Part shown: one piece after another, positions 1 to 64,000 of the stretch
How the letters are laid out: every line of letters starts with the position of its first letter
How positions within the stretch are numbered: the stretch's first letter is position 1
Assembly: GCA_002753135.1 (NCBI GenBank)
Contig: PDZV01000004.1
Location: forward strand, 62,001 to 126,000
Direction of reading: 5' to 3'
From: Magnetococcales bacterium WMHbinv6
Lineage (GTDB): Bacteria > Pseudomonadota > Magnetococcia > Magnetococcales > Magnetaquicoccaceae
DNA length: 64,000 bases
Notes under the pieces: generated by a model
Told to the model about the DNA's origin: nothing
Databases searched by the model: none
Seen by the model: the letters and a program-made list of their open reading frames with translations, nothing else
Position numbers and translations under genes: made by a program

Positions 1-1
1 T

Positions 2-610
2 CGCAACTCAAAACGGTTGTTTCTTCCGGAAGATCTGGAAAATACCGATCTGTCGGATTATGAATTGGAAGTCAACCAGTTGCGTACCTATCAAGGTCAA
101 TCCGACGTTTTTGTCATCAATCCGGCTGGTTCGGTAACCGCCATGACCTTTGGTGGTGGTGCCAACGCCCTGGTGACCGAATTGCTTGGCGACCGGGCAA
201 CCATCTCCTCCGACTTCGGTGGCAACCCGCCCTACGCCAAAATGAAAGAGATCAGCCGGATCACCTACAAACATTGGCTGCCGCAAACCAACGTGCTGTT
301 TATCATCGGTGGCAAGGCCAACAACACGGATATCTACGAAACCTTCCGTGCCATGGGTGATGCCCTGCGCGAATATTTTTCCGAGCATGGTCCAACACCG
401 TTGTATGTGGTGGTGGGACGCGGTGGCCCGAATCTGATTCGTGGTATGGGTTATCTGCGTGATGTGATGGATGCGTTGGGGTTGCCCTATGCCATGTTCG
501 GCTTCGACTCCGCCATGAGTGAGGTGATTAACTACGCCATGGCCGCCGATGAATGGATGGTAAATGGTGGTGGACGTCAAATCATTGCCCAAAAACTCGG
601 TATCCGTTAA
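2..610 (+). CDS. aclB: ATP-citrate lyase, small (SucC-like) subunit, 3' part
   Basis: The reading frame is open from the window edge, so only the C-terminal 202 residues are present and the start lies outside. They look like the CoA-ligase end of a succinyl-CoA synthetase beta/ATP-citrate lyase small subunit, with a glycine-rich stretch (TFGGGANAL) and the acyl-CoA ligase style segment FIIGGKANNTD. The next gene encodes the SucD/citrate-synthase-like subunit, which makes ATP-citrate lyase (citrate + ATP + CoA to acetyl-CoA + oxaloacetate) the best call. This is the key cleavage step of the reductive TCA cycle. Citryl-CoA synthetase small subunit is the main alternative. The call rests on the pairing more than on this fragment alone. 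Confidence 0.8.
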   Translation, partial: RNSKRLFLPEDLENTDLSDYELEVNQLRTYQGQSDVFVINPAGSVTAMTFGGGANALVTELLGDRATISSDFGGNPPYAKMKEISRITYKHWLPQTNVLFIIGGKANNTDIYETFRAMGDALREYFSEHGPTPLYVVVGRGGPNLIRGMGYLRDVMDALGLPYAMFGFDSAMSEVINYAMAADEWMVNGGGRQIIAQKLGIR

Positions 611-741
611 CGGCATGCCACCCCCGGTCACCTGCATCGACAGGGCCACATACAAGAGGGGGAGAGTGGGAGAATTGACGGGTCGTGCCGGGCTTTCTGG
701 ATGACGGCGCACTTTTCCAAAGAGAGAGATCGAGGGATGCT

Positions 742-3513
742 ATGGTCAAGCAAGTAGACTTGGGACTCAACGAAGGTTACAATTTCATGCACGCCCGCGG
801 TGAAGATGAATTTCCCTATTTTGTGGGAATTCGTTCGCTGGCCGATATTGCCACCAAGCAGGATCGGGTGTGTGTTTTAAATATTCTGGGTGGTGAAAGT
901 TCAACGGTTACCCCTGTCAGCCATGTCTATTCAGGCGGTAACATTGTCTGTGGCACCATGCCGGGCCGTAGTGGTTCGGTGATGAAAACCACAGCCGGAG
1001 ACATTCCGGTCTATAACAATGTGCTGGAAGCTTTGAAAGCGGGTCACAAATTCAATGTGGCCGTGGTTTATGTACCACCTTCCGGGGTGAAGGATGCGGT
1101 CATCGAAGCGGTGCGGGTCAATCCCGATCTGCGCAAGGTGATCATTCTCACCGAAAAAGTGAAGGTGAAACACGCACGTATCATCCGTCAATACTGCCAG
1201 TGGCGGGGTGTGGATGTTTTTGGTGCCAACTGCCTGGGTGTGGCCGATGCCCACAATCACGTTCGTTTGGGTGGTGCTTTGGGTGGCAGTGCGCCGGAAG
1301 AGTCATTGGTGCCGGGTTCCGTCGCCATCTTTTCCAACTCTGGCAACTTTACCACCACCATCGCCACCTATCTGTTGACGGCAGGGTGGGGAACCACTGT
1401 TTCGCTGTCGTCGGGCAAGGATGTTTACATCCATTTTGCCGCTCCGGAATTCACCCATGCCATGCACAATGATCCCCGCACCAAAGCTTCGGTGATGTAC
1501 ATTGAGCCGGGTGGCTATTATGAGCATAATCTGGAATTCAAAAAGCCGGTGGTTGCCTGTGTGGTGGGACGTTGGAAAGCCCGTTTGACCCGTGCCTGTG
1601 GCCATGCCGGTGCCATCGCCGGTTCCGGTGATGATGCGGCGGCCAAAGAGAGATGGTTCCAGGAAAAATTTGAAGTCAAAGGCATTTTCACCCCGGATAC
1701 GCCTATCTGCTCCGCCAAAGGGGCTGTGGTGACCAACATCGCCCATATTCCCATGGCGGTGACGGCGGTGATGATGATGAACGGAATCAAGCCGGACTTT
1801 GCCCCGCGGGGTAACCTGGCACCCAAATGCTGGTTCCACAATAACCAAGGATTGGCTCTGCCCGCAGAGTTGGCCGTGCCTGTGGTTGAGGCGATGGAGC
1901 CCTACAACCAGCAGATTGCCGATCTGTCCAAGCAGGTAGGTACCACCTTCCCGCGCCAGAGTATGAAGGATTGTTCCGGTGCATCGCGGATGGATGCCAA
2001 ATCACAGGTCTCCCAGTTGCATGGGGTGAGTGTGTTGGACTCTTCCACCCGTACCTTTGAAGAAAACCTGGTGCAGTCGTTGATTCGCGAATATGGCAAC
2101 GACAACAGCGTGGCAATGGCCAATGTGGCGTTGAATACCTTTGTCAACCAAAGTGGCACGGTTTTGCTGGCGGCGGCTGATGCCGCACGGGAAGCCGGCA
2201 GCAGTCCCAACGCCGTCCTGGGTGCAGCCGTTGCTTTGGTGGGACCCAAAGAGGTCGATGGTGCCCGCGATGCGGTGCAGGCGTTGATCGATCTGTTTGG
2301 TTTGTCTGGTCTGAAAGATCCGGCACAAGCCGGCTTCGACTTCAGCAGTCAAGTCAAACAGGTGCATATGACACCCGCACTGCAGGAAGTTCTTGTTGCT
2401 GACAAAGGGGGTAAACGTGGTCGTGCCATGTTGACCGCCCTGGACCAACGGGGTGTCAAATCGGTCTTTATTGATTTTCTCAAAACTCTGACCGACAAGC
2501 AGGGCAGTGTACGGGATGTCGTGGTGTTGGCAGCCATTACCACCCATTTGGCCTGGGCACCCTTCATGAACCGTCGTTTGTCAGTCAACACCCTGTTGGT
2601 ATTGCCCTGGCATTTCCGCATTTTCAGCACCATGGTCGGGGCAACGGTGCCGAGCGTTGGTCAGGATAAAAAAAGCTTCCGTGGGGTGGACAACAACGAA
2701 TTGATGGCCTCCTGGAGCTTTACGGAGACCGCATTTGCCGCCCTGTTCGGTCGCAAACCGAGCGAAGAGGAGTTGTTCTCCTTCTCCGTGCTGATGGGTC
2801 TGTTGATCACCAACGGTCCTGGCACCATTTCCGCCCAGGGGGCCAAAGGTGCCGTATCGGCGGATGGTCCAGAAGCGCCGACGCGGGTTCAAATCAACAA
2901 GGGCTATATGGGTTTCCTGACCCATACCGGTTTTGCCCATGGCGGTAACGGCTATGAAGCCATTGCCTTCCTGATGGAGCGGTTCCAGAACAGTGGCTTG
3001 AATGATCCTGGCAACCCGAATCATGGTTTGGATCTGGAAGCGATGGCCATGCAGTATGCCAAAGAGTACAAAGGCTATAAGAGCAAAGCCAAATCGGCGG
3101 GTGAGCTGGAATATCTGAAAATTCCCTGTGTCAACCATCCGGTTTTCAAAGGCAAGGATGTCAACTTTGATCCGCGTGAAGTGTTTGTGGACGAACTGTT
3201 CAAAAATCGGGGATCGTACAATATTTTCCAGGATTTTTACCACAAGCTGGTGCATGCCTTGTTCAAAGCGGGCGTCAGCAGCAATGTCTACTGTGTCAAT
3301 GTGGACGCCGTGATTGCGGTGATTTTGCTGAAAATGTTGTGGCGCCCCTATTCCGTCGGTGAGGTCTCTGGAGAGGAGTTGGAGCGCGCAGCCTTTACCA
3401 CCTTCCTCTTTGGTCGCATGATCGGCAGTGCGGCAGAGATTGATGATCACACCAACCGTGGTCGCAATATGGATACCCGGACGGCAGCCAGTTTGTGCAG
3501 CTATGCCGGTTGA
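742..3513 (+). CDS. aclA: ATP-citrate lyase, large subunit (type II, SucD + citrate-synthase-like)
   Basis: Predicted 923 residues from ATG 742, which follows a purine-rich GAGGGA; an in-frame upstream start at 685 is less likely. The first half is a SucD-like CoA-binding/ligase module with the phosphohistidine-type motif CGHAGAIAGSG. The C-terminal 250 or so residues are citrate-synthase-like (NGPGTISAQG, FAHGGNGYEAI). A classical bacterial AclA is about 600 residues, so this protein is about half as long again, as in the type II lyase known from Magnetococcus. It cleaves citrate to acetyl-CoA and oxaloacetate in the cytoplasm together with the upstream subunit. The two genes are separated by 131 bases and share a terminator. 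Function is confident at family level; the type II label is from recall. Confidence 0.85.
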   Translation: MVKQVDLGLNEGYNFMHARGEDEFPYFVGIRSLADIATKQDRVCVLNILGGESSTVTPVSHVYSGGNIVCGTMPGRSGSVMKTTAGDIPVYNNVLEALKAGHKFNVAVVYVPPSGVKDAVIEAVRVNPDLRKVIILTEKVKVKHARIIRQYCQWRGVDVFGANCLGVADAHNHVRLGGALGGSAPEESLVPGSVAIFSNSGNFTTTIATYLLTAGWGTTVSLSSGKDVYIHFAAPEFTHAMHNDPRTKASVMYIEPGGYYEHNLEFKKPVVACVVGRWKARLTRACGHAGAIAGSGDDAAAKERWFQEKFEVKGIFTPDTPICSAKGAVVTNIAHIPMAVTAVMMMNGIKPDFAPRGNLAPKCWFHNNQGLALPAELAVPVVEAMEPYNQQIADLSKQVGTTFPRQSMKDCSGASRMDAKSQVSQLHGVSVLDSSTRTFEENLVQSLIREYGNDNSVAMANVALNTFVNQSGTVLLAAADAAREAGSSPNAVLGAAVALVGPKEVDGARDAVQALIDLFGLSGLKDPAQAGFDFSSQVKQVHMTPALQEVLVADKGGKRGRAMLTALDQRGVKSVFIDFLKTLTDKQGSVRDVVVLAAITTHLAWAPFMNRRLSVNTLLVLPWHFRIFSTMVGATVPSVGQDKKSFRGVDNNELMASWSFTETAFAALFGRKPSEEELFSFSVLMGLLITNGPGTISAQGAKGAVSADGPEAPTRVQINKGYMGFLTHTGFAHGGNGYEAIAFLMERFQNSGLNDPGNPNHGLDLEAMAMQYAKEYKGYKSKAKSAGELEYLKIPCVNHPVFKGKDVNFDPREVFVDELFKNRGSYNIFQDFYHKLVHALFKAGVSSNVYCVNVDAVIAVILLKMLWRPYSVGEVSGEELERAAFTTFLFGRMIGSAAEIDDHTNRGRNMDTRTAASLCSYAG

Positions 3514-3538
3514 CGCACAACTCAGCAAGTGAAGTAAA

Positions 3539-3574
3539 GCAAAAAGGCACCTGTTTAGGTGCCTTTTTGCTTTT
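3539..3574 (+). terminator. Rho-independent terminator of the citrate lyase operon
   Basis: A 14-bp perfect inverted repeat (GCAAAAAGGCACCT, loop GTTT, AGGTGCCTTTTTGC) is followed by more T residues, 25 bases after the aclA stop. The A-rich and T-rich arms would let it act in both directions, but the convergent gene ends over 80 bases away. Confidence 0.9.
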
Positions 3575-3655
3575 GTATGCTATTTGCTTGTCTGCCGTGC
3601 CTGAAGATCGTATGACAACGTTATCAACAGGCTTCAGCTTCCGCTGGTTTTGGGA

Positions 3656-4426
3656 CTATGGAACAGTTTTACTGCTGGTGGCGTAAGTAAATTTAATTAC
3701 CTCAGCCAGGCGGGGCGGCGGGGCGTTGCTTTGCAGGATGCGGGACAATTTTCCATTTAAACCCTCCAACACCTCTGCGCTTTCATCGACAATCACATCG
3801 GCAGCAATCCATTCAGGATCTTCCAGGGGAACGCCACGATAGTGGATACTTTGCACGTTTAACGACTCACGGGCCAGAATGGCCGTAGCGAGGCGTTGCA
3901 GTCGTTCCACATGATCATCGGAAATGCCATAGCGCTCCAGTAAGGCAGCACTTTTGGCAATCGCATCCATTTCGTCAAAGGGACGATCCGGGTTGAGATG
4001 ACTCCACCGTTGCATCCATTCAACCCCTTCGCGGATGCGGCCAGTTGCCAGCGAGGTGATGATCAATTCGGCTAACGTTTCCAAATCTTCGCCGTGACGG
4101 CTCAGAATGGCTTCATATTGCTCCCGTGCTTCAGCAAAATACCGCAGTCTGACCAAGCAAATACCATAACCACGTTGAATGTCGGCATCATAAGCGCTGT
4201 GCAGCAGGGCATTACGGAAGCAGGAATGGACGTTTGCCACATCCTGACGCAAAGTAGCCACCAGACCGAGCAGGTAATAGGCACGCACCGGGGAAGGGCG
4301 GCAGAAACTGCGGATAATTTTTTCCTGTCGGCGCAATTCAAATTCCCAGCGATCCAATCCAGCCGACGAAGCCCAGATGGTTTGCAGGCTTGCTAACGAT
4401 TCATCCAGCAGATATTCATCGTGCAT
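3656..4426 (-). CDS. TPR-like repeat protein of unknown function
   Basis: Predicted 256 residues, cytoplasmic, with no signal peptide. The middle (about residues 45-150) is helical with tetratricopeptide character, for example AYYLLGLVATLRQD and RGYGICLVRLRYFAEAREQYEAIL split over two repeats. This is typical of a protein-protein interaction scaffold. The start ATG is preceded by GGAGTAGAAG. It lies downstream of the AAA/RloB-like pair on the same strand, but a 205-base gap separates them, so co-transcription is uncertain. No enzymatic motif is visible and I do not recognise a specific family. Confidence 0.6.
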   Translation of the reverse strand: MHDEYLLDESLASLQTIWASSAGLDRWEFELRRQEKIIRSFCRPSPVRAYYLLGLVATLRQDVANVHSCFRNALLHSAYDADIQRGYGICLVRLRYFAEAREQYEAILSRHGEDLETLAELIITSLATGRIREGVEWMQRWSHLNPDRPFDEMDAIAKSAALLERYGISDDHVERLQRLATAILARESLNVQSIHYRGVPLEDPEWIAADVIVDESAEVLEGLNGKLSRILQSNAPPPRLAEVIKFTYATSSKTVP

Positions 4427-4631
4427 GGTCTTCTACTCCGTCAATGAAACAATCCAGTAAAGATAAAAAACTCTCTAATCAAGTTATCGGTAGAAGTTGG
4501 ATGGTTCTTTACAAAAAAATAGCCTCCTGGACAATTTTTTTTTGTCAGGGGGCAGCAGAAATTGTGGGCCGCATGCGAACATGCCCTGAGAGAGAAACAG
4601 TGTGGACAAAAAAATAAAGGGTGGGGGGGAT
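4427..4631. other. Intergenic gap (205 bp)
   Basis: This A/T-rich stretch lies between two minus-strand genes. It holds an imperfect inverted repeat around 4532-4556 (CCTGGACAA, a run of T, TTGTCAGGG) that could be a weak terminator. No RNA gene or convincing ORF was seen. Confidence 0.4.
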
Positions 4632-5318
4632 TTAACCGCGCAACCGTTCGTTTTTAGAGCGCAATTTGATCAGAAAGGTGATCAGTTCCTGCAGGTTGGT
4701 CCAGGGTTGGATGGCGGGATGGACATTGTGCAGCCGGACAAGCCATTGTGCTTGATTGACAGCAAGCTCAATTTTGTTTTGCAGTTCGGCAAAAGGGAGT
4801 TCTTTGGCTAACGGTTGATCAAGCCATTGTGTCAGCTGCTGGGCATCGGTCAAGGCAGAGGATGGCAACTCTTGCAAATGCAGATACCACCACAATTGCA
4901 ACGTGGGAACGCTGGCTACAATCTGTAGAGAAGAGTGAATCTGGGAAAATTGCCGACACAGCCGCAACCATTGTGCCCGATCATCACAGGCAATGACAGC
5001 AAAACAACGGCGATGGCTTTTATTGCGGGCGGCACGCAGAGCTTGTTCAATAATCGATTGTGCATTGTCTGGATGACAGGAGAGCAGCGTGACATCGTGA
5101 TGCAGATGCCACCCATGCAACAGACACTCCAGATAACCTGCTATTTGGGCATCACAGGCGATCAAAAGCGACGAAGCGTGTTTGCGTCGCGTTGGTGGTC
5201 GGCGCTCCAGAGAAGGAGCCGATCGTTCGATTGCGTTGCTGCTCGGAATTTCACTCAGCGGTTCAAAAGCAGAACGTTTATTGTCGGCGGTGAGGGCGTC
5301 TATTTTTTTTGCAGCCAT
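4632..5318 (-). CDS. RloB-like protein, apparently catalytically degenerate
   Basis: Predicted 228 residues. ATG 5318 overlaps the upstream stop as TAATG and has AAGGA upstream; an in-frame ATG at 5327 lacks room for a ribosome site. After a disordered 47-residue N-terminus, the fold follows RloB order: a strand-turn (SLLIACDAQIAGYL, about 50-62), a strand with acidic pair (CFAVIACDDRAQW, about 105-117), the PTLQLWWYLHLQEL segment (about 138-151) matching the family's NPSFELWLLLHFE, and a final TNLQELITFL. The conserved N-terminal EGxxTE acidic motif is missing. RloB partners an AAA ATPase in AbiL-like/RloAB defence modules, as here. Family assignment is by eye and moderately sure. Confidence 0.6.
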   Translation of the reverse strand: MAAKKIDALTADNKRSAFEPLSEIPSSNAIERSAPSLERRPPTRRKHASSLLIACDAQIAGYLECLLHGWHLHHDVTLLSCHPDNAQSIIEQALRAARNKSHRRCFAVIACDDRAQWLRLCRQFSQIHSSLQIVASVPTLQLWWYLHLQELPSSALTDAQQLTQWLDQPLAKELPFAELQNKIELAVNQAQWLVRLHNVHPAIQPWTNLQELITFLIKLRSKNERLRG

Positions 5319-6592
5319 TACCCCCATCCTTTAAATTTTTTCAAAGCGGGGACGGCACCAAATTGTCCCTCCAAATACCGCCGTTGTAACGGCTCACCCC
5401 GCTCAATGTCAAAGTCGGAAATCGGATAGAGTTCACTGCACCGGTCTGCACTTTTTTCCACCATCCAGAATTGGTCACGCCGAAGATAGGAGTTATCCAA
5501 CAGGGCAGTGTCATGGGTTGTGCTGACCAGCTGGGCATTGCCTTTATTGATGGTCGCGTCGTGAAACATACCGAAAAGAAAACGCACCAGATGATGGTGC
5601 AGACTGGTATCCATCTCATCCATGAACAAGACTCGCCCCTCTTTCAATATATTGATCCAGGGCCAAGCGATGGCAAACAACTTTTGCGTGCCGCGTGACT
5701 CGGATTCCCACGGCAGGCGAACCGGTTGACCGGTATCAGAGGAGGAACGTTCCAGGGTAACGTCCATCACCTCCTGTCCAGACATTTCCAATTGCAGGGC
5801 GTTGCGCACACCTTCCGGCAAATCCTCCATGCCCAATTCGCCGATTTTTTTCATCTCCACATGGATACCTTCAATATCCATATCAGCCTGGTTAAGAAAT
5901 TTCAAAACCTGCAGTCGTCCTTCCGGGCTTTGGCAGAGGGAGGCAGAGAGTTCCCGACCAATTTCCGAATGGGGGCGGAAGACACGCAATTTTTTGTCAA
6001 ACCAATCAAATACCGGACGCAGCGGCACACTGTTCAACTGGATGGCCGTGGAAAGGTAAAGCGCATTGGCGCGGGTGGCATCCCGCCATACCTCACGATT
6101 ACCCGGCAAAAATTTTTTATTTAAATTCCATGTTTCCTGGCCGCTTTCCGGATCATAGTAGCGTTCAAACCAGCGTTGCGGACGACCATGCGGATAGGCC
6201 AACAGCCATTCATGATGAACCCGTTCACGGGTGACGGAAAAACCATATTGATAACGTACCCCCTCTTCAACAAAGATCATCTCGAAGGTGCTGGGCGTGG
6301 CAACCTTGTTGCTGTTGAGCAAAAAAGGGCGAATTTCAATCGGTTGACCGGCCTGCCCTTTTGCTGAGTTCAACACGAAATCCCACATGAACAGGGCACC
6401 ACGCACAATATTGCTTTTTCCGGCAGCATTGGGACCATAGACCACAGCCGACTTCAACAGACGAGGCAAACGAGGCACTTCGCAGGAAAAAGAATTCTCC
6501 GGCAGTTCCCGATAGACACCGCTGGCCGCCATGCTCAGGGTTTGTCGTTCGCAGAAAGAGAGATAATTTCCTATGCTGAATTCTATGAGCAT
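5318..6592 (-). CDS. AAA family ATPase, RloA/AbiL-like (ABC-type ATPase fold)
   Basis: Predicted 424 residues. It starts LIEFSIGNYLSFCERQ, the usual opening of single-chain ABC/SMC-like ATPases of the AAA_15 type. Walker A is GPNAAGKSN (about 53-61), the signature-like SESRGTQKLFA, Walker B VLFMDEMDTSLHH, and the H-loop LVSTTHD. No TOPRIM or nuclease domain is fused; that role would fall to the coupled RloB-like partner. The start has an ideal AAGGAGG five bases upstream and lies 9 bases after the preceding gene, and its stop overlaps the next start, so the three genes form one transcript. Related pairs act in abortive phage defence; that function here is inference. Confidence 0.75.
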   Translation of the reverse strand: MLIEFSIGNYLSFCERQTLSMAASGVYRELPENSFSCEVPRLPRLLKSAVVYGPNAAGKSNIVRGALFMWDFVLNSAKGQAGQPIEIRPFLLNSNKVATPSTFEMIFVEEGVRYQYGFSVTRERVHHEWLLAYPHGRPQRWFERYYDPESGQETWNLNKKFLPGNREVWRDATRANALYLSTAIQLNSVPLRPVFDWFDKKLRVFRPHSEIGRELSASLCQSPEGRLQVLKFLNQADMDIEGIHVEMKKIGELGMEDLPEGVRNALQLEMSGQEVMDVTLERSSSDTGQPVRLPWESESRGTQKLFAIAWPWINILKEGRVLFMDEMDTSLHHHLVRFLFGMFHDATINKGNAQLVSTTHDTALLDNSYLRRDQFWMVEKSADRCSELYPISDFDIERGEPLQRRYLEGQFGAVPALKKFKGWG

Positions 6593-6601
6593 GGAGCCTC
6601 C

Positions 6602-7909
6602 TTAGAGTTGGGCCTTTTGCTGAGTGACAGGGGTGCCGACCGTACTGAAATCCACCTGGAAGCGGGTGACCTCTCCTGGCGGATTGACAAAAATGGCTTG
6701 AAATGGCAACCGATGACTGGCCCAACTCGTCTCCGTGGAGGTTCTCTCCTGTCCTTGCAAACGAATCATGGCTTGGATTGCCTGTTCTCCGCTGCCATCC
6801 AGCACACGCTTATCCACCACGCGCCCTGGTACGACCAAAACGGTGGCCAATGTTTTATTTTTGCCGTCCATCAGGGAGATGCGTACCCACGGTGGCGCGG
6901 AACTGCCATGATTGGTGACCTCACCTTGGACCAGCAACAACTGGCCGACACTGTGGTTACGCCAGGAACTTTCCAACGCGGACAAGCGGTACGGGCTGCG
7001 CCAATTGAACAGGGTATACTCCCACCAGTCGGTGCGCATCAATAATCCGGCGGACAACACAAGCAAAACGGCGGCGGCCAACCATAATTTTTGCGTCGAA
7101 CTCATGGGTAACCCTGCGCCGGTCCGCTTTTTGACCACTTTGACGGGAGCTTCCACCTCCTCGTGTTTGCTGCGCGCCCCTTTGGCCAACAAGGCTGCAC
7201 CGGCTGCCGCCACAACCGCCGCTTCACCGGGAAGTTCATCAAATTGTGGCTCCAGCTTGTGATCGGCTACAGGAATATCAATCACCTCTTCCTGCCAGGG
7301 CTCATCTTCGCCGGCGGTGCGGGCAGCAGCAACCATGGCATCTTCTTCCTCATCCACCACCGTTGCCTGCTCAAGGGTTGGCAGGGTCAGGAGGGTGGTT
7401 GCCGAATCATCATCCAGATCATGTTCAAGCGGCGGCTCCTTTTCGATCTCCACCTCTGTTTCCCGTACGGTGTCCAGATCTACATCCGTTTCCGCGACTG
7501 TCTCCTCTTGCTGTTGCCAACCGGCATGCGTCACCTCTCCCGTTTCCGGCTCAAGCTCAAGGGGTGCTTCCGTCAGCGCCGTTTCCATCTCCTCCAGGGC
7601 GCGCAACTCTGGATCACCGTCAATATCGATCTCAGTCAGATCATCCGATTCGGAAACCCACTTTGCCTCCTCCTCCAGCGCCAGGGCCTCATCCTCCGGA
7701 TGGTCGCTATGCAAACCATCCAGAATTTCAGCAAGATCCTCCGCTTCACCGTGCAACTCAGAATCGGCAGCCACCTCTGCCGACTCCTCTGGAGCCGCTT
7801 GAAAAAAGGTTTGACCACAACTGGCACACTTCAGATTGCGTCCTTTCGGGCGCAAAATGGCATCCGGTACGTCAAACTGTTGATGACACTGCTCGCATTG
7901 AACAATCAC
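6602..7909 (-). CDS. Zinc-ribbon (MJ0042) / DUF3426 membrane protein
   Basis: Predicted 435 residues from GTG 7909, which has GGGGTGAT just upstream and places the zinc ribbon at the N-terminus; a longer frame to 7954 exists. Residues 5-30 form a CxxC-CxxC zinc ribbon (CEQC, CASC). A very acidic low-complexity region follows, to about residue 215, then one transmembrane segment (KLWLAAAVLLVLSAGLL). The C-terminal 130 residues or so are DUF3426-like beta sandwich (WVRISLMDGKN). The family is common in proteobacteria, tethered to the inner membrane, and without a settled function. It heads the operon with the AAA ATPase 9 bases downstream. Confidence 0.75.
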   Translation of the reverse strand: MIVQCEQCHQQFDVPDAILRPKGRNLKCASCGQTFFQAAPEESAEVAADSELHGEAEDLAEILDGLHSDHPEDEALALEEEAKWVSESDDLTEIDIDGDPELRALEEMETALTEAPLELEPETGEVTHAGWQQQEETVAETDVDLDTVRETEVEIEKEPPLEHDLDDDSATTLLTLPTLEQATVVDEEEDAMVAAARTAGEDEPWQEEVIDIPVADHKLEPQFDELPGEAAVVAAAGAALLAKGARSKHEEVEAPVKVVKKRTGAGLPMSSTQKLWLAAAVLLVLSAGLLMRTDWWEYTLFNWRSPYRLSALESSWRNHSVGQLLLVQGEVTNHGSSAPPWVRISLMDGKNKTLATVLVVPGRVVDKRVLDGSGEQAIQAMIRLQGQERTSTETSWASHRLPFQAIFVNPPGEVTRFQVDFSTVGTPVTQQKAQL

Positions 7910-7976
7910 ATCATCACCCCAAAATGCAAAAAAATCCGGCCAAATCCGGGACAAACCCCATGGTTGCCCCTACCCG

Positions 7977-8126
7977 ATGAAGCAAGCATTGCGCCAACAA
8001 ACCCAGGCCATAACCGATTTTTTCTCTTCCGCCGCTGCCCGCGCAGCGACCTGCCAATCCGATGCGGCCTTGAGCTTTTCGCATCACCCGGATACTATGC
8101 CACTCTTTGTACCGGAAGAGCAATAA
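7977..8126 (+). CDS. Possible small ORF (49 aa) upstream of gcvH
   Basis: ATG 7977 to TAA 8126 encodes 49 residues beginning MKQALRQQTQAITDFFSS and ending MPLFVPEEQ, 33 bases before gcvH. There is no clear ribosome binding site and no homologue I recognise. The region also holds the divergent promoters for gcvH and the zinc-ribbon gene, so it may be non-coding. Confidence 0.25.
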   Translation: MKQALRQQTQAITDFFSSAAARAATCQSDAALSFSHHPDTMPLFVPEEQ

Positions 8127-8159
8127 TCCCTCTTAACTAATGAAACCGAGGAAAGCAAC

Positions 8160-8567
8160 ATGGCCACAGTCAGCGATTTTCCCACCGCGCTTCGTTATAC
8201 CCGTGAACATGAATGGGCACGGGTACAAGGTGCGGAAATCGAAGTGGGAATTACTGCTTATGCCGCCCAGCAATTGGGAGATGTGGTTTTTGTCGAACTG
8301 CCGCAGGTCGGCAGTCGGGTTACCGCCGGCAAACCTTTCGGTGTGGTGGAATCGGTCAAATCGGTTTCCGATCTCTTTGCGCCGTTGACCGGGCAGGTCG
8401 TGGCGGTCAACCATGTCTTGGAATCGGCACCGGAACAGGTCAATGACTCGCCCTACAACGAGGGGTGGATGATCCGCGTGCAGGCGGACGACGACAAGGC
8501 AGTTGATGCTTTGTTGACCGCCAATGAATATGCCGACTGGATCAAACAGGCGGATGGTGCCCATTGA
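8160..8567 (+). CDS. gcvH: Glycine cleavage system H protein
   Basis: Predicted 135 residues, the normal length of GcvH. The start ATG is preceded by GAGGAAAG. The lipoyl-attachment lysine is Lys67 in the motif VVESVKSVSDLFAP, with the characteristic LGDVVFVELPQVG before it and SPYNEGWMIRV after it. H protein carries the aminomethyl group between the P and T proteins and is also the platform for lipoate assembly. No gcvT, gcvP or lipoyl synthase gene is beside it; it is instead coupled (TTGA overlap) to two membrane-protein genes. Confidence 0.95.
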   Translation: MATVSDFPTALRYTREHEWARVQGAEIEVGITAYAAQQLGDVVFVELPQVGSRVTAGKPFGVVESVKSVSDLFAPLTGQVVAVNHVLESAPEQVNDSPYNEGWMIRVQADDDKAVDALLTANEYADWIKQADGAH

Positions 8568-8959
8568 CACGACGTTTGGCCCTTGGTTTGGCCCTGGTTG
8601 TCTCTCTGGATACGGCAGGCCAACTGCTCTGGAAAGAGGCGGTCAATCGTCTGCCAGAGGGTAGCGATGGCTGGCAATTACTGCAAGCGGCTTTGACACA
8701 GCCCTGGTTTGCGCTGGTTGGGGCCATCTTTTTGTTGCAACTGATCAACTGGTTGCAGGTGCTGCAGGGAGCGGATCTCAGTTTTGCTTTGCCGATTACC
8801 TCGTTGAGCTATGTCACGGTTGCCTTTTGTTCCCACCAACTCTATGCAGAGCCGATCGGTTTATACAAATCGCTGGGCATTGTTTTTGTACTGATCGGTG
8901 TCGGCTTGATCGGCAGCGGTACACCACAATCAGCGCTGCAGCAGAAGAGTACGGCATGA
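8564..8959 (+). CDS. Small EamA/SMR-like membrane protein, subunit 1
   Basis: Predicted 131 residues with four hydrophobic segments, and the pattern of small multidrug-resistance or half-EamA transporters (LVVSLDTAGQLLWKEA, PITSLSYVTVAF). The TTG start overlaps the gcvH stop as TTGA and implies translational coupling. The next gene encodes a similar protein with an ATGA overlap, so the two probably form a hetero-oligomer, as in paired SMR transporters and the ArnE/ArnF flippases. Substrate cannot be told from sequence. Confidence 0.7.
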   Translation: MTRRLALGLALVVSLDTAGQLLWKEAVNRLPEGSDGWQLLQAALTQPWFALVGAIFLLQLINWLQVLQGADLSFALPITSLSYVTVAFCSHQLYAEPIGLYKSLGIVFVLIGVGLIGSGTPQSALQQKSTA

Positions 8960-9282
8960 AGCCGGAGACGATTGCTGTGTTATTGGTGATTGTGGCAGCC
9001 TGTATCGAGGGGTTTGCCCATGTCTGCCTGAAAAAATCGCTGCTGGACCGGTCAAAAAAAGGGTGGTGGATGGCGGTCGGTATACTGACTTTTATCATCG
9101 AGGCAGCCATTTATACCCTGGCATTGCAAGGATTGCCCATTGCGGCAGCCTATACCTTGGGGGCACTGGCCTTTGTTGCCACGGCGGCATTTTCCTGGTG
9201 GCTGTTGGGGGAGAGGATGGCGCGTCGTCAATGGTTGGGTCTTGGCTTGATTATGGTCGGATGTACTCTGGTCGCCTTGTAA
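8956..9282 (+). CDS. Small EamA/SMR-like membrane protein, subunit 2
   Basis: Predicted 108 residues from ATG 8956, which overlaps the previous stop; a longer in-frame extension is not supported. Four transmembrane helices with EamA/SMR features (ACIEGFAHVCLKKSLL, AAAYTLGALAFVATAAFSWWLLGE, GLGLIMVGCTLVAL). The glutamate in helix 1 sits where the coupling glutamate of SMR proteins lies. Together with the upstream gene it looks like a two-component small transporter or flippase of the inner membrane. Confidence 0.75.
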   Translation: MKPETIAVLLVIVAACIEGFAHVCLKKSLLDRSKKGWWMAVGILTFIIEAAIYTLALQGLPIAAAYTLGALAFVATAAFSWWLLGERMARRQWLGLGLIMVGCTLVAL

Positions 9283-9324
9283 CGGTCTGCCAGTGCCCTG
9301 TGACTTTTTTGGCAACATATTCCT

Positions 9325-10638
9325 ATGAATAATCGCATATTGCTGGATACGGCAACGCCGCCTGACCGTGGTTTTCTGGTGCAGATCATTCCTGCCAGGC
9401 GTGATCGGGAGTATGCCTTGTTGCTGGCAGCGGAACTGGACCATCTGGCCCGGGGTGCCGGGCTGGAGGTGGTGGGCAGTCGTCTCTATACCAGCCGTCG
9501 CGCTGTACCGGCCACCTATCTGGGCAGCGGTGTGGTCGAAGAGCTGGCGGGTGAAATTCAATCCTGCCAGGCAGCCGTCGTTGTTTTCAACAATCCCCTG
9601 ACTGCCGTGCAACAACGCAACCTGGAGGTCAAACTGGCCGCCAAAGTGGTGGATCGTACCGGTTTAATTCTGGAAATTTTTGCCGCCCGCGCCCGAACGC
9701 GCGAGGGTCGTCTGCAGGTGGAACTGGCCTCCATGCTCTATCAGCAATCCCGTCTGGTTCGTTCCTGGACCCACCTGGAACGACAACGCGGTGGTGTCGG
9801 CATGCGCGGTGGACCAGGTGAAACCCAGATTGAGGTGGATCGTCGCCTGTTGCGTGAACGGGTCCATCAATTGAAAAAACAGCTGATCCAGGTGGAACAG
9901 ACCCGCGCCCTGCAGCGCCAGGCCCGCCGCGAGGTGCCCCTGTTTACCGTGGCCCTGGTGGGTTATACCAATGCCGGCAAATCGACCTTGTTCAACCGTT
10001 TGTCCGGTGCCCAGGTGGAAGCGGTCGACCGCCTGTTTGCCACGCTGGATCCCACCTTGCGTCAGGTTACCCTGCCGGGTGGTGGCCGCATCATTCTGGG
10101 AGATACGGTCGGCTTCATCCGCGATTTGCCCCACCAACTGGTAGCCGCCTTCCGGGCCACCCTGGAAGAGGTGCTGGAGGCCGATTTGTTGCTGCATCTG
10201 GTGGATCTTTCCGACCCGGAATGGGCCGACCAGGAAGCAGCGGTCATGGAGGTACTGCGCGATCTGTTCCAGGAGCGAGGCGGGGTACTGGAAAAAAGCA
10301 TGTTGACCGTCTACAACAAAATCGACCAGGTTGCCACCCCCGGCTTGCTGGAGCGACTGCAGGCCCGCACCGACAGCCTCCTGCTCTCCGCCCTGACCGG
10401 CGAGGGTATTCCGCACCTGTTACAGCTTCTGGAACAACAGGCCAACCGCAACGCCCCCTGCTTTCATCTGCGCATCCCCTACAGCGAAGGGGCCCTGCTG
10501 GCCCGCCTGACCCGGGAGGGGTGGATTCTGGAAAAAGAGGAACAAGAAGAGAGCCTCCGCCTGCTGATCGCCCTGCCGGTCGCCGTGGCCGGACGGTTGC
10601 GCGGGGAGTTGACACCATTTCTGCAGCACGACCATTAG
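9325..10638 (+). CDS. hflX: GTPase HflX
   Basis: Predicted 437 residues, the usual HflX length. The N-terminal HflX domain (about 1-190) contains the glycine-rich GGVGMRGGPGETQIEVDRR loop, preceded by a long helix pair. The G domain follows with G1 GYTNAGKSTLFN, G3 DTVGFIRDLP and G4 YNKID. HflX binds 50S and 70S ribosomes and rescues stalled ribosomes, notably after heat stress. Its position just upstream of groESL fits a stress theme, although a separate promoter precedes groES. No hfq gene is adjacent, unlike in enterobacteria. Confidence 0.95.
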   Translation: MNNRILLDTATPPDRGFLVQIIPARRDREYALLLAAELDHLARGAGLEVVGSRLYTSRRAVPATYLGSGVVEELAGEIQSCQAAVVVFNNPLTAVQQRNLEVKLAAKVVDRTGLILEIFAARARTREGRLQVELASMLYQQSRLVRSWTHLERQRGGVGMRGGPGETQIEVDRRLLRERVHQLKKQLIQVEQTRALQRQARREVPLFTVALVGYTNAGKSTLFNRLSGAQVEAVDRLFATLDPTLRQVTLPGGGRIILGDTVGFIRDLPHQLVAAFRATLEEVLEADLLLHLVDLSDPEWADQEAAVMEVLRDLFQERGGVLEKSMLTVYNKIDQVATPGLLERLQARTDSLLLSALTGEGIPHLLQLLEQQANRNAPCFHLRIPYSEGALLARLTREGWILEKEEQEESLRLLIALPVAVAGRLRGELTPFLQHDH

Positions 10639-10730
10639 AGACCATCCATCGATCACCGCTGTTACCCTGCCTCTTGACCAGGCTGTTTGCGTAAAAGCCA
10701 CCGACGGATAAAAAAATTTTTCCCCGCCTC

Positions 10731-10758
10731 TTGACAGAAACGGATTAGCGCTTACATT
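10731..10758 (+). promoter_or_regulatory. Sigma-70-like promoter of groESL
   Basis: A perfect -35 TTGACA (10731-10736) is followed after 16 bases by TACATT (10753-10758), a fair -10. The -10 overlaps the CIRCE-like operator, so HrcA binding there would block transcription. Confidence 0.6.
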
Positions 10759-10783
10759 AGCACTCAAACCAAGCAGGTGCTAA
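10757..10783 (+). promoter_or_regulatory. CIRCE-like operator (HrcA site) upstream of groES
   Basis: TTAGCACTC, nine bases, then AGGTGCTAA. The left half is a perfect CIRCE half-site; the right half differs from GAGTGCTAA at two positions. Spacing is exactly the canonical nine bases and it sits 79 bases before the groES start. HrcA repression of groESL is the established role of CIRCE; no hrcA gene is in the window. Confidence 0.75.
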
Positions 10784-10862
10784 CCGCAGAGTTCATGTTC
10801 CGTCGGAACAGGCTCTTGGGAGTTTCTATTTATTTTTGTCTGGAAGAGGTTGAAGGAAAACG

Positions 10863-11159
10863 ATGAAGACCAAAATTCGTCCATTGCATGATCGGGTGGT
10901 TGTCAAACGCAGCTCTGAAGAGGAGCGGACTGCATCCGGGATTATTATTCCCGATACCGCCAAAGAAAAACCGATTCAGGGGGAAGTATTGGCCGTTGGT
11001 AAAGGGGCCGTGCTGGAAGATGGCAAAGTGCGCCCCATGGACGTGAAGGTAGGCGATGTTGTGTTGTTTGCCAAATATGCCGGCACCGAAGTGAAACTGG
11101 ATGGCGAAGAGCTGCTCATCATGCGGGAAACCGACATCATGGGTGTGATCAAGGACTAA
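10863..11159 (+). CDS. groES: Co-chaperonin GroES
   Basis: Predicted 98 residues, full length. It begins [13 protein letters not shown] and carries the mobile-loop region ([18 protein letters not shown]) that contacts GroEL and the typical end [23 protein letters not shown] precedes the ATG. It caps the GroEL ring during ATP-driven protein folding in the cytoplasm. Transcription probably starts at the CIRCE-controlled promoter upstream and runs into groEL 76 bases on. Confidence 0.97.
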
Positions 11160-11223
11160 GCCTTTTCGCCGCACAATCCCAACAGCAGGAAAATGGCAAA
11201 GTAACAACATTTCAAATAGATAA

Positions 11224-12885
<1,662 letters not shown>

Positions 12886-12893
12886 GATAGCTG

Positions 12894-12962
12894 ACGGATC
12901 TTCGATCCGTTTGCGCTGGTGCATGAGACCCCTGGAGAGCGTTTTTCTCCAGGGGTTTTTTG
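12894..12962 (+). terminator. Terminator after groESL
   Basis: The main hairpin is ACCCCTGGAGA (12928-12938) pairing with TCTCCAGGGGT (12946-12956), followed by a T run to 12961. A smaller hairpin, ACGGATC-TTC-GATCCGT, sits just upstream at 12894-12910. Confidence 0.85.
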
Positions 12963-13016
12963 TGGTGCGCCCGGCGGGCGCACCCACTTGGAGGTGCAAT
13001 TTCCTGCCGAAAAAAC

Positions 13017-13047
13017 TTGACCCTGTAGTTGCTACAGGGTGTGCAAT
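13017..13047 (+). promoter_or_regulatory. MerR-family-type promoter/operator of the dsb operon
   Basis: The -35 TTGACC (13017-13022) and -10 TGCAAT (13042-13047) are 19 bases apart, the overlong spacing that MerR-type activators correct by DNA distortion. Between them lies a perfect 9-bp dyad ACCCTGTAG-TTG-CTACAGGGT (13020-13040). The arrangement closely resembles targets of CadR/PbrR/ZntR-type metal sensors. No merR-type gene is in the window, so the regulator must lie elsewhere. Confidence 0.75.
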
Positions 13048-13088
13048 GACTGCACGGTTGCTGCAAGCCTTCCAGCGGAGATGGATTC

Positions 13089-13190
13089 ATGCCTACCCAT
13101 ACCATAGCCAAGAAAATGCGGTCTGCTGCTCCCGCGCTTCGGAGAGTTGTCGATCGACCCCATTGCACCTCGGACTGGAAAAAAACATGA
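13089..13190 (+). CDS. Possible leader peptide (33 aa) coupled to the dsbB-like gene
   Basis: ATG 13089 has CGGAG at a suitable distance, and its stop TGA overlaps the ATG of the dsbB-like gene (ATGA). The peptide begins MPTHTIAKKMRSAAPALRR and is basic, with one cysteine. It lies directly downstream of the MerR-type promoter. It could be a leader that couples translation, or a chance ORF. Confidence 0.35.
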   Translation: MPTHTIAKKMRSAAPALRRVVDRPHCTSDWKKT

Positions 13191-13618
13191 ACGATTCCAC
13201 ACCCAAACAGAGTACGGTCGGATGGAACCTGCTCTTCGCCGCCTGGGTCGTGGCTACCGGTGCCACTCTCGCCAGCCTGTTTCTGAGTGAGGTGGTGGGG
13301 ATTCCGGTCTGTACCCTGTGCTGGTATCAACGCATCGCCCTCTATCCGCAGGTGGTGATCCTGGGGTTGGCGCTGTTTCCCTACGATCCGAAGGCGTTAC
13401 GCCCCGCCGCTGTCTTGACCGGAGTGGGGGGTGCCATCGCCCTGTTTCAGCTGTTGCTGGTGGCGGGGATCATCCCGGAAAGTGCCCAACCTTGCGCACA
13501 GGGTATCCCGTGTGGAAAAACCTTTTTTTCCCTGTTCGGGTTTCTGAATATTCCCATGATGTCCCTGCTGACCTTCACCCTGATCGGATTCCTGCTCTAC
13601 TTTGTATGGAGGAAATAA
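13187..13618 (+). CDS. DsbB/BdbC-like disulfide bond oxidoreductase
   Basis: Predicted 143 residues from ATG 13187; the frame is open further upstream but only this start places the first membrane helix normally. Four transmembrane segments and two cysteine pairs: CTLCWYQRIALYP, the typical DsbB/BdbC motif, and CAQGIPC in the second loop. It re-oxidises a DsbA-type partner and passes electrons to quinone. The next gene encodes that likely partner. The operon appears to be driven by a MerR-type promoter, which suggests induction by a thiol-reactive metal; that is inference. Confidence 0.85.
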   Translation: MNDSTPKQSTVGWNLLFAAWVVATGATLASLFLSEVVGIPVCTLCWYQRIALYPQVVILGLALFPYDPKALRPAAVLTGVGGAIALFQLLLVAGIIPESAQPCAQGIPCGKTFFSLFGFLNIPMMSLLTFTLIGFLLYFVWRK

Positions 13619-13623
13619 TTTTC

Positions 13624-14283
13624 ATGAACCGGAAACTTCTGTTTGGCTCGGTGGCCGGAGCGCTCCTTTTGGGCTTTGTCGCAGCCGTGATGTGGTATCA
13701 GAACCAACGGAGCGAAGCCCGCAACACCCTCGCGGAGGCCGCCCAGTCTGCGCTGTATCGGGCTGGTGCCCCCATCAAGGGATCCCTTGAGGCCAAGGTT
13801 ACCATCGTGGAATTTCTCGACCCGGCCTGCGAAACCTGCCGGGAGTTCTATCCCCTGGTGTCGCGGTTGCTCGATCTATATCCGGGCAAGGTACGGTTGA
13901 TGGTGCGCTACGCCCCCCTGCATTCCGGTTCGGACCAGGTGGTGCGCATGCTGGAAGCGGCCCACCGCCAGGGCAAGTTCTGGCAGGCCCTTGAGCGGCT
14001 TTTCGGCAACCAGGAGCGTTGGGTGGTCAACCACAGCGCCCAACCCCAGCGCGCTCTGGCCGCGCTGTCCACACTGGGATTGAATCAGCAACAATTTTCA
14101 TCCGATCGGGACAGCCCCGAAGTGGCCCAGGTGGTACAGCAGGATATTCGGGACGGGCAGACTCTTGCCGTTCGAGCCACCCCGGAGTTTTTCGTCAATG
14201 GCCACCCCTTGCCCAGCTTTGGCTATGAGCAACTGAGCATTTTGGTCAAGGAAGCCGTGAATACCGCCTATGGGGTACAATAG
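13624..14283 (+). CDS. DsbA/BdbD-like thioredoxin-fold protein, membrane-anchored
   Basis: Predicted 219 residues. ATG 13624 follows GGAGGAAATAA that overlaps the dsbB-like stop. An N-terminal hydrophobic helix (about 7-23) serves as anchor or signal. The thioredoxin-fold active site is CETC in FLDPACETCREFYP, and the cis-proline loop is ATPEFFVNGHPLP. It is the likely periplasmic dithiol oxidase or reductase partner of the DsbB-like protein. The family resembles BdbD/DsbG-type proteins more than classic DsbA (CPHC). Confidence 0.85.
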   Translation: MNRKLLFGSVAGALLLGFVAAVMWYQNQRSEARNTLAEAAQSALYRAGAPIKGSLEAKVTIVEFLDPACETCREFYPLVSRLLDLYPGKVRLMVRYAPLHSGSDQVVRMLEAAHRQGKFWQALERLFGNQERWVVNHSAQPQRALAALSTLGLNQQQFSSDRDSPEVAQVVQQDIRDGQTLAVRATPEFFVNGHPLPSFGYEQLSILVKEAVNTAYGVQ

Positions 14284-14341
14284 GGGGGTGCGGCAAAACC
14301 GGCCACGTTCTCCGGTTCTCCATCAAGGGAGGAGGGCCGGG

Positions 14342-14440
14342 ATGAGTACGACCTCCTGCCCGATTGTTACCAATGCGTTGGGCAGATCCGACAACAGGTT
14401 TGACCACCTTATTGAAAAATTGGATGATACAGCGTTATAG
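14342..14440 (+). CDS. Possible small ORF (32 aa) after the dsb pair
   Basis: ATG 14342 is preceded by an exceptionally strong ribosome site (GGGAGGAGGG). It encodes 32 residues beginning MSTTSCPIVTNALGRSDN and stops at TAG 14440. It lies 58 bases after the DsbA-like gene. No homologue is recognised; the ribosome site is the only positive evidence. Confidence 0.3.
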   Translation: MSTTSCPIVTNALGRSDNRFDHLIEKLDDTAL

Positions 14441-14532
14441 TGAAGGGATGTGGCCGCTACGAAAATCCCGGCATAAGCTGCCAATCCACATTTCAATCTT
14501 TTTTGACCTGCTCTGGTGATAATGGAGTCTCG

Positions 14533-15915
14533 ATGCACCGTCCTGTTGCGCTTTCCTTGTCTGTCAAAGTGATTCTGGTCTGCCTGGTGGTCTCCTTGGC
14601 CAATGCGGTATGGATGATGTGGCACGCGGAAGAGGAGATGGAGACGGCCATACTCGATCAGGTCAAACATCAGGTGGTGATGTTCATCCAGGGGATTGCC
14701 CGGGAAATTGCCCAACAGTCCGATCCCCTTGCCACAGCACAGCTCAACAACCTGTTGCAAAACCGCTTGCAGGAGAGCCGACAGGATATACACGATTTTG
14801 CCGTGCGCAAGCTCTATCTGTATGATCGACAAGGGGTGGTGTTTGCCCATACCGGCCCGGGTGAAGAGGGGGTCAAAGCGATGCAAGGCCATTACGGCGA
14901 GGTGATCCGCAAGGGCGAGCCGTTTGTGGCCAAAGAGATCGAATGGTTACGTGATCCGCAAAGTGGTCGGCGTACGGCGGTTGTGGATGCCATTGTTCCG
15001 GTACGGCTTGCCGGTACGGTGTTGGCTGGTTTGGAAGCGGAGATTGACTTGCAGGAGACGATGGCCATTATTCAACAACGAGATGGTCGTTATGAAGCGG
15101 CCATCGCCTGGATGATCGGGCTGCATGCCCTGTTGTTGGCCGTGTTGGTGAGTGGGTTGATGTATCGACTGTTGGTACGCCATGTCCATCAGTATGATCA
15201 GGTAACACGGGCCATCGGTGCGGGCAGGCTGACCAGTCGGATCACTGGCTCGTTACCGGCGGATGAGCTGGGCCGTTTGGGCTATGCAATCAACGACATG
15301 GCGGCCAATATCGAACGGTTGGTACAGGAGCAGGAAGAGGCCTATTTGCAATCGTTACGTTCGCTGATGCAGGCCCTGGAGGCCAAAGATGCCTACACGG
15401 CGGCCCATTCGGCACGGGTCAGCGCCTTTTCCGTGCAGTTGGGTCGCTATATCGGTCTGCAAGAGGCGGAATTGGAGTTGTTGCGCAAGGGGGCATTGAT
15501 GCACGATCTGGGCAAAATCGGGGTCAAGGATCGCATTTTAAACAAACCGGAACCACTGACCGAGGAGGAGTATGCCGAAATGCAACGCCATCCGCAGCAG
15601 ACCGCCACCATCATGCGCCCGTTGCACCGTTTCAAGGAGTTTGGCGAAATCGCCGCCTGGCACCATGAGCGCTGGGACGGCGACGGCTACCCAGACAGAT
15701 TACGCGCTGAACAGATTCCGCTGTTGGCGCGCATTGTCTCCATTGCCGACACCTGGGACGCCATGACCGGCGACCGGGTCTATCGCAAAGGGATGCCACC
15801 ACAACGGGCGCTGGCCATTCTGGAACAGGAGCGTCTTTCCGGGCAATGGGATCCCCATTTGCTGGCCAAATTCATCACCATGATTCGGGAAAAAGAGGCG
15901 CTGCCTGCTTCCTGA
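14533..15915 (+). CDS. Membrane sensor with HAMP and HD-GYP domain (c-di-GMP phosphodiesterase)
   Basis: Predicted 460 residues from ATG 14533 (TGGAG upstream). Two transmembrane helices (about 8-28 and 193-216) bracket a periplasmic sensor region, then HAMP (about 217-265) and a short coiled coil. The HD-GYP domain (about 280-445) has HSARV, the HD pair in LMHDLGKIG and the GYP signature in HHERWDGDGYP. All key residues for cleaving c-di-GMP are present. It probably turns an extracytoplasmic signal into lower c-di-GMP and so affects motility or attachment. It appears to be a single-gene unit, convergent with pckA. Confidence 0.88.
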   Translation: MHRPVALSLSVKVILVCLVVSLANAVWMMWHAEEEMETAILDQVKHQVVMFIQGIAREIAQQSDPLATAQLNNLLQNRLQESRQDIHDFAVRKLYLYDRQGVVFAHTGPGEEGVKAMQGHYGEVIRKGEPFVAKEIEWLRDPQSGRRTAVVDAIVPVRLAGTVLAGLEAEIDLQETMAIIQQRDGRYEAAIAWMIGLHALLLAVLVSGLMYRLLVRHVHQYDQVTRAIGAGRLTSRITGSLPADELGRLGYAINDMAANIERLVQEQEEAYLQSLRSLMQALEAKDAYTAAHSARVSAFSVQLGRYIGLQEAELELLRKGALMHDLGKIGVKDRILNKPEPLTEEEYAEMQRHPQQTATIMRPLHRFKEFGEIAAWHHERWDGDGYPDRLRAEQIPLLARIVSIADTWDAMTGDRVYRKGMPPQRALAILEQERLSGQWDPHLLAKFITMIREKEALPAS

Positions 15916-17529
15916 TCAGGCCGGTCCACACTGTCGCACGGCAGCGGAAACCCGGTTGACGAATTGTTGAAAATTATCCTTGAACTGACCGGCCAGCATC
16001 TGGGCCTTTTCGTCGTAGGCCAGGGGATTATTCCAGGTATCGCGTGGATTGAGGCGGGCGCGATCGACACCGGGAACGGTTGTCGGTACCTGCAGGCCGA
16101 ACACCGGATCTGCTTGATATTTGGTTTTATTCAAATCGTTGGCCAAAATGCGGTCGATGATGGCCCGTGTTTCACTGATCGGCATCCGTTCCCCTTCGCC
16201 ATACGGGCCGCCACTCCAACCGGTGTTGACCAGCCAACATTTGGCCTGCGTCTCCTGCAGACGCTCGCCCAGCATATTGGCATAATGGACCGGATCCAAA
16301 ACCATGAACGGGGCACCAAAACAGGCAGAAAAAGTGGCCTGCGGGGTGGTCAGACCCACTTCCGTACCGGCGAGCTTGGCGGTGTAGCCGGAAAGAAAAT
16401 GGTACATCGCCTGTTCATTGCTTAACTGGGCCACCGGCGGCAACACGCCAAAAGCATCGGCGGCCAACAGAATGACATGTCTGGGATGTTCACCCATGCT
16501 GTTGGCCTGAATGTTGGACAACGAACGCAACGGATAGGCCGCACGGGTATTTTCGGTAAATTGGCTGTCATACAGATCAACCCGGCGGCTGACCGGATCC
16601 ATCACCACATTTTCCAACACTGTACCGAAACGGCGCGTGCAGCCCCAAATTTCCGGCTCGGCATGGGCCGACAGATTGATCACTTTGGCATAGCAGCCAC
16701 CTTCAAAATTGAAAATGCCCTTATCCGACCAGCCGTGTTCATCATCACCAATCATGCGCCGTTCCGGGTCGGTGGACAGAGTGGTCTTGCCGGTGCCGGA
16801 TAAACCGAAAAAGATGGCGCAATCATTATCTGCCCCGATATTGGCACTGCAGTGCATTGGCAGTACCCCGCGCTGCGGCATCAAAAAATTCATGACGGTA
16901 AAAATTGATTTTTTGATTTCTCCGGCATAGCCGGTGCCACCGATCAAAATTTCCCGGCGGGCCGGATGAAAAATGATAAACACTTCAGAACGGGTGCCAT
17001 CCTCTTCGGGAATGGCTTTGAAACCAGGAACCACAATGACCGTATAATCCGGCTCCTGAATCGTATCATTGAAAGTGCGAGGATGGATGAACAGACTGCG
17101 GGCAAACATTGCCTGCCAGGCCCATTGGGTGATGACCCGGGCCCGTTGCTGAAAACGGGGATCGGCACCTGCACGGCACTCTTGCACAAACAGATCCCGT
17201 TCCTGCAAAAAGGCCATGACCCGACGGCGCAGTCGCTCATAATTTTCCGGGGTGAAAGGGCGGTTGGTTTTGCCCCAGGCAACCAGATCCCGGCTGGCAG
17301 GCTCTTCGACGATAAATTTATCGTTGGCCGAACGCCCGGTATAAATACCGGTGGCGACAACCAAGGCTCCCCCTTCTGCCAGGCGTCCTTCTTTGCGTTG
17401 AATGACCTGTTCGACCAGCTCCGATGCCGAATAGTCCAAATGGATATTGCCGACATTGACCAGGCCTTGTTCTGCCAAAGCCTGTCGAATGGTCTCCGAG
17501 CGCTGTTCGCGCACCACGGTTGCAATCAT
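15916..17529 (-). CDS. pckA: Phosphoenolpyruvate carboxykinase (ATP)
   Basis: Predicted 537 residues, the length of bacterial ATP-dependent PEPCK. The P-loop is GLSGTGKTTLS, followed by the kinase-2 metal site MIGDDEHGW, with the substrate motif TGYAGEIKKS. GGGAGGAAC precedes the ATG. It converts oxaloacetate + ATP to PEP + CO2, the entry to gluconeogenesis. In an organism running the reductive TCA cycle it would draw oxaloacetate towards sugars. It ends directly against the convergent HD-GYP gene. Confidence 0.97.
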   Translation of the reverse strand: MIATVVREQRSETIRQALAEQGLVNVGNIHLDYSASELVEQVIQRKEGRLAEGGALVVATGIYTGRSANDKFIVEEPASRDLVAWGKTNRPFTPENYERLRRRVMAFLQERDLFVQECRAGADPRFQQRARVITQWAWQAMFARSLFIHPRTFNDTIQEPDYTVIVVPGFKAIPEEDGTRSEVFIIFHPARREILIGGTGYAGEIKKSIFTVMNFLMPQRGVLPMHCSANIGADNDCAIFFGLSGTGKTTLSTDPERRMIGDDEHGWSDKGIFNFEGGCYAKVINLSAHAEPEIWGCTRRFGTVLENVVMDPVSRRVDLYDSQFTENTRAAYPLRSLSNIQANSMGEHPRHVILLAADAFGVLPPVAQLSNEQAMYHFLSGYTAKLAGTEVGLTTPQATFSACFGAPFMVLDPVHYANMLGERLQETQAKCWLVNTGWSGGPYGEGERMPISETRAIIDRILANDLNKTKYQADPVFGLQVPTTVPGVDRARLNPRDTWNNPLAYDEKAQMLAGQFKDNFQQFVNRVSAAVRQCGPA

Positions 17530-17612
17530 TGCCTGAGTTCCTCCCTGACAGATCTACGAAAAGAGGCAGAGAAAACGGGAGAATAATCTCCTGTTTCCCA
17601 TGTACTTAAAAG

Positions 17613-18386
17613 CTACCGCCGCTCGTTCGCCAACAGCTGAACGGGCGGTTCCAATCCCCCTCTTTCCGGTTTCCACCAGGGCACACCACTGTTTTTGACG
17701 GCAATGGCGCGCGTCGGCTTGACCTGTTCTCGCCAACCTTGTGCCCCGACCAACGGCACAAAACAGCAATCTTCCAGCACTTCACGTTGCAACGTTTCCG
17801 CACTGGTTTTGACAACACGCAATAACTGTTGGTTCCGTTCATTGCCTTCCGGGATCAGCAAAGAACCGCCAACGGTCAGTTGTTTGGTTAAATTATCCGG
17901 TACAATCGGCGTACCGGCAGCCACCAGAATGTGATCGAATTGACGTAACTCCGGCCAGCCAAGCGTGCCATCTCCCACCCGGTAGATGACATTATGAAAC
18001 CCCAAGCGGCGCAACCGTTGACGGGCCAGTTCCGCCAGGCCGGGGATACGTTCAATGGTATAAACACGGCGACTCAAGGCCGCCAAAACGGCGGTTTGAT
18101 AGCCCGAACCGGTACCGATTTCCAGTATCTCTTCACAGCCGGTCAAGGCCAATGCTTCCGTCATACGGGCAACCGTATACGGTTGCGACAAGGTCTGACC
18201 ATTACCGATGGGCAAAGTGGCCTGGGTATAGGCCAAGCCGGCCAACGCTTCATCGACAAAAAGATGCCGCGGCAACTGAGCCATGACCCGCAATACCTTC
18301 GGGTCATGGATGTGCCGTTGGCACAACTGCTCTTGCACCATATTTTTTCTGGCGCGCTGATAGTCCAAGCCCTTTTCAGCAGACAT
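17613..18386 (-). CDS. pcm: Protein-L-isoaspartate O-methyltransferase
   Basis: Predicted 257 residues, compared with about 210 for typical Pcm. The SAM-binding motif is EILEIGTGSGYQTAVLAAL, preceded by the substrate segment LPIGNGQTLSQPYTVARMTE, with the later DHILVAAG. It repairs isoaspartyl residues in aged proteins in the cytoplasm. The C-terminal extension of about 40 residues after VPLVGAQGW is rich in Arg, Lys and Pro and is not recognised. The often linked surE gene is not here. Confidence 0.93.
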   Translation of the reverse strand: MSAEKGLDYQRARKNMVQEQLCQRHIHDPKVLRVMAQLPRHLFVDEALAGLAYTQATLPIGNGQTLSQPYTVARMTEALALTGCEEILEIGTGSGYQTAVLAALSRRVYTIERIPGLAELARQRLRRLGFHNVIYRVGDGTLGWPELRQFDHILVAAGTPIVPDNLTKQLTVGGSLLIPEGNERNQQLLRVVKTSAETLQREVLEDCCFVPLVGAQGWREQVKPTRAIAVKNSGVPWWKPERGGLEPPVQLLANERR

Positions 18387-18478
18387 GGCTTCCCACCCGT
18401 TTGGTCAGATTGCTTGACGACGAATTCTTGACGAAATCGTTGTTTGGCGACCTGCAAATCGCGCCGTTTATTCGCAAA

Positions 18479-18787
18479 CTATGAGGCGTCGATCGGCTCT
18501 CCGTCTCGAACCCGCTCACGCAGAATTTGGCTTGGTTTGAAGGTCAACACTTTTCGTGCTGTAATTTCAATCTCTTCGCCGGTTTTCGGATTGCGACCAC
18601 GGCGCGGCACTTTGTTGCGAATGTTGAAATTGCCGAAGCGGGAAATTTTGACGGACTCTCCGCCTTCCAGCTTGGCACGGATGGCCTCAAACACCGTATC
18701 CACGATGATGGCAGCCTCCTTTTTGGCAACGCCGATTTCCCGATAGACGGCTTCAACGATGTCTGCTTTAGTCATTGATTGTTCCAT
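18479..18787 (-). CDS. ihfA: Integration host factor, alpha subunit
   Basis: Predicted 102 residues from ATG 18787, nine bases after GGGTGAG; TTG 18796 and ATG 18775 are alternative starts. The HU/IHF fold carries the DNA-contact loop GRNPKTGEEIEITARKV and the IHF-alpha style body FGNFNIRNKVPRRG. It bends DNA sharply as a heterodimer with IhfB. In E. coli ihfA follows pheT in the thrS-infC-pheST cluster; here it sits 19 kb away, upstream of pcm, on the other strand. Confidence 0.9.
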   Translation of the reverse strand: MEQSMTKADIVEAVYREIGVAKKEAAIIVDTVFEAIRAKLEGGESVKISRFGNFNIRNKVPRRGRNPKTGEEIEITARKVLTFKPSQILRERVRDGEPIDAS

Positions 18788-18796
18788 ACCATTCAA

Positions 18797-19032
18797 CTCA
18801 CCCTTTGCTGACGGCGAGCCTCCCCTGTTGACCGGAATGTGAAAGTCATCGTAAAAAAAGTGACTGCTTGGTTGTTTAGATAGCCGATTCCGTTCCGGGT
18901 GTCAATGTGATCAATTGAGCGGAAGGATTGTTTTGATTGCTTTTTTGCGATTATGCATCAAAACACCCTCGTTTTGCCCGCAGACGAAATCGAGGCACGC
19001 AAAATTCGCACCAACAATTCGATTCGCTTTCG
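18797..19032. other. Intergenic gap (236 bp)
   Basis: This lies between the chemoreceptor end and the ihfA start, both minus strand. It should hold the ihfA promoter. The sequence is A/T-rich near 18850-18960. No RNA gene or repeat was recognised. Confidence 0.4.
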
Positions 19033-21591
19033 TTAAAGATGAAATTTATCCAGCAAAGTACGCAACTCAACACCAATTTGCGCGACCTGTTTTGCCCGTT
19101 GCCGCACGGTATCACTGACCCCCTGCACATCGACGATGGAGGTGCGCATCTCTTCCATGGCCCGGGCGATCTCTTGCGCCGAGTGTGAAGCATCACTGAC
19201 ATTGTTGCCGATGGTCACCGCCCCTTCGGAGACACCGGCCATTTGCATCGCCATGCCAGAGACTTCATCGGAGGCCTGGGCGACATGATGGGCTACCTCG
19301 GTGATTCCTTGGGAAATATGGGTCATGGTCTGCGAAATTTGTTCGATATTGTGCGCCGAGTTGCCAACCCGATCGGTGACGGCATCGGTCTCTTGTGAGG
19401 CCAGACGCACCACTCGGGTAATCTCTTCTATGGATTGGCTTTGTTCATCCACCGATCCCAGAATGCCATCGTTGGATTGGTTGATATGTTCCAAGCCGTT
19501 GGTCATGCCCCGAAAGGCAGCGACCACATCATCGGTCTTGAGACGAATTTGTTCCACCCATTGGGCGATCATTTGTGTGGCATTGGCGGTTTGCTGCGCC
19601 AAAGCTTTGACCTCGTTGGAAACCACCGCAAATCCTTTACCCATCTCCCCAGCCCGTGAGGCCTCAATGGCTGCATTCAGAGCCAGCATGCTGGTTTGAC
19701 CGGCAATGCGGTTGATGACATGCACCACATTACCGATCTCTTTGGCGGCGCTGTCCAATTTTTCCATAGCCGCCGAATTGCCGGTCGCCTGGCTGCTGAC
19801 CCGTTTTGACTCCTGACTGGCCGATTCACAGCGGGCACGCACGGCATGCAAGGCATTATTCATCTGTTCAATGGCTTGGGCCATGCTGGTCACATTGCCG
19901 CTGGTTCGTTGCGCGGCCTGGCGGACATGGGCCATGTTGGCATTGGCATCGCCTCCAGCCACCACCAGGCGGCGCAGACGTTCACTGCTCTCTTCTGCCG
20001 TGCTGGCGATGGTATTCATGTTCTGGTTCATGTGATCCACCGAACTGAATACCCCGCGTATGGCCTGATTCATATCCTGCATTTCTCCGGCAATGGCATC
20101 CATATTGCCGCTCATCTGCATGGTGCTGGCAGCAATCCGGTTGGCACCGGTACGCATTTTATCGGCCTCTTCGGACATATTGCTCGAAATGGTGGCCAGT
20201 TCGCTTGCTGATTGATTCAATTGGGCGGTTTGTCCTGAGAGTATTTCCACCATCTGGCGTAAATCGACTTTCATGTGGGCAAAACGGTCGGTCAACTCCT
20301 GAAACTCAACAAACAGAGTGCGTGTCGGTGCTTGATGCCGGAGATCCAGTTCGCTGATCCGCCGGGCCTCGGCCAGCAAAAAGGAAAACGATTGCATAAT
20401 GCTGCGAGCGATTCGCATGCTGATCAGCAGGACCAGCAGCAGGCCAAGGCCAGAAATCAGCAAGGTCTGCCACAATGTCTTATTGGCCTCTGCCAGAAAA
20501 TCTTCTTCGGGCACCACCACACCGATGGTCCAGCGCAGGGAGGGATCCATGGTCAGCGGTGCATAGTAGGAAAAATAGCGCTCTCCTTTCTCCTTGAAGG
20601 AAAAATAGCGTTCTGCATTGAGTTGCCAATTGGTTTCATTCCCTCTGCTGGCAGCTTCACCGAGCGCTTGACGGTAGGCGCTGACCACCACCGGATCGTT
20701 GACCTCTATCACACGGTTCAGTTGCAGAGATCCATCCCCGGCTTTGCGGACGACAGCGGCAAAATCGGTCATGGCCACCGTCTCTCCCAGCCCGTTGAAA
20801 ATAAACACTCGACCATTCGGGCTGATTTCCAGACGGGCCAAAAAATCGGAAATATCTTTCAAGACGATATCAATGCCAGCCACACCCAACACTTTGCCCT
20901 CCTGGCGGACCGGCATCGACACCGTAATGCCAACCTGGGTCAAATGTTGCCCTTTGAACACATCCAACCAGGTATAGACATTGGTCCAGTACAGATTATT
21001 CACCTCCAGGGCACCGGCATACCACGGTCGCAGACGGGGGTCATAGTTGAAATCATAAACGGACTCTTGTTTAACCAGATGGCCGCCTTCAGCATGTCCA
21101 TACCAGTGGGTTGCCAAATAGGGGGAGAGCAGGGCAGTGATCCGTTCTGGCGAGGTCTGACGGGCGGCCTCCTGCAAGGCGGCCCGGCTGGCGGCTGAAT
21201 CGTCCAGACGTTGTACCACCCGTGTGCGAATGGTTCCATCCCGTTCCCGTTTATTCAGCCAGTGATTACCCTGTTTATCGCCAAAATAGATCAAACTGAA
21301 TTGGGGGTAGAGGGTCAATTGGCGCAGCGTCAGTTGATTGAAGCGTTCCAGAAACTGTTTTTCATTTTCCGAAGCAAAAAGATGCGCATTCAGCTGGACG
21401 ATGGCAGCGGAAGGGTAGAGAAACTCTTTGATTTTTTCAACCGTTCGACGACCAATTTGCGTCAGGGTAAAATAGGCCGACTCTTCTGCGGCCCGCGAGG
21501 AAGAGTGATAATGCAGGGTCATGCTGAGCAGGGAGATGGTACCGACCATGGCAAAAAAAAGGGCCGGCAAAAACCGTTTCAAGCGGAACAT
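19033..21591 (-). CDS. Methyl-accepting chemotaxis protein with dCache sensor
   Basis: Predicted 852 residues from ATG 21591 (GAGAGGATG upstream). TM1 is near residues 5-26. A large periplasmic dCache-type domain follows ([32 protein letters not shown]), then TM2 around 378-398, HAMP, and a long helical signalling domain. The hairpin tip [20 protein letters not shown] is well conserved and binds CheA/CheW. dCache domains sense small ligands such as amino acids or organic acids. It has no neighbouring che genes, so it feeds a chemotaxis array encoded elsewhere. Confidence 0.92.
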
Positions 21592-21667
21592 ATCGCCACA
21601 TCCTCTCGAACAACACACCGATACGGAAATCCGCATGGCAAAGTATGCTTTTTTTGTCAGCTACGCC

Positions 21668-21809
21668 AGGGCCTGTTCTCATTCGAGGCCAAAAGCCCTT
21701 CAGACAAGGCCTGGGCCGCGAGCAGCGCAGCATACGACTTGTGTGTGAGCAGCGGAGCGGCCCAGCAACGCTGTATCAAGGGGTTTTGGACCGAATGAGA
21801 ACAGGCCCT
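21668..21809. repeat. Fold-back (MITE/REP-like) element, copy A
   Basis: A 142-bp element is bounded by 18-bp perfect inverted repeats, AGGGCCTGTTCTCATTCG at 21668-21685 and its complement at 21792-21809. Inside are further nested arms, including CTGGGCCGC pairing with GCGGCCCAG, so the whole unit can fold into one long stem. It shares CCTTCAGACAAGGC and an internal TTGTGTGTGAGCAG-like core with the element at 35102. It has no coding capacity and lies between two minus-strand genes. Confidence 0.8.
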
Positions 21810-21843
21810 GCCGACAGGAACAATCGTTGGCAATAACCGGCTG

Positions 21844-23934
21844 TCAGGATGCCCGATCGTCGGCGTATTGTTGCAAAAAGCCTAAAAACAACGGCTGAAT
21901 CCGACAAGGGACCGAAAAACGGGCTTGCGGACGGCTGCAATGGTGCGTTTCCAGATGGACACCAAAAGCGCCGAACGTATCCAACAGATCATGCACCAGC
22001 AGACCCAACGGCCAATGAATCACCACCCGTTCCTCCGAAGAGCGCAGCTCCTCTGCCGACAAATCCATATCAGCCAACAGTTGACGGATCTGGCTGATGG
22101 TCGGTTTCAGATGGCCCAAACGGGTGGCAAACAGATAGGGCAGATCCAGTTTGGTCAACCCTTCCGGCAAGGCCAGCTCCCGGTTGGCGATGGATTGCAG
22201 CAGCTGTTTGGTCTGCTGTTCCTGTTTATTGCGGCGGGCCAGTTGTTCACGGTGCAGAAAGGCACGTTCGGAAAACTGGATGGTCTGGGCCATGGCATCT
22301 TTGACCACCGGTTGGTCGGAGGTACTTTCACCGCGAATGAACAGAGGGTGGTTCAACAGGGCCACGACAAATGCCTGATTGGTTTGCAAACCATCGACTC
22401 GCAAGGTTTCAACGGCAGAGATCAAACGACGGCGGGCACCATCCCGATCTTTGCCGCGTGCCACAATTTGGATCACCATCGAATCATATTGTTTATTGGG
22501 CATGCGACCGGTTTGCCGATCGTCGCCACCATCCAGGCGATGATCCATGTAGACCGTCACATCACGCCCGGCGGGTAACTCCAGGGCATAGATCGGTTGC
22601 CCCGCCTCCGGGACGGTCACAATATCCACCCCCATGGTTTTTTTGAACGCCTCGCGTTCGGCAGCCGACAGAAATCGCTCAAAACAGATGCGTGCCTCCA
22701 TGGTGTGACCACCACGCGCCTCGGCTTCGGCGTCGAGCTGCTCTTGTGCTTTCAGGCGTTTGCCCTCGGCAATATCGAACTGTGTCTGAATAAACTGGAT
22801 GCCGCCTTGATGGCCGGAGACCGGATGTTCCACCTGAATGCGGGTGTTGACCTCAAGAAAATAAAATCTTTTTTCCAAAGGCAGATACATCATTTCAAAG
22901 GTGGCCAGACCTTCATAGGGATGACCGAGTTTTTCGGCACCCTTGCGGAAAAAAGCGGTGATGTTGTCGCGCAAAAACTGCACCTGATCCGGGGTGATGC
23001 CGATGGCAATCTCTTCGATGATTTTTTGCTTGCCCCGTTGCAAGGTACAATCGCGCATCGGACCAAAACGGATGGTTCCTTCTCGGTCGATCATCACCTG
23101 CATTTCGATGTGGCGATTGGAGACGACAAATTCATTGATGATGAAAGAGGGATGACGGGCAGAAAATTGTTCAAAGAGGGCGAGAAACTCCTCTTCCGCG
23201 ACCGAGGCATCGATTTCCAGTTGTCCTTTGCCACCACCGCCAAAACAATCCTTGAATAAAAAGCGTTGCACGGTGGTTTGATAACGACGGAAAAAAGCCC
23301 GCGCCTCCGCACGGGTTTTGACATCCCCCGAGCTGATGGGCAGCGGGATGGCGGTCTCCTGACAGAAGCGGTTGGCCTCCATTTTATTGCCCAGCAGTTC
23401 AATCCAGGCGGCAGAAGGGGCAAGAATCTTGAAATAGCGTCCCGCCTCCGCATTCCATTCCGGATCTTCCGAGTTGAAGCCGTAGCCGGGATGAATGGCC
23501 ACCTTTTCCGGGGCGATATCCATCGATTCGATCATTTCCCGCAGCCGACGAATGACCTGAATATCCTCCCGTGCGCTGCCTTTGTTGCGGCTGTCTTTAT
23601 AGGTCAGGACAGGGAGAACAATGTCACCATCATCCAGCAGATGGTCGAAATAGGGTAAATCCTCCTGTTCCCAGAGGAGAAAAACCTTTTTTCCCGCTTT
23701 GTGGGCCTCCTGGATCACCATGGAGGCGATGATACCCCGGTTGGCGATGATGATGTATTCGTAGGCATCGGGAGCATCCAGACGACACTCCGGACGGGTC
23801 AGTTCATCACTGCAGGCAGAAAGCAAAGGGGGTTCGTCTGCGTAGGGTTCAGGCGGGGGGAGCAATTTTTGAAAAAAACCATCGCGCTGTTCAGGAAGGT
23901 CAGACATCGCCGTATCATTATCCTCTGCTGTCAT
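21844..23934 (-). CDS. Biotin-carboxylase-like ATP-grasp enzyme with unusual ends
   Basis: Predicted 696 residues (ATG 23910 is an alternative start). After a 55-residue leader, the biotin carboxylase core follows: YIIIANRGIIA (59-70), the ATP-grasp glycine loop GGGGKG (232-237), KQK (302-304) and EVNTRIQVEHP (361-371). All usual catalytic residues appear kept, yet the sequence is well diverged from AccC or PycA. The last 170 residues are unlike a biotinyl domain and lack the MKM lysine motif, so a separate biotin carrier would be needed. Roles such as acyl-CoA, pyruvate or 2-oxoglutarate carboxylation are possible. It overlaps the upstream cyclic-nucleotide-binding gene by 4 bases. Confidence 0.7.
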   Translation of the reverse strand: MTAEDNDTAMSDLPEQRDGFFQKLLPPPEPYADEPPLLSACSDELTRPECRLDAPDAYEYIIIANRGIIASMVIQEAHKAGKKVFLLWEQEDLPYFDHLLDDGDIVLPVLTYKDSRNKGSAREDIQVIRRLREMIESMDIAPEKVAIHPGYGFNSEDPEWNAEAGRYFKILAPSAAWIELLGNKMEANRFCQETAIPLPISSGDVKTRAEARAFFRRYQTTVQRFLFKDCFGGGGKGQLEIDASVAEEEFLALFEQFSARHPSFIINEFVVSNRHIEMQVMIDREGTIRFGPMRDCTLQRGKQKIIEEIAIGITPDQVQFLRDNITAFFRKGAEKLGHPYEGLATFEMMYLPLEKRFYFLEVNTRIQVEHPVSGHQGGIQFIQTQFDIAEGKRLKAQEQLDAEAEARGGHTMEARICFERFLSAAEREAFKKTMGVDIVTVPEAGQPIYALELPAGRDVTVYMDHRLDGGDDRQTGRMPNKQYDSMVIQIVARGKDRDGARRRLISAVETLRVDGLQTNQAFVVALLNHPLFIRGESTSDQPVVKDAMAQTIQFSERAFLHREQLARRNKQEQQTKQLLQSIANRELALPEGLTKLDLPYLFATRLGHLKPTISQIRQLLADMDLSAEELRSSEERVVIHWPLGLLVHDLLDTFGAFGVHLETHHCSRPQARFSVPCRIQPLFLGFLQQYADDRAS

Positions 23935-24371
23935 TGGCGTTTGGTGTCAACCAAAGTCACGTTGGTGCGATCCAGATGGCCAATCAGAATATTGATCAGT
24001 TCGTCCTTGAATTGCAATTGGATGGCAAACTCCAGCTCATCCAGTGCAGTGCGGTCGATGGCAAAGCAAATGCTGTCTTCCATGGCGGTGACACTGGTTG
24101 TCCGGATCCGATTGGTCAGAAAAGCAATTTCACCAATCACCGAACCGGCGGGCAAGGTCGCCAATATTTCTCCGGGAACACCCTCCTTGCTGACTTGCAC
24201 CGAACCTTTGACGACGATATAGAGCGTGTTATCGACACTGCCTTCACGGATCAATATCTCCCCTTTTTTGAAAGGTACAAAAAAGGAGGCCGATTCCGCC
24301 AGCATGCGTTTATGCTCGATGGTGAACTTGGTAAAAAAGGGTATTTTTTCAAGTAATTTCAGAAACAGCAT
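23931..24371 (-). CDS. Stand-alone cyclic-nucleotide-binding domain protein
   Basis: Predicted 146 residues from ATG 24371, which has GAGGAAAA upstream; a TTG at 24401 is less likely. The single CNB fold has FVPFKKGEILIREGSVDNTLYIVVKGSVQV and the phosphate-binding-cassette region LPAGSVIGEIAFLTNRIRTTSV. Glutamate is present in GEIAF; the usual arginine may be supplied by RIRTTS. No DNA-binding helix-turn-helix follows, so it is not a Crp-type regulator. Its stop overlaps the start of the biotin-carboxylase-like gene (ATGA), so the two are probably made together and may interact. Confidence 0.8.
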   Translation of the reverse strand: MLFLKLLEKIPFFTKFTIEHKRMLAESASFFVPFKKGEILIREGSVDNTLYIVVKGSVQVSKEGVPGEILATLPAGSVIGEIAFLTNRIRTTSVTAMEDSICFAIDRTALDELEFAIQLQFKDELINILIGHLDRTNVTLVDTKRQ

Positions 24372-24621
24372 GGATTTTTCCTCATTGGTAAACCAGGTCA
24401 ATCCTTGGAATCAATTTTCTTTGTCGGCGAACTCTAGCCCGCTGTCACAAAAAAAGCAAGCGTAACCCATGACCGCACGATGCCGTTTCTTGCGACATCA
24501 TGAGGATTTTTTACTCCGTGGGTTGCATGGCGAGGGGTTTCTGACATACAATAAATAATTTCACGTAACTCATGGAAGTGCGGGTTGCGCCGGTTTACTT
24601 GTCAACAACAATGAGGCGTTC
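24372..24621. other. Divergent intergenic region with possible gap promoter
   Basis: 250 bases separate the minus-strand CNB gene and the plus-strand gap gene. TTGCAT (24523-24528) and TACAAT (24547-24552), 18 bases apart, could be a weak promoter for gap. No operator or RNA was recognised. Confidence 0.35.
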
Positions 24622-25857
24622 ATGAAACTGGGCATCAATGGCATGGGCCGGATCGGCAAATTGTCTCTCTGGTACCACTTGGCAAACAAGACGTTTGACG
24701 AAATTGTCATCAATGTAGGCCGTCCGGTTGGTAAAAGTTTGGAAGATTTGGCGCATGCGGTCGAGCATGACAGCACCTACGGGCGGTTGACGAATTTTTT
24801 GCATGGTTATCACGGCCAGCGGGTGATCGAAGAGTTGGATGAAGCCAGTGGCCGGATGGTGATCAACGGTACGCCGGTCCATTTTTTACGCAGCCACCGC
24901 AATCCCCGCGAGATTGGCTGGCGCCACCATGGTGTCCGTCTGGTGGTGGATTGCACGGGTGTTTTTGTCGATCCGACCGTGGCGGCTGATGCCGGTAACG
25001 GCTCCTTGCGCGGCCATCTGGATGCCGGTGCCGAAAAGGTGTTGCTCTCTGCGCCGTTCAAGATCAAAACCAGCGGTATCGCCATGCCGGATGATGCCAC
25101 CACGGTCGTGATGGGTATCAACGACGAAATGTACGTACCAAAGCAACACACTTTGCTGTCGGCAGCCTCTTGTACCACCACCTGTCTGGCCTTCATGATG
25201 AAGCCGATGCTGGACCATTTTGGTGCCGATCGTATTTTATCCGCATCGATGGTCACCGTGCATGCCTCCACCAGCAGTCAGGTGGTGCTGGATGCGTTGC
25301 CAAGTGCCAACGCTTCCGATTTGCGCAAAAATCGTAGTGTACTCAACAACCTGATTTTGACCACTACCGGTGCCGCCAAGGCACTGCGTCTGGTGTTGCC
25401 AGAGATGGCGGAGATCGGCATGATGGCCGAATCGGTCCGTGTTCCCACGGCCACCGGCTCCCTGATTATCCTGACCTTGAACCTGCAATCGGAAAGTCGG
25501 GATAATCCGATCAACCGCACCGACATCAACCGGGTTTACCAAGAGGCAGCAGAGGGTGCCTGTGCCGGTTATCTGGTCTACAGCGCTGCCCAGAATGTCT
25601 CTGCCGACATGATCGGCTTCCCGATGGCCGCCGCAATCATCGAAGGTTCAGAAACTCATACCCGCACGGCCTATACCCGGGTCAATCTGGATCGGGTGCC
25701 GCATCTGACGCAAGCCATGCGCGATGCCATTCCCTCTCATACCCTGGAGGTTCCCGTGACCCAGGCGGTCACCTACGGCTGGTATGATAACGAATTGGGC
25801 AGCTATACCAATTTGTTGGGTAAATTGACACGCCATGTTGCCGATAAGCTTTTGTGA
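24622..25857 (+). CDS. gap: Glyceraldehyde-3-phosphate dehydrogenase, divergent
   Basis: Predicted 411 residues, longer than the usual 335. The Rossmann motif is GINGMGRIGK, the catalytic cysteine lies in SAASCTTTCLA, the partner histidine in VTVHASTSSQ, and the end YDNELGSYTNLLG is typical. The residue after the second strand, normally an Asp that selects NAD, is Val (EIVINVG), so NADP use or dual use is possible. It interconverts glyceraldehyde 3-phosphate and 1,3-bisphosphoglycerate; with pckA nearby, a gluconeogenic role is likely. GAGGCG precedes the ATG. tolB follows after 11 bases. Confidence 0.88.
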   Translation: MKLGINGMGRIGKLSLWYHLANKTFDEIVINVGRPVGKSLEDLAHAVEHDSTYGRLTNFLHGYHGQRVIEELDEASGRMVINGTPVHFLRSHRNPREIGWRHHGVRLVVDCTGVFVDPTVAADAGNGSLRGHLDAGAEKVLLSAPFKIKTSGIAMPDDATTVVMGINDEMYVPKQHTLLSAASCTTTCLAFMMKPMLDHFGADRILSASMVTVHASTSSQVVLDALPSANASDLRKNRSVLNNLILTTTGAAKALRLVLPEMAEIGMMAESVRVPTATGSLIILTLNLQSESRDNPINRTDINRVYQEAAEGACAGYLVYSAAQNVSADMIGFPMAAAIIEGSETHTRTAYTRVNLDRVPHLTQAMRDAIPSHTLEVPVTQAVTYGWYDNELGSYTNLLGKLTRHVADKLL

Positions 25858-25868
25858 GGAAAACGACC

Positions 25869-27224
25869 ATGTTTTTCATCCGCTGCGTTCAGGCTGTTGA
25901 TCGTCGTCTTCTTTCCCTGCTCTGGCTGGGATTGTTTCTGTTCTTGTCGGCAGGCAGCTCCTCCGCACTGGCCGGTGGGTTGCGTATCGACATTACCAAA
26001 GGGGGGTTGACCCCTTTACCGATTGCCATCCCTTCTTTTGTCAATCTGGCCGGTGGTGGTCAGGCCAGCGCTGGTGGCACCATGGGCAGCCAGGTCGCAG
26101 ATGTGGTCACGGCTGATCTGGAACGTTCGGGCCTGTTTCGCCCCATCAGCAAAAGCGCCTTTCTGCAGATGCCGGATCATCTGTTGAAAAATGGTCCGCA
26201 ATTTCGTGACTGGCGGGTGATCGGTGCTGAAGCGCTGGTCTCCGGAGCGGTACGTCAGGAAGGGGATCAGATCATTGTCGATTTTTTCCTTTATGATGTC
26301 TATCAAGGCAATCTGATCGGCAAAGGCAAACGTTTTTCTGCCGTTGCCCGCAACTGGCGTCATGTTGCTCACCGGGTGGCCGACGAAATCTATACCCGAT
26401 TGACCGGAGAAACCGGATATTTCACCTCGCGCATCTCTTTTGTGTCGCATAAAGGAAATCTCAAACAGATCAGCATCATGGATCAGGATGGGGCCAACCG
26501 GAGCGATTTGACGCAGGGCAAAGATCTGGTGCTGACCCCCCGCTTTTCACCGGACGGGGATAGCCTGTTTTATATTACCTATGAGAACGGTGCCCCGCGC
26601 ATTGCCCGGCTCAATCTGCTGGGCGGCGGCTCAAACATTCTGAGTGATTATCCCGGTTTGAACAGTGCCCCCTCCTGGTCGCCCGACGGTCGGCGCATGG
26701 CCTTTACCCTCAGTATGGACGGCAACCCGGAAATCTATGTCCGCGATCTCAACGGTTCGCATCCAACCCGTTTGACCGACAATCCGGCCATCGATACCTC
26801 CCCATCCTGGTCACCGGATGGTCAAAAAATTGTCTTCAACTCCGACCGGGCTGGCACACCACAGTTGTACGTGATGAATGCCGGCGGCGGGGAGGCACGT
26901 CGGATCACCTTTGAAGGTAACTATAACGCGGCCCCATCCTGGTCACCGCGTGGCGACCTGATTGCCTTTGTCCATGGCGGTGGTGGTCGATTCCGCATCG
27001 CGGTCATCAACCCGGACGGAAAAAACATGCGTGTTTTGACCGATTCCTGGATGGATGAGTCGCCGACCTGGTCTCCCAATGGTCGGGTCATCCTGTTTTC
27101 GCGCCATAATGGCAGTCGTTCGCAGCTTTACAGTATTGATTTGACGGGCTACAATGAGAGGCTGGTGCCTGTCGGCGGGGATTCGGAAGGGTCTGACCCC
27201 TCCTGGTCACCTTTGATCCGCTAG
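25869..27224 (+). CDS. tolB: Tol-Pal system periplasmic protein TolB
   Basis: Predicted 451 residues from ATG 25869 with TGAGGAAAA upstream. A Sec signal peptide (LLWLGLFLFLSAGSSSALA) is followed by the TolB N-terminal domain (about 40-180), then a six-blade propeller of PD40 repeats such as APSWSPDGRRMAF and SPSWSPDGQKIVF. TolB binds Pal and shuttles between TolA and Pal for outer-membrane constriction and integrity. It precedes pal and cpoB in the usual order, but tolQRA, normally upstream, is replaced here by gap. Confidence 0.96.
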   Translation: MFFIRCVQAVDRRLLSLLWLGLFLFLSAGSSSALAGGLRIDITKGGLTPLPIAIPSFVNLAGGGQASAGGTMGSQVADVVTADLERSGLFRPISKSAFLQMPDHLLKNGPQFRDWRVIGAEALVSGAVRQEGDQIIVDFFLYDVYQGNLIGKGKRFSAVARNWRHVAHRVADEIYTRLTGETGYFTSRISFVSHKGNLKQISIMDQDGANRSDLTQGKDLVLTPRFSPDGDSLFYITYENGAPRIARLNLLGGGSNILSDYPGLNSAPSWSPDGRRMAFTLSMDGNPEIYVRDLNGSHPTRLTDNPAIDTSPSWSPDGQKIVFNSDRAGTPQLYVMNAGGGEARRITFEGNYNAAPSWSPRGDLIAFVHGGGGRFRIAVINPDGKNMRVLTDSWMDESPTWSPNGRVILFSRHNGSRSQLYSIDLTGYNERLVPVGGDSEGSDPSWSPLIR

Positions 27225-27265
27225 GTGCCTTTGGTTTTGATTTCCATTCAATTGAGAGGTTTTCC

Positions 27266-27817
27266 ATGAAACGAGTCGGATTGTTGGCGGTGGCGCTGTT
27301 GTCGCTGGGTCTGTTGGCCGGGTGCGGTTCCACATCTAAAGTCGGTGACGGGGATCAAGCGGGTGCCGATGCAGCGGGCAGAGATGGCAAAGGGATCGGC
27401 CGGATGGGCGGTTCTTCCGCCAATCTGAACGATCCTTCCCGTGGTGGGGCCGGTGCCGGTGGTTACCGCTTCGATGTCAATGTTGAACCGGAACACCGGA
27501 TCTTTTTTGAATACAACTCGGCTTTGGTCAACGACCGGGCTGCGCAGGTGCTGGCCCACAATGCCGGCTGGATCCTGGCCCATGGCCCGAAAGGGGTGAT
27601 CACCGTGGAAGGTCACTGCGACGAGCGGGGAACCCGCGAATTCAACCTGGCTTTGGGTCAACAACGGGCCGATGCCGTGGTCCGTTTTTTGGTCTCCCAA
27701 GGGTTGCCAGCCAATCGTTTGAAAGCGGTCTCCTATGGCAAGGAGAAACCGTTGGTACCCTCGCATGACGAATCCTCCTGGAGCAAAAACCGTCGTGCTG
27801 AGTTGGTGCTGCGCTAA
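27266..27817 (+). CDS. pal: Peptidoglycan-associated lipoprotein Pal
   Basis: Predicted 183 residues. The signal ends in the lipobox LLAGC with the lipidated Cys20. A glycine-rich linker follows, then an OmpA-like domain (about 70-183) with the peptidoglycan-binding segment VEGHCDERGTREFNLALGQQRA. It tethers the outer membrane to peptidoglycan and partners TolB, encoded just upstream. GAGAGG precedes the start. Confidence 0.97.
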   Translation: MKRVGLLAVALLSLGLLAGCGSTSKVGDGDQAGADAAGRDGKGIGRMGGSSANLNDPSRGGAGAGGYRFDVNVEPEHRIFFEYNSALVNDRAAQVLAHNAGWILAHGPKGVITVEGHCDERGTREFNLALGQQRADAVVRFLVSQGLPANRLKAVSYGKEKPLVPSHDESSWSKNRRAELVLR

Positions 27818-27839
27818 TTCCATCATTGGGTGAAAAACC

Positions 27840-28964
27840 ATGAAAACCAGGACAACTCTCCGTCGGATGCCGATTCTGCCATTGCCGGGTCGCCGCTGTA
27901 TCCAGGCGGCGTTGTCCGGGTTGTTGCTACTGGGGCTGACCGGCTGCGCCGGTGGCTTGGGTGGGGGCAAGGAACGTCCCCCCGAATGGGAAAAGCCTAT
28001 CCAGGATATTGATCATAAAGTCGAACAGACCGAAAAGAGCAGCCGGGCTGCCTTGGCAGACTTGCAACGGCGCCTGGCAGCCCAGGAGGCTGAAATGCGC
28101 CTGTTGCGGGGCAACCTGGAGGTGGTGCAACACGAAAATCAGTCCTTGAAGGAGCAGGTCAAGGAAAAAGCGGTGATGGAGAGCGAGATGGATCGCCCCG
28201 TAGCCGCTGTTGCGCCTGATCAATCCATTGTCATGCCCAACCAACCGGGACAACCGGCTGCTGTTCCTCCGGGCGGTAAAGCGGCCATGGTTTCTGGACA
28301 ACCTGCCACGGCGCAAGCCGTACCGGTGGCACCCCAGCAACCGCCCGTAGCGGGCAGACCGCCTGCTCCCCCGGCGGCGGTGGCAACACCAGCCGCAGCT
28401 CCGGCGGCCACGACCACCGTTGCCAAGGTCAATCCAGCGCCGACCGCTCCGGTAACAGCCGGTACGCCGCAACAAATGTACGATGCCGCGCTGTTGCTTT
28501 TGAAAAGTGGCCACTACAAAGAGGCGAGGGAAGGGTTTGAAAAATTTCAGGAAAAATATCCCGATGACACCTTGTCCGACAATGCCCAATACTGGATTGG
28601 CGAATTGCATATGGTGCAAAAACAGCATCGGGAGGCGTTGCTTGCTTTCGGTAAAGTCATTTCCAAATGGCCAACCAGCACCAAAGTGCCGGATAGCTTG
28701 TTAAAAATCGGCTATGCCTTTCAGGAGTTGGGTGATCTTGCCAACGCACGGGTCAGCTTGACCAAATTGATCAACGATTATCCGGATGCCAAAGCCACAC
28801 CGATGGCACGCCAGCGTTTGCAAGAGATTGTCCAGAAAGAAAAAGAGTCGGGGGCAACGGTAAAAGCAGCACCGGCAGCGACCAACACGGTGCCCAGCAA
28901 AAGCGAACCGGCCAAAGCCGAACCACCGGGTAGCAGACGGGTGAAACGTTTGGCAGGAGAGTAA
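27840..28964 (+). CDS. cpoB: Cell division coordinator CpoB (YbgF), lipoprotein form
   Basis: Predicted 374 residues. The hydrophobic stretch LSGLLLLGLTGCAGG ends in a lipobox, which would lipidate Cys36; the E. coli protein is soluble, so this is a variant. A coiled coil (about 55-110) is followed by a long Pro/Ala linker. The C-terminal TPR domain (about 205-325) begins QQMYDAALLLLKSGHYKEA. It links Tol-Pal with peptidoglycan synthesis at division. It lies 22 bases after pal and 3 bases before queC. Confidence 0.93.
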   Translation: MKTRTTLRRMPILPLPGRRCIQAALSGLLLLGLTGCAGGLGGGKERPPEWEKPIQDIDHKVEQTEKSSRAALADLQRRLAAQEAEMRLLRGNLEVVQHENQSLKEQVKEKAVMESEMDRPVAAVAPDQSIVMPNQPGQPAAVPPGGKAAMVSGQPATAQAVPVAPQQPPVAGRPPAPPAAVATPAAAPAATTTVAKVNPAPTAPVTAGTPQQMYDAALLLLKSGHYKEAREGFEKFQEKYPDDTLSDNAQYWIGELHMVQKQHREALLAFGKVISKWPTSTKVPDSLLKIGYAFQELGDLANARVSLTKLINDYPDAKATPMARQRLQEIVQKEKESGATVKAAPAATNTVPSKSEPAKAEPPGSRRVKRLAGE

Positions 28965-28967
28965 AGG

Positions 28968-29654
28968 ATGGCAGAGCAGAATGCCGCCAAGGCAGTGGTC
29001 TTGTTGTCGGGCGGCATGGATTCGGCAGTCTGTTTGTATACTGCGAAAGCAATGGGTTATACGGTGTATGCCATCAGCTTTCGTTACGGGCAGCGCCATC
29101 GGGTGGAGTTGCAGGCTGCAGAAGAGATGGCACGCCGTTTACCGGTTGCAGGCCATTTGTGGTTTGATTTGTCGGCAGAGGCGTTTGCCGGATCGGCGCT
29201 GACCAGTGGCATGGCCGTACCAAAAACGGCGGGGAGTGGTCCCATTCCTGCCACCTATGTCCCAGCCCGCAACACCGTATTTCTATCCGTTGCCCTTGCC
29301 TGGGCGGAGTCGCTGGCGGCAAAAGATCTGTTTATTGGGGTCAACGCGGTCGATTATTCCGGCTATCCGGATTGTCGGCCAGCATTCATTGAAGCATTTG
29401 AACGGTTGGCCAATGTGGCGACCAAAGAGGGGGGATATCGGATTCATGCGCCCCTGCTGCATTGCTCAAAAGCGGCAATTGTCCGCCAGGGTCTTGCCTT
29501 GGGTGTCGATTTTGCCCAGACGCGCAGCTGTTATGATCCAGATTCGACGGGCAAGGGTTGTGGCAGCTGTGATGCCTGCCGGTTGCGTTTAGCGGGTTTT
29601 GCCGAGGCGGGTCATGCCGATCCGGCACCTTATCAGCAGGCTGTGCAGCGGTGA
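28968..29654 (+). CDS. queC: 7-cyano-7-deazaguanine synthase
   Basis: Predicted 228 residues. The PP-loop ATP motif is [12 protein letters not shown], the substrate loop is [15 protein letters not shown], and a C-terminal zinc site has four cysteines in [18 protein letters not shown]-like spacing. It converts 7-carboxy-7-deazaguanine to preQ0 on the queuosine path. GGAGAGTAAAGG precedes the ATG. Queuosine genes beside tol-pal-cpoB are a known conserved neighbourhood. Its stop overlaps the next start as GTGA. Confidence 0.96.
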
Positions 29655-30655
29655 CAGGGAGTACGTTGGCACGACGTTTTCAACAACAGGCTCTGCCGCT
29701 GTTAAAGCACCATGCGGGCATTGTCGTTGCCGTCTCCGGTGGAGCGGATTCGATGGCGCTGTTGCACCTGTTGCTGGCCACTCTTCCCAACCCATCGGCA
29801 ACCCTTCATGTTGCCCATTTTGATCACGGTTTACGCAGCGATTCCGCACAGGATGCCCACTTTGTGCAGGAAGAGGCCGGCCGTTGTGCCCTCCGATGCA
29901 CGATCGGTCAATGGCAGGAAAAAACAGGCACAGGCAATCTGGCCGCACGGGCCCGTACCGCCCGCTATCAATTTTTGTTGCGCACGGCAGAACGACAGGG
30001 AGCCGATTGTGTGGTGACCGGTCACCATTTGGATGATCAGGCGGAAACCATTGTGGAACGGTTGTTGCGTGGCAGCGGCCTGCAGGGGCTGCAGGCGATG
30101 GCAGAGAGTCGCTCTTTGACGGATCAGGTTGCCTTGTTGCGTCCGCTGTTGCCGTTTACCCGTGCCGAGTTGCGGGCGTGGCTGCAGGGGCAGGGGATTC
30201 TGTGGCGTGAGGATGGCAGCAATGCCGTGCTGATTGCCCGTCGTAACCGGATTCGTCATCAAGTGTTGCCCACCTTGCAGGCGGTGGCCGATGCGGGTTT
30301 GAGCCGACGTCTGGCAGCAACCGCCAGCCGCTTGCGCCAGGTGGAGCAGGCCCTCGATTGGATGTTGACCCGGCTCTGGCCGAGTTGGGATCCACAAGAG
30401 ACGGCGACCGGTGGCATTTCCTTGGCGGTTGCCCCCCTCTCTACCCTGCCGGATGAGCTGCTTTACCGTTGTCTGCAACAGTGTCAGCAACGGTTGCAGG
30501 AGGGGGCGCACCCTCTGGGTGAGCGGGCCGTACACGGTTTTTTGCACCGTTTACGCAGTCGACGACGCTGTTGGCGCATGGTGGTACACGGTATGGCCAT
30601 CGAACGGCAGCAGGATCGACTGTTATTTTGCCGTCCTGAAGGTCGATGGCAATAA
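29651..30655 (+). CDS. tilS: tRNA(Ile)-lysidine synthetase
   Basis: Predicted 334 residues from GTG 29651, which overlaps the queC stop. The PP-loop is [18 protein letters not shown], followed by the TilS motif [13 protein letters not shown] and [21 protein letters not shown] split across positions 118-140. It modifies C34 of the AUA-reading tRNA-Ile to lysidine, an essential step. It is shorter than E. coli TilS (432), with a reduced C-terminal region. As in many bacteria, ftsH lies downstream. Confidence 0.95.
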
Positions 30656-30789
30656 AACATGCTCGGAAACCGAATAATGGCAAAGGAAACCGTTGAACTT
30701 TTTTGGGGATGCCCCTATCTTTTAGCTTGTCTTAATTTTGTTTTTGCTGATCATTGGCTGTCGTGTCAACGACACCTGGGAGGAAGTGG

Positions 30790-32768
<1,979 letters not shown>

Positions 32769-32772
<4 letters not shown>

Positions 32773-33683
32773 TGAGTCCAGCCGGGTCGGCAGCGACCCT
32801 GTTGCACTGTGGCCGTTGGCAACTGGATGTGCGGCAGCCGCGCCTGATGGGCATCATCAATGTGACGCCGGACTCTTTTTCTGGCGATGGTCTGGCCGGC
32901 TGTCGGCAGCTGGCGGTTGCGCAAGGGATACGGATGGTGGCAGAGGGGGCCGATCTGCTGGATATCGGAGGCGAATCAACCCGTCCCGGTGCAGCAGAAG
33001 TATCCGTGCAGGAGGAGCTGGATCGGGTCATGCCGGTGCTGGAGGTGCTGCTGACTGAGGTCGACCGACCGATTGCCGTGGATACCCGCAAAGAGGCGGT
33101 GATGCAGGCGGCGTTGCAGGCCGGGGCCGCGATGATCAACGATGTCTCTGCCTTGCAGGGGGTGACGACCTCCTTTGCCCGCACGGTATTGGCCCCGCGC
33201 CAGGAGGCGATTGTGCTGATGCACATGCAGGGCACACCAGCAACCATGCAACAGGCACCGCACTATCAGGATGTGGTGGCTGAGGTGGTGGCATTTTTGG
33301 CGGAGCGGATCCGCTGGTGCGAAGAGCAGGGGATTGCCCGGCACCGTTTGCTGGTGGATCCTGGTATCGGTTTTGGCAAAGAGCAGGAACACAACCTGGC
33401 TCTGCTTTGTCGTCTGCAGGCGCTGCAAGTGTTGAAGGTGCCGATTTTATTGGGTGTTTCTCGCAAACGACTGATCGGCTGGCTTGCTGAAGAAGAGGAT
33501 CCGCAACGGCGGGATGTGGGCAGCCATGTTTTGGCCGCCTGGGGTGTATTGGCGGGAGCCGCCATTGTGCGGGTGCATGATGTGGCGGGTGCGCGGCAGG
33601 CGATTGCGGTTGCCGACGGCTTGCGCCGCCATTGTGGTGGTGCCGGGTTGCAGGTTGCTGCGCAAACGGCGGGTGTGGGTTGA
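32769..33683 (+). CDS. folP: Dihydropteroate synthase
   Basis: Predicted 304 residues. The pterin-binding motifs are [26 protein letters not shown] and [10 protein letters not shown]-type ([10 protein letters not shown]). [14 protein letters not shown] contributes the substrate loop. It condenses pABA with dihydropterin pyrophosphate in folate synthesis and is the sulfonamide target. The ftsH-folP-glmM order is the classic gammaproteobacterial arrangement; the start overlaps ftsH (ATGATGA). Confidence 0.96.
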
Positions 33684-33694
33684 ACGGACCGGAA

Positions 33695-35101
33695 ATGGAT
33701 GGCATGAACAGCGGCAAAAAAGAGCAGCGCAGATTGTTCGGCACCGACGGCGTGCGCAGCCGGGCCAACATCTATCCGATGACAGCTGAGTTGGTCTTGC
33801 GCCTGGGCCGTGCAGCCGGGGTTGTCTTGCGCGGTCGGGAACGGACACAAAACCGGCGTCATTCGGTGGTGATCGGCAAGGATACCCGTCTCTCCGGTTA
33901 TCTGTTTGAATCGGCGTTGCGCGCGGGTTTTACCTCGATGGGCATCCATTGCATTCAGGTGGGTTCGTTGCCGACCCCGGCCATTGCTTTTTTGACCCGT
34001 GCCTTGCGTGCCGATGCCGGGGTGATGATTTCCGCTTCCCACAATCCGTTTTACGATAACGGAATCAAATTTTTCAGTGCCAACGGCATGAAATTGCCCG
34101 ACAGCATGGAGTTGGAAATCGAACATCTGGTGTTGGAAGAGGATCTGGATCGCTATCAGCCGCTGGCGCATGAGTTGGGCAAGGCCACCATCATCGATGA
34201 TGCCGGGGGCCGCTATATCGAGTTTTGCAAAAACTGTTTTCCCAAAGAGTTGCGTCTGGATGGGTTGCGCGTGGTGGTGGATTGCGCCCATGGTGCCTCT
34301 TATAAGGTGGCACCGGCTGTTTTTTGGGAGTTGGGTGCCGAAGTGGTACCGATCGGCAATGCGCCCAACGGCTACAACATCAATGATGGTTTTGGTGCCT
34401 TGCACCCGGAGGCTCTGCAAAAAAAAGTTCTGGAAGTGCGGGCAGATATTGGTGTCGCCTTTGATGGAGATGCCGACCGCCTGATGGTCTGCGACGAAAA
34501 GGGGCGTATTCTCAACGGTGATCATGTGTTGGCCATGAGTGCCGTCGCCATGCAGAAAGAGGGGTCGTTGCGGGGTGGTGGTGTGGTGGCGACGGTGATG
34601 TCCAATCTGGGGCTGGAACGGTTTTTGGCCCAGCATGGTCTGGCGTTGATACGGGCCCGGGTCGGTGATCGCTATGTGCTGGAACAAATGATGCAGGGCG
34701 GTTACAACCTGGGTGGCGAACAGTCCGGGCATATGATTTTTCTGGACAAAAACACCACCGGTGATGGTATTGTTTCGGCCTTGAAAATTTTGGAGTTGAT
34801 GGCCTCGAGCCGTCGCCCGCTTTCCGAATTGATCACCGGCATGGAGATTGTGCCGCAGGTGTTGCAGAATGTGGTGGTTCCCACCGATCGGGATCCCTTG
34901 TCCCACCCGGAAGTCAAAGAGGCGATTGCCGAGACGGAGCGCAAACTGACAGGAATCGGGCGGGTGTTGGTGCGCAAATCGGGTACGGAACCCACCGTGC
35001 GGGTGATGCTGGAGGGGGACAACCAGGAGCAGATTGAGGTGATGGCCGGTGAATTGTGCCAGCTCATTGCGCGGGTGACCGGGTTGAGCAAGGATGAATA
35101 G
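33695..35101 (+). CDS. glmM: Phosphoglucosamine mutase
   Basis: Predicted 468 residues from ATG 33695; TTG 33680, overlapping the folP stop, is an alternative. The N-terminal motif RLFGTDGVRSRAN, the phosphoserine loop ISASHNPFYDNGIKFF, the metal loop DGDADR and the C-terminal phosphate-binding RKSGTEPTVRVM are all present. It converts glucosamine-6-P to glucosamine-1-P for peptidoglycan and LPS. It closes the ftsH-folP-glmM operon and is followed at once by a fold-back repeat. Confidence 0.95.
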   Translation: MDGMNSGKKEQRRLFGTDGVRSRANIYPMTAELVLRLGRAAGVVLRGRERTQNRRHSVVIGKDTRLSGYLFESALRAGFTSMGIHCIQVGSLPTPAIAFLTRALRADAGVMISASHNPFYDNGIKFFSANGMKLPDSMELEIEHLVLEEDLDRYQPLAHELGKATIIDDAGGRYIEFCKNCFPKELRLDGLRVVVDCAHGASYKVAPAVFWELGAEVVPIGNAPNGYNINDGFGALHPEALQKKVLEVRADIGVAFDGDADRLMVCDEKGRILNGDHVLAMSAVAMQKEGSLRGGGVVATVMSNLGLERFLAQHGLALIRARVGDRYVLEQMMQGGYNLGGEQSGHMIFLDKNTTGDGIVSALKILELMASSRRPLSELITGMEIVPQVLQNVVVPTDRDPLSHPEVKEAIAETERKLTGIGRVLVRKSGTEPTVRVMLEGDNQEQIEVMAGELCQLIARVTGLSKDE

Positions 35102-35241
35102 GGCGTGTTGACCTTTGGGGCTTGGTGGCCTTCAGACAAGGCGCGGCGAGAAGAGCAGGCGGCTACGCGGTTGTATGTGTGCAGTGGGGCCTTCCCGCAA
35201 CCAGGATCAAGATTTCTCAGGCCAAATGTTAAAACGCTCCA
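35102..35241. repeat. Fold-back (MITE/REP-like) element, copy B
   Basis: This lies between glmM and thrS. Its ends form an imperfect inverted repeat (GGCGTGTTGACCTTTGG at the left; GGCCAAATGTTAAAACGCTC at the right). It shares CCTTCAGACAAGGC (35129-35142) exactly with copy A, plus a matching TTGTATGTGTGCAG core and ATCAAG near the right end. It is non-coding. Confidence 0.65.
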
Positions 35242-35292
35242 GGCGCGGTTGCGCTGTACGATACGTTTAATTTATCAAGGTTCGGAACGATC

Positions 35293-37203
35293 ATGATTCA
35301 AATTACATTGCCGGATGGATCGGTCAAAAATTTTGACCAACCAGTCACCATGGGTGAGGTGGCGGCGGCCATCGGTCCCGGTTTGGCACGTGCGGCGCTG
35401 GCGGCTACCGTCAATGGGCAAGCTGTTGATTTGACCTATCGTCTGAGCGAATCGGCCCAGGTCTCTCTGATCACTGCTGCCAGTGATGCGGGGTTGAAAA
35501 TTGTCCGACACTCCACCAGCCATTTGTTGGCCCAGGCGGTCAAGGAGCTGTTTCCCTCTGCCCAGGTGACCATTGGACCGGCGGTAGAAAACGGTTTTTA
35601 TTACGATTTTGACTTTGAACGCCCTTTTACAACGGAAGATTTGGCCGCCATCGAGGTGCGCATGCAGGAACGGGCGCAACAGGCCATTCCGGTGCAGCGG
35701 CAGTTGATGGATCGGGATGAGGCGGTTGCCTTTTTCCAGGCGCAGGGTGAAACCTTCAAGGCGGAAATTATCAGCGAAATTCCTGCCGGTGAAACCATCT
35801 CCCTCTATCGGCAAGGGGATTTTATCGATCTGTGCCGGGGACCGCACGTGCCCGATACCGGCTGTTTGAAAGCCTTCAAACTGTTGTCGGTGGCCGGTGC
35901 CTATTGGCGTGGTGATGCCCGCAACAAACAGTTGCAGCGTATTTATGGCACCGCATGGGCAGACAAGAAGAGTTTGGACAGCTATCTGCACCAGTTGGCC
36001 GAGGCGGAAAAGCGGGATCATCGCCGGTTGGGCAAAGAGTTGGATCTTTTTTCTTTGCACGAAGAGGCGGGTGGGGGGTTGGTCTTTTGGCATCCGATGG
36101 GTGCCCGCGTGCGGCAGGTGATCGAAAATTATTGGAAGCAGGTGCATCAGGCGGCAGGCTACGAACTGCTGTATACGCCCCATATCGCCAATCTGGAGTT
36201 GTGGCGTACCTCTGGCCATCTCGATTTTTATCGTGAGTCGATGTTTGGGGCCATGCTGGTCGATGAGCAACCCTATCAGTTGCGACCGATGAACTGCCCG
36301 TTCCATATTTTGATCTACAATGCGCACCTGCATTCGCACCGGGATTTTCCCTTGCGCTGGGCGGAGTTGGGCACGGTTTACCGCTATGAAATGTCTGGTG
36401 TGTTGCATGGCCTGTTCCGGGTGCGGGGTTTTACCCAGGACGATGCCCATATTTTTTGCCGCGAAGATCAGATCGAGAGCGAAATTCTCGCCATTTTGGA
36501 TTTGACCCTGGCAACCTTGCAGCGTTTTGGTTTTCAGGAGTTTGAAGTCAATCTGTCGACCCGGCCCGGCAAATCGGTCGGTTCGGATGATATCTGGGAG
36601 AAAGCGACTGTCGCCTTGCGGCAGGCCATTGTGGCCCGTGACTTGAAATTTATCGAAGATGTGGGGGGCGGTGCATTTTACGGTCCCAAGATTGATGTCA
36701 AGATTACCGATACCATTGGCCGTAAATGGCAATGCTCGACCATTCAATTGGACTTCAATTTGCCGGAGCGATTTGATATATACTACATCGGTGAAGATGG
36801 AGGGCGAAAACGGCCCATCATGATCCATCGCGCCCTGATGGGTTCGCTGGAACGCTTTTTCGGTATTTTGATTGAACATTATGCCGGTTATTTTCCCGTC
36901 TGGCTGGCTCCTGTACAGGCGGTCGTGGTGACCATCACCGATGATCACAACGATTGGGCTGTTGAGGTGCGGGATCGCATGCGTCAGCGAGGTCTGCGGG
37001 TAGAGGCCGATCTGCGCAGTCAGAAAGTAGGTTATAAAATTCGTGAACACACCTTGAAAAAGGTGCCCTGGCTGCTGATTGTTGGCGACCAGGAGAGAAG
37101 AGAGGGGACGGTCAATCCGCGTGACTGTGCCGGTAAAACCTACGGCTCGGTTGCCGTGGAGATGTTTGCCGACCGTCTTCTGCAAGAGGCTGCCACACAT
37201 TAA
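35293..37203 (+). CDS. thrS: Threonine-tRNA ligase
   Basis: Predicted 636 residues, full length. Domains: TGS (1-60), editing domain with [10 protein letters not shown], then the class II catalytic core (about 240-530) with [12 protein letters not shown], the zinc cysteine in RPMNCPFH, and [12 protein letters not shown] (motif 3). The C-terminal anticodon-binding domain ends the chain. It charges tRNA-Thr. infC follows after 18 bases, the usual order. Its upstream region holds only the fold-back element, so its promoter is uncertain. Confidence 0.97.
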
Positions 37204-37221
37204 GAATCAGGAGAAAAGACC

Positions 37222-37881
37222 ATCGCCAAACCACCTTTAAAACCCAGACCGCCAACGTCGGCGCCGCACCATGCGCCGGCTGCCCCGACGGCTCCCGCTG
37301 CGCCTGCTTCTGTTGATACCGTGCGGATCAACGAGCAGATCCGGGTCCCTGAAGTGCGCCTGATCGACGAAAAGGGCGAACAGGTCGGTATTGTCAGTCG
37401 GCAGGAGGCCTTGGCCCGGGCCATGGAAGCCAGCTTGGATCTGGTTGAAGTGGCACCGCAGGCCCGACCGCCGGTCTGCAAAATTATGGATTATACCAAA
37501 TTCAAGTACCAGAAAGCGGTACGCGAACGCCTGGCACGAAAAAAACAGACCCGCATCGATATCAAGGAGATCAAATTTCGTCCTGCAACCGATGTGCATG
37601 ATTTTGATGTCAAGTTGCGCAGTATTCGCAAGTTTCTGGAAGATGGCGACAAGGTCAAATGCACCTTGCGTTTTCGTGGCCGGGAGATGGCGCACCAGGA
37701 TCTAGGTATGGCACTGCTGGTGCGTGTCAAAGATGTATTGGGCGAGGAGGCCAAGGTCGAACAACCGCCCAAATTGATGGGTCGTCAAATGACCATGGTA
37801 TTGGCACCCTCCGGCATTGGCAAAAAAGCGGGTGCCTCCGGTTCGTCAGCTGAGGTTGACGAAGAGGATACGGAAGAGTAA
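37222..37881 (+). CDS. infC: Translation initiation factor IF-3 (ATC start codon)
   Basis: Predicted 219 residues starting at the rare codon ATC 37222, eight bases after a perfect AGGAG. The only downstream standard start, GTG 37321, lacks a ribosome site and would begin exactly at the conserved core. From ATC the chain has a 32-residue Pro/Ala-rich extension, then the IF3-N domain ([15 protein letters not shown]), the hinge and IF3-C ([24 protein letters not shown]). IF3 proofreads initiation codons; rare AUU/AUC starts on its own gene give autoregulation. The acidic tail EVDEEDTEE is unusual. Confidence 0.93.
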
Positions 37882-38063
37882 AAGCAGGTCGCAAGCAAAG
37901 AGATCGCCTGCGACCAGGCATAATCGATCTGCAGTGCGGTCAATGCCGACCGGTACTGCCGGTGCAGCGGGTTGGCCGGGTCGGTCAATTTCCCTGTGGT
38001 TGGTGGATGCGGGCAGTTTGCCGGGTGGCAACTGCTGCACGTTTAAGGAGTGGATAACAAGTC
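37882..38063 (+). promoter_or_regulatory. Leader between infC and rpmI, possible L20-type regulatory region
   Basis: A 182-base gap within the operon holds two inverted repeats: GGTCGCA (37887-37893) with TGCGACC (37909-37915), and GCAGTTTGCC (38013-38022) with GGCAACTGC (38027-38035). The position matches known rpmI-rplT leaders where L20 represses translation. The structure itself is not proven. Confidence 0.35.
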
Positions 38064-38267
38064 ATGCCCAAAATTAAAACCCATCGGGGCGCAGCCAAGC
38101 GGTTCAGAACGACCGGCTCCGGCAAATTGTTGCGCAATAAAGCCTACAAGCGTCATATTCTCACCAAAAAAAGCCCGAAACGGAAACGGAACATGTGTGG
38201 GGTGGATATGGTCGCAGATGTGGATCAAGCTGCTGTGCGTCGCATGCTGCCGAACCTGAACCTGTAA
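38064..38267 (+). CDS. rpmI: 50S ribosomal protein L35
   Basis: Predicted 67 residues, normal length. The signature is [20 protein letters not shown], with a highly basic middle (KKSPKRKRN). AAGGAGTGG precedes the ATG. It assembles into the large ribosomal subunit and is followed by rplT in the universal order. Confidence 0.97.
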
Positions 38268-38297
38268 TTTTCACGATTATCGCAAGGAGAAACGGCT

Positions 38298-39706
<1,409 letters not shown>

Positions 39707-39825
39707 AAGGTGTTGACTGCGTGTCAGCACTGGCATGAGACTGTACAAGGGGTGACGGCGTGAGCAGGTCATCTGAAGATCCTGCACGCTCTTGCTGTTG
39801 TTAGCGTCTGTTGACAAGAGGAATA

Positions 39826-40869
39826 ATGAGTATTTCCGTTGCTGTTTTGGGAGCCACGGGTTATACCGGCGGTGAATTGTTGCGTTTGCTGGGGCGTCAT
39901 CCCGAGGTGCGCATTGCCCATGTGACTTCTGAACGGTATGCCGGCAAACCGTTACGGCAGGCCTTTCCGCATCTGACTGCATTGCCGGAGCTGATTTGTC
40001 GCCCGTTGGGTGATGTGCATGGGGTCGAGGATGTGGATGTGGCTTTTTGTGCCTTGCCCCATTTGGCCTCCATGCGCGAGGTGCCGCAGTTGTTGGCCCG
40101 CTCCATGCGGGTGGTGGATCTTTCCGCCGATTTTCGCCTGCATGATCCGCTGATCTATCGGACATGGTATGGTACCGAACATCTGGCAACCCAGTTGCTG
40201 GCAGAGGCGGTCTATGGTCTGCCGGAGCTGCATCGCCACGCCATTGCCACTGCCCGTCTGGTGGCCAATCCCGGTTGTTACCCCACCTCGGTGCTGCTGG
40301 CCTTGGCACCGTTGTTGCGGGAGGAGTGGATTGATACCTCCTGGATGATTATTGACAGCAAGTCGGGTGTCAGCGGTGCCGGACGGTCGGCCAGCCAGGA
40401 TAATCTGTTTACCGAAGTCGAAGGCGGATTCCGGGCCTACAAGGTGGAGGGTCATCGCCATACCCCTGAAATGGAACAGGAATTATCGCTGTTAGCCGGT
40501 TCGGACGTGCGTATTCGCTTTGTTCCGCACCTGCTGCCCCAGTCACGGGGCATTTTGAGTACTTGCCATCTGCGTCCCCGTGTTGTACGGTCCCAGGCGG
40601 AGTGGCAAGAGACCCTGCGTACCTTTTACCGGGACGAGCCCTTCGTTCGTGTAGTGGAACCAGGGTCATGGCCAGCGACCAGTCATGTACGCGGCTCCAA
40701 TTATTGCCACATCGGCGTCGCAGTCGATAGCCGTACCGGTTGTTTGACCGTGCTTTCGGTGATCGACAATCTGGTCAAGGGCGCTGCCGGACAAGCAGTG
40801 CAAAATATGAATCTGATGTTCGGTATGGATGAACGAACCGGATTGGAACAATTGCCGCTTTTCCCGTAA
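39826..40869 (+). CDS. argC: N-acetyl-gamma-glutamyl-phosphate reductase
   Basis: Predicted 347 residues from ATG 39826 (AAGAGGAA upstream); a TTG five codons earlier is not needed. The NADP-binding loop is VLGATGYTGGELLRLL, the catalytic cysteine is in NPGCYPT, and the substrate region is SKSGVSGAGR with the His of KVEGHRHTPE. It performs the third step of arginine synthesis. No other arg gene is adjacent. Confidence 0.96.
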   Translation: MSISVAVLGATGYTGGELLRLLGRHPEVRIAHVTSERYAGKPLRQAFPHLTALPELICRPLGDVHGVEDVDVAFCALPHLASMREVPQLLARSMRVVDLSADFRLHDPLIYRTWYGTEHLATQLLAEAVYGLPELHRHAIATARLVANPGCYPTSVLLALAPLLREEWIDTSWMIIDSKSGVSGAGRSASQDNLFTEVEGGFRAYKVEGHRHTPEMEQELSLLAGSDVRIRFVPHLLPQSRGILSTCHLRPRVVRSQAEWQETLRTFYRDEPFVRVVEPGSWPATSHVRGSNYCHIGVAVDSRTGCLTVLSVIDNLVKGAAGQAVQNMNLMFGMDERTGLEQLPLFP

Positions 40870-40884
40870 CTAAGGCGTGGGGGC

Positions 40885-40953
40885 AACCGGAAATGACCGG
40901 TTACGCAACGGGATGGTGATACCGACAAATCAGGCCGAAAAATAATTTGTCGG
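40885..40953 (+). terminator. Hairpins after argC, possible terminator
   Basis: AACCGG pairs with CCGGTT around 40885-40902, and CCGACAAAT (40922-40930) pairs with ATTTGTCGG (40945-40953). Neither has a proper T run, so termination is uncertain. Confidence 0.35.
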
Positions 40954-41341
<388 letters not shown>

Positions 41342-41390
41342 TTACGGATTATCCACCGAACGGGTAGACAGGCCGTCGTCCTGCGCCAGT

Positions 41391-41426
41391 AAGGGGGGCT
41401 ATCATCCGATAAGCCCCCTTTTTTTG
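41391..41426 (+). terminator. Terminator after the ferredoxin gene
   Basis: AAGGGGGGCT pairs with AAGCCCCCTT around a short A/T loop, followed by TTTTTTT. One bulge interrupts the stem. Confidence 0.85.
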
Positions 41427-41471
41427 CGTGGTGGAGGGTAATTTGTCGTCATCCAGCCTACAGGTGCAGCC

Positions 41472-42371
41472 ATGCCCAGCAGTATGACCGGATTTTCTGA
41501 ACAATCAGGCAGCATTGCCGGCTTTCGTCTGGTTTGGCGACTGCGTTCGGTAAACCATCGCTATCTGGATATTGCCTTTCGACGCCCCAACAACTGGCCT
41601 GGCAATTGGCATGATTTGGAAAATCAGGCCAACAAACGGTTGCAAGCCCGTTTTGCCCGGGGTCATTTGGATTGTGATTTGATCCTGCAGAGCGAAGTGG
41701 AGAGTGGCCACCGTCTGGAGTTGGATCGTGAACTGCTGCAGGATCTGCAGCAGCTTGCCTCGGAGGTGCGCCAGGTGTTGGGTGCGGAGGGGATGGAGGG
41801 GCGTCTGACCCTTGACCGCTTGCTCTCCTGGCCTGGATTGGTGCGTGAGCGCACGCTGCAGGAGAGTGATGCTTCCCCTCTCATCGAGGTGGCGCTGGAG
41901 TTGTTGGAGCAGGCAGCCGAACAGTTGGAGTTGGCGCGCCTGCGCGAAGGGGAGGCATTGACCCATGTGGTACGCCAGTTACTCGATGAGTTTGCCGCCT
42001 TATTGAATCGTCTGGAGGGATTGTTGCCCGCCTTGCGCCAGGAGCAGAAGCGGATTCTGGCGGCCAGGGTCAATGAATTGACCGGCACTGCTGTCGATCC
42101 TGCCGATCTGGCGCGTGAGGTGGCGGTACTGCTCAACCGGATGGAGATTGCCGAAGAGGTGGAACGGTTGCGCATGCATGTGCGTGAACTGTATTCCCTG
42201 ATGGCTGGTTCTGCGCCGGTCGGCAGAAAACTGGATTTTTTCTGCCAGGAGTTGAACCGGGAGGCCAATACGGTCTGTTCCAAGTCGCAAAACAGTGCCC
42301 TGACCCGTTTGGGGGTGGAAATGAAACTGGTGATCGAAAAATTGCGTGAACAGGCGCAAAATCTGGAGTAA
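41472..42371 (+). CDS. yicC: YicC/YloC family endoribonuclease
   Basis: Predicted 299 residues. It begins SSMTGFSEQ, then VWRLRSVNHRYLDIAFRRP and ends with the conserved C-terminal half (FFCQELNREANTVCSKSQNS). The family includes E. coli YicC, a metal-dependent RNase implicated in RyhB decay. It is the first gene of the conserved yicC-gmk-rpoZ-relA/spoT cluster. Confidence 0.92.
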   Translation: MPSSMTGFSEQSGSIAGFRLVWRLRSVNHRYLDIAFRRPNNWPGNWHDLENQANKRLQARFARGHLDCDLILQSEVESGHRLELDRELLQDLQQLASEVRQVLGAEGMEGRLTLDRLLSWPGLVRERTLQESDASPLIEVALELLEQAAEQLELARLREGEALTHVVRQLLDEFAALLNRLEGLLPALRQEQKRILAARVNELTGTAVDPADLAREVAVLLNRMEIAEEVERLRMHVRELYSLMAGSAPVGRKLDFFCQELNREANTVCSKSQNSALTRLGVEMKLVIEKLREQAQNLE

Positions 42372-42418
42372 AATAGGCAACTTTTAGGCTGGTATAAGTT
42401 TCCATAATGAGGTACGCT

Positions 42419-43054
42419 GTGAGCAGCCAGGGCAGAGGATTTGTGCTGATTTTGTCGGCTCCCTCCGGGGCAGGCAAAGGGACGTTGGCTTCCCATCTTT
42501 TGGCGACGATGGGCGGCATTCGCTGGTCGGTATCCACCACCACCCGTTCTCCCCGTCCCGGTGAGGTGGATGGTCACTCCTACCATTTTGTCGATACAGC
42601 CACTTTCCGCAGTCGTATCGAGCAGGGTGCCTTTTTGGAGTGGGCGGAGGTGTTCGGCAACTATTATGGTACCGAACAGAGCTATGTGGCACAGGCTTTG
42701 GCCCAGGGAGAGGATGTGCTGCTGGATATCGATTGGCAGGGTGCCCGGCAGATTCGCGCCAAAATGGCTGCCGACGAGGTGGTTTCGGTCTCCATTTTGC
42801 CGCCTTCACGCCAGGTATTGCAGGAGCGCCTTATTGGTCGTTCCTCTGATGATCCCCAGGTGATTGCCCGCCGCATGGCGCAAGCCGGTGAGGAGATCGC
42901 CCATTGGCAGGAGTATGACTATCTGGTGGTCAATGATGATTTGTCCCGCGCCTGTCAGGATATAACGGCAATCATCACCGCAGAGCGTTTGAAACGCCAG
43001 CGCGAACGGGTTCCAGTTCGGACAATTGTGGCGACCTTTGCCGAAGAAAAGTAA
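42419..43054 (+). CDS. gmk: Guanylate kinase
   Basis: Predicted 211 residues from GTG 42419, six bases after GAGG; ATG 42407 lacks a ribosome site. P-loop APSGAGKGTL, the GMP-binding TTTRSPRPGEVDGHSYHFVD region, and DIDWQGARQIR are typical. It phosphorylates GMP to GDP, which also supplies the (p)ppGpp pathway encoded two genes downstream. Confidence 0.96.
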   Translation: MSSQGRGFVLILSAPSGAGKGTLASHLLATMGGIRWSVSTTTRSPRPGEVDGHSYHFVDTATFRSRIEQGAFLEWAEVFGNYYGTEQSYVAQALAQGEDVLLDIDWQGARQIRAKMAADEVVSVSILPPSRQVLQERLIGRSSDDPQVIARRMAQAGEEIAHWQEYDYLVVNDDLSRACQDITAIITAERLKRQRERVPVRTIVATFAEEK

Positions 43055-43094
43055 AAAATCCGTATTTATTCATGCTTGATATTGAGGTGAGTCC

Positions 43095-43517
43095 GTGGCA
43101 CGTGTAACCATTGAAGATTGTCTGACCCATGTTCCCAACCGTTTTGATCTGGTGCTGTTGGCCTCGAAACGGGCGCGGCAGTTGATGGGTGGCGTCGATC
43201 CGCTGCTGCCTGTCAACAACGATAAAGTGACCGTCATTGCCTTGCGTGAAATCGCCGACGGCGTACTCGATCTGGAAGCGCTGGAGCGGGAACCCATCGA
43301 ACGGCGCAGTTTGCCCGAAGAGGAGTATATCGGTTCGCCACTGGATGCCGAGGCCCGCGATCTGATGAATGAAGAGATCCATATGCTGGGTGTGCAGGAA
43401 GACTCCTTTGCCGACGGCGAGGAAGAGTCGTTCGACGCCTTGTTGGGTATCGGTGCCGCCGGGGAAGTGGACGAATTTGCCGGAGATTATGAAGACTCCG
43501 AAGATGCGGGCGAGTGA
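43095..43517 (+). CDS. rpoZ: RNA polymerase omega subunit
   Basis: Predicted 140 residues from GTG 43095 with GAGGTGAG upstream. The N-terminal 75 residues match omega (MARVTIEDCLTHVPNRFDLV, VTVIALREIADG). The remaining 65 residues are a strongly acidic extension, about 50 more than in E. coli (91 aa). Omega assists polymerase assembly and forms part of a ppGpp site, fitting the next gene. Confidence 0.95.
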   Translation: MARVTIEDCLTHVPNRFDLVLLASKRARQLMGGVDPLLPVNNDKVTVIALREIADGVLDLEALEREPIERRSLPEEEYIGSPLDAEARDLMNEEIHMLGVQEDSFADGEEESFDALLGIGAAGEVDEFAGDYEDSEDAGE

Positions 43518-43611
43518 GGTGCCTGCAAGCCTGTTTGCCTGATGGCTTGTGCGTCAATCGTCGTGTGCCAGTGCAACAGCAGATAAACACATGGGGGATA
43601 AAGGGACACCG

Positions 43612-45879
43612 GTGAGCCGAGGACACGACCACAAAATTGATGCCCATTGGTGGGCGGAAATGGTGGAGCGCATTGTTGGCTACCATCCCAATGTGGATCG
43701 TGTTTTTCTGGCCCGTCTCTGTCACCACGTCTGTGAAGCGACCGTTGCCTGCCCAACTCCCCCTGCCAGCGAATCGACCTGTCCGTCACAACCGACCCGG
43801 GTTGCCACGACAGCTGGCGATGGAAATCTTGCCACTGTGGCGACGGTGCAGCGGCACGGCATTCCCCTTTATCCCTCAGAAATCTCTGCCATTCTTGTCG
43901 AACTTCGCCTGGATGTCGCCTCCGTCGCCGCCGGCCTGCTTCTGGAACGTTTTGTCAATCAGCAGATAAGCACCAGTGAAATTCGTCGCGAATTTGGCGA
44001 GGATGTTCTCTTTCTGGTCGAAGGGGTCGCCAAAATTTCCCTGGCTTCCGCCCGGGCCAAGGCGGATCCGCAACCAGAAGAGTTGCGCAAAATGATCATG
44101 GCCATGGCGCAGGATATGCGCGTTATTTTGGTGCGCCTGGCCATTTGTCTGCAACAGGTGCGCGGCATGTCTGCCGCCAACGTTACCCCTCCACAACGTT
44201 TGACGCGAGAAATTCTGGAAATTTATGCGCCCATTGCCCATCGCCTGGGCATCTACTGGATCAAAAATGAGCTGGAAGATCTGGCCTTCAAATTGAGTCA
44301 GCCGGAAGTCTATGCCTCGCTGTGTGAGCAACTGGAGGCCCATCGACAAGGGGGGGCCGATGCGGTGCGCAAAATGGTTGCCCTGCTGACCAGGCTACTG
44401 AAAAAACATAATATTTCCGGTCAAGTGCTGGGCAGGGAAAAACACATTTATTCCGTCTACAACAAATTGCAGCGCAAAGGCGGTACCCTGGATGCGCTGT
44501 ATGATATTGTCGGTTACCGGATCATTGTGCGCAAAAAGGCCGACTGTTACCGAGCCTTGGGGATGATTCACGGTGAATTTCGTCCCATTCCCGGTCGACT
44601 GAAAGATTATATCGCGCTGCCAAAAAGCAACGGTTATCAGTCGCTGCATTCGGTGGTCTTTGGACCCTTTGGTGACCGGGTGGAAATTCAGATCCGCACG
44701 GAAAAAATGCACCAGGTGGCCGAAAGCGGCGTTGCTGCCCACTGGAGCTACAAAGAGGGACTGCATACCAAAAAACATTCCGGTGCAACCGGATTTGATT
44801 CGTTGAAACGGATTCTGGAGTTGCACCGCAATGCGGATGATCCCAGCCAGTTTCTGGAAAACGTCAAAATCGATCTGTTTCCCAACGAAATTTATCTGTT
44901 TACGCCGGCAGGTGACATTATCACCTTGCCGGTGGGGGCAACGCCGGTCGATTTTGCCTATGCGGTCCATTCGGAAGTCGGCGATCATTGTCAGGGGGCC
45001 AAGGTCAATGGCCGCATGGTCCCCTTGAAAACCGTTTTGGCCACCGGCGATGTGGTGGAAATATTGACCAGCCGCAACCAGCACCCCAACCCGGAGTGGC
45101 TGCGTTTTGTCGTGACGGGTCAAGCCCGTTACCGCATCAACCGCTGGGAGAAAAAACAGTCCAAAGAACAAGCACTGGCGCTGGGCCGTGAATTGTTGGG
45201 TCGTGAGATTCAAAAAAGCGGCCATGGCATGAGCCTGAACGAAAAACTGTTGCAGCAGGCGACGGAGATGTTTCGTTTGGCCAATACGGAAGATCTGTTG
45301 GTCCGTATCGGCTCATCCCTGTTGCCGCCGGGTCAGGTTGTTGCCAAACTGTTTCCGGATTGGGAAAAAAGCAGCAGCGGTAAAACACGGCAAACCGTGC
45401 CTGCCGCCAAACTGCCGGAAAGCGGCACGCCTGCCCTGCGCCTGGAAGGATTATTATCCGAAATGGCCGTGGTGGCTGCCCGTTGTTGTTCGCCGGTGCC
45501 GGGGGATCAGACGGTCGGAATCGTCACGACAGGCAAAGGGATTACCCTGCATGCCCAGGATTGCCCCAATCTGGAAGGGCTGCGCGAAGAACCGGAACGT
45601 TGGATTCCAGCTGTCGACTGGTTGGAAGATCGCCGTCATACTTATGTCGCCCGCCTGCGGGTATGGGCGGTCAACCGTCGAGAAACCCCACTGCGTATTA
45701 CCCAAACGGTTGCTGCGGTCAAAGCCGGAATTGTTAAAATACAAATGCAGGAACGAGATCGGGATCCCTGCCAATTTTTATTGGATGTGGATGTGCCTGG
45801 TCTGCAAGTGTTGGAACGGGTTATGCAGGGGCTGCGCAGTATGACCGATGTCGTGGGTGTGGAACGTATTCGTGGTTGA
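43612..45879 (+). CDS. relA: RelA/SpoT family (p)ppGpp synthetase with degenerate HD domain
   Basis: Predicted 755 residues from GTG 43612, with AAAGGG upstream; ATG 43591 is the alternative. The N-terminal HD region (about 15-190) has lost the hydrolase residues: HP is YP and the usual LLHDVIEDT reads LLLERFVNQ. The synthetase domain is intact (REKHIYSVYNKL, YDIVGYR, PKSNGYQSLHSVV, VEIQIRT). TGS, zinc-finger-like (RCCSPVPGD) and ACT domains follow. It probably only makes (p)ppGpp, like gammaproteobacterial RelA, although it occupies the spoT position. Confidence 0.9.
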   Translation: MSRGHDHKIDAHWWAEMVERIVGYHPNVDRVFLARLCHHVCEATVACPTPPASESTCPSQPTRVATTAGDGNLATVATVQRHGIPLYPSEISAILVELRLDVASVAAGLLLERFVNQQISTSEIRREFGEDVLFLVEGVAKISLASARAKADPQPEELRKMIMAMAQDMRVILVRLAICLQQVRGMSAANVTPPQRLTREILEIYAPIAHRLGIYWIKNELEDLAFKLSQPEVYASLCEQLEAHRQGGADAVRKMVALLTRLLKKHNISGQVLGREKHIYSVYNKLQRKGGTLDALYDIVGYRIIVRKKADCYRALGMIHGEFRPIPGRLKDYIALPKSNGYQSLHSVVFGPFGDRVEIQIRTEKMHQVAESGVAAHWSYKEGLHTKKHSGATGFDSLKRILELHRNADDPSQFLENVKIDLFPNEIYLFTPAGDIITLPVGATPVDFAYAVHSEVGDHCQGAKVNGRMVPLKTVLATGDVVEILTSRNQHPNPEWLRFVVTGQARYRINRWEKKQSKEQALALGRELLGREIQKSGHGMSLNEKLLQQATEMFRLANTEDLLVRIGSSLLPPGQVVAKLFPDWEKSSSGKTRQTVPAAKLPESGTPALRLEGLLSEMAVVAARCCSPVPGDQTVGIVTTGKGITLHAQDCPNLEGLREEPERWIPAVDWLEDRRHTYVARLRVWAVNRRETPLRITQTVAAVKAGIVKIQMQERDRDPCQFLLDVDVPGLQVLERVMQGLRSMTDVVGVERIRG

Positions 45880-45914
45880 CGGATCGGTGATGAGCATACG
45901 GTTGGGAGCTGGCC

Positions 45915-46385
45915 ATGAGTGAGTTGATACCGACTGCCGTGCATAGCCACCTGGCACCCCAGGCCATCGGGCCTTACAGCCAGGGTGTGCGTGTTGGTCC
46001 ATGGTTGTTTCTTTCTGGACAAGTGCCGTTGCTGCCAGATAGTGGCACCCTCCTTGAGGGCGATGTCACGCAGCAAATGGTGCGGATCATGGATAACGTC
46101 GCCGCCGTGTTGGCTGCAGCGGGTGGCGGGTGGGGCCATGTGGTCAAGACAACGCTCTATTTGCAGGATATGAACGATTTTGCGCTTGTCAACGAAGTCT
46201 ACGCCCGCTATCTGACACCACCCTATCCAGCCCGTTCTACTGTCGCCGTGGCTGCTTTACCCAAAGGGGCGCGTATTGAACTGGATGCCATCGCTTACCT
46301 GCCGATGTCGCCAGCAGGCGACGCCAAGGCACAGCAGTCCGTCGATAAAGACGACCGACACTCTTCAGGCGAGGCGCAACGGTAA
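45915..46385 (+). CDS. ridA: RidA/YjgF family enamine deaminase
   Basis: Predicted 156 residues against a usual 128. The core has QAIGPYSQGVRVGPWLFLSG, the helix KTTLYLQDMNDFALVNEVYARY, and the active-site arginine in PARSTVAVAALPKGARIELDAIA. It hydrolyses reactive enamines from amino acid metabolism. The last 26 residues (after LPMSP) are extra, low complexity, and coincide with repeat-like DNA. It ends the yicC-gmk-rpoZ-relA cluster, a usual position. Confidence 0.93.
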   Translation: MSELIPTAVHSHLAPQAIGPYSQGVRVGPWLFLSGQVPLLPDSGTLLEGDVTQQMVRIMDNVAAVLAAAGGGWGHVVKTTLYLQDMNDFALVNEVYARYLTPPYPARSTVAVAALPKGARIELDAIAYLPMSPAGDAKAQQSVDKDDRHSSGEAQR

Positions 46386-46470
46386 CGAAAAGCGCAGCAC
46401 ACCCACTGATGGGCAAGCGTCGCAGTCAATGGTGCAACGCAGCATCAAGGTGGCGATTTTGGCACCAGGC
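46360..46470. repeat. Possible diverged copy C of the intergenic repeat
   Basis: CAACGCAGCATCAAGG followed by TTTTGGCACC resembles the right part of copy A (CAACGCTGTATCAAGG, TTTTGGACC), and CTTCAGGCGAGGCGC resembles its left part. No clean terminal inverted repeat was found, so this may be a decayed copy that has run into ridA. Confidence 0.35.
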
Positions 46471-46481
46471 TGATAGAGGGG

Positions 46482-46823
46482 TCAGGTTGCTTTCCACTCT
46501 ATCCGCTTGCCCCATGATTGGTTGAAAAAGTGTTTGACACCATCAACCATCCGGTCGATGGCCCGAAACAGGTTGTCAAAACCTGTGGCCAGCGCATGAT
46601 AGGCATCGGCACCGATGACAAATTTGATGGCACTTTTGATCTGTACCCCGATTTGATGGCCGAAGGCCAGCAGTCGTTTCAGGTCTGGGGATAGCGTGTC
46701 GTTGCTGCCGTACCAGAAATTGGAGCGGAATTCTGTTTTTTGGTCATACTCCCCGGCAGCCAGAGTTGGTCCGTACCAGACGATACAGAGAACAATGAGG
46801 AGCAGTTGCAGAATGCGTTTCAT
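46482..46823 (-). CDS. Small exported protein of unknown function
   Basis: Predicted 113 residues. A clear signal peptide (MKRILQLLLIVLCIVWYGPTLAAG) precedes about 90 mature residues with aromatic-rich start (FRSNFWYGSND) and amphipathic helices. No cysteine or catalytic motif is visible and no family is recognised. It is transcribed divergently from the L,D-transpeptidase gene. Confidence 0.6.
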   Translation of the reverse strand: MKRILQLLLIVLCIVWYGPTLAAGEYDQKTEFRSNFWYGSNDTLSPDLKRLLAFGHQIGVQIKSAIKFVIGADAYHALATGFDNLFRAIDRMVDGVKHFFNQSWGKRIEWKAT

Positions 46824-46972
46824 TACCGTTCTCCCACAAACAAGGAGCGTTATCGAGTCAAAGGAGGTTTGTAACTGACCGGAATATTAACCGGTGCATG
46901 TTCTATTCTACTCGGTATACACGATATTTCAATACTATTTTTGCAAATTCTGCCACGTTAATAGGGATTGCC
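46824..46972. other. Divergent promoter region
   Basis: 149 A/T-rich bases lie between the small exported protein gene (-) and the L,D-transpeptidase gene (+). It should contain both promoters; no operator was recognised. Confidence 0.35.
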
Positions 46973-47704
46973 ATGATTCATTATGCAATAAATCAACGCA
47001 ATGACCGGATGCTGATCATTTTTTTCGCTCTTTGCTTATGCTGTGTGGCAACGCTCTCCTGGGCGGCCAATCCGTTGCCGATCCTTTCGGAAGAAGAACG
47101 GGCGCAGATTCGCGTTGAACCCTCGGCAGAAGCACGTGTGCAGCAGCTGTTGAGCCAAGCCGGTTATGCCTATCCCGTGCGCGGCAGTCTCTCGTTTTTG
47201 GTCTTCAAGGAGGATCGCACGCTGGAGGTGTGGCTCCATACCGAGCAGGGGGCGCGTCTGTTGAAGAGTTATCCCGTATTGGGCATGAGTGGTTTTGCCG
47301 GTCCCAAGCAGCGCCAGGGGGATTTGCAAGTGCCGGAAGGGATTTATCGTATTGTTTGGCTCAATGCGAAAAGTGAGTTCCATTTATCGATGCAACTGGA
47401 CTATCCCAACGAATTTGATCGCCGCAAAGCCAGTGAAGAGGCGCGCAGCCATTTAGGGGGAGAGATATTCATTCATGGTGGCACCTCATCGGTCGGCTGT
47501 ATCGCCATGGGTGATGAAGCGATTGAAGAGCTGTTCATCATGACGATGACAGCAGAAGGCGGACCAGCAGAAGTGATTGTGGCACCTTATGATTTTCGTC
47601 GGCAACCGGCTCCGTCGCACCCTTCGCTGTTTCCGTCCTGGTTGCCGGAACTCTATCAGCAAATTACCGTTCACCTGGCCCGTTATCCTTTATCGGAACG
47701 GTAA
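46973..47704 (+). CDS. L,D-transpeptidase (YkuD domain, YafK-like)
   Basis: Predicted 243 residues from ATG 46973 (AGGG upstream); ATG 47009 is an alternative, and the longer frame is not supported. A signal peptide (MLIIFFALCLCCVATLSWA) leads to a periplasmic YkuD domain with the catalytic motif HGGTSSVGCIAMGDEAIEEL, including His and Cys. Related enzymes cross-link peptidoglycan, attach lipoproteins, or (YafK) release them. The role here cannot be fixed from sequence. Confidence 0.88.
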   Translation: MIHYAINQRNDRMLIIFFALCLCCVATLSWAANPLPILSEEERAQIRVEPSAEARVQQLLSQAGYAYPVRGSLSFLVFKEDRTLEVWLHTEQGARLLKSYPVLGMSGFAGPKQRQGDLQVPEGIYRIVWLNAKSEFHLSMQLDYPNEFDRRKASEEARSHLGGEIFIHGGTSSVGCIAMGDEAIEELFIMTMTAEGGPAEVIVAPYDFRRQPAPSHPSLFPSWLPELYQQITVHLARYPLSER

Positions 47705-47801
47705 TGGCAGGCCAGGCCAGGCAACAAACCACCGCCAATGAGGTCGTACTGCTGGTGTTTGAGCAGAATATTCCGTATGATAGGTTCTCAGGAGGAGAAC
47801 C

Positions 47802-48056
47802 ATGAACAAAAAATTTGCCATTTTAGGCGACATTGTCATTGGCTTTATCAGCAAACAGGAACGAAAAAACTGGTTGCTGGCCCATCCGTCTGGCCAAGCC
47901 ATTCGACGGGATCAATTTCCAGCCGGAAGAAAAATTCGCGATGCGGTTCCGGCCTTTTTGTTTGATGCGATCAATCAGGAGTTTCCCCCGGATCAAGCGG
48001 AATTTTGTATTCAATCCATCTGGAATGATGCGGGGAAAAAGAAAAAAGCCAAATAA
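47802..48056 (+). CDS. Small conserved-looking hypothetical protein
   Basis: Predicted 84 residues, basic, with a lysine-rich end (DAGKKKKAK). The start has CAGGAGGAGAACC, an excellent ribosome site. No signal peptide, membrane segment or known motif is seen. It lies 97 bases after the L,D-transpeptidase gene and 21 bases before the Sel1 gene. Confidence 0.6.
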   Translation: MNKKFAILGDIVIGFISKQERKNWLLAHPSGQAIRRDQFPAGRKIRDAVPAFLFDAINQEFPPDQAEFCIQSIWNDAGKKKKAK

Positions 48057-48077
48057 AGTAAAGGATGAAAAACCACG

Positions 48078-49673
48078 ATGCGGATCCTGTTGCTGCTCTG
48101 TTGTTATATCATGCTGATTGGTCTGATGCCGGGCACGGTGCAGGCAGACGAATTGGCTCTGTTGATGGAACGGGCCGATACCGGTGAGGTAACGAGTCAA
48201 TGGCAGTTGGGCATGCGCTACCTGGAAGGGCGGGGCGTCAAACAGGATTATCAAAAAGCGGAAGAGTGGTTGCGCCGTGCCGCCGAACAGGGATTGGCCA
48301 GGGCACAATATCGTTTGGGGCGCATGTATGACAGAGGAGAGGGGGTTGCCGTCGATGCAGCGGGGGCTGCCGCCTGGTATCGCAAAGCGGCTGAACAAAA
48401 TTTTGTCCCGGCACAAAACAATTTAGGCAATTTGTACCGGGATGGCAAAGGGGTGGAACAGGATCATGCCGCCGCCGTCTCCTGGTATCGCAAAGCGGCT
48501 GAAGCGGGTGACGCATCTGCCCAGGCCAATTTGAGCGCCATGTATGCCAACGGTCATGGTGTGGAACAAGATAGCGAACAGGCCGCACAATGGTTACAAA
48601 AATCGGCCAAACAAGGATATGGCAAAGCCCGCTTAAGCATGCAAACCATGCCGGGTGCGACCCTGACCCCCCGCAGCAATCAGCAAAGTTCCGACAAAGC
48701 CCTGCAGACCAACAACAAACGTGTGCCCACACAAAGCGCATCGGTTCGCAAACGTCGTCTGCCGGTAGCCACAGCCCGACGTGCGCCATCTCCGACAAAG
48801 CAATACCGTCCGGCAACCGTTGCGCCGCGCCTTGCACAGGCACCTCAAGCAACCCCGCACCCCGCAGAGACAACCGTGGCAACCGCTGTGCAGGGTGAGG
48901 CTGTACCAGGTGAGGTTGTGGCTGCCAGTGTGCCGACAACGGTGGCCGACACGCCAACTCCCTCTGTATCTGCCACCGAGTCCGCTCCACCCGTTGCTTT
49001 CCATCCAGCCGTCACCCCGGATCAACCCACCCTGGCCCCGGCCCTGGGGGGTTTTGGCGCTCCGCCACAGACGACGCCGACCACCACCGCTGTGGTCAGT
49101 TCTTCCGTCAGTGAGCCATCACCTCCTTCGACGCATGCCATGCCTAGTGTTGTGCCGGAACAACCCCCGGTACTCCATTTTCGTATGAGCGAATCCGGGT
49201 CGGAACCGGGTGTGGTGCGGGGAGGGGCGGTCGAACAGGAGTTATCCTATCCCGTCTATCAGGCCGCCACGGTGCCGACGGCCCGTTACATTGATAACGG
49301 GGATGGGACCATTACCGACCGTTTGCGCGGTTTGGTCGGTTTGAAAAATGCCAACTGTTTCGGTCGGCAAATGTGGGAGAGTGCCCAATCGGCAATACGG
49401 GAATTGGCCAGTGGGCAATGTCAGTTGCGCGATAATTCCCGGGCCGGTGATTGGCGTCTGTTAAGCCGGGATGAGATGCATATATTGTTGGACTGGCAGG
49501 AGAGCGGCCTGTTTGATGGGGTCATTGCTTCCGGCTACTATTGGTCTGCGACGCCGCATGATGCCAATCCGGCCCACATCTGGTATCTGATGCCCAGCAA
49601 GGGGATGCTCTACAACGGCAGCCAGGAGCGGAAAAATGCCTCCTGGCCGGTCAGGGCGATTCGCCAACCGTAG
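48078..49673 (+). CDS. Exported Sel1-repeat protein with C-terminal DUF1566 domain
   Basis: Predicted 531 residues. A signal peptide (about 1-22) is followed by four Sel1-like repeats (about 36-185; for example ARAQYRLGRMYDRGEGV and AQNNLGNLYRDGKGV). A long Pro/Thr/Ala-rich linker (about 195-395) leads to a DUF1566/Lcl-type domain (YIDNGDGTITDRLRGL, WRLLSRDEM, ASGYYWSATPHD, WPVRAIR). The architecture suggests a periplasmic or surface scaffold plus a lectin-like module. Its end overlaps the convergent thiD gene by 23 bases. Confidence 0.8.
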   Translation: MRILLLLCCYIMLIGLMPGTVQADELALLMERADTGEVTSQWQLGMRYLEGRGVKQDYQKAEEWLRRAAEQGLARAQYRLGRMYDRGEGVAVDAAGAAAWYRKAAEQNFVPAQNNLGNLYRDGKGVEQDHAAAVSWYRKAAEAGDASAQANLSAMYANGHGVEQDSEQAAQWLQKSAKQGYGKARLSMQTMPGATLTPRSNQQSSDKALQTNNKRVPTQSASVRKRRLPVATARRAPSPTKQYRPATVAPRLAQAPQATPHPAETTVATAVQGEAVPGEVVAASVPTTVADTPTPSVSATESAPPVAFHPAVTPDQPTLAPALGGFGAPPQTTPTTTAVVSSSVSEPSPPSTHAMPSVVPEQPPVLHFRMSESGSEPGVVRGGAVEQELSYPVYQAATVPTARYIDNGDGTITDRLRGLVGLKNANCFGRQMWESAQSAIRELASGQCQLRDNSRAGDWRLLSRDEMHILLDWQESGLFDGVIASGYYWSATPHDANPAHIWYLMPSKGMLYNGSQERKNASWPVRAIRQP

Positions 49674-50499
49674 GAGTCTGCCCTGCTGCAAAAAGCAGCC
49701 GTTGCCCTTTGCCCAAAGCCAGACTGCCTTGCATACCCTCTCTGACCCACTGCTGACCCTTTTGCACCGCTGCTGTCAGGGTCTGGCCCTGCGCCAGATA
49801 GAGCGCAATGGCCGCAGCCAAGGTGCAACCCGTTCCATGAAACGGACCGCCGGCAAGCCGTGCATGGGTAAAGGAAAAAAATTGTCGACCATCCCATAAC
49901 AGATCGCTGATCATTGCCCCCTCAGCGTGTCCACCCTTCAACAAAACGGCCTGCCCGGAACGCTGCGCCAACTGGCGGATTGCCTCTTCCCGTTCCGCCT
50001 GGCAGGTGACCGGTAAACCGCTCAAAGCGACCGCTTCCGGAAGATTGGGGGTCAACAGGGTAATACGCGGCAATAACTGCTCCAGCAACGCCTCCCGTCC
50101 CCCCGCATCCAGCAGGGTGCCGCCGCCGGTACCCGCCAATACCGGATCGGCAACCACCGGAATATGGGGCCACGCCGTCAACAGCGCAGCAACCGCCAGG
50201 ACAATCTCTCTGCTGGCCAACATACCCAATTTGATGGCATCCACCGGCAGTTCAGCAAGACAACGCTGCATCTGTTGGGCAACCAGATCACCCGGCAGCG
50301 GCACCACCCGATATACCTGCCGGGTATCCTGCACGGTGATGGCTGTCACCGCCGTTAATCCGTAGCCGCCTAAAGCAGTTATCGTTTTCAGATCCGCCTG
50401 CAATCCGGCCCCTGCCGTCGGGTCGGATCCCGCCACGGCCAATACGATCGCTGGACGGCCTATTTCCTGCTGTATCAAGCTTGTTTTCGCCATAACCAT
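49651..50499 (-). CDS. thiD: Hydroxymethylpyrimidine/phosphomethylpyrimidine kinase
   Basis: Predicted 282 residues (ATG 50493 is an equal alternative start). The ribokinase-like fold has VAGSDPTAGAGLQADLKT, the KLGMLAS segment, DPVLAGTGG, LLTPNLPEA and the anion hole GGPFHGTGCTLAAAIA with catalytic Asp replaced by His-Gly-Thr-Gly-Cys context typical of ThiD. It phosphorylates HMP twice in thiamine synthesis. It stands alone, divergent from serA, with no TPP riboswitch recognised. Confidence 0.94.
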   Translation of the reverse strand: MVMAKTSLIQQEIGRPAIVLAVAGSDPTAGAGLQADLKTITALGGYGLTAVTAITVQDTRQVYRVVPLPGDLVAQQMQRCLAELPVDAIKLGMLASREIVLAVAALLTAWPHIPVVADPVLAGTGGGTLLDAGGREALLEQLLPRITLLTPNLPEAVALSGLPVTCQAEREEAIRQLAQRSGQAVLLKGGHAEGAMISDLLWDGRQFFSFTHARLAGGPFHGTGCTLAAAIALYLAQGQTLTAAVQKGQQWVREGMQGSLALGKGQRLLFAAGQTPTVGESP

Positions 50500-50629
50500 A
50501 TGCTAATAATCACCCTTCTGTGTCGTTGCCCGGCAGGCCAACAGGCTTGCTGCGCAAGATCCGCCGTGTGCTGGTTCCATATTTCCCGCTTGCTGACGGG
50601 AATGATAATATAGAGAGAGGAATATCCGA

Positions 50630-52219
50630 ATGCCCAGAGTCTTGATTGCCGATAAAATGTCTGCCAAAGCGGAAGAGATATTTCGCACCCGCGGGGTGGA
50701 GGTGGATGTCCGGCCCGGTTTGTCACCGGCAGAGTTGAAGGAAATTTTGCCACTCTACGATGGTGTCGCCATCCGCTCGGCAACACGCCTGACCGGTGAT
50801 CTGATCCAGGTGGCCAGTCGCCTGAAGGTGATCGGACGGGCCGGCATTGGGGTAGACAATGTCGATATTCCCGTGGCCTCCAAACAAGGGGTGATCGTCA
50901 TGAATGCCCCCTTTGGCAACTCGGTGACCACCGCCGAACATACCGTGGCGTTGGCGTTGGCCGCCTCCCGGCACATTGCTTCGGCGACCGCCTCCACCAA
51001 AGCGGGAAAATGGGAAAAAAATCGCTTCATGGGGCGTGAGTTGGGGGGCAAAACCCTGGGCATCATCGGCACAGGCAATATCGGTTCGCTGGTGGTGGAA
51101 CGTTTCCAAGGCCTGAAAATGAAGGTGATCGCCTACGACCCCTTCCTCTCCCGGCAGAAAGCGGAAGATATGGGGGTGGAGCTGGTCGATGATTTGAACA
51201 ATTTTTGGCCGCGCCTCGATCTGTTGACGGTGCATACCCCTCTGACCCGGCAAACCCAGCATATCGTCAACGCCGATGCCTTTGCCAAGATGAAAAAAGG
51301 GGTGATCGTCGTCAACTGCGCCCGGGGCGGTATTGTTGATGAGCAGGCGCTGTATGAAGCACTTACCTCCGGCAAAGTGTTTGCGGCTGCTTTGGATGTT
51401 TTTGAAAAAGAACCCGCCACCTCACACCCGCTGTTTGAGCTGGAAAATGTGGTGTGTACCCCCCACCTGGGGGCCTCCACCGTCGAAGCTCAGGAAAATG
51501 TCGCGATGCAGATTGCCGAACAGATTGCCGATTATCTGTTGAACGGTACGGTGCAGAACGCACTGAATATTCCCGCCGTATCCGAAGGAGAGTTGCCGAT
51601 TCTGCGGCCATTTCTCAATCTGGCTGACAAATTGGGCACCATGATGGGACAATTGACCGAACAGGGGATCGAACGGATTGAAATTACTTACGAAGGCGAA
51701 GTTTCGCAGTTGAACCGCAAACCGATCACCAATGTTCTGCTCAACAGCCTGCTGACTCCGATTCTGGAAACCGGTGTCAATATCGTCAATGCCCCCCTGA
51801 TTGCCGAGGAGCGGGGTATTGAAGTGGTGGAGGCGATCAATAAACGGTGCCGGGCCGGTTTTACCTCCATGATTACCGTCGGTATTGCCACCGAAAAGGG
51901 AGAACGCTGCATTTCCGGTACACTGTTCAACAACGGTCAGCAGCCCCGCATCGTCTCGATGAATCATGTGCCGATCGAAGCCACCCCGGAGGGAAATCTG
52001 CTCTTTGTTGCCAACCAAGACAGTCCGGGTTTGATCGGGCGCGTGGGTACCATTTTGGGCAACCATGACATCAACATCGCCAATTTCCATTTGGGACGCG
52101 CTGCCGCCGGAGGGCGCGCCATTGCCTTCATCAATGTAGACCAGGAAGTTCCAGAAACGGTCATGCAGCTGTTGCGTGCAGTACCCAATGTACTGGAAGT
52201 CAAGTTGGTCCATTATTGA
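50630..52219 (+). CDS. serA: D-3-phosphoglycerate dehydrogenase
   Basis: Predicted 529 residues, the long type. The NAD-binding loop is GIIGTGNIGSLV, the catalytic Arg/Glu/His are in NCARGGIVDEQAL, and ...THPHLGAST type (CTPHLGAST). An intervening domain (about 320-445) and a C-terminal ACT domain (about 455-529) follow, the layout that allows serine feedback. GAGAGAGG precedes the ATG. It begins serine synthesis from 3-phosphoglycerate. Confidence 0.97.
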   Translation: MPRVLIADKMSAKAEEIFRTRGVEVDVRPGLSPAELKEILPLYDGVAIRSATRLTGDLIQVASRLKVIGRAGIGVDNVDIPVASKQGVIVMNAPFGNSVTTAEHTVALALAASRHIASATASTKAGKWEKNRFMGRELGGKTLGIIGTGNIGSLVVERFQGLKMKVIAYDPFLSRQKAEDMGVELVDDLNNFWPRLDLLTVHTPLTRQTQHIVNADAFAKMKKGVIVVNCARGGIVDEQALYEALTSGKVFAAALDVFEKEPATSHPLFELENVVCTPHLGASTVEAQENVAMQIAEQIADYLLNGTVQNALNIPAVSEGELPILRPFLNLADKLGTMMGQLTEQGIERIEITYEGEVSQLNRKPITNVLLNSLLTPILETGVNIVNAPLIAEERGIEVVEAINKRCRAGFTSMITVGIATEKGERCISGTLFNNGQQPRIVSMNHVPIEATPEGNLLFVANQDSPGLIGRVGTILGNHDINIANFHLGRAAAGGRAIAFINVDQEVPETVMQLLRAVPNVLEVKLVHY

Positions 52220-52224
52220 GCGCT

Positions 52225-52255
52225 CGACGGATCCGGCATTTTGCCGGATCCGTCG
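52225..52255 (+). terminator. Strong hairpin after serA
   Basis: A 14-bp perfect inverted repeat, CGACGGATCCGGCA with TGCCGGATCCGTCG, spans three T residues and starts 5 bases after the serA stop. There is no T run after it, so it may be a Rho-dependent or RNA-stability element. Confidence 0.6.
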
Positions 52256-52352
52256 TTGGTCGATTGGTAGAGACATAGGGAAGGGTCAAACCAAGCAGCT
52301 TGCCAACGTATTTACGTCGGTAACTCTCTGAGTATGCAGCAAGGATGCCGGT

Positions 52353-55082
52353 ATGGAACTGTTAAACTCTTTGAAATTAAAAACAAAATTCGTTATATTG
52401 TTGGTTGTTTCTCTGACGGGTCTGGTCTCCCTTGGGGTGGTTGGAACGGTGAGCAAATGGCAGCTGGCGCAGACCATGGCAGAGATGGGACAACTGGTCG
52501 GCGTTGCCGTTCGTGCCAGTGCCGCCATCCATGAAATGCAAAAAGAGCGGGGCATGTCTGCCGGTTTTATCGGCAGCAAAGGTTTAAAATTCAAAGAAGA
52601 GTTGCCTGCCCAGCGCCGGGATGGATCGGATCGCCGGATCAACGATCTGACAGAACATCTGGCAACCCTGGATCAGGCCGAACAAGAAAAAATTTCTGCT
52701 CTCCTGCGCGGTATGAGCGAAAAATTAACCGCGCTGGGTCGTATCCGTTCCCAGGTGGATCGCCTGGAGCTGACCGCACAGGAGGCCATCGGTTATTACA
52801 CGGAGACAATTGCGCAACTCCTGGATTTGATCACCACCCTGGCCAAATTGGCCCCAACGGTTGAACTTTCCACCCAGGTACAGGCTTACGTCAACCTGCT
52901 TAACAGCAAAGAGCGGGCGGGACAAGAGCGGGCGACATTAACCAATACCCTGGCGGCCAACAAATTCGGACCGGGTATGTTTCGTCGTTTTACCCAATTG
53001 ATCAGTCAACAGGAGAACTACGACCAACTCTTTGTTGCCCAGTCGTTGCCAGAGCAGATTGCCCATTTCAAGCAGATTCACACTTCTGCCGAAGCGACCG
53101 AGGTGGAACGTATTCGCACACTGGCCTTCGACAAGGCCAGCAGCGGTGAATTCGGTGTCGATCCCAACCATTGGTTTAAAACCATCAGCCGCAAAATCGA
53201 TCTGCTCAAGGGGTTGGAAGATCGCCTTTCCCAGGATCTCATGCAGCGTACGCAACAGATGCAGCAGGAGGCAAAAAGCGCATTTTATATTTATCTGCTG
53301 GCAATCTTGTGTGGTGTGCTGCTTTCGGTGGCGTTGAGTGTATTGTTCAGCCGCATCATTTTGCGGCAAATCGGCAGCGAACCGGATGTGTTGGTCAAAA
53401 TCGTCAACCGCATCGCGCAGGGGGATCTGACCGTACAGCTGGCCACAACACCCCAGCAGCAGGACAGCATCTATGGTGCCGTCGAGCGCATGGTCAATCA
53501 GTTACGGCAAACGGTGCGAGAGGTGTTGCTGCAATCGCACTCCATGGTCGCGTGTGCCAAAGAGTTGGGCGAAGCACGCAACGCACTGCAAACGGAAACC
53601 CGCGTCAGCCAAGAGCATGCCGAAGGGGTCATGACCGATCTGGAAGGTATTTCCAGCAATATCAACTCGATTCGCCGTGCCATCACCGCCGTTGCCGAAG
53701 AAATTTCCACCGCAGCCCAGACCACGCACCATCTTTCCGGTACGGTTGGGGAAATTGCCGCAGGAGCCGGCAAAGTGTCCCAGAGTGTCAGCACAGTGGC
53801 GTCGGCTACGGAACAGATCAGCGCCAATACCATCTCTGTGCAAAAAAATTTGGATGAGGTCAACGGTTCCGTCAGCCACGTCTCATCATCCGTAAGCGAT
53901 TTGGAACAGGCGGTTGCTGAGGTACGAAGTCGCTGTGAGCGTGCCGTGCGGCAATCTTCGGAAGTGACCGGTTTTGCCCGCAAAGCGGCACAGGTGATGG
54001 CTGAGCTGACCGCACTGGCACAGCAGATCGGCGAGGTGGTCACCTTGATCAATACCATTGCTGATCAGACCAATATGTTGGCCTTGAATGCCTCTATTGA
54101 GGCGGCCAGTGCCGGCGATGCAGGCAAAGGGTTTGCCGTGGTGGCCAACGAAGTCAAAGAACTGGCCCGACAGACCGGTGAGGCAACGCGGACCATTTCG
54201 GAATACATCAACAATATTCAACATAAATCCTCAGAAGCCGCCGAGGCAAGCAAGGCCAGCATGGACGGCATTCAAGAGATTGAGCGGGCCAATCGCCTGA
54301 TTGCGGGCAGTGTGGACGAACAGTCGGAGAGTATCAACGAAATCAGTTCCGCCATGGGGCGGGTAAGCGAAGCCGGGCGCGATGTGGGGCGCAGTATGGC
54401 GGAATTGACCGATGCCACCCGTGAAGTAGCCAAATCGGTGACCTTGGCGGCACGGGAGGTGGATCAAATCACCAGCCTGTCCGCCGGGGCTGCCGAATCG
54501 GCCCGCTATTTGGCTTCGCGCACGCAGGAGGTGCAACAGATGGCGCTCTCTTCTGAACAATCTGCCCAGCAGGTGGTGGTTTCCGATGCCCGCATCAAGG
54601 ATCTGTTGCGGCAATTTTCTTTTATCGAGGGAGGCATTCATCATACCTCGCTGCTGATCGACACCGCTTCTGTCCCTGGTCAACGCTTGGCGCAATCGGT
54701 CCGTTTGCTGAGCGTCGGCGCTGAACCCTTTGCGGTGGAAAGCATCAAGACTGCCCATTTAAAATGGTTGGGCAGGTTGGAAAATGTCATTCGCGGTCGC
54801 GAGGCGTTGACGCCAGGACAGGTTGTCTCCGGTCGCGAATGCGATTTCGGCAAATGGTATTACAGCGAAGGCGAACGACGCTTCGGCGCACTGCCCACCT
54901 TCCAGGAGTTGGGCCGGGTCCACCTGCAGGTACACGAAACCGCCCGCCAACTGGTCGATCTGGTACAAAAAGGCGAGGTACAACAGGCCGGTAAAGGGAT
55001 GGACCGTTTCAATGCCATCAAGGATGAAATGTTCAACCTGCTGGATCAGTTGTACCGGGAGGTGTGTGACGGGGGGGCGTGA
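52353..55082 (+). CDS. Methyl-accepting chemotaxis protein with NIT and CZB domains
   Basis: Predicted 909 residues. TM1 (about 12-34), then a large periplasmic all-helical NIT domain (about 40-300; [27 protein letters not shown]), TM2 (about 308-330), HAMP and the cytoplasmic signalling helices with tip [20 protein letters not shown]. After the signalling domain comes a CZB zinc-binding domain (about 800-905): [39 protein letters not shown] domains sense nitrate or nitrite; CZB domains sense zinc or HOCl. AAGGATGCC precedes the ATG. Confidence 0.92.
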
Positions 55083-55092
55083 GGGAGAGCGA

Positions 55093-56787
55093 TTATTGTT
55101 TGCTTGCCAGCATGTCGATCACTCTGGCAAAAAAGGTGTGTACATCTTGATGAATCTCCTCGGCAGACATGTGACGGGCAACCTCTTCGCGGGTGATCAG
55201 CATGGATGGATCGACCTGTGCCAAACGGTGCGACAGGGAATCTTCCTCTTCAAACAAGAGGCGCTTGCCGTCTACTACCTGGAAAATATTGGCATTGACC
55301 GATCGCCACACCTTGCCAGAAGGCAGGGTTAAATTTTGTTCTGCAAAAAAAATATCAATCACAGAACAGAATGGCGCAGCAAAAAGGGGACCTGCCTTGT
55401 GCGTACATAATTTTTTCCAGGTTGCAGAAACAAGCAGATAATTTTCAATGTTTTTGCGTTGCCACTCGTGGATGACAGCATTATCCGATCCAAAATGTAA
55501 ATCCTCTGGACGATCATAATCGAACAGAATCAGCCGCATGGCATCGGGCCTGATCTCTTTTGCTGCCTCAAAATGTTCGTTTGCCCGCTTTGCCATCTCT
55601 TTTTTATTGCCACCACCCATACTGCGGAACAGAATACGACCCATGAAAGCGGTTGCGTCACACGCTTCTGCCCAGGCACGCAACAAACGTTCATCAGAAT
55701 CGCCTTCGACATAGAGAAGCAGTGAGGCGTGTTGCAGGCGGTATATCTCTTGATTGTTGACATCCGATAACGCCCGGATCAACGCTGCGCTACTTCCAAC
55801 CCGCCGGGGTTGTCCATCAAGCAGCGAGAGAATTTGCCCGGGGTTGACGCCACGTATCATCTCTTCGGCATGGGTCGCGATAAGAAATTGTGTATCCTTG
55901 GCCTGGGCCAGAAAAAAATCAAGAATTTCCCGCTGCAGATTGCCATGCAAATGGGCATCCGGTTCATCAATCAACATCACATCCGGGCGATAGCCATACA
56001 AGAAAGCAAGCAGGATCAAGGTTTGTTGAAAGCCGCTGCCACCGGCAATCAAATCAAACAGGCGTTTGTCCTGTTGATAAAGTACCTGGATGTGTACATC
56101 TTTTTGCGGGTCATAAACCGGGCGACGCAGGGTGACGGAAAACCACTGCTCGATCCGTTCAGCCAGAAGTGACCACTGTTCGGGTGGCACAGTCAATAGC
56201 AAATTGCGCAATACACTGCCCGGTTGACCCTTACCTACCTGTTGTCGAATCGGGGCCGGATCAAGCCGTTTTTCCACCGGTTCCAAGCCGGAAAAGGGGG
56301 GAATATAGGCAATGGTCGGCAGATTGGTCAATGCAGTACCCTGCAGCTTCTGCCAGCCTTCCTCCGGGATGGCATAGATGGTTTGCGGCGAATGATAGCG
56401 CAAGGTAATACCGAAATGGTCGGCTGTACCATCGGTTTTCCATTCCACACCAATGTGAATCAGAATATATTTAAGCTGCTTTTTGTCGGGATGGTCCAGA
56501 TTTTCCACATAGTGGCGATCGGTTTTGTCTTTCCAGAGCAGGTTGAATTCGGGAACCGGCAGGGCAGTAAAGTTGGGCAAAACAACCTGAATACCCCGTT
56601 CCCCGCCGCGACGGGCTTGCCGGAATTGATCGATACAAAACTGCCAAATCGCCAATGCCTGCAGAATGGTACTTTTGCCAGCATTGTTGCGACCAACCAG
56701 CAGGTCAAAGGAACCAAACTCATAGGTTTGTTCGCCGATACTCTTAAAATTGCGCAGTGTCAAACGAGTAATGCGGCACCCTGGCAT
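55093..56787 (-). CDS. OLD family nuclease (AAA ATPase + TOPRIM)
   Basis: Predicted 564 residues. The ABC-type ATPase half starts ITRLTLRNFKSIGEQ with Walker A GRNNAGKST (32-40), a signature-like AGGSGFQQTL, Walker B VMLIDEPDAHLH and H-loop FLIATHAEEM. A TOPRIM half follows with the catalytic glutamate in LLLYVEGDSDERLL and the DxD of LILFDYDRPE. Such class 1/4-like OLD proteins are nucleases, often phage-defence effectors. It starts two bases after the purF stop, inside the purine operon, and has no helicase partner (not Gabija-like). Confidence 0.85.
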   Translation of the reverse strand: MPGCRITRLTLRNFKSIGEQTYEFGSFDLLVGRNNAGKSTILQALAIWQFCIDQFRQARRGGERGIQVVLPNFTALPVPEFNLLWKDKTDRHYVENLDHPDKKQLKYILIHIGVEWKTDGTADHFGITLRYHSPQTIYAIPEEGWQKLQGTALTNLPTIAYIPPFSGLEPVEKRLDPAPIRQQVGKGQPGSVLRNLLLTVPPEQWSLLAERIEQWFSVTLRRPVYDPQKDVHIQVLYQQDKRLFDLIAGGSGFQQTLILLAFLYGYRPDVMLIDEPDAHLHGNLQREILDFFLAQAKDTQFLIATHAEEMIRGVNPGQILSLLDGQPRRVGSSAALIRALSDVNNQEIYRLQHASLLLYVEGDSDERLLRAWAEACDATAFMGRILFRSMGGGNKKEMAKRANEHFEAAKEIRPDAMRLILFDYDRPEDLHFGSDNAVIHEWQRKNIENYLLVSATWKKLCTHKAGPLFAAPFCSVIDIFFAEQNLTLPSGKVWRSVNANIFQVVDGKRLLFEEEDSLSHRLAQVDPSMLITREEVARHMSAEEIHQDVHTFFARVIDMLASKQ

Positions 56788-56789
56788 GC

Positions 56790-58223
56790 CTAAATCTCCT
56801 GCAGCAACGTCAACTGCGGTTCTTCTTCATGTTTGGGGAAAATGATCGGATAGTTGCCGGAGAAACAGGCGTCGCAGAAGCCGAGGGCGTGGCCGTTGTT
56901 GACCGCCTGGTAGAGTCCTTCCAGGGAGAGAAAGCCCAGTGAATCGGCGGTGGTGTAGGCACGCATCTCTTCGATGGTGTGGGTGGCGGCCAGCAGTTCG
57001 CGGCGGGTGGGGGTGTCGATGCCATAGTAACAAGGGTGGGTGGTCGGTGGCGAGGAGATGCGCAGGTGAACCTCCTTGGCACCGGCGGCGCGGACCATTT
57101 TGACAATTTTGCGGCTGGTGGTGCCCCGTACCACCGAATCATCGACCAACACCACCCGTTTGCCTTCAACAATCTGCCGGTTGGTGTTGAGCTTGATTTT
57201 GACCCCGAAATGGCGAATCGCCTGCTGCGGCTCAATAAAAGTGCGGCCTACATAATGGTTGCGAATGATGCCCAACTCAAAAGGGATGCCAGAGGCCTGG
57301 GAAAATCCGAGTGCCGCCGGAACGCCGGAGTCGGGCACCGGAACGACCAGATCCGCCTGCACCGGATGTTCTTTGGCCAGACGGGCACCGATGCGCTTGC
57401 GCGACTCATAAACATTAATGCCGTCAATGGTCGAATCGGGGCGGGCGAAATAGATGTACTCGAAAATACAGATATGTTGGCTCTCCCGCTTCGGGAAAGG
57501 AAAAAAAGATTCCACCCCCTTGGCGCTGATCACCACCATTTCGCCCGGTTGAATATCGCGCACAAATTGCGCTTCCACCAGATTCAGGGCGCAGGTTTCC
57601 GAAGAAAGCACATAGGCCTGCGTGCGATCGGTCAATTGACCCAAGACCAAAGGACGCATGCCGTCCGGATCGCGCACGCCAATGATGCAATCTTCGCCCA
57701 TGGCCAATAAAGCATAAGCGCCGCGCACCTGATGCAGGGCTTCCACCAGACGTTCCGGCAGGGTGCGTCGTTGCGAACGGGCGGCCAGATGAACAATCAC
57801 TTCGGTGTCCATGGTCGATTGAAAGATGGATCCCTGACGCTCCAATTGACGGCGCATCTCCACCGCGTTGACCAGATTGCCGTTGTGGGCCACGGCCATG
57901 CCACCCTGGGCGGTATCAACCACCAACGGCTGGATATTGCGCACATTGGCCGAGCCGCCAGCGGTCGAATAACGCACGTGTCCGATGGCCTGCGGTCCTT
58001 TCAACTGGTCCAGATCGGGCCGTTTGAAGACATCGGCAACCAATCCTTTGCCACGGTTGCAGTGGAAAATGCGATCTTCAACCGAAACGATGCCGGCAGA
58101 CTCCTGACCGCGATGCTGCAGGGCATAGAGTCCCAAATAGACCAGATTGGCCGCTTCGGTATGGTTGTACACGCCGAAAATGCCACAGGCATCATGAAAA
58201 TGATCATCCAGAAGCAGAGTCAC
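56790..58223 (-). CDS. purF: Amidophosphoribosyltransferase, Fe-S type
   Basis: Predicted 477 residues from GTG 58223 (AAGGTG upstream). A 12-residue propeptide precedes the catalytic Cys13 (DACGIFGV). All four cysteines that bind a [4Fe-4S] cluster in the Bacillus enzyme have counterparts: [26 protein letters not shown], and the CDAC of [10 protein letters not shown]. The PRPP loop is [14 protein letters not shown]. It starts purine synthesis (PRPP to phosphoribosylamine). This is unlike the E. coli enzyme, which lacks both cluster and propeptide. cvpA lies just upstream, as in E. coli. Confidence 0.96.
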
Positions 58224-58239
58224 AGAAGCACCTTACCGG

Positions 58240-58782
58240 CTATGGGTGGCTAGGACGTACCATCTGTCCTAAGTTGGATTGCAAGGCATTGGACTGGGTC
58301 ACCGCCCAATCCTGGGAAAAATGCTGGGAGAGCCAATCGGCACCCTTCAGCAAATGCGGGGCCATCACCGATTGCGACAACAGTTCACCGGGTGGTTCCC
58401 CCTGATTGAAATTTTTAAATAAAATTAAGCCGATCAACAGGATCAACACCCCTCTGGCGACGCCGAAACAGAGTCCCATGAAGCGATCAGCAACCGACAG
58501 ACCGGCATGGTTGGCCAATTGTTGCAGCCGTTGACCCAAAATGCCGAACAAGACCAACATGCCAAAAAAAATCAGAAAAAAGGCAACCGGTTTGATCAGG
58601 TAGGCCTGGTGAATCCAGTTGGCGAGGAAGGCAGAAAAATCCCCGAAATAGCGCGAAGCCACCACAAATGCCGCTCTCCAGCCCAAAAGTCCGATCACCT
58701 CGCGCAAAAAACCACGCATCGCCGCCATCAGACCAGAAACGGTCAGTATGATCACAAACAGGGTATCCAGTGAATTGCTCAT
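58240..58782 (-). CDS. cvpA: CvpA family membrane protein
   Basis: Predicted 180 residues from ATG 58782; a 17-residue longer frame to 58833 would put charged residues and a Pro/Gly stretch before the first helix. Four transmembrane helices (TLFVIILTVSGLMAAMRG, PVAFFLIFFGMLVLFGILG, LCFGVARGVLILLIGLILF). The cvpA-purF pair is conserved in proteobacteria. CvpA supports colicin V production and envelope integrity; its precise job is unsettled. Confidence 0.88.
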   Translation of the reverse strand: MSNSLDTLFVIILTVSGLMAAMRGFLREVIGLLGWRAAFVVASRYFGDFSAFLANWIHQAYLIKPVAFFLIFFGMLVLFGILGQRLQQLANHAGLSVADRFMGLCFGVARGVLILLIGLILFKNFNQGEPPGELLSQSVMAPHLLKGADWLSQHFSQDWAVTQSNALQSNLGQMVRPSHP

Positions 58783-58820
58783 CGGCAAGAGTCCATGGCC
58801 AGGGGATGGAAACAACGTCA

Positions 58821-58906
58821 TACCAAGTCGCAATCGAACGGGTAACTGCGTTGGCTGCGTCGTCGGCTCCTTGCCGCCTTGTTTCCCATTCGATTGCGCC
58901 TTGATA
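58821..58906. repeat. Palindromic (fold-back) element D between radA and cvpA
   Basis: Two 26-base arms, 58821-58846 and 58881-58906, are inverted copies matching at 22 of 26 positions. A 34-base GC-rich centre (CGTTGGCTGCGTCGTCGG, CTTGCCGCC) separates them. The right arm ends at the radA stop codon. It resembles the other intergenic fold-back units in size and layout and may be one family. Confidence 0.75.
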
Positions 58907-60271
58907 TCAGGCTGCCAGCAAACGCCGTACCATCTCTTCCACTGATTTTACGGGATCCAGCACGATGGGCAACCCTTCCGGCAACGAGCGCAGCGATTTT
59001 TCCGGCAAGATAGCACGGGTGAAACCCAACTTGGCCGCCTCCTTGAGGCGCGTAGCCAAATGGGAGACGGAGCGCACCTCTCCGGAAAGCCCCACTTCAC
59101 CCAAAATGACCAGGTTGGCATCCAGACTGTGGTTGCGGTGCGAGGCCACCAGAGCGGCACATACAGCCAGATCGACGGCGGGTTCGGTGACGCGAAACCC
59201 TCCGGCAACATTGAGAAAAATATCATGATTGAACAGGCCAAGCCCCAGCCGTTTTTCCAGCACCGCTGTCAACATGGCCAGGCGATTGGGATCCAGACCC
59301 AAGGTGGTGCGGCGTGGTTGCGGCAGGGGGGTCGGGGCAACCAATGCCTGAATTTCCAGCAGCAGCGGGCGGGTCCCTTCCATGCCAGCAAACACCACCG
59401 AACCGGCTGCACCGGCCACACGCTCGGCCAGAAACAGTTCGGAAGGGTTGGCCACCTCCTGCAGTCCGGTTTCGCGCATTTCAAAGACGCCGATTTCATT
59501 GGCCGGGCCAAAGCGGTTTTTGACGGCACGCAGAATGCGATAGTTATGGCCCCGTTCCCCTTCAAAGTAGAGTACGGTATCGACCATATGTTCCAGAACC
59601 CGTGGTCCGGCAATCTGACCATCCTTGGTGACATGACCAACCAGAAAGAGGGCCATGTTGCGTTGTTTGGCCAGTTGAATCAGTTGGGCCGCGCACTCGC
59701 GTACCTGCGAAACCGAACCGGCTGGCGAAGGAATCCGATCGCTGGCCAGCGTCTGCACCGAGTCGACCACCAAAACGGTCGGTTTGAGTTGTTCGGCGCT
59801 GTGGACCACCGCTTCAAGCCGGTTTTCCATCAGCACCAACAACCCTTTTTCCATCATTTCCAGACGCATGCTGCGCTGTTTGAGCTGTTGGATTGACTCT
59901 TCACCGGAGACATACAGTACCGGCGTGCGCCGGGCAAAATCGGCCATGGTGGCCATCAGCAGAGTGGATTTGCCGATGCCAGGATCGCCTGCCAGCAGCA
60001 CCGCTGACCCCTGGGTCAATCCTCCCCCCAGCACACGGCGCAACTCCTGATTATCCAAGGCCAAGCGTGGGCGAGGATCGGCAACCACCTGTGCCAGATC
60101 AACCGGATGGGTCTCGTTCAATCCACCGCTGGCGGTGACAGAACGGGGTGGTGGTGCGGCCTGAAAACGTTGCAACGTGTTCCAGGCTCCACAACTGGCA
60201 CAACGCCCCTCCCAACGGATCGATTCGGCACCGCATTCGCTGCATACAAAGGAGAATTTTTCCTTGGCCAT
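58907..60271 (-). CDS. radA: DNA repair protein RadA
   Basis: Predicted 454 residues. An N-terminal four-cysteine zinc motif (CSECGAES, CASCGAW), a RecA-like ATPase (GDPGIGKSTLL, LVVDSVQTL), the RadA signature KNRFGPANEIGVFEM and a C-terminal Lon-like domain (AAALVASHRNHSLD region) are all in order. It drives branch migration of recombination intermediates. It sits within a minus-strand run of co-oriented genes, 20 bases after sspB. Confidence 0.97.
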   Translation of the reverse strand: MAKEKFSFVCSECGAESIRWEGRCASCGAWNTLQRFQAAPPPRSVTASGGLNETHPVDLAQVVADPRPRLALDNQELRRVLGGGLTQGSAVLLAGDPGIGKSTLLMATMADFARRTPVLYVSGEESIQQLKQRSMRLEMMEKGLLVLMENRLEAVVHSAEQLKPTVLVVDSVQTLASDRIPSPAGSVSQVRECAAQLIQLAKQRNMALFLVGHVTKDGQIAGPRVLEHMVDTVLYFEGERGHNYRILRAVKNRFGPANEIGVFEMRETGLQEVANPSELFLAERVAGAAGSVVFAGMEGTRPLLLEIQALVAPTPLPQPRRTTLGLDPNRLAMLTAVLEKRLGLGLFNHDIFLNVAGGFRVTEPAVDLAVCAALVASHRNHSLDANLVILGEVGLSGEVRSVSHLATRLKEAAKLGFTRAILPEKSLRSLPEGLPIVLDPVKSVEEMVRRLLAA

Positions 60272-60291
60272 GACCCGTATTCGATGACAGC

Positions 60292-60846
60292 CTATTCGAC
60301 CAGGCGTAAATGGGGACGGCGGGGCTTGCTGCTGGGGTTGACCAGGGTTTGCCCGTCACTCTCCTGCCCACCACCTTCAATGACCCGCAACAGGGGCGGG
60401 CTTGCTGCGGCAGGAGGGGGTGCGCTGGCCTGAGGGGTGGTTTCGTTGGCTATGCCAGTTTCGTAAGAGTCGGCGGGAGGATAGACCGGCTCCAGCGGCA
60501 GTTGCAACACACCATGCGAATGGCGCACCGACTCCGGCATCTCATCCGGCCAGACCATGCCATGGTTGGTATCCGGGTTGAACACACTCCAGACAGCGGT
60601 GAACGGGATGACACAATAGTGAGGAATGCCGCCGAAACGCAGCTCGGAAGCCACACAATGGGGCATGATTTCAATTGGTTGCGGCATGGTGACGTTGAAC
60701 ACCAACATCAAACCGGGATCGTTGCTGAACCGTCTGGGGACATCCACGCCTTTACGGGTCGCATCAAGGCAGACCATCGCCCGCCCTTCGCTTTCCAACA
60801 ACATGCGTAACACAGCCGCTTTATCGGGTAACATGGGTGCGCTCAT
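60292..60846 (-). CDS. sspB: ClpXP adaptor SspB
   Basis: Predicted 184 residues. The folded domain (about 8-110) has the SspB pattern VCLDATRKGVDVPRRFSND and FGGIPHYCVIPFTAVWSVFNP. A Pro/Ala-rich flexible linker follows, and the chain ends RRPHLRLVE, matching the ClpX-binding tail of E. coli SspB (RPALRVVK). It delivers ssrA-tagged proteins to ClpXP. The usual partner sspA is not here. GAGGATAA precedes the ATG. Confidence 0.93.
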   Translation of the reverse strand: MSAPMLPDKAAVLRMLLESEGRAMVCLDATRKGVDVPRRFSNDPGLMLVFNVTMPQPIEIMPHCVASELRFGGIPHYCVIPFTAVWSVFNPDTNHGMVWPDEMPESVRHSHGVLQLPLEPVYPPADSYETGIANETTPQASAPPPAAASPPLLRVIEGGGQESDGQTLVNPSSKPRRPHLRLVE

Positions 60847-60858
60847 GCGCCGTTATCC

Positions 60859-61722
60859 TCACCGTTGATGCGTCACCGCCGGATGCCGTTCTCCGGCGAG
60901 TTGTTGCCAGACAGCAGCAAAACGGGCCAAATGGGGTTTTTGAGCCGACTCCTGTTGCAACAGCTGCCAGACCCGTTCCTGTTCCACCTGATACTCTTCG
61001 CTGCTGAAATGGCCGGCAAAATGGGCCATCCGTAACCAGACCAGATAGGTGGTCAGGGAGTCGCACTCATTGTAGGCGATGATTTCATCCAGTTTGCCCT
61101 CAAGCCACAGGTGTGGCACCTGGTCACCTTCGGTATCCAATTTACCCGGAATACCCGACAAAACCGCCAACTCATGCAGGGAGGGGGAACCGCTGCCCCA
61201 ACCCGGCGTGGCATAATCTTTCAGATCCAGGTGTGATTCACCACCGCGGGCAAAATAGTCAACCCCTTCCCACGGTTTGTTGGGTCGGAAGGCAAAACGG
61301 GGACAACGCAGACCCATGGTAACGGCCCGTTGCACCAGAATGCGCAAATCTGCTGCCAACGAATTGTAGCCAACCAGTTGCGGTTGCCGCTCGCCCATGG
61401 CCTCCAGAAAGGTGCCGACAATGTTGGCTTCTGTCTCCAGATGCACCGCCTGCCCTTTCGGCAACGGCAACAGATTGAGGGTGACACGGCCATCTTTGTG
61501 AACCAGGCGTTGCACCACGACAATGGAGACTACCCGACACAAAACGGTCTTCAGGTAAGGGGTCGGATTGTCGGCGGTCGCACCCCCGTGACGCCACATC
61601 TCCTGCATGACCTCGTCATCAGGAACATCTTCGGGAATATCATAAAGCACCCGACCCGCTTTGGGATCCGGTACCCATTCGGCGTCAAAGGCCCACACCA
61701 GGTTTTTGACTGTCTTGAACAC
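60859..61722 (-). CDS. Predicted 3'-5' exonuclease, DnaQ-like (DEDDy)
   Basis: Predicted 287 residues from GTG 61722 (AGGG eight bases upstream); TTG 61728 is the alternative. The exonuclease acidic motifs are visible: FDAEW (ExoI), LVGYNSLAADLRIL (ExoII) and YNECDSLTTYLVW (ExoIII). This matches the PolB-like exonuclease family of bacteria that stands alone without a polymerase. It would remove nucleotides from 3' ends of DNA or RNA; the substrate is unknown. It is 9 bases from its upstream neighbour and precedes sspB by 12 bases. Confidence 0.85.
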   Translation of the reverse strand: MFKTVKNLVWAFDAEWVPDPKAGRVLYDIPEDVPDDEVMQEMWRHGGATADNPTPYLKTVLCRVVSIVVVQRLVHKDGRVTLNLLPLPKGQAVHLETEANIVGTFLEAMGERQPQLVGYNSLAADLRILVQRAVTMGLRCPRFAFRPNKPWEGVDYFARGGESHLDLKDYATPGWGSGSPSLHELAVLSGIPGKLDTEGDQVPHLWLEGKLDEIIAYNECDSLTTYLVWLRMAHFAGHFSSEEYQVEQERVWQLLQQESAQKPHLARFAAVWQQLAGERHPAVTHQR

Positions 61723-61731
61723 GCTCAATCC

Positions 61732-62547
61732 CTATTTCGGGGCAAAAAATTGATCCACCCATTCATTGGCCATGCGCCTGCTTGCCGAGGGCTCCGTAGA
61801 GGAGTGGAGTTGCTCCATCGGATATTTGAAGGTCGTCATCATCTGACGGATGGCATATTCACTTAACAGTTCCATGGGACGACCCGATTCCGGCGGATGC
61901 GGCGTGGTCATGGCCACTGTTCCGACAACGGTGCTGGCCGAGGCAATCGGATTGGTTATGGCCGCACCAGTCGCCAATAACAAGGCACCCACCGAAGTGC
62001 CGGTCTCTACCCCTTTGCTGGGCCGGTTCGGCTGTGATTCGGCCCGCACCCGGATGACCCGCAAGGGTTTGCCGTGTTTGATCAGGTAGATATCCAAATC
62101 GACGATGCCAGAGGCGTTCGGGCTGCTCTCCCGCAGTTGCCGTGGCGAAATCCACAAGGTCAGACCCCACTGATGCAGACGGGTCACCGAAATCGCCTCT
62201 TCCAGACTGGTGGCCGGGTGCCACTCCTGGGTAAGATTATCGGCAAGACCACTGGGCAGTAATTGCCGGAAGATGGAGCGAGAATATTCCGGCAACAATT
62301 GCGTCTCACCCTGTCTGTTCAGTGCGATCGGCAAAAGATGCACATCGGAAAAGGGGGCATACTCTTCGCCCGCATCCCCTTGTACATCCCAGCAGACCTG
62401 AACATCGGTCACCGGATTTTCACAACCGTGATGATGTACTCCAGCGGCCATCCCATTGCCAGTTAACGATAATCCTGCCCACAACAGCAGGGCGATCATC
62501 CGTTTGCGACTGCCAGAGTTGATGCTGTTCGCTATTTTGCTAGGCAC
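61732..62547 (-). CDS. Exported protein of unknown function
   Basis: Predicted 271 residues from GTG 62547, which has GAGGAAAG upstream; the frame extends to 62622. A signal peptide (RMIALLLWAGLSLTGNGMAAG) is followed by a histidine/cysteine start (VHHHGCENP). The body has mixed alpha/beta character with LTLWISPRQL and IYLIKHGKPLRVIRVRAE. It then has an Ala/Gly-rich hydrophobic stretch (GALLLATGAAITNPIASAS) that could be a membrane segment. It is the first gene of the minus-strand operon and divergent from the STAND gene. No family is recognised. Confidence 0.65.
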   Translation of the reverse strand: MPSKIANSINSGSRKRMIALLLWAGLSLTGNGMAAGVHHHGCENPVTDVQVCWDVQGDAGEEYAPFSDVHLLPIALNRQGETQLLPEYSRSIFRQLLPSGLADNLTQEWHPATSLEEAISVTRLHQWGLTLWISPRQLRESSPNASGIVDLDIYLIKHGKPLRVIRVRAESQPNRPSKGVETGTSVGALLLATGAAITNPIASASTVVGTVAMTTPHPPESGRPMELLSEYAIRQMMTTFKYPMEQLHSSTEPSASRRMANEWVDQFFAPK

Positions 62548-62722
62548 AGTGCTTTCCTCAATGGACAAAACGATACAATCACGCCACAATCTATAGAGCT
62601 TTTGCCGGATAAAGGCAAGCAAACTTCAGACCATGTCATGCGCTGGGCCAGCGTCACGCTGACCAGAAGACAAACCGGGCATCACCGATCTCATTTCCGG
62701 TAAACCAGGAGATCCATGTACC
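62548..62722. other. Divergent promoter region
   Basis: 175 bases separate two divergent genes. The start of the plus-strand gene has CAGGAGATCC about 10 bases upstream. No repeat or operator was seen. Confidence 0.4.
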
Positions 62723-64000
62723 ATGAAGCGTCGCTTCTTGTTTCCAATCGTCATTGTGTGCAGTTTGCTGCTGGCGCACGCGGCAGAGCGGGTGGCGTGG
62801 GCAGCAGAAGAGTCTGCGTTGCAGTTGACGGTAAAAGTTACTTTGCCGGCCCGCAGCAAACCGGTTGACCGCATTGATCTGACCCACATCACCGTACCCG
62901 GTGCCGATGCGCCACTGCAACTGGCGTTGAAACTGACTCCCCGGGCGCGCCCGCTCTCGGTAGCCGACAGTCAGGCAGCAGGGGTGTCCTCCGCCGTCGA
63001 AGCGGCAACCACCAAAAATGAGACTGCCGATTCCCTGCCAGAGGGGTATCGGGAGTTGTTATGGATAGCCGTCCCGTTGCTGATCACCATCTGGTTGTTG
63101 CTTTGGGGCTGGCGACGCTTTCGTCGGGGCAGCAAACCGCCAGCAGCGGTTTCAGAAAAACAGCAGACCGTGCGCTGCGAACTGACCTGCCTGCCCAGCA
63201 ACCTGATCCCATTGGTGGGACGCACGACCCAGTTGCGCCAATTGGATCACTGGCTGGCCGATCCGGCAGTGGCCATTGTGACCTGTACCGCCCCCGCTGG
63301 CACCGGTAAAACAGCGCTTGTTGAGGGGTGGCTGGATGGTCTGCAACCCCGTTTTGGTGGTGCCCGTCGGGTTTTTGCCTGGACTTTTCAACAGGCTTCC
63401 ATCGCCCACGCCCGTTCCGCAGTCAGTGGTCCAGACAGTTCAGGACTCTTTTTTGTCCGGGCGTTGCGCTTTTTCGGTCACGAAGGCGAGCTGCCGGATA
63501 GCGAAGAAAAGCGGGCGGTCTGCTTGGTGCGTTTGTTACATGCGCAGCCGGCCCTGCTGATTCTGGACGGGGTCGAACGGCTGCAATATGCCGACGAGAC
63601 GCCCGGTGAACAGTTGGCCGATACCTTTGCCGATCCGGGCCTCTATCATTTTATCCGCCGCATGGCTCTTCCCCCTTCTGATCATAAACACAAAAACAGC
63701 TTGCTGGTGATCACCTCCCAACGGCTGGTGCGTCAGGAGGAGGGGAACACACAACGGTTGCAAGCCTGGCGTCCGATCAGCACGGTATGCCGATCATTGG
63801 CCCTGCCCAACCTCAGTGAGCGGGAGGGGGTGCAGTTGTTGAGCAAACTGGGTGTTGCCGCCACCTATCGCAAACGCTTGCCGGCCATGGTGCGGCAAAT
63901 GCACGGGCACGCCCTGACCTTGCTGATTCTGGGTGGCTTGTTGAGCCGTTCCGAGCGCGATGGCGGCCCCACGATCCTGGAGCTGGAACGGTGGCTGGAA
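62723..64000 (+). CDS. Membrane-anchored STAND (NB-ARC-like) NTPase, 5' part
   Basis: The frame is open from ATG 62723 to the window end (426 codons), so the gene is truncated by the window. Residues 1-28 are a signal peptide or anchor. A small extracytoplasmic region (about 29-111) is followed by a transmembrane helix (112-130) with a basic cytoplasmic edge (GWRRFRRG). The NTPase then begins at about 160: LVGRTTQL, Walker A APAGTGKTAL, the RVFAWTFQQ and SSGLFFVRALRFFG segments typical of one bacterial STAND subfamily, Walker B ALLILDGVERLQ, and LLVITSQRLV. TPR or effector repeats would be expected further on. Soluble relatives are often defence or signalling proteins. Confidence 0.85.
   Translation, partial: MKRRFLFPIVIVCSLLLAHAAERVAWAAEESALQLTVKVTLPARSKPVDRIDLTHITVPGADAPLQLALKLTPRARPLSVADSQAAGVSSAVEAATTKNETADSLPEGYRELLWIAVPLLITIWLLLWGWRRFRRGSKPPAAVSEKQQTVRCELTCLPSNLIPLVGRTTQLRQLDHWLADPAVAIVTCTAPAGTGKTALVEGWLDGLQPRFGGARRVFAWTFQQASIAHARSAVSGPDSSGLFFVRALRFFGHEGELPDSEEKRAVCLVRLLHAQPALLILDGVERLQYADETPGEQLADTFADPGLYHFIRRMALPPSDHKHKNSLLVITSQRLVRQEEGNTQRLQAWRPISTVCRSLALPNLSEREGVQLLSKLGVAATYRKRLPAMVRQMHGHALTLLILGGLLSRSERDGGPTILELERWLE

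Follow-up and report, generated by a model that had tools for sequence, protein, structure and literature searches.

A divergent stand-alone biotin carboxylase of Ca. Magnetaquicoccus, its candidate partner OadA and a neighbouring cyclic-nucleotide-binding protein

Introduction

Biotin carboxylases require a biotinyl protein and a carboxyltransferase. Single-chain pyruvate carboxylases and acyl-CoA carboxylase alpha subunits carry the BCCP domain, with its AMKM motif, in the same chain, and AccC can in general act on free biotin and on foreign BCCPs. In a working oxaloacetate decarboxylase Na+ pump, OadB decarboxylates carboxybiotin. In the Salmonella pump, either of the substitutions D203A and S382A abolishes Na+ binding and leaves oxaloacetate decarboxylation severely inhibited (PMC7274780). 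The PycA/PycB pyruvate carboxylases, such as that of Methylobacillus flagellatus (5ks8), combine a separate, biotin-free biotin carboxylase with a carboxyltransferase-BCCP subunit of about 600 residues; the bacterial PycA subunit, of about 471 residues, ends in a short C-terminal helix, hydrophobic and rich in Ala, which docks in the BT-like barrel (PMC5059739). A stand-alone nucleotide receptor is also known to act on such an enzyme: the c-di-AMP receptor DarB activates the pyruvate carboxylase of B. subtilis (PMC8822347). The cyclic-nucleotide-binding (CNB) domains of PKG and PKA, and those of bacterial CNB effectors such as the protein acetyltransferase Pat and PycTIR, share a common cNMP-binding fold with a Glu and an Arg in the cassette.

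The window analysed here is a stretch of 64,000 nucleotides from a Magnetococcales genome (G000, contig C11; GCA_002753135.1, PDZV01000004.1, positions 62,001 to 126,000 of the forward strand), whose relatives in the same genus include Ca. Magnetaquicoccus inordinatus UR-1. It encodes a biotin-carboxylase-like protein, denoted BC*, directly downstream of a small CNB protein. We describe both genes, and propose that BC* may work in trans with OadA, which is encoded elsewhere in the genome.

Results and Discussion

Architecture of BC*

The features referred to below are as follows.

21844-23934, minus strand: BC*, a divergent stand-alone biotin carboxylase; open reading frame of 696 residues with biotin carboxylase domains (Pfam/NCBIfam)
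22750-23379, minus strand: ATP-grasp domain of BC*, residues 186-395 (Pfam PF02786; motif alignment)
22324-22539, minus strand: Biotin_carb_C part of BC*, residues 466-537 (domain match), with an insertion before it that AccC lacks
21856-22314, minus strand: C-terminal domain of BC*, residues 541-693 (AF2 model; no known fold matched)
23764-23934, minus strand: N-terminal extension of BC*, residues 1-57, poorly conserved in the alignment (pLDDT 30-40)
23931-24371, minus strand: stand-alone CNB protein, 146 residues from the conserved ATG (PF00027, 2.1e-19), with orthologues in G002, G003, G004 and G006
24090-24134, minus strand: phosphate-binding cassette of the CNB protein (GEIAFLTNRIRTTSV), with Glu and Arg invariant across the aligned orthologues
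L104:8663-9925 (G000, contig C27): oadB

BC* matches the Pfam families CPSase_L_D2 (2.3e-23), Biotin_carb_C (6.8e-13) and Biotin_carb_N (4.4e-6). A conserved internal ATG at 23907 (MSDL...), which gives a protein of 687 residues, is favoured by the relatives. The ATP-grasp motifs are present (GGGGKGQ loop, NRHIEMQ, QRGKQKIIEE, ATFE and EVNTRIQVEH), and when BC* is aligned with the AccC of the same genome and with the E. coli biotin carboxylase, the elements GNK, FKDCFGGGGKG, NRHIE, QRGKQKIIEE, ATFE, EVNTRIQVEH and EARI all fall into register. The catalytic Lys, His, Glu and Arg motifs that serve ATP, bicarbonate and biotin are kept in this alignment, and dN/dS is 0.04-0.06 in a comparison of three species, which indicates strong purifying selection. 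BC* is predicted to be enzymatically active. The idea of a degenerate biotin carboxylase was dropped in view of the intact motifs and the low dN/dS.

The protein resembles AccC in its core and catalytic motifs, with about 29% identity over the core, but differs from it in its insertions, its N- and C-terminal extensions and its lack of linkage to accB. In contrast to single-chain pyruvate carboxylases and acyl-CoA carboxylase alpha subunits, it has no BCCP domain in the same chain: no biotinyl domain was found in BC* with Pfam, where a Biotin_lipoyl match was sought. Residues 540-696 also have no significant Pfam family match. The initial annotation, made from the sequence of the window, had described a carboxylase with its catalytic core, unrecognised terminal regions and no biotinyl motif, and the alignment and domain searches bear out each of these points, neither flank having a significant family match.

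The full-length AF2 model, built on a seven-row alignment, has a poor core (pLDDT 50.7), and the C-terminal domain was therefore modelled separately. Modelled alone, the C-terminal ~155 residues give a confident model (mean pLDDT 83), in which a charged helix of 43 residues is joined to a small alpha/beta domain. The model has no match at E<=0.001 among PDB and BFVD structures, and a profile search of PDB sequences together with a plasmid tblastn gave nothing convincing. In sequence this domain is less conserved than the core (41-59%, against 65-75% for the full-length protein, in the deeper relatives). The PycA proteins of G018, G020 and G026 have AAALAAAI-like helices at their C-termini, whereas in BC* the long charged helix leads on to another domain; BC* is therefore not classed as a PycA, although it may work like one. 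It also differs from PycA in that the 155-residue domain is extra and the gene does not lie beside that of its presumed partner.

The CNB protein and its linkage to BC*

The conserved start of the CNB gene is an ATG at 24371 (MLFLKLL...), which coincides with the end coordinate given initially; the open reading frame can begin at a TTG at 24401. The sole Pfam match is cNMP_binding, and no HTH or kinase domain was found, in agreement with the initial description of a stand-alone CNB protein free of DNA-binding and kinase domains. Its relatives in the PDB are the CNB domains of PKG and PKA; unlike these, Pat and PycTIR, it has no fused effector and is a separate protein. Its dN/dS is 0.04-0.09 in the three species compared, again a sign of strong purifying selection.

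The four-base overlap between the two genes that was also reported initially, with the sequence ATGA, is present in the window solely when BC* is read from its first ATG; it is not constant among the relatives, which favour the inner ATG. In G006 the start of BC* lies ~19 nt beyond the CNB stop; the genes of G004 and G002 abut or share a few bases. The coupling stays tight among these relatives, and the exact overlap varies.

Co-occurrence across genomes, suggested at the outset as a check, was found: a CNB orthologue lies directly upstream of BC* in five of the six testable genomes of the genus (G000, G002, G003, G004 and G006), G005 being left out of the count because its contig stops inside BC*. 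In the remaining genome, G001 (99% complete), no CNB gene is present in the 700 bases upstream of BC* and no close relative occurs genome-wide. The upstream region of G001 (L041, 12500-13167) holds no clear gene, and its sequence looks repeat-like. Since the pair is found on each of the two major branches of the genus tree, the arrangement seems to go back to the ancestor of the genus, G001 having lost it. G001 keeps BC* without the CNB gene, so the CNB protein is not an obligatory subunit; it is a conserved yet dispensable neighbour of BC*. The candidate role of an essential subunit was rejected on this absence.

CNB matches number 3-28 per genome in all genomes of the order, and stand-alone CNB proteins are thus ordinary there. 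The short family has expanded order-wide, so that finding a member next to an enzyme says less than it might seem to. Members of the short family sometimes stand in tandem, as at G008:C33:36207-37168.

It is nearly an even bet that the CNB protein is a mere operon neighbour with a separate target, linked to BC* by transcription only. The persistence of BC* without CNB in G001 and the abundance of short CNB proteins across the order fit such an arrangement, while the adjacency in both main branches, the short or overlapping junction and the similar constraint on the two genes speak against it. The conserved junction, the intact cassette and the presence of six class III cyclase-domain proteins in G000 favour regulation. 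Action of the CNB protein on a BC*-OadA enzyme, as suggested by the gene coupling, stays clearly short of even odds. The direct control of the carboxylase by a cyclic nucleotide that was initially put forward is not supported, and both G001 and the expansion of the short CNB family weaken it.

Two central carbon genes lie near BC*, namely pckA (15916-17529) and a GAPDH gene (24622-25857); this proximity is suggestive only as a functional hint. The GAPDH gene is divergent from the CNB gene and encodes 411 residues, ~80 over the usual length, and its product scores 340.5 bits, just under the NCBIfam GAPDH-I cutoff of 367.2. On the other side, a methyl-accepting chemotaxis protein gene (19033-21636 in the window) is located between BC* and an HU/IHF-like gene in G000, G004 and G006; it is not found there in G001, G002, G003 and G005.

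Distribution and phylogeny of BC*

Orthologues of BC*, 65-89% identical, are present in all seven Ca. Magnetaquicoccus genomes and absent from the 41 other Magnetococcia genomes searched. None was found outside the genus among 398 sampled Pseudomonadota genomes, in each of which the two best candidates were scored; other phyla were covered by an exact-peptide scan, which picks up close relatives only. No relative was found on viral contigs, and tblastn of BC* against plasmids and phages returned just ordinary AccC, pyruvate carboxylase and urea-amidolyase biotin carboxylase domains (25-32%).

In a tree of the biotin carboxylase cores of the order, BC* forms one clade outside AccC, PCC-alpha, PycA and single-chain pyruvate carboxylase, on a very long branch; its placement is not to be relied on. 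BC* does not group with AccC, and the AccC of G000 is a different gene that adjoins accB. Recent duplication of AccC, PCC or PycA was ruled out as the origin of BC* by this tree.

OadA as the candidate partner

The biotin enzymes of G000 are AccB-AccC, PCC, and OadA followed by OadB. OadA (contig C27) has 617 residues and comprises a carboxyltransferase and a biotinyl domain with the motif EAMKME; the carboxyltransferase motifs and the biotin site are kept, and the protein is similar over its full length to OadA and PycB structures. It aligns with chain C of 5ks8 over nearly its full length but, unlike PycB, descends from OadA, being 65-69% identical to Magnetococcales OadA and 48% to PycB. 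OadA, like BC*, is present in all seven genomes of the genus. The two genes are not neighbours in G000, where BC* lies on C11, and no PYC_OADA gene occurs in the BC* neighbourhoods fetched.

The 99%-complete genome G001 has no PCC. There a BC* query finds BC* and AccC alone; AccB and OadA match as biotinyl/lipoyl proteins, together with a lipoyl E2 whose motif is DKA, and the carboxyltransferases are AccA/AccD and OadA. Since AccC adjoins AccB in the genus and nothing else is left unmatched in G001, BC* and OadA would form a pair. The same elimination pattern is seen in G002 and G005, which are less complete. Searches with PF00364 and PF01039 found no extra biotin protein. Judged from sequence, OadA is the only unmatched biotinyl/carboxyltransferase protein in those genomes of the genus that have no PCC. 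The search for an unpaired BCCP or carboxyltransferase, which had been recommended with the initial annotation, has thus yielded a candidate elsewhere in the genome, and OadA is where the missing function could be. The pairing suggested by elimination and co-variation comes close to an even chance.

AccC could charge OadA, however, and BC* could serve AccB. In the latter case acetyl-CoA carboxylase would have BC* as an additional biotin carboxylase, maybe an isoform for other conditions, with OadA and OadB unrelated to it. The nearest solved structures to BC* by sequence are AccC-type biotin carboxylases, the genus genomes contain AccB and AccAD, and the broad acceptance of free biotin and foreign BCCPs by AccC counts in its favour; but the canonical AccC already occupies the position next to accB, BC* stands apart in the tree on its very long branch and is no AccC duplicate, AccC has no counterpart of the BC* C-terminal domain, and OadA would be left roleless with a defective OadB. 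We consider this unlikely. It is equally doubtful that BC* is active with an unrecognised partner or substrate (a non-canonical biotinyl protein or a small substrate), the CNB protein being its regulator or an operon passenger. That the C-terminal domain matches no fold, that the branch is very long and that no dedicated carboxyltransferase or BCCP is found among the neighbours of BC* would all agree with such a partner, whereas the retention of every residue of bicarbonate and biotin chemistry, and the outcome of the two domain searches above, would not.

Loss of the Na+ ligands in OadB

The oadA-oadB genes of the genus lie downstream of hisG, as in other Magnetococcales. In contrast to the Na+ pump, all seven OadB proteins of the genus have lost both ligands of the first Na+ site, Asp203 being replaced by N, S or Y and Ser382 by A. 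Asp203 is kept in 18 of 18 other Magnetococcia OadB-family sequences that cover the site, and Ser382 in all but one of the non-genus OadB sequences that cover it, the exception being G040 (Ala). Glu40 and Asn412 are kept in the genus OadB. With a dN/dS of 0.05-0.08, the protein is under purifying selection and therefore still does something. We infer that it is inactive as a Na+ pump, but the natural changes at Asp203 and Ser382 may have been compensated. An ordinary pump-subunit role for OadA in the genus was dropped in view of the lost OadB ligands.

A change of this kind is predicted if BC* works with OadA, because an active OadB together with BC* would burn ATP futilely. BC* and the altered OadB both go back to a single lineage, and their association therefore counts as one event and not as many. 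It is very improbable that OadA-OadB is still a decarboxylase, uncoupled or using another ion, which BC* drives in reverse to give an ATP-driven ion pump or a bypass: OadB is indeed constrained, adjoins oadA and keeps Glu40 and Asn412, but both first-site ligands are gone in every genus genome, and in the Salmonella pump an equivalent substitution at either position is enough to prevent Na+ binding and to inhibit decarboxylation severely (PMC7274780).

Anaplerosis in the lineage

No recognisable pyruvate carboxylase was found in the genus that carries BC*. In the sister genus, g2, most genomes have a single-chain pyruvate carboxylase and none has OadB; PycA adjoins PycB in G018, G020 and G026, and several other families have OadA with an intact OadB. 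PEP carboxylase is absent from five of the seven genomes of the BC* genus, including G000, and present in G001 and G002. The occurrence of PEP carboxylase is patchy (G001:C97, G002:C125 and one other genome of 41 searched).

In the reductive TCA cycle, carboxylation of pyruvate to oxaloacetate would be useful. The tie to this cycle raised in the initial annotation agrees with the rTCA autotrophy reported for the genus (PMC6783814), although a specific link of the cycle to the CNB and BC* genes was not found.

Proposed mechanism

We propose that BC* is an ATP-dependent biotin carboxylase whose substrate, supplied in trans, is OadA's biotinyl domain. BC* would carboxylate the biotin of OadA using ATP and bicarbonate, and the carboxyltransferase domain of OadA would form oxaloacetate by handing this carboxyl group on to pyruvate. 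In this way, what is left of an oxaloacetate-decarboxylase Na+ pump would have become a pyruvate carboxylase. Loss of the Na+ ligands would remove the futile cycle and leave OadB as a membrane anchor or in another role. The CNB protein, co-translated with BC*, would act as a receptor for a cyclic nucleotide and tune the carboxylase, perhaps via the C-terminal domain of BC*. A trans pyruvate carboxylase of BC* and OadA, with the CNB protein as its probable regulator, is the best explanation of the data as a whole, and we give it a probability of about 0.45. The separate locations of BC* and oadA, the absence of a PycA-type Ala-rich helix from BC*, the lack of CNB in G001 and the presence of PEP carboxylase in G001 and G002 count against it. 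A fuller history, in which OadA was captured by a biotin carboxylase of a new subfamily that had arrived by horizontal transfer, OadB lost its Na+ site and the CNB protein became a messenger-responsive regulator, is unlikely as a whole.

The logic proposed for the CNB protein is that of DarB, by analogy: a stand-alone receptor for a nucleotide messenger acting on an anaplerotic carboxylase. The messenger differs, and regulation here would be a supposition from gene coupling. The receptor folds differ as well, CBS in DarB and CNB in the protein described here. Overall, what was initially observed at this locus is confirmed, and its interpretation is partly supported.

The link to OadA and OadB raises the interest of the locus, whereas the CNB protein, being common and dispensable, lowers it. 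If the proposal is true, a Na+-pumping decarboxylase would have been turned into an ATP-driven carboxylase by the gain of one subunit and the disabling of another, and a classical cNMP receptor would control anaplerotic carboxylation. Even without the regulation, the occurrence of a genus-specific biotin carboxylase alongside the loss of both Na+ ligands of OadB is a precise, testable case of evolutionary coupling.
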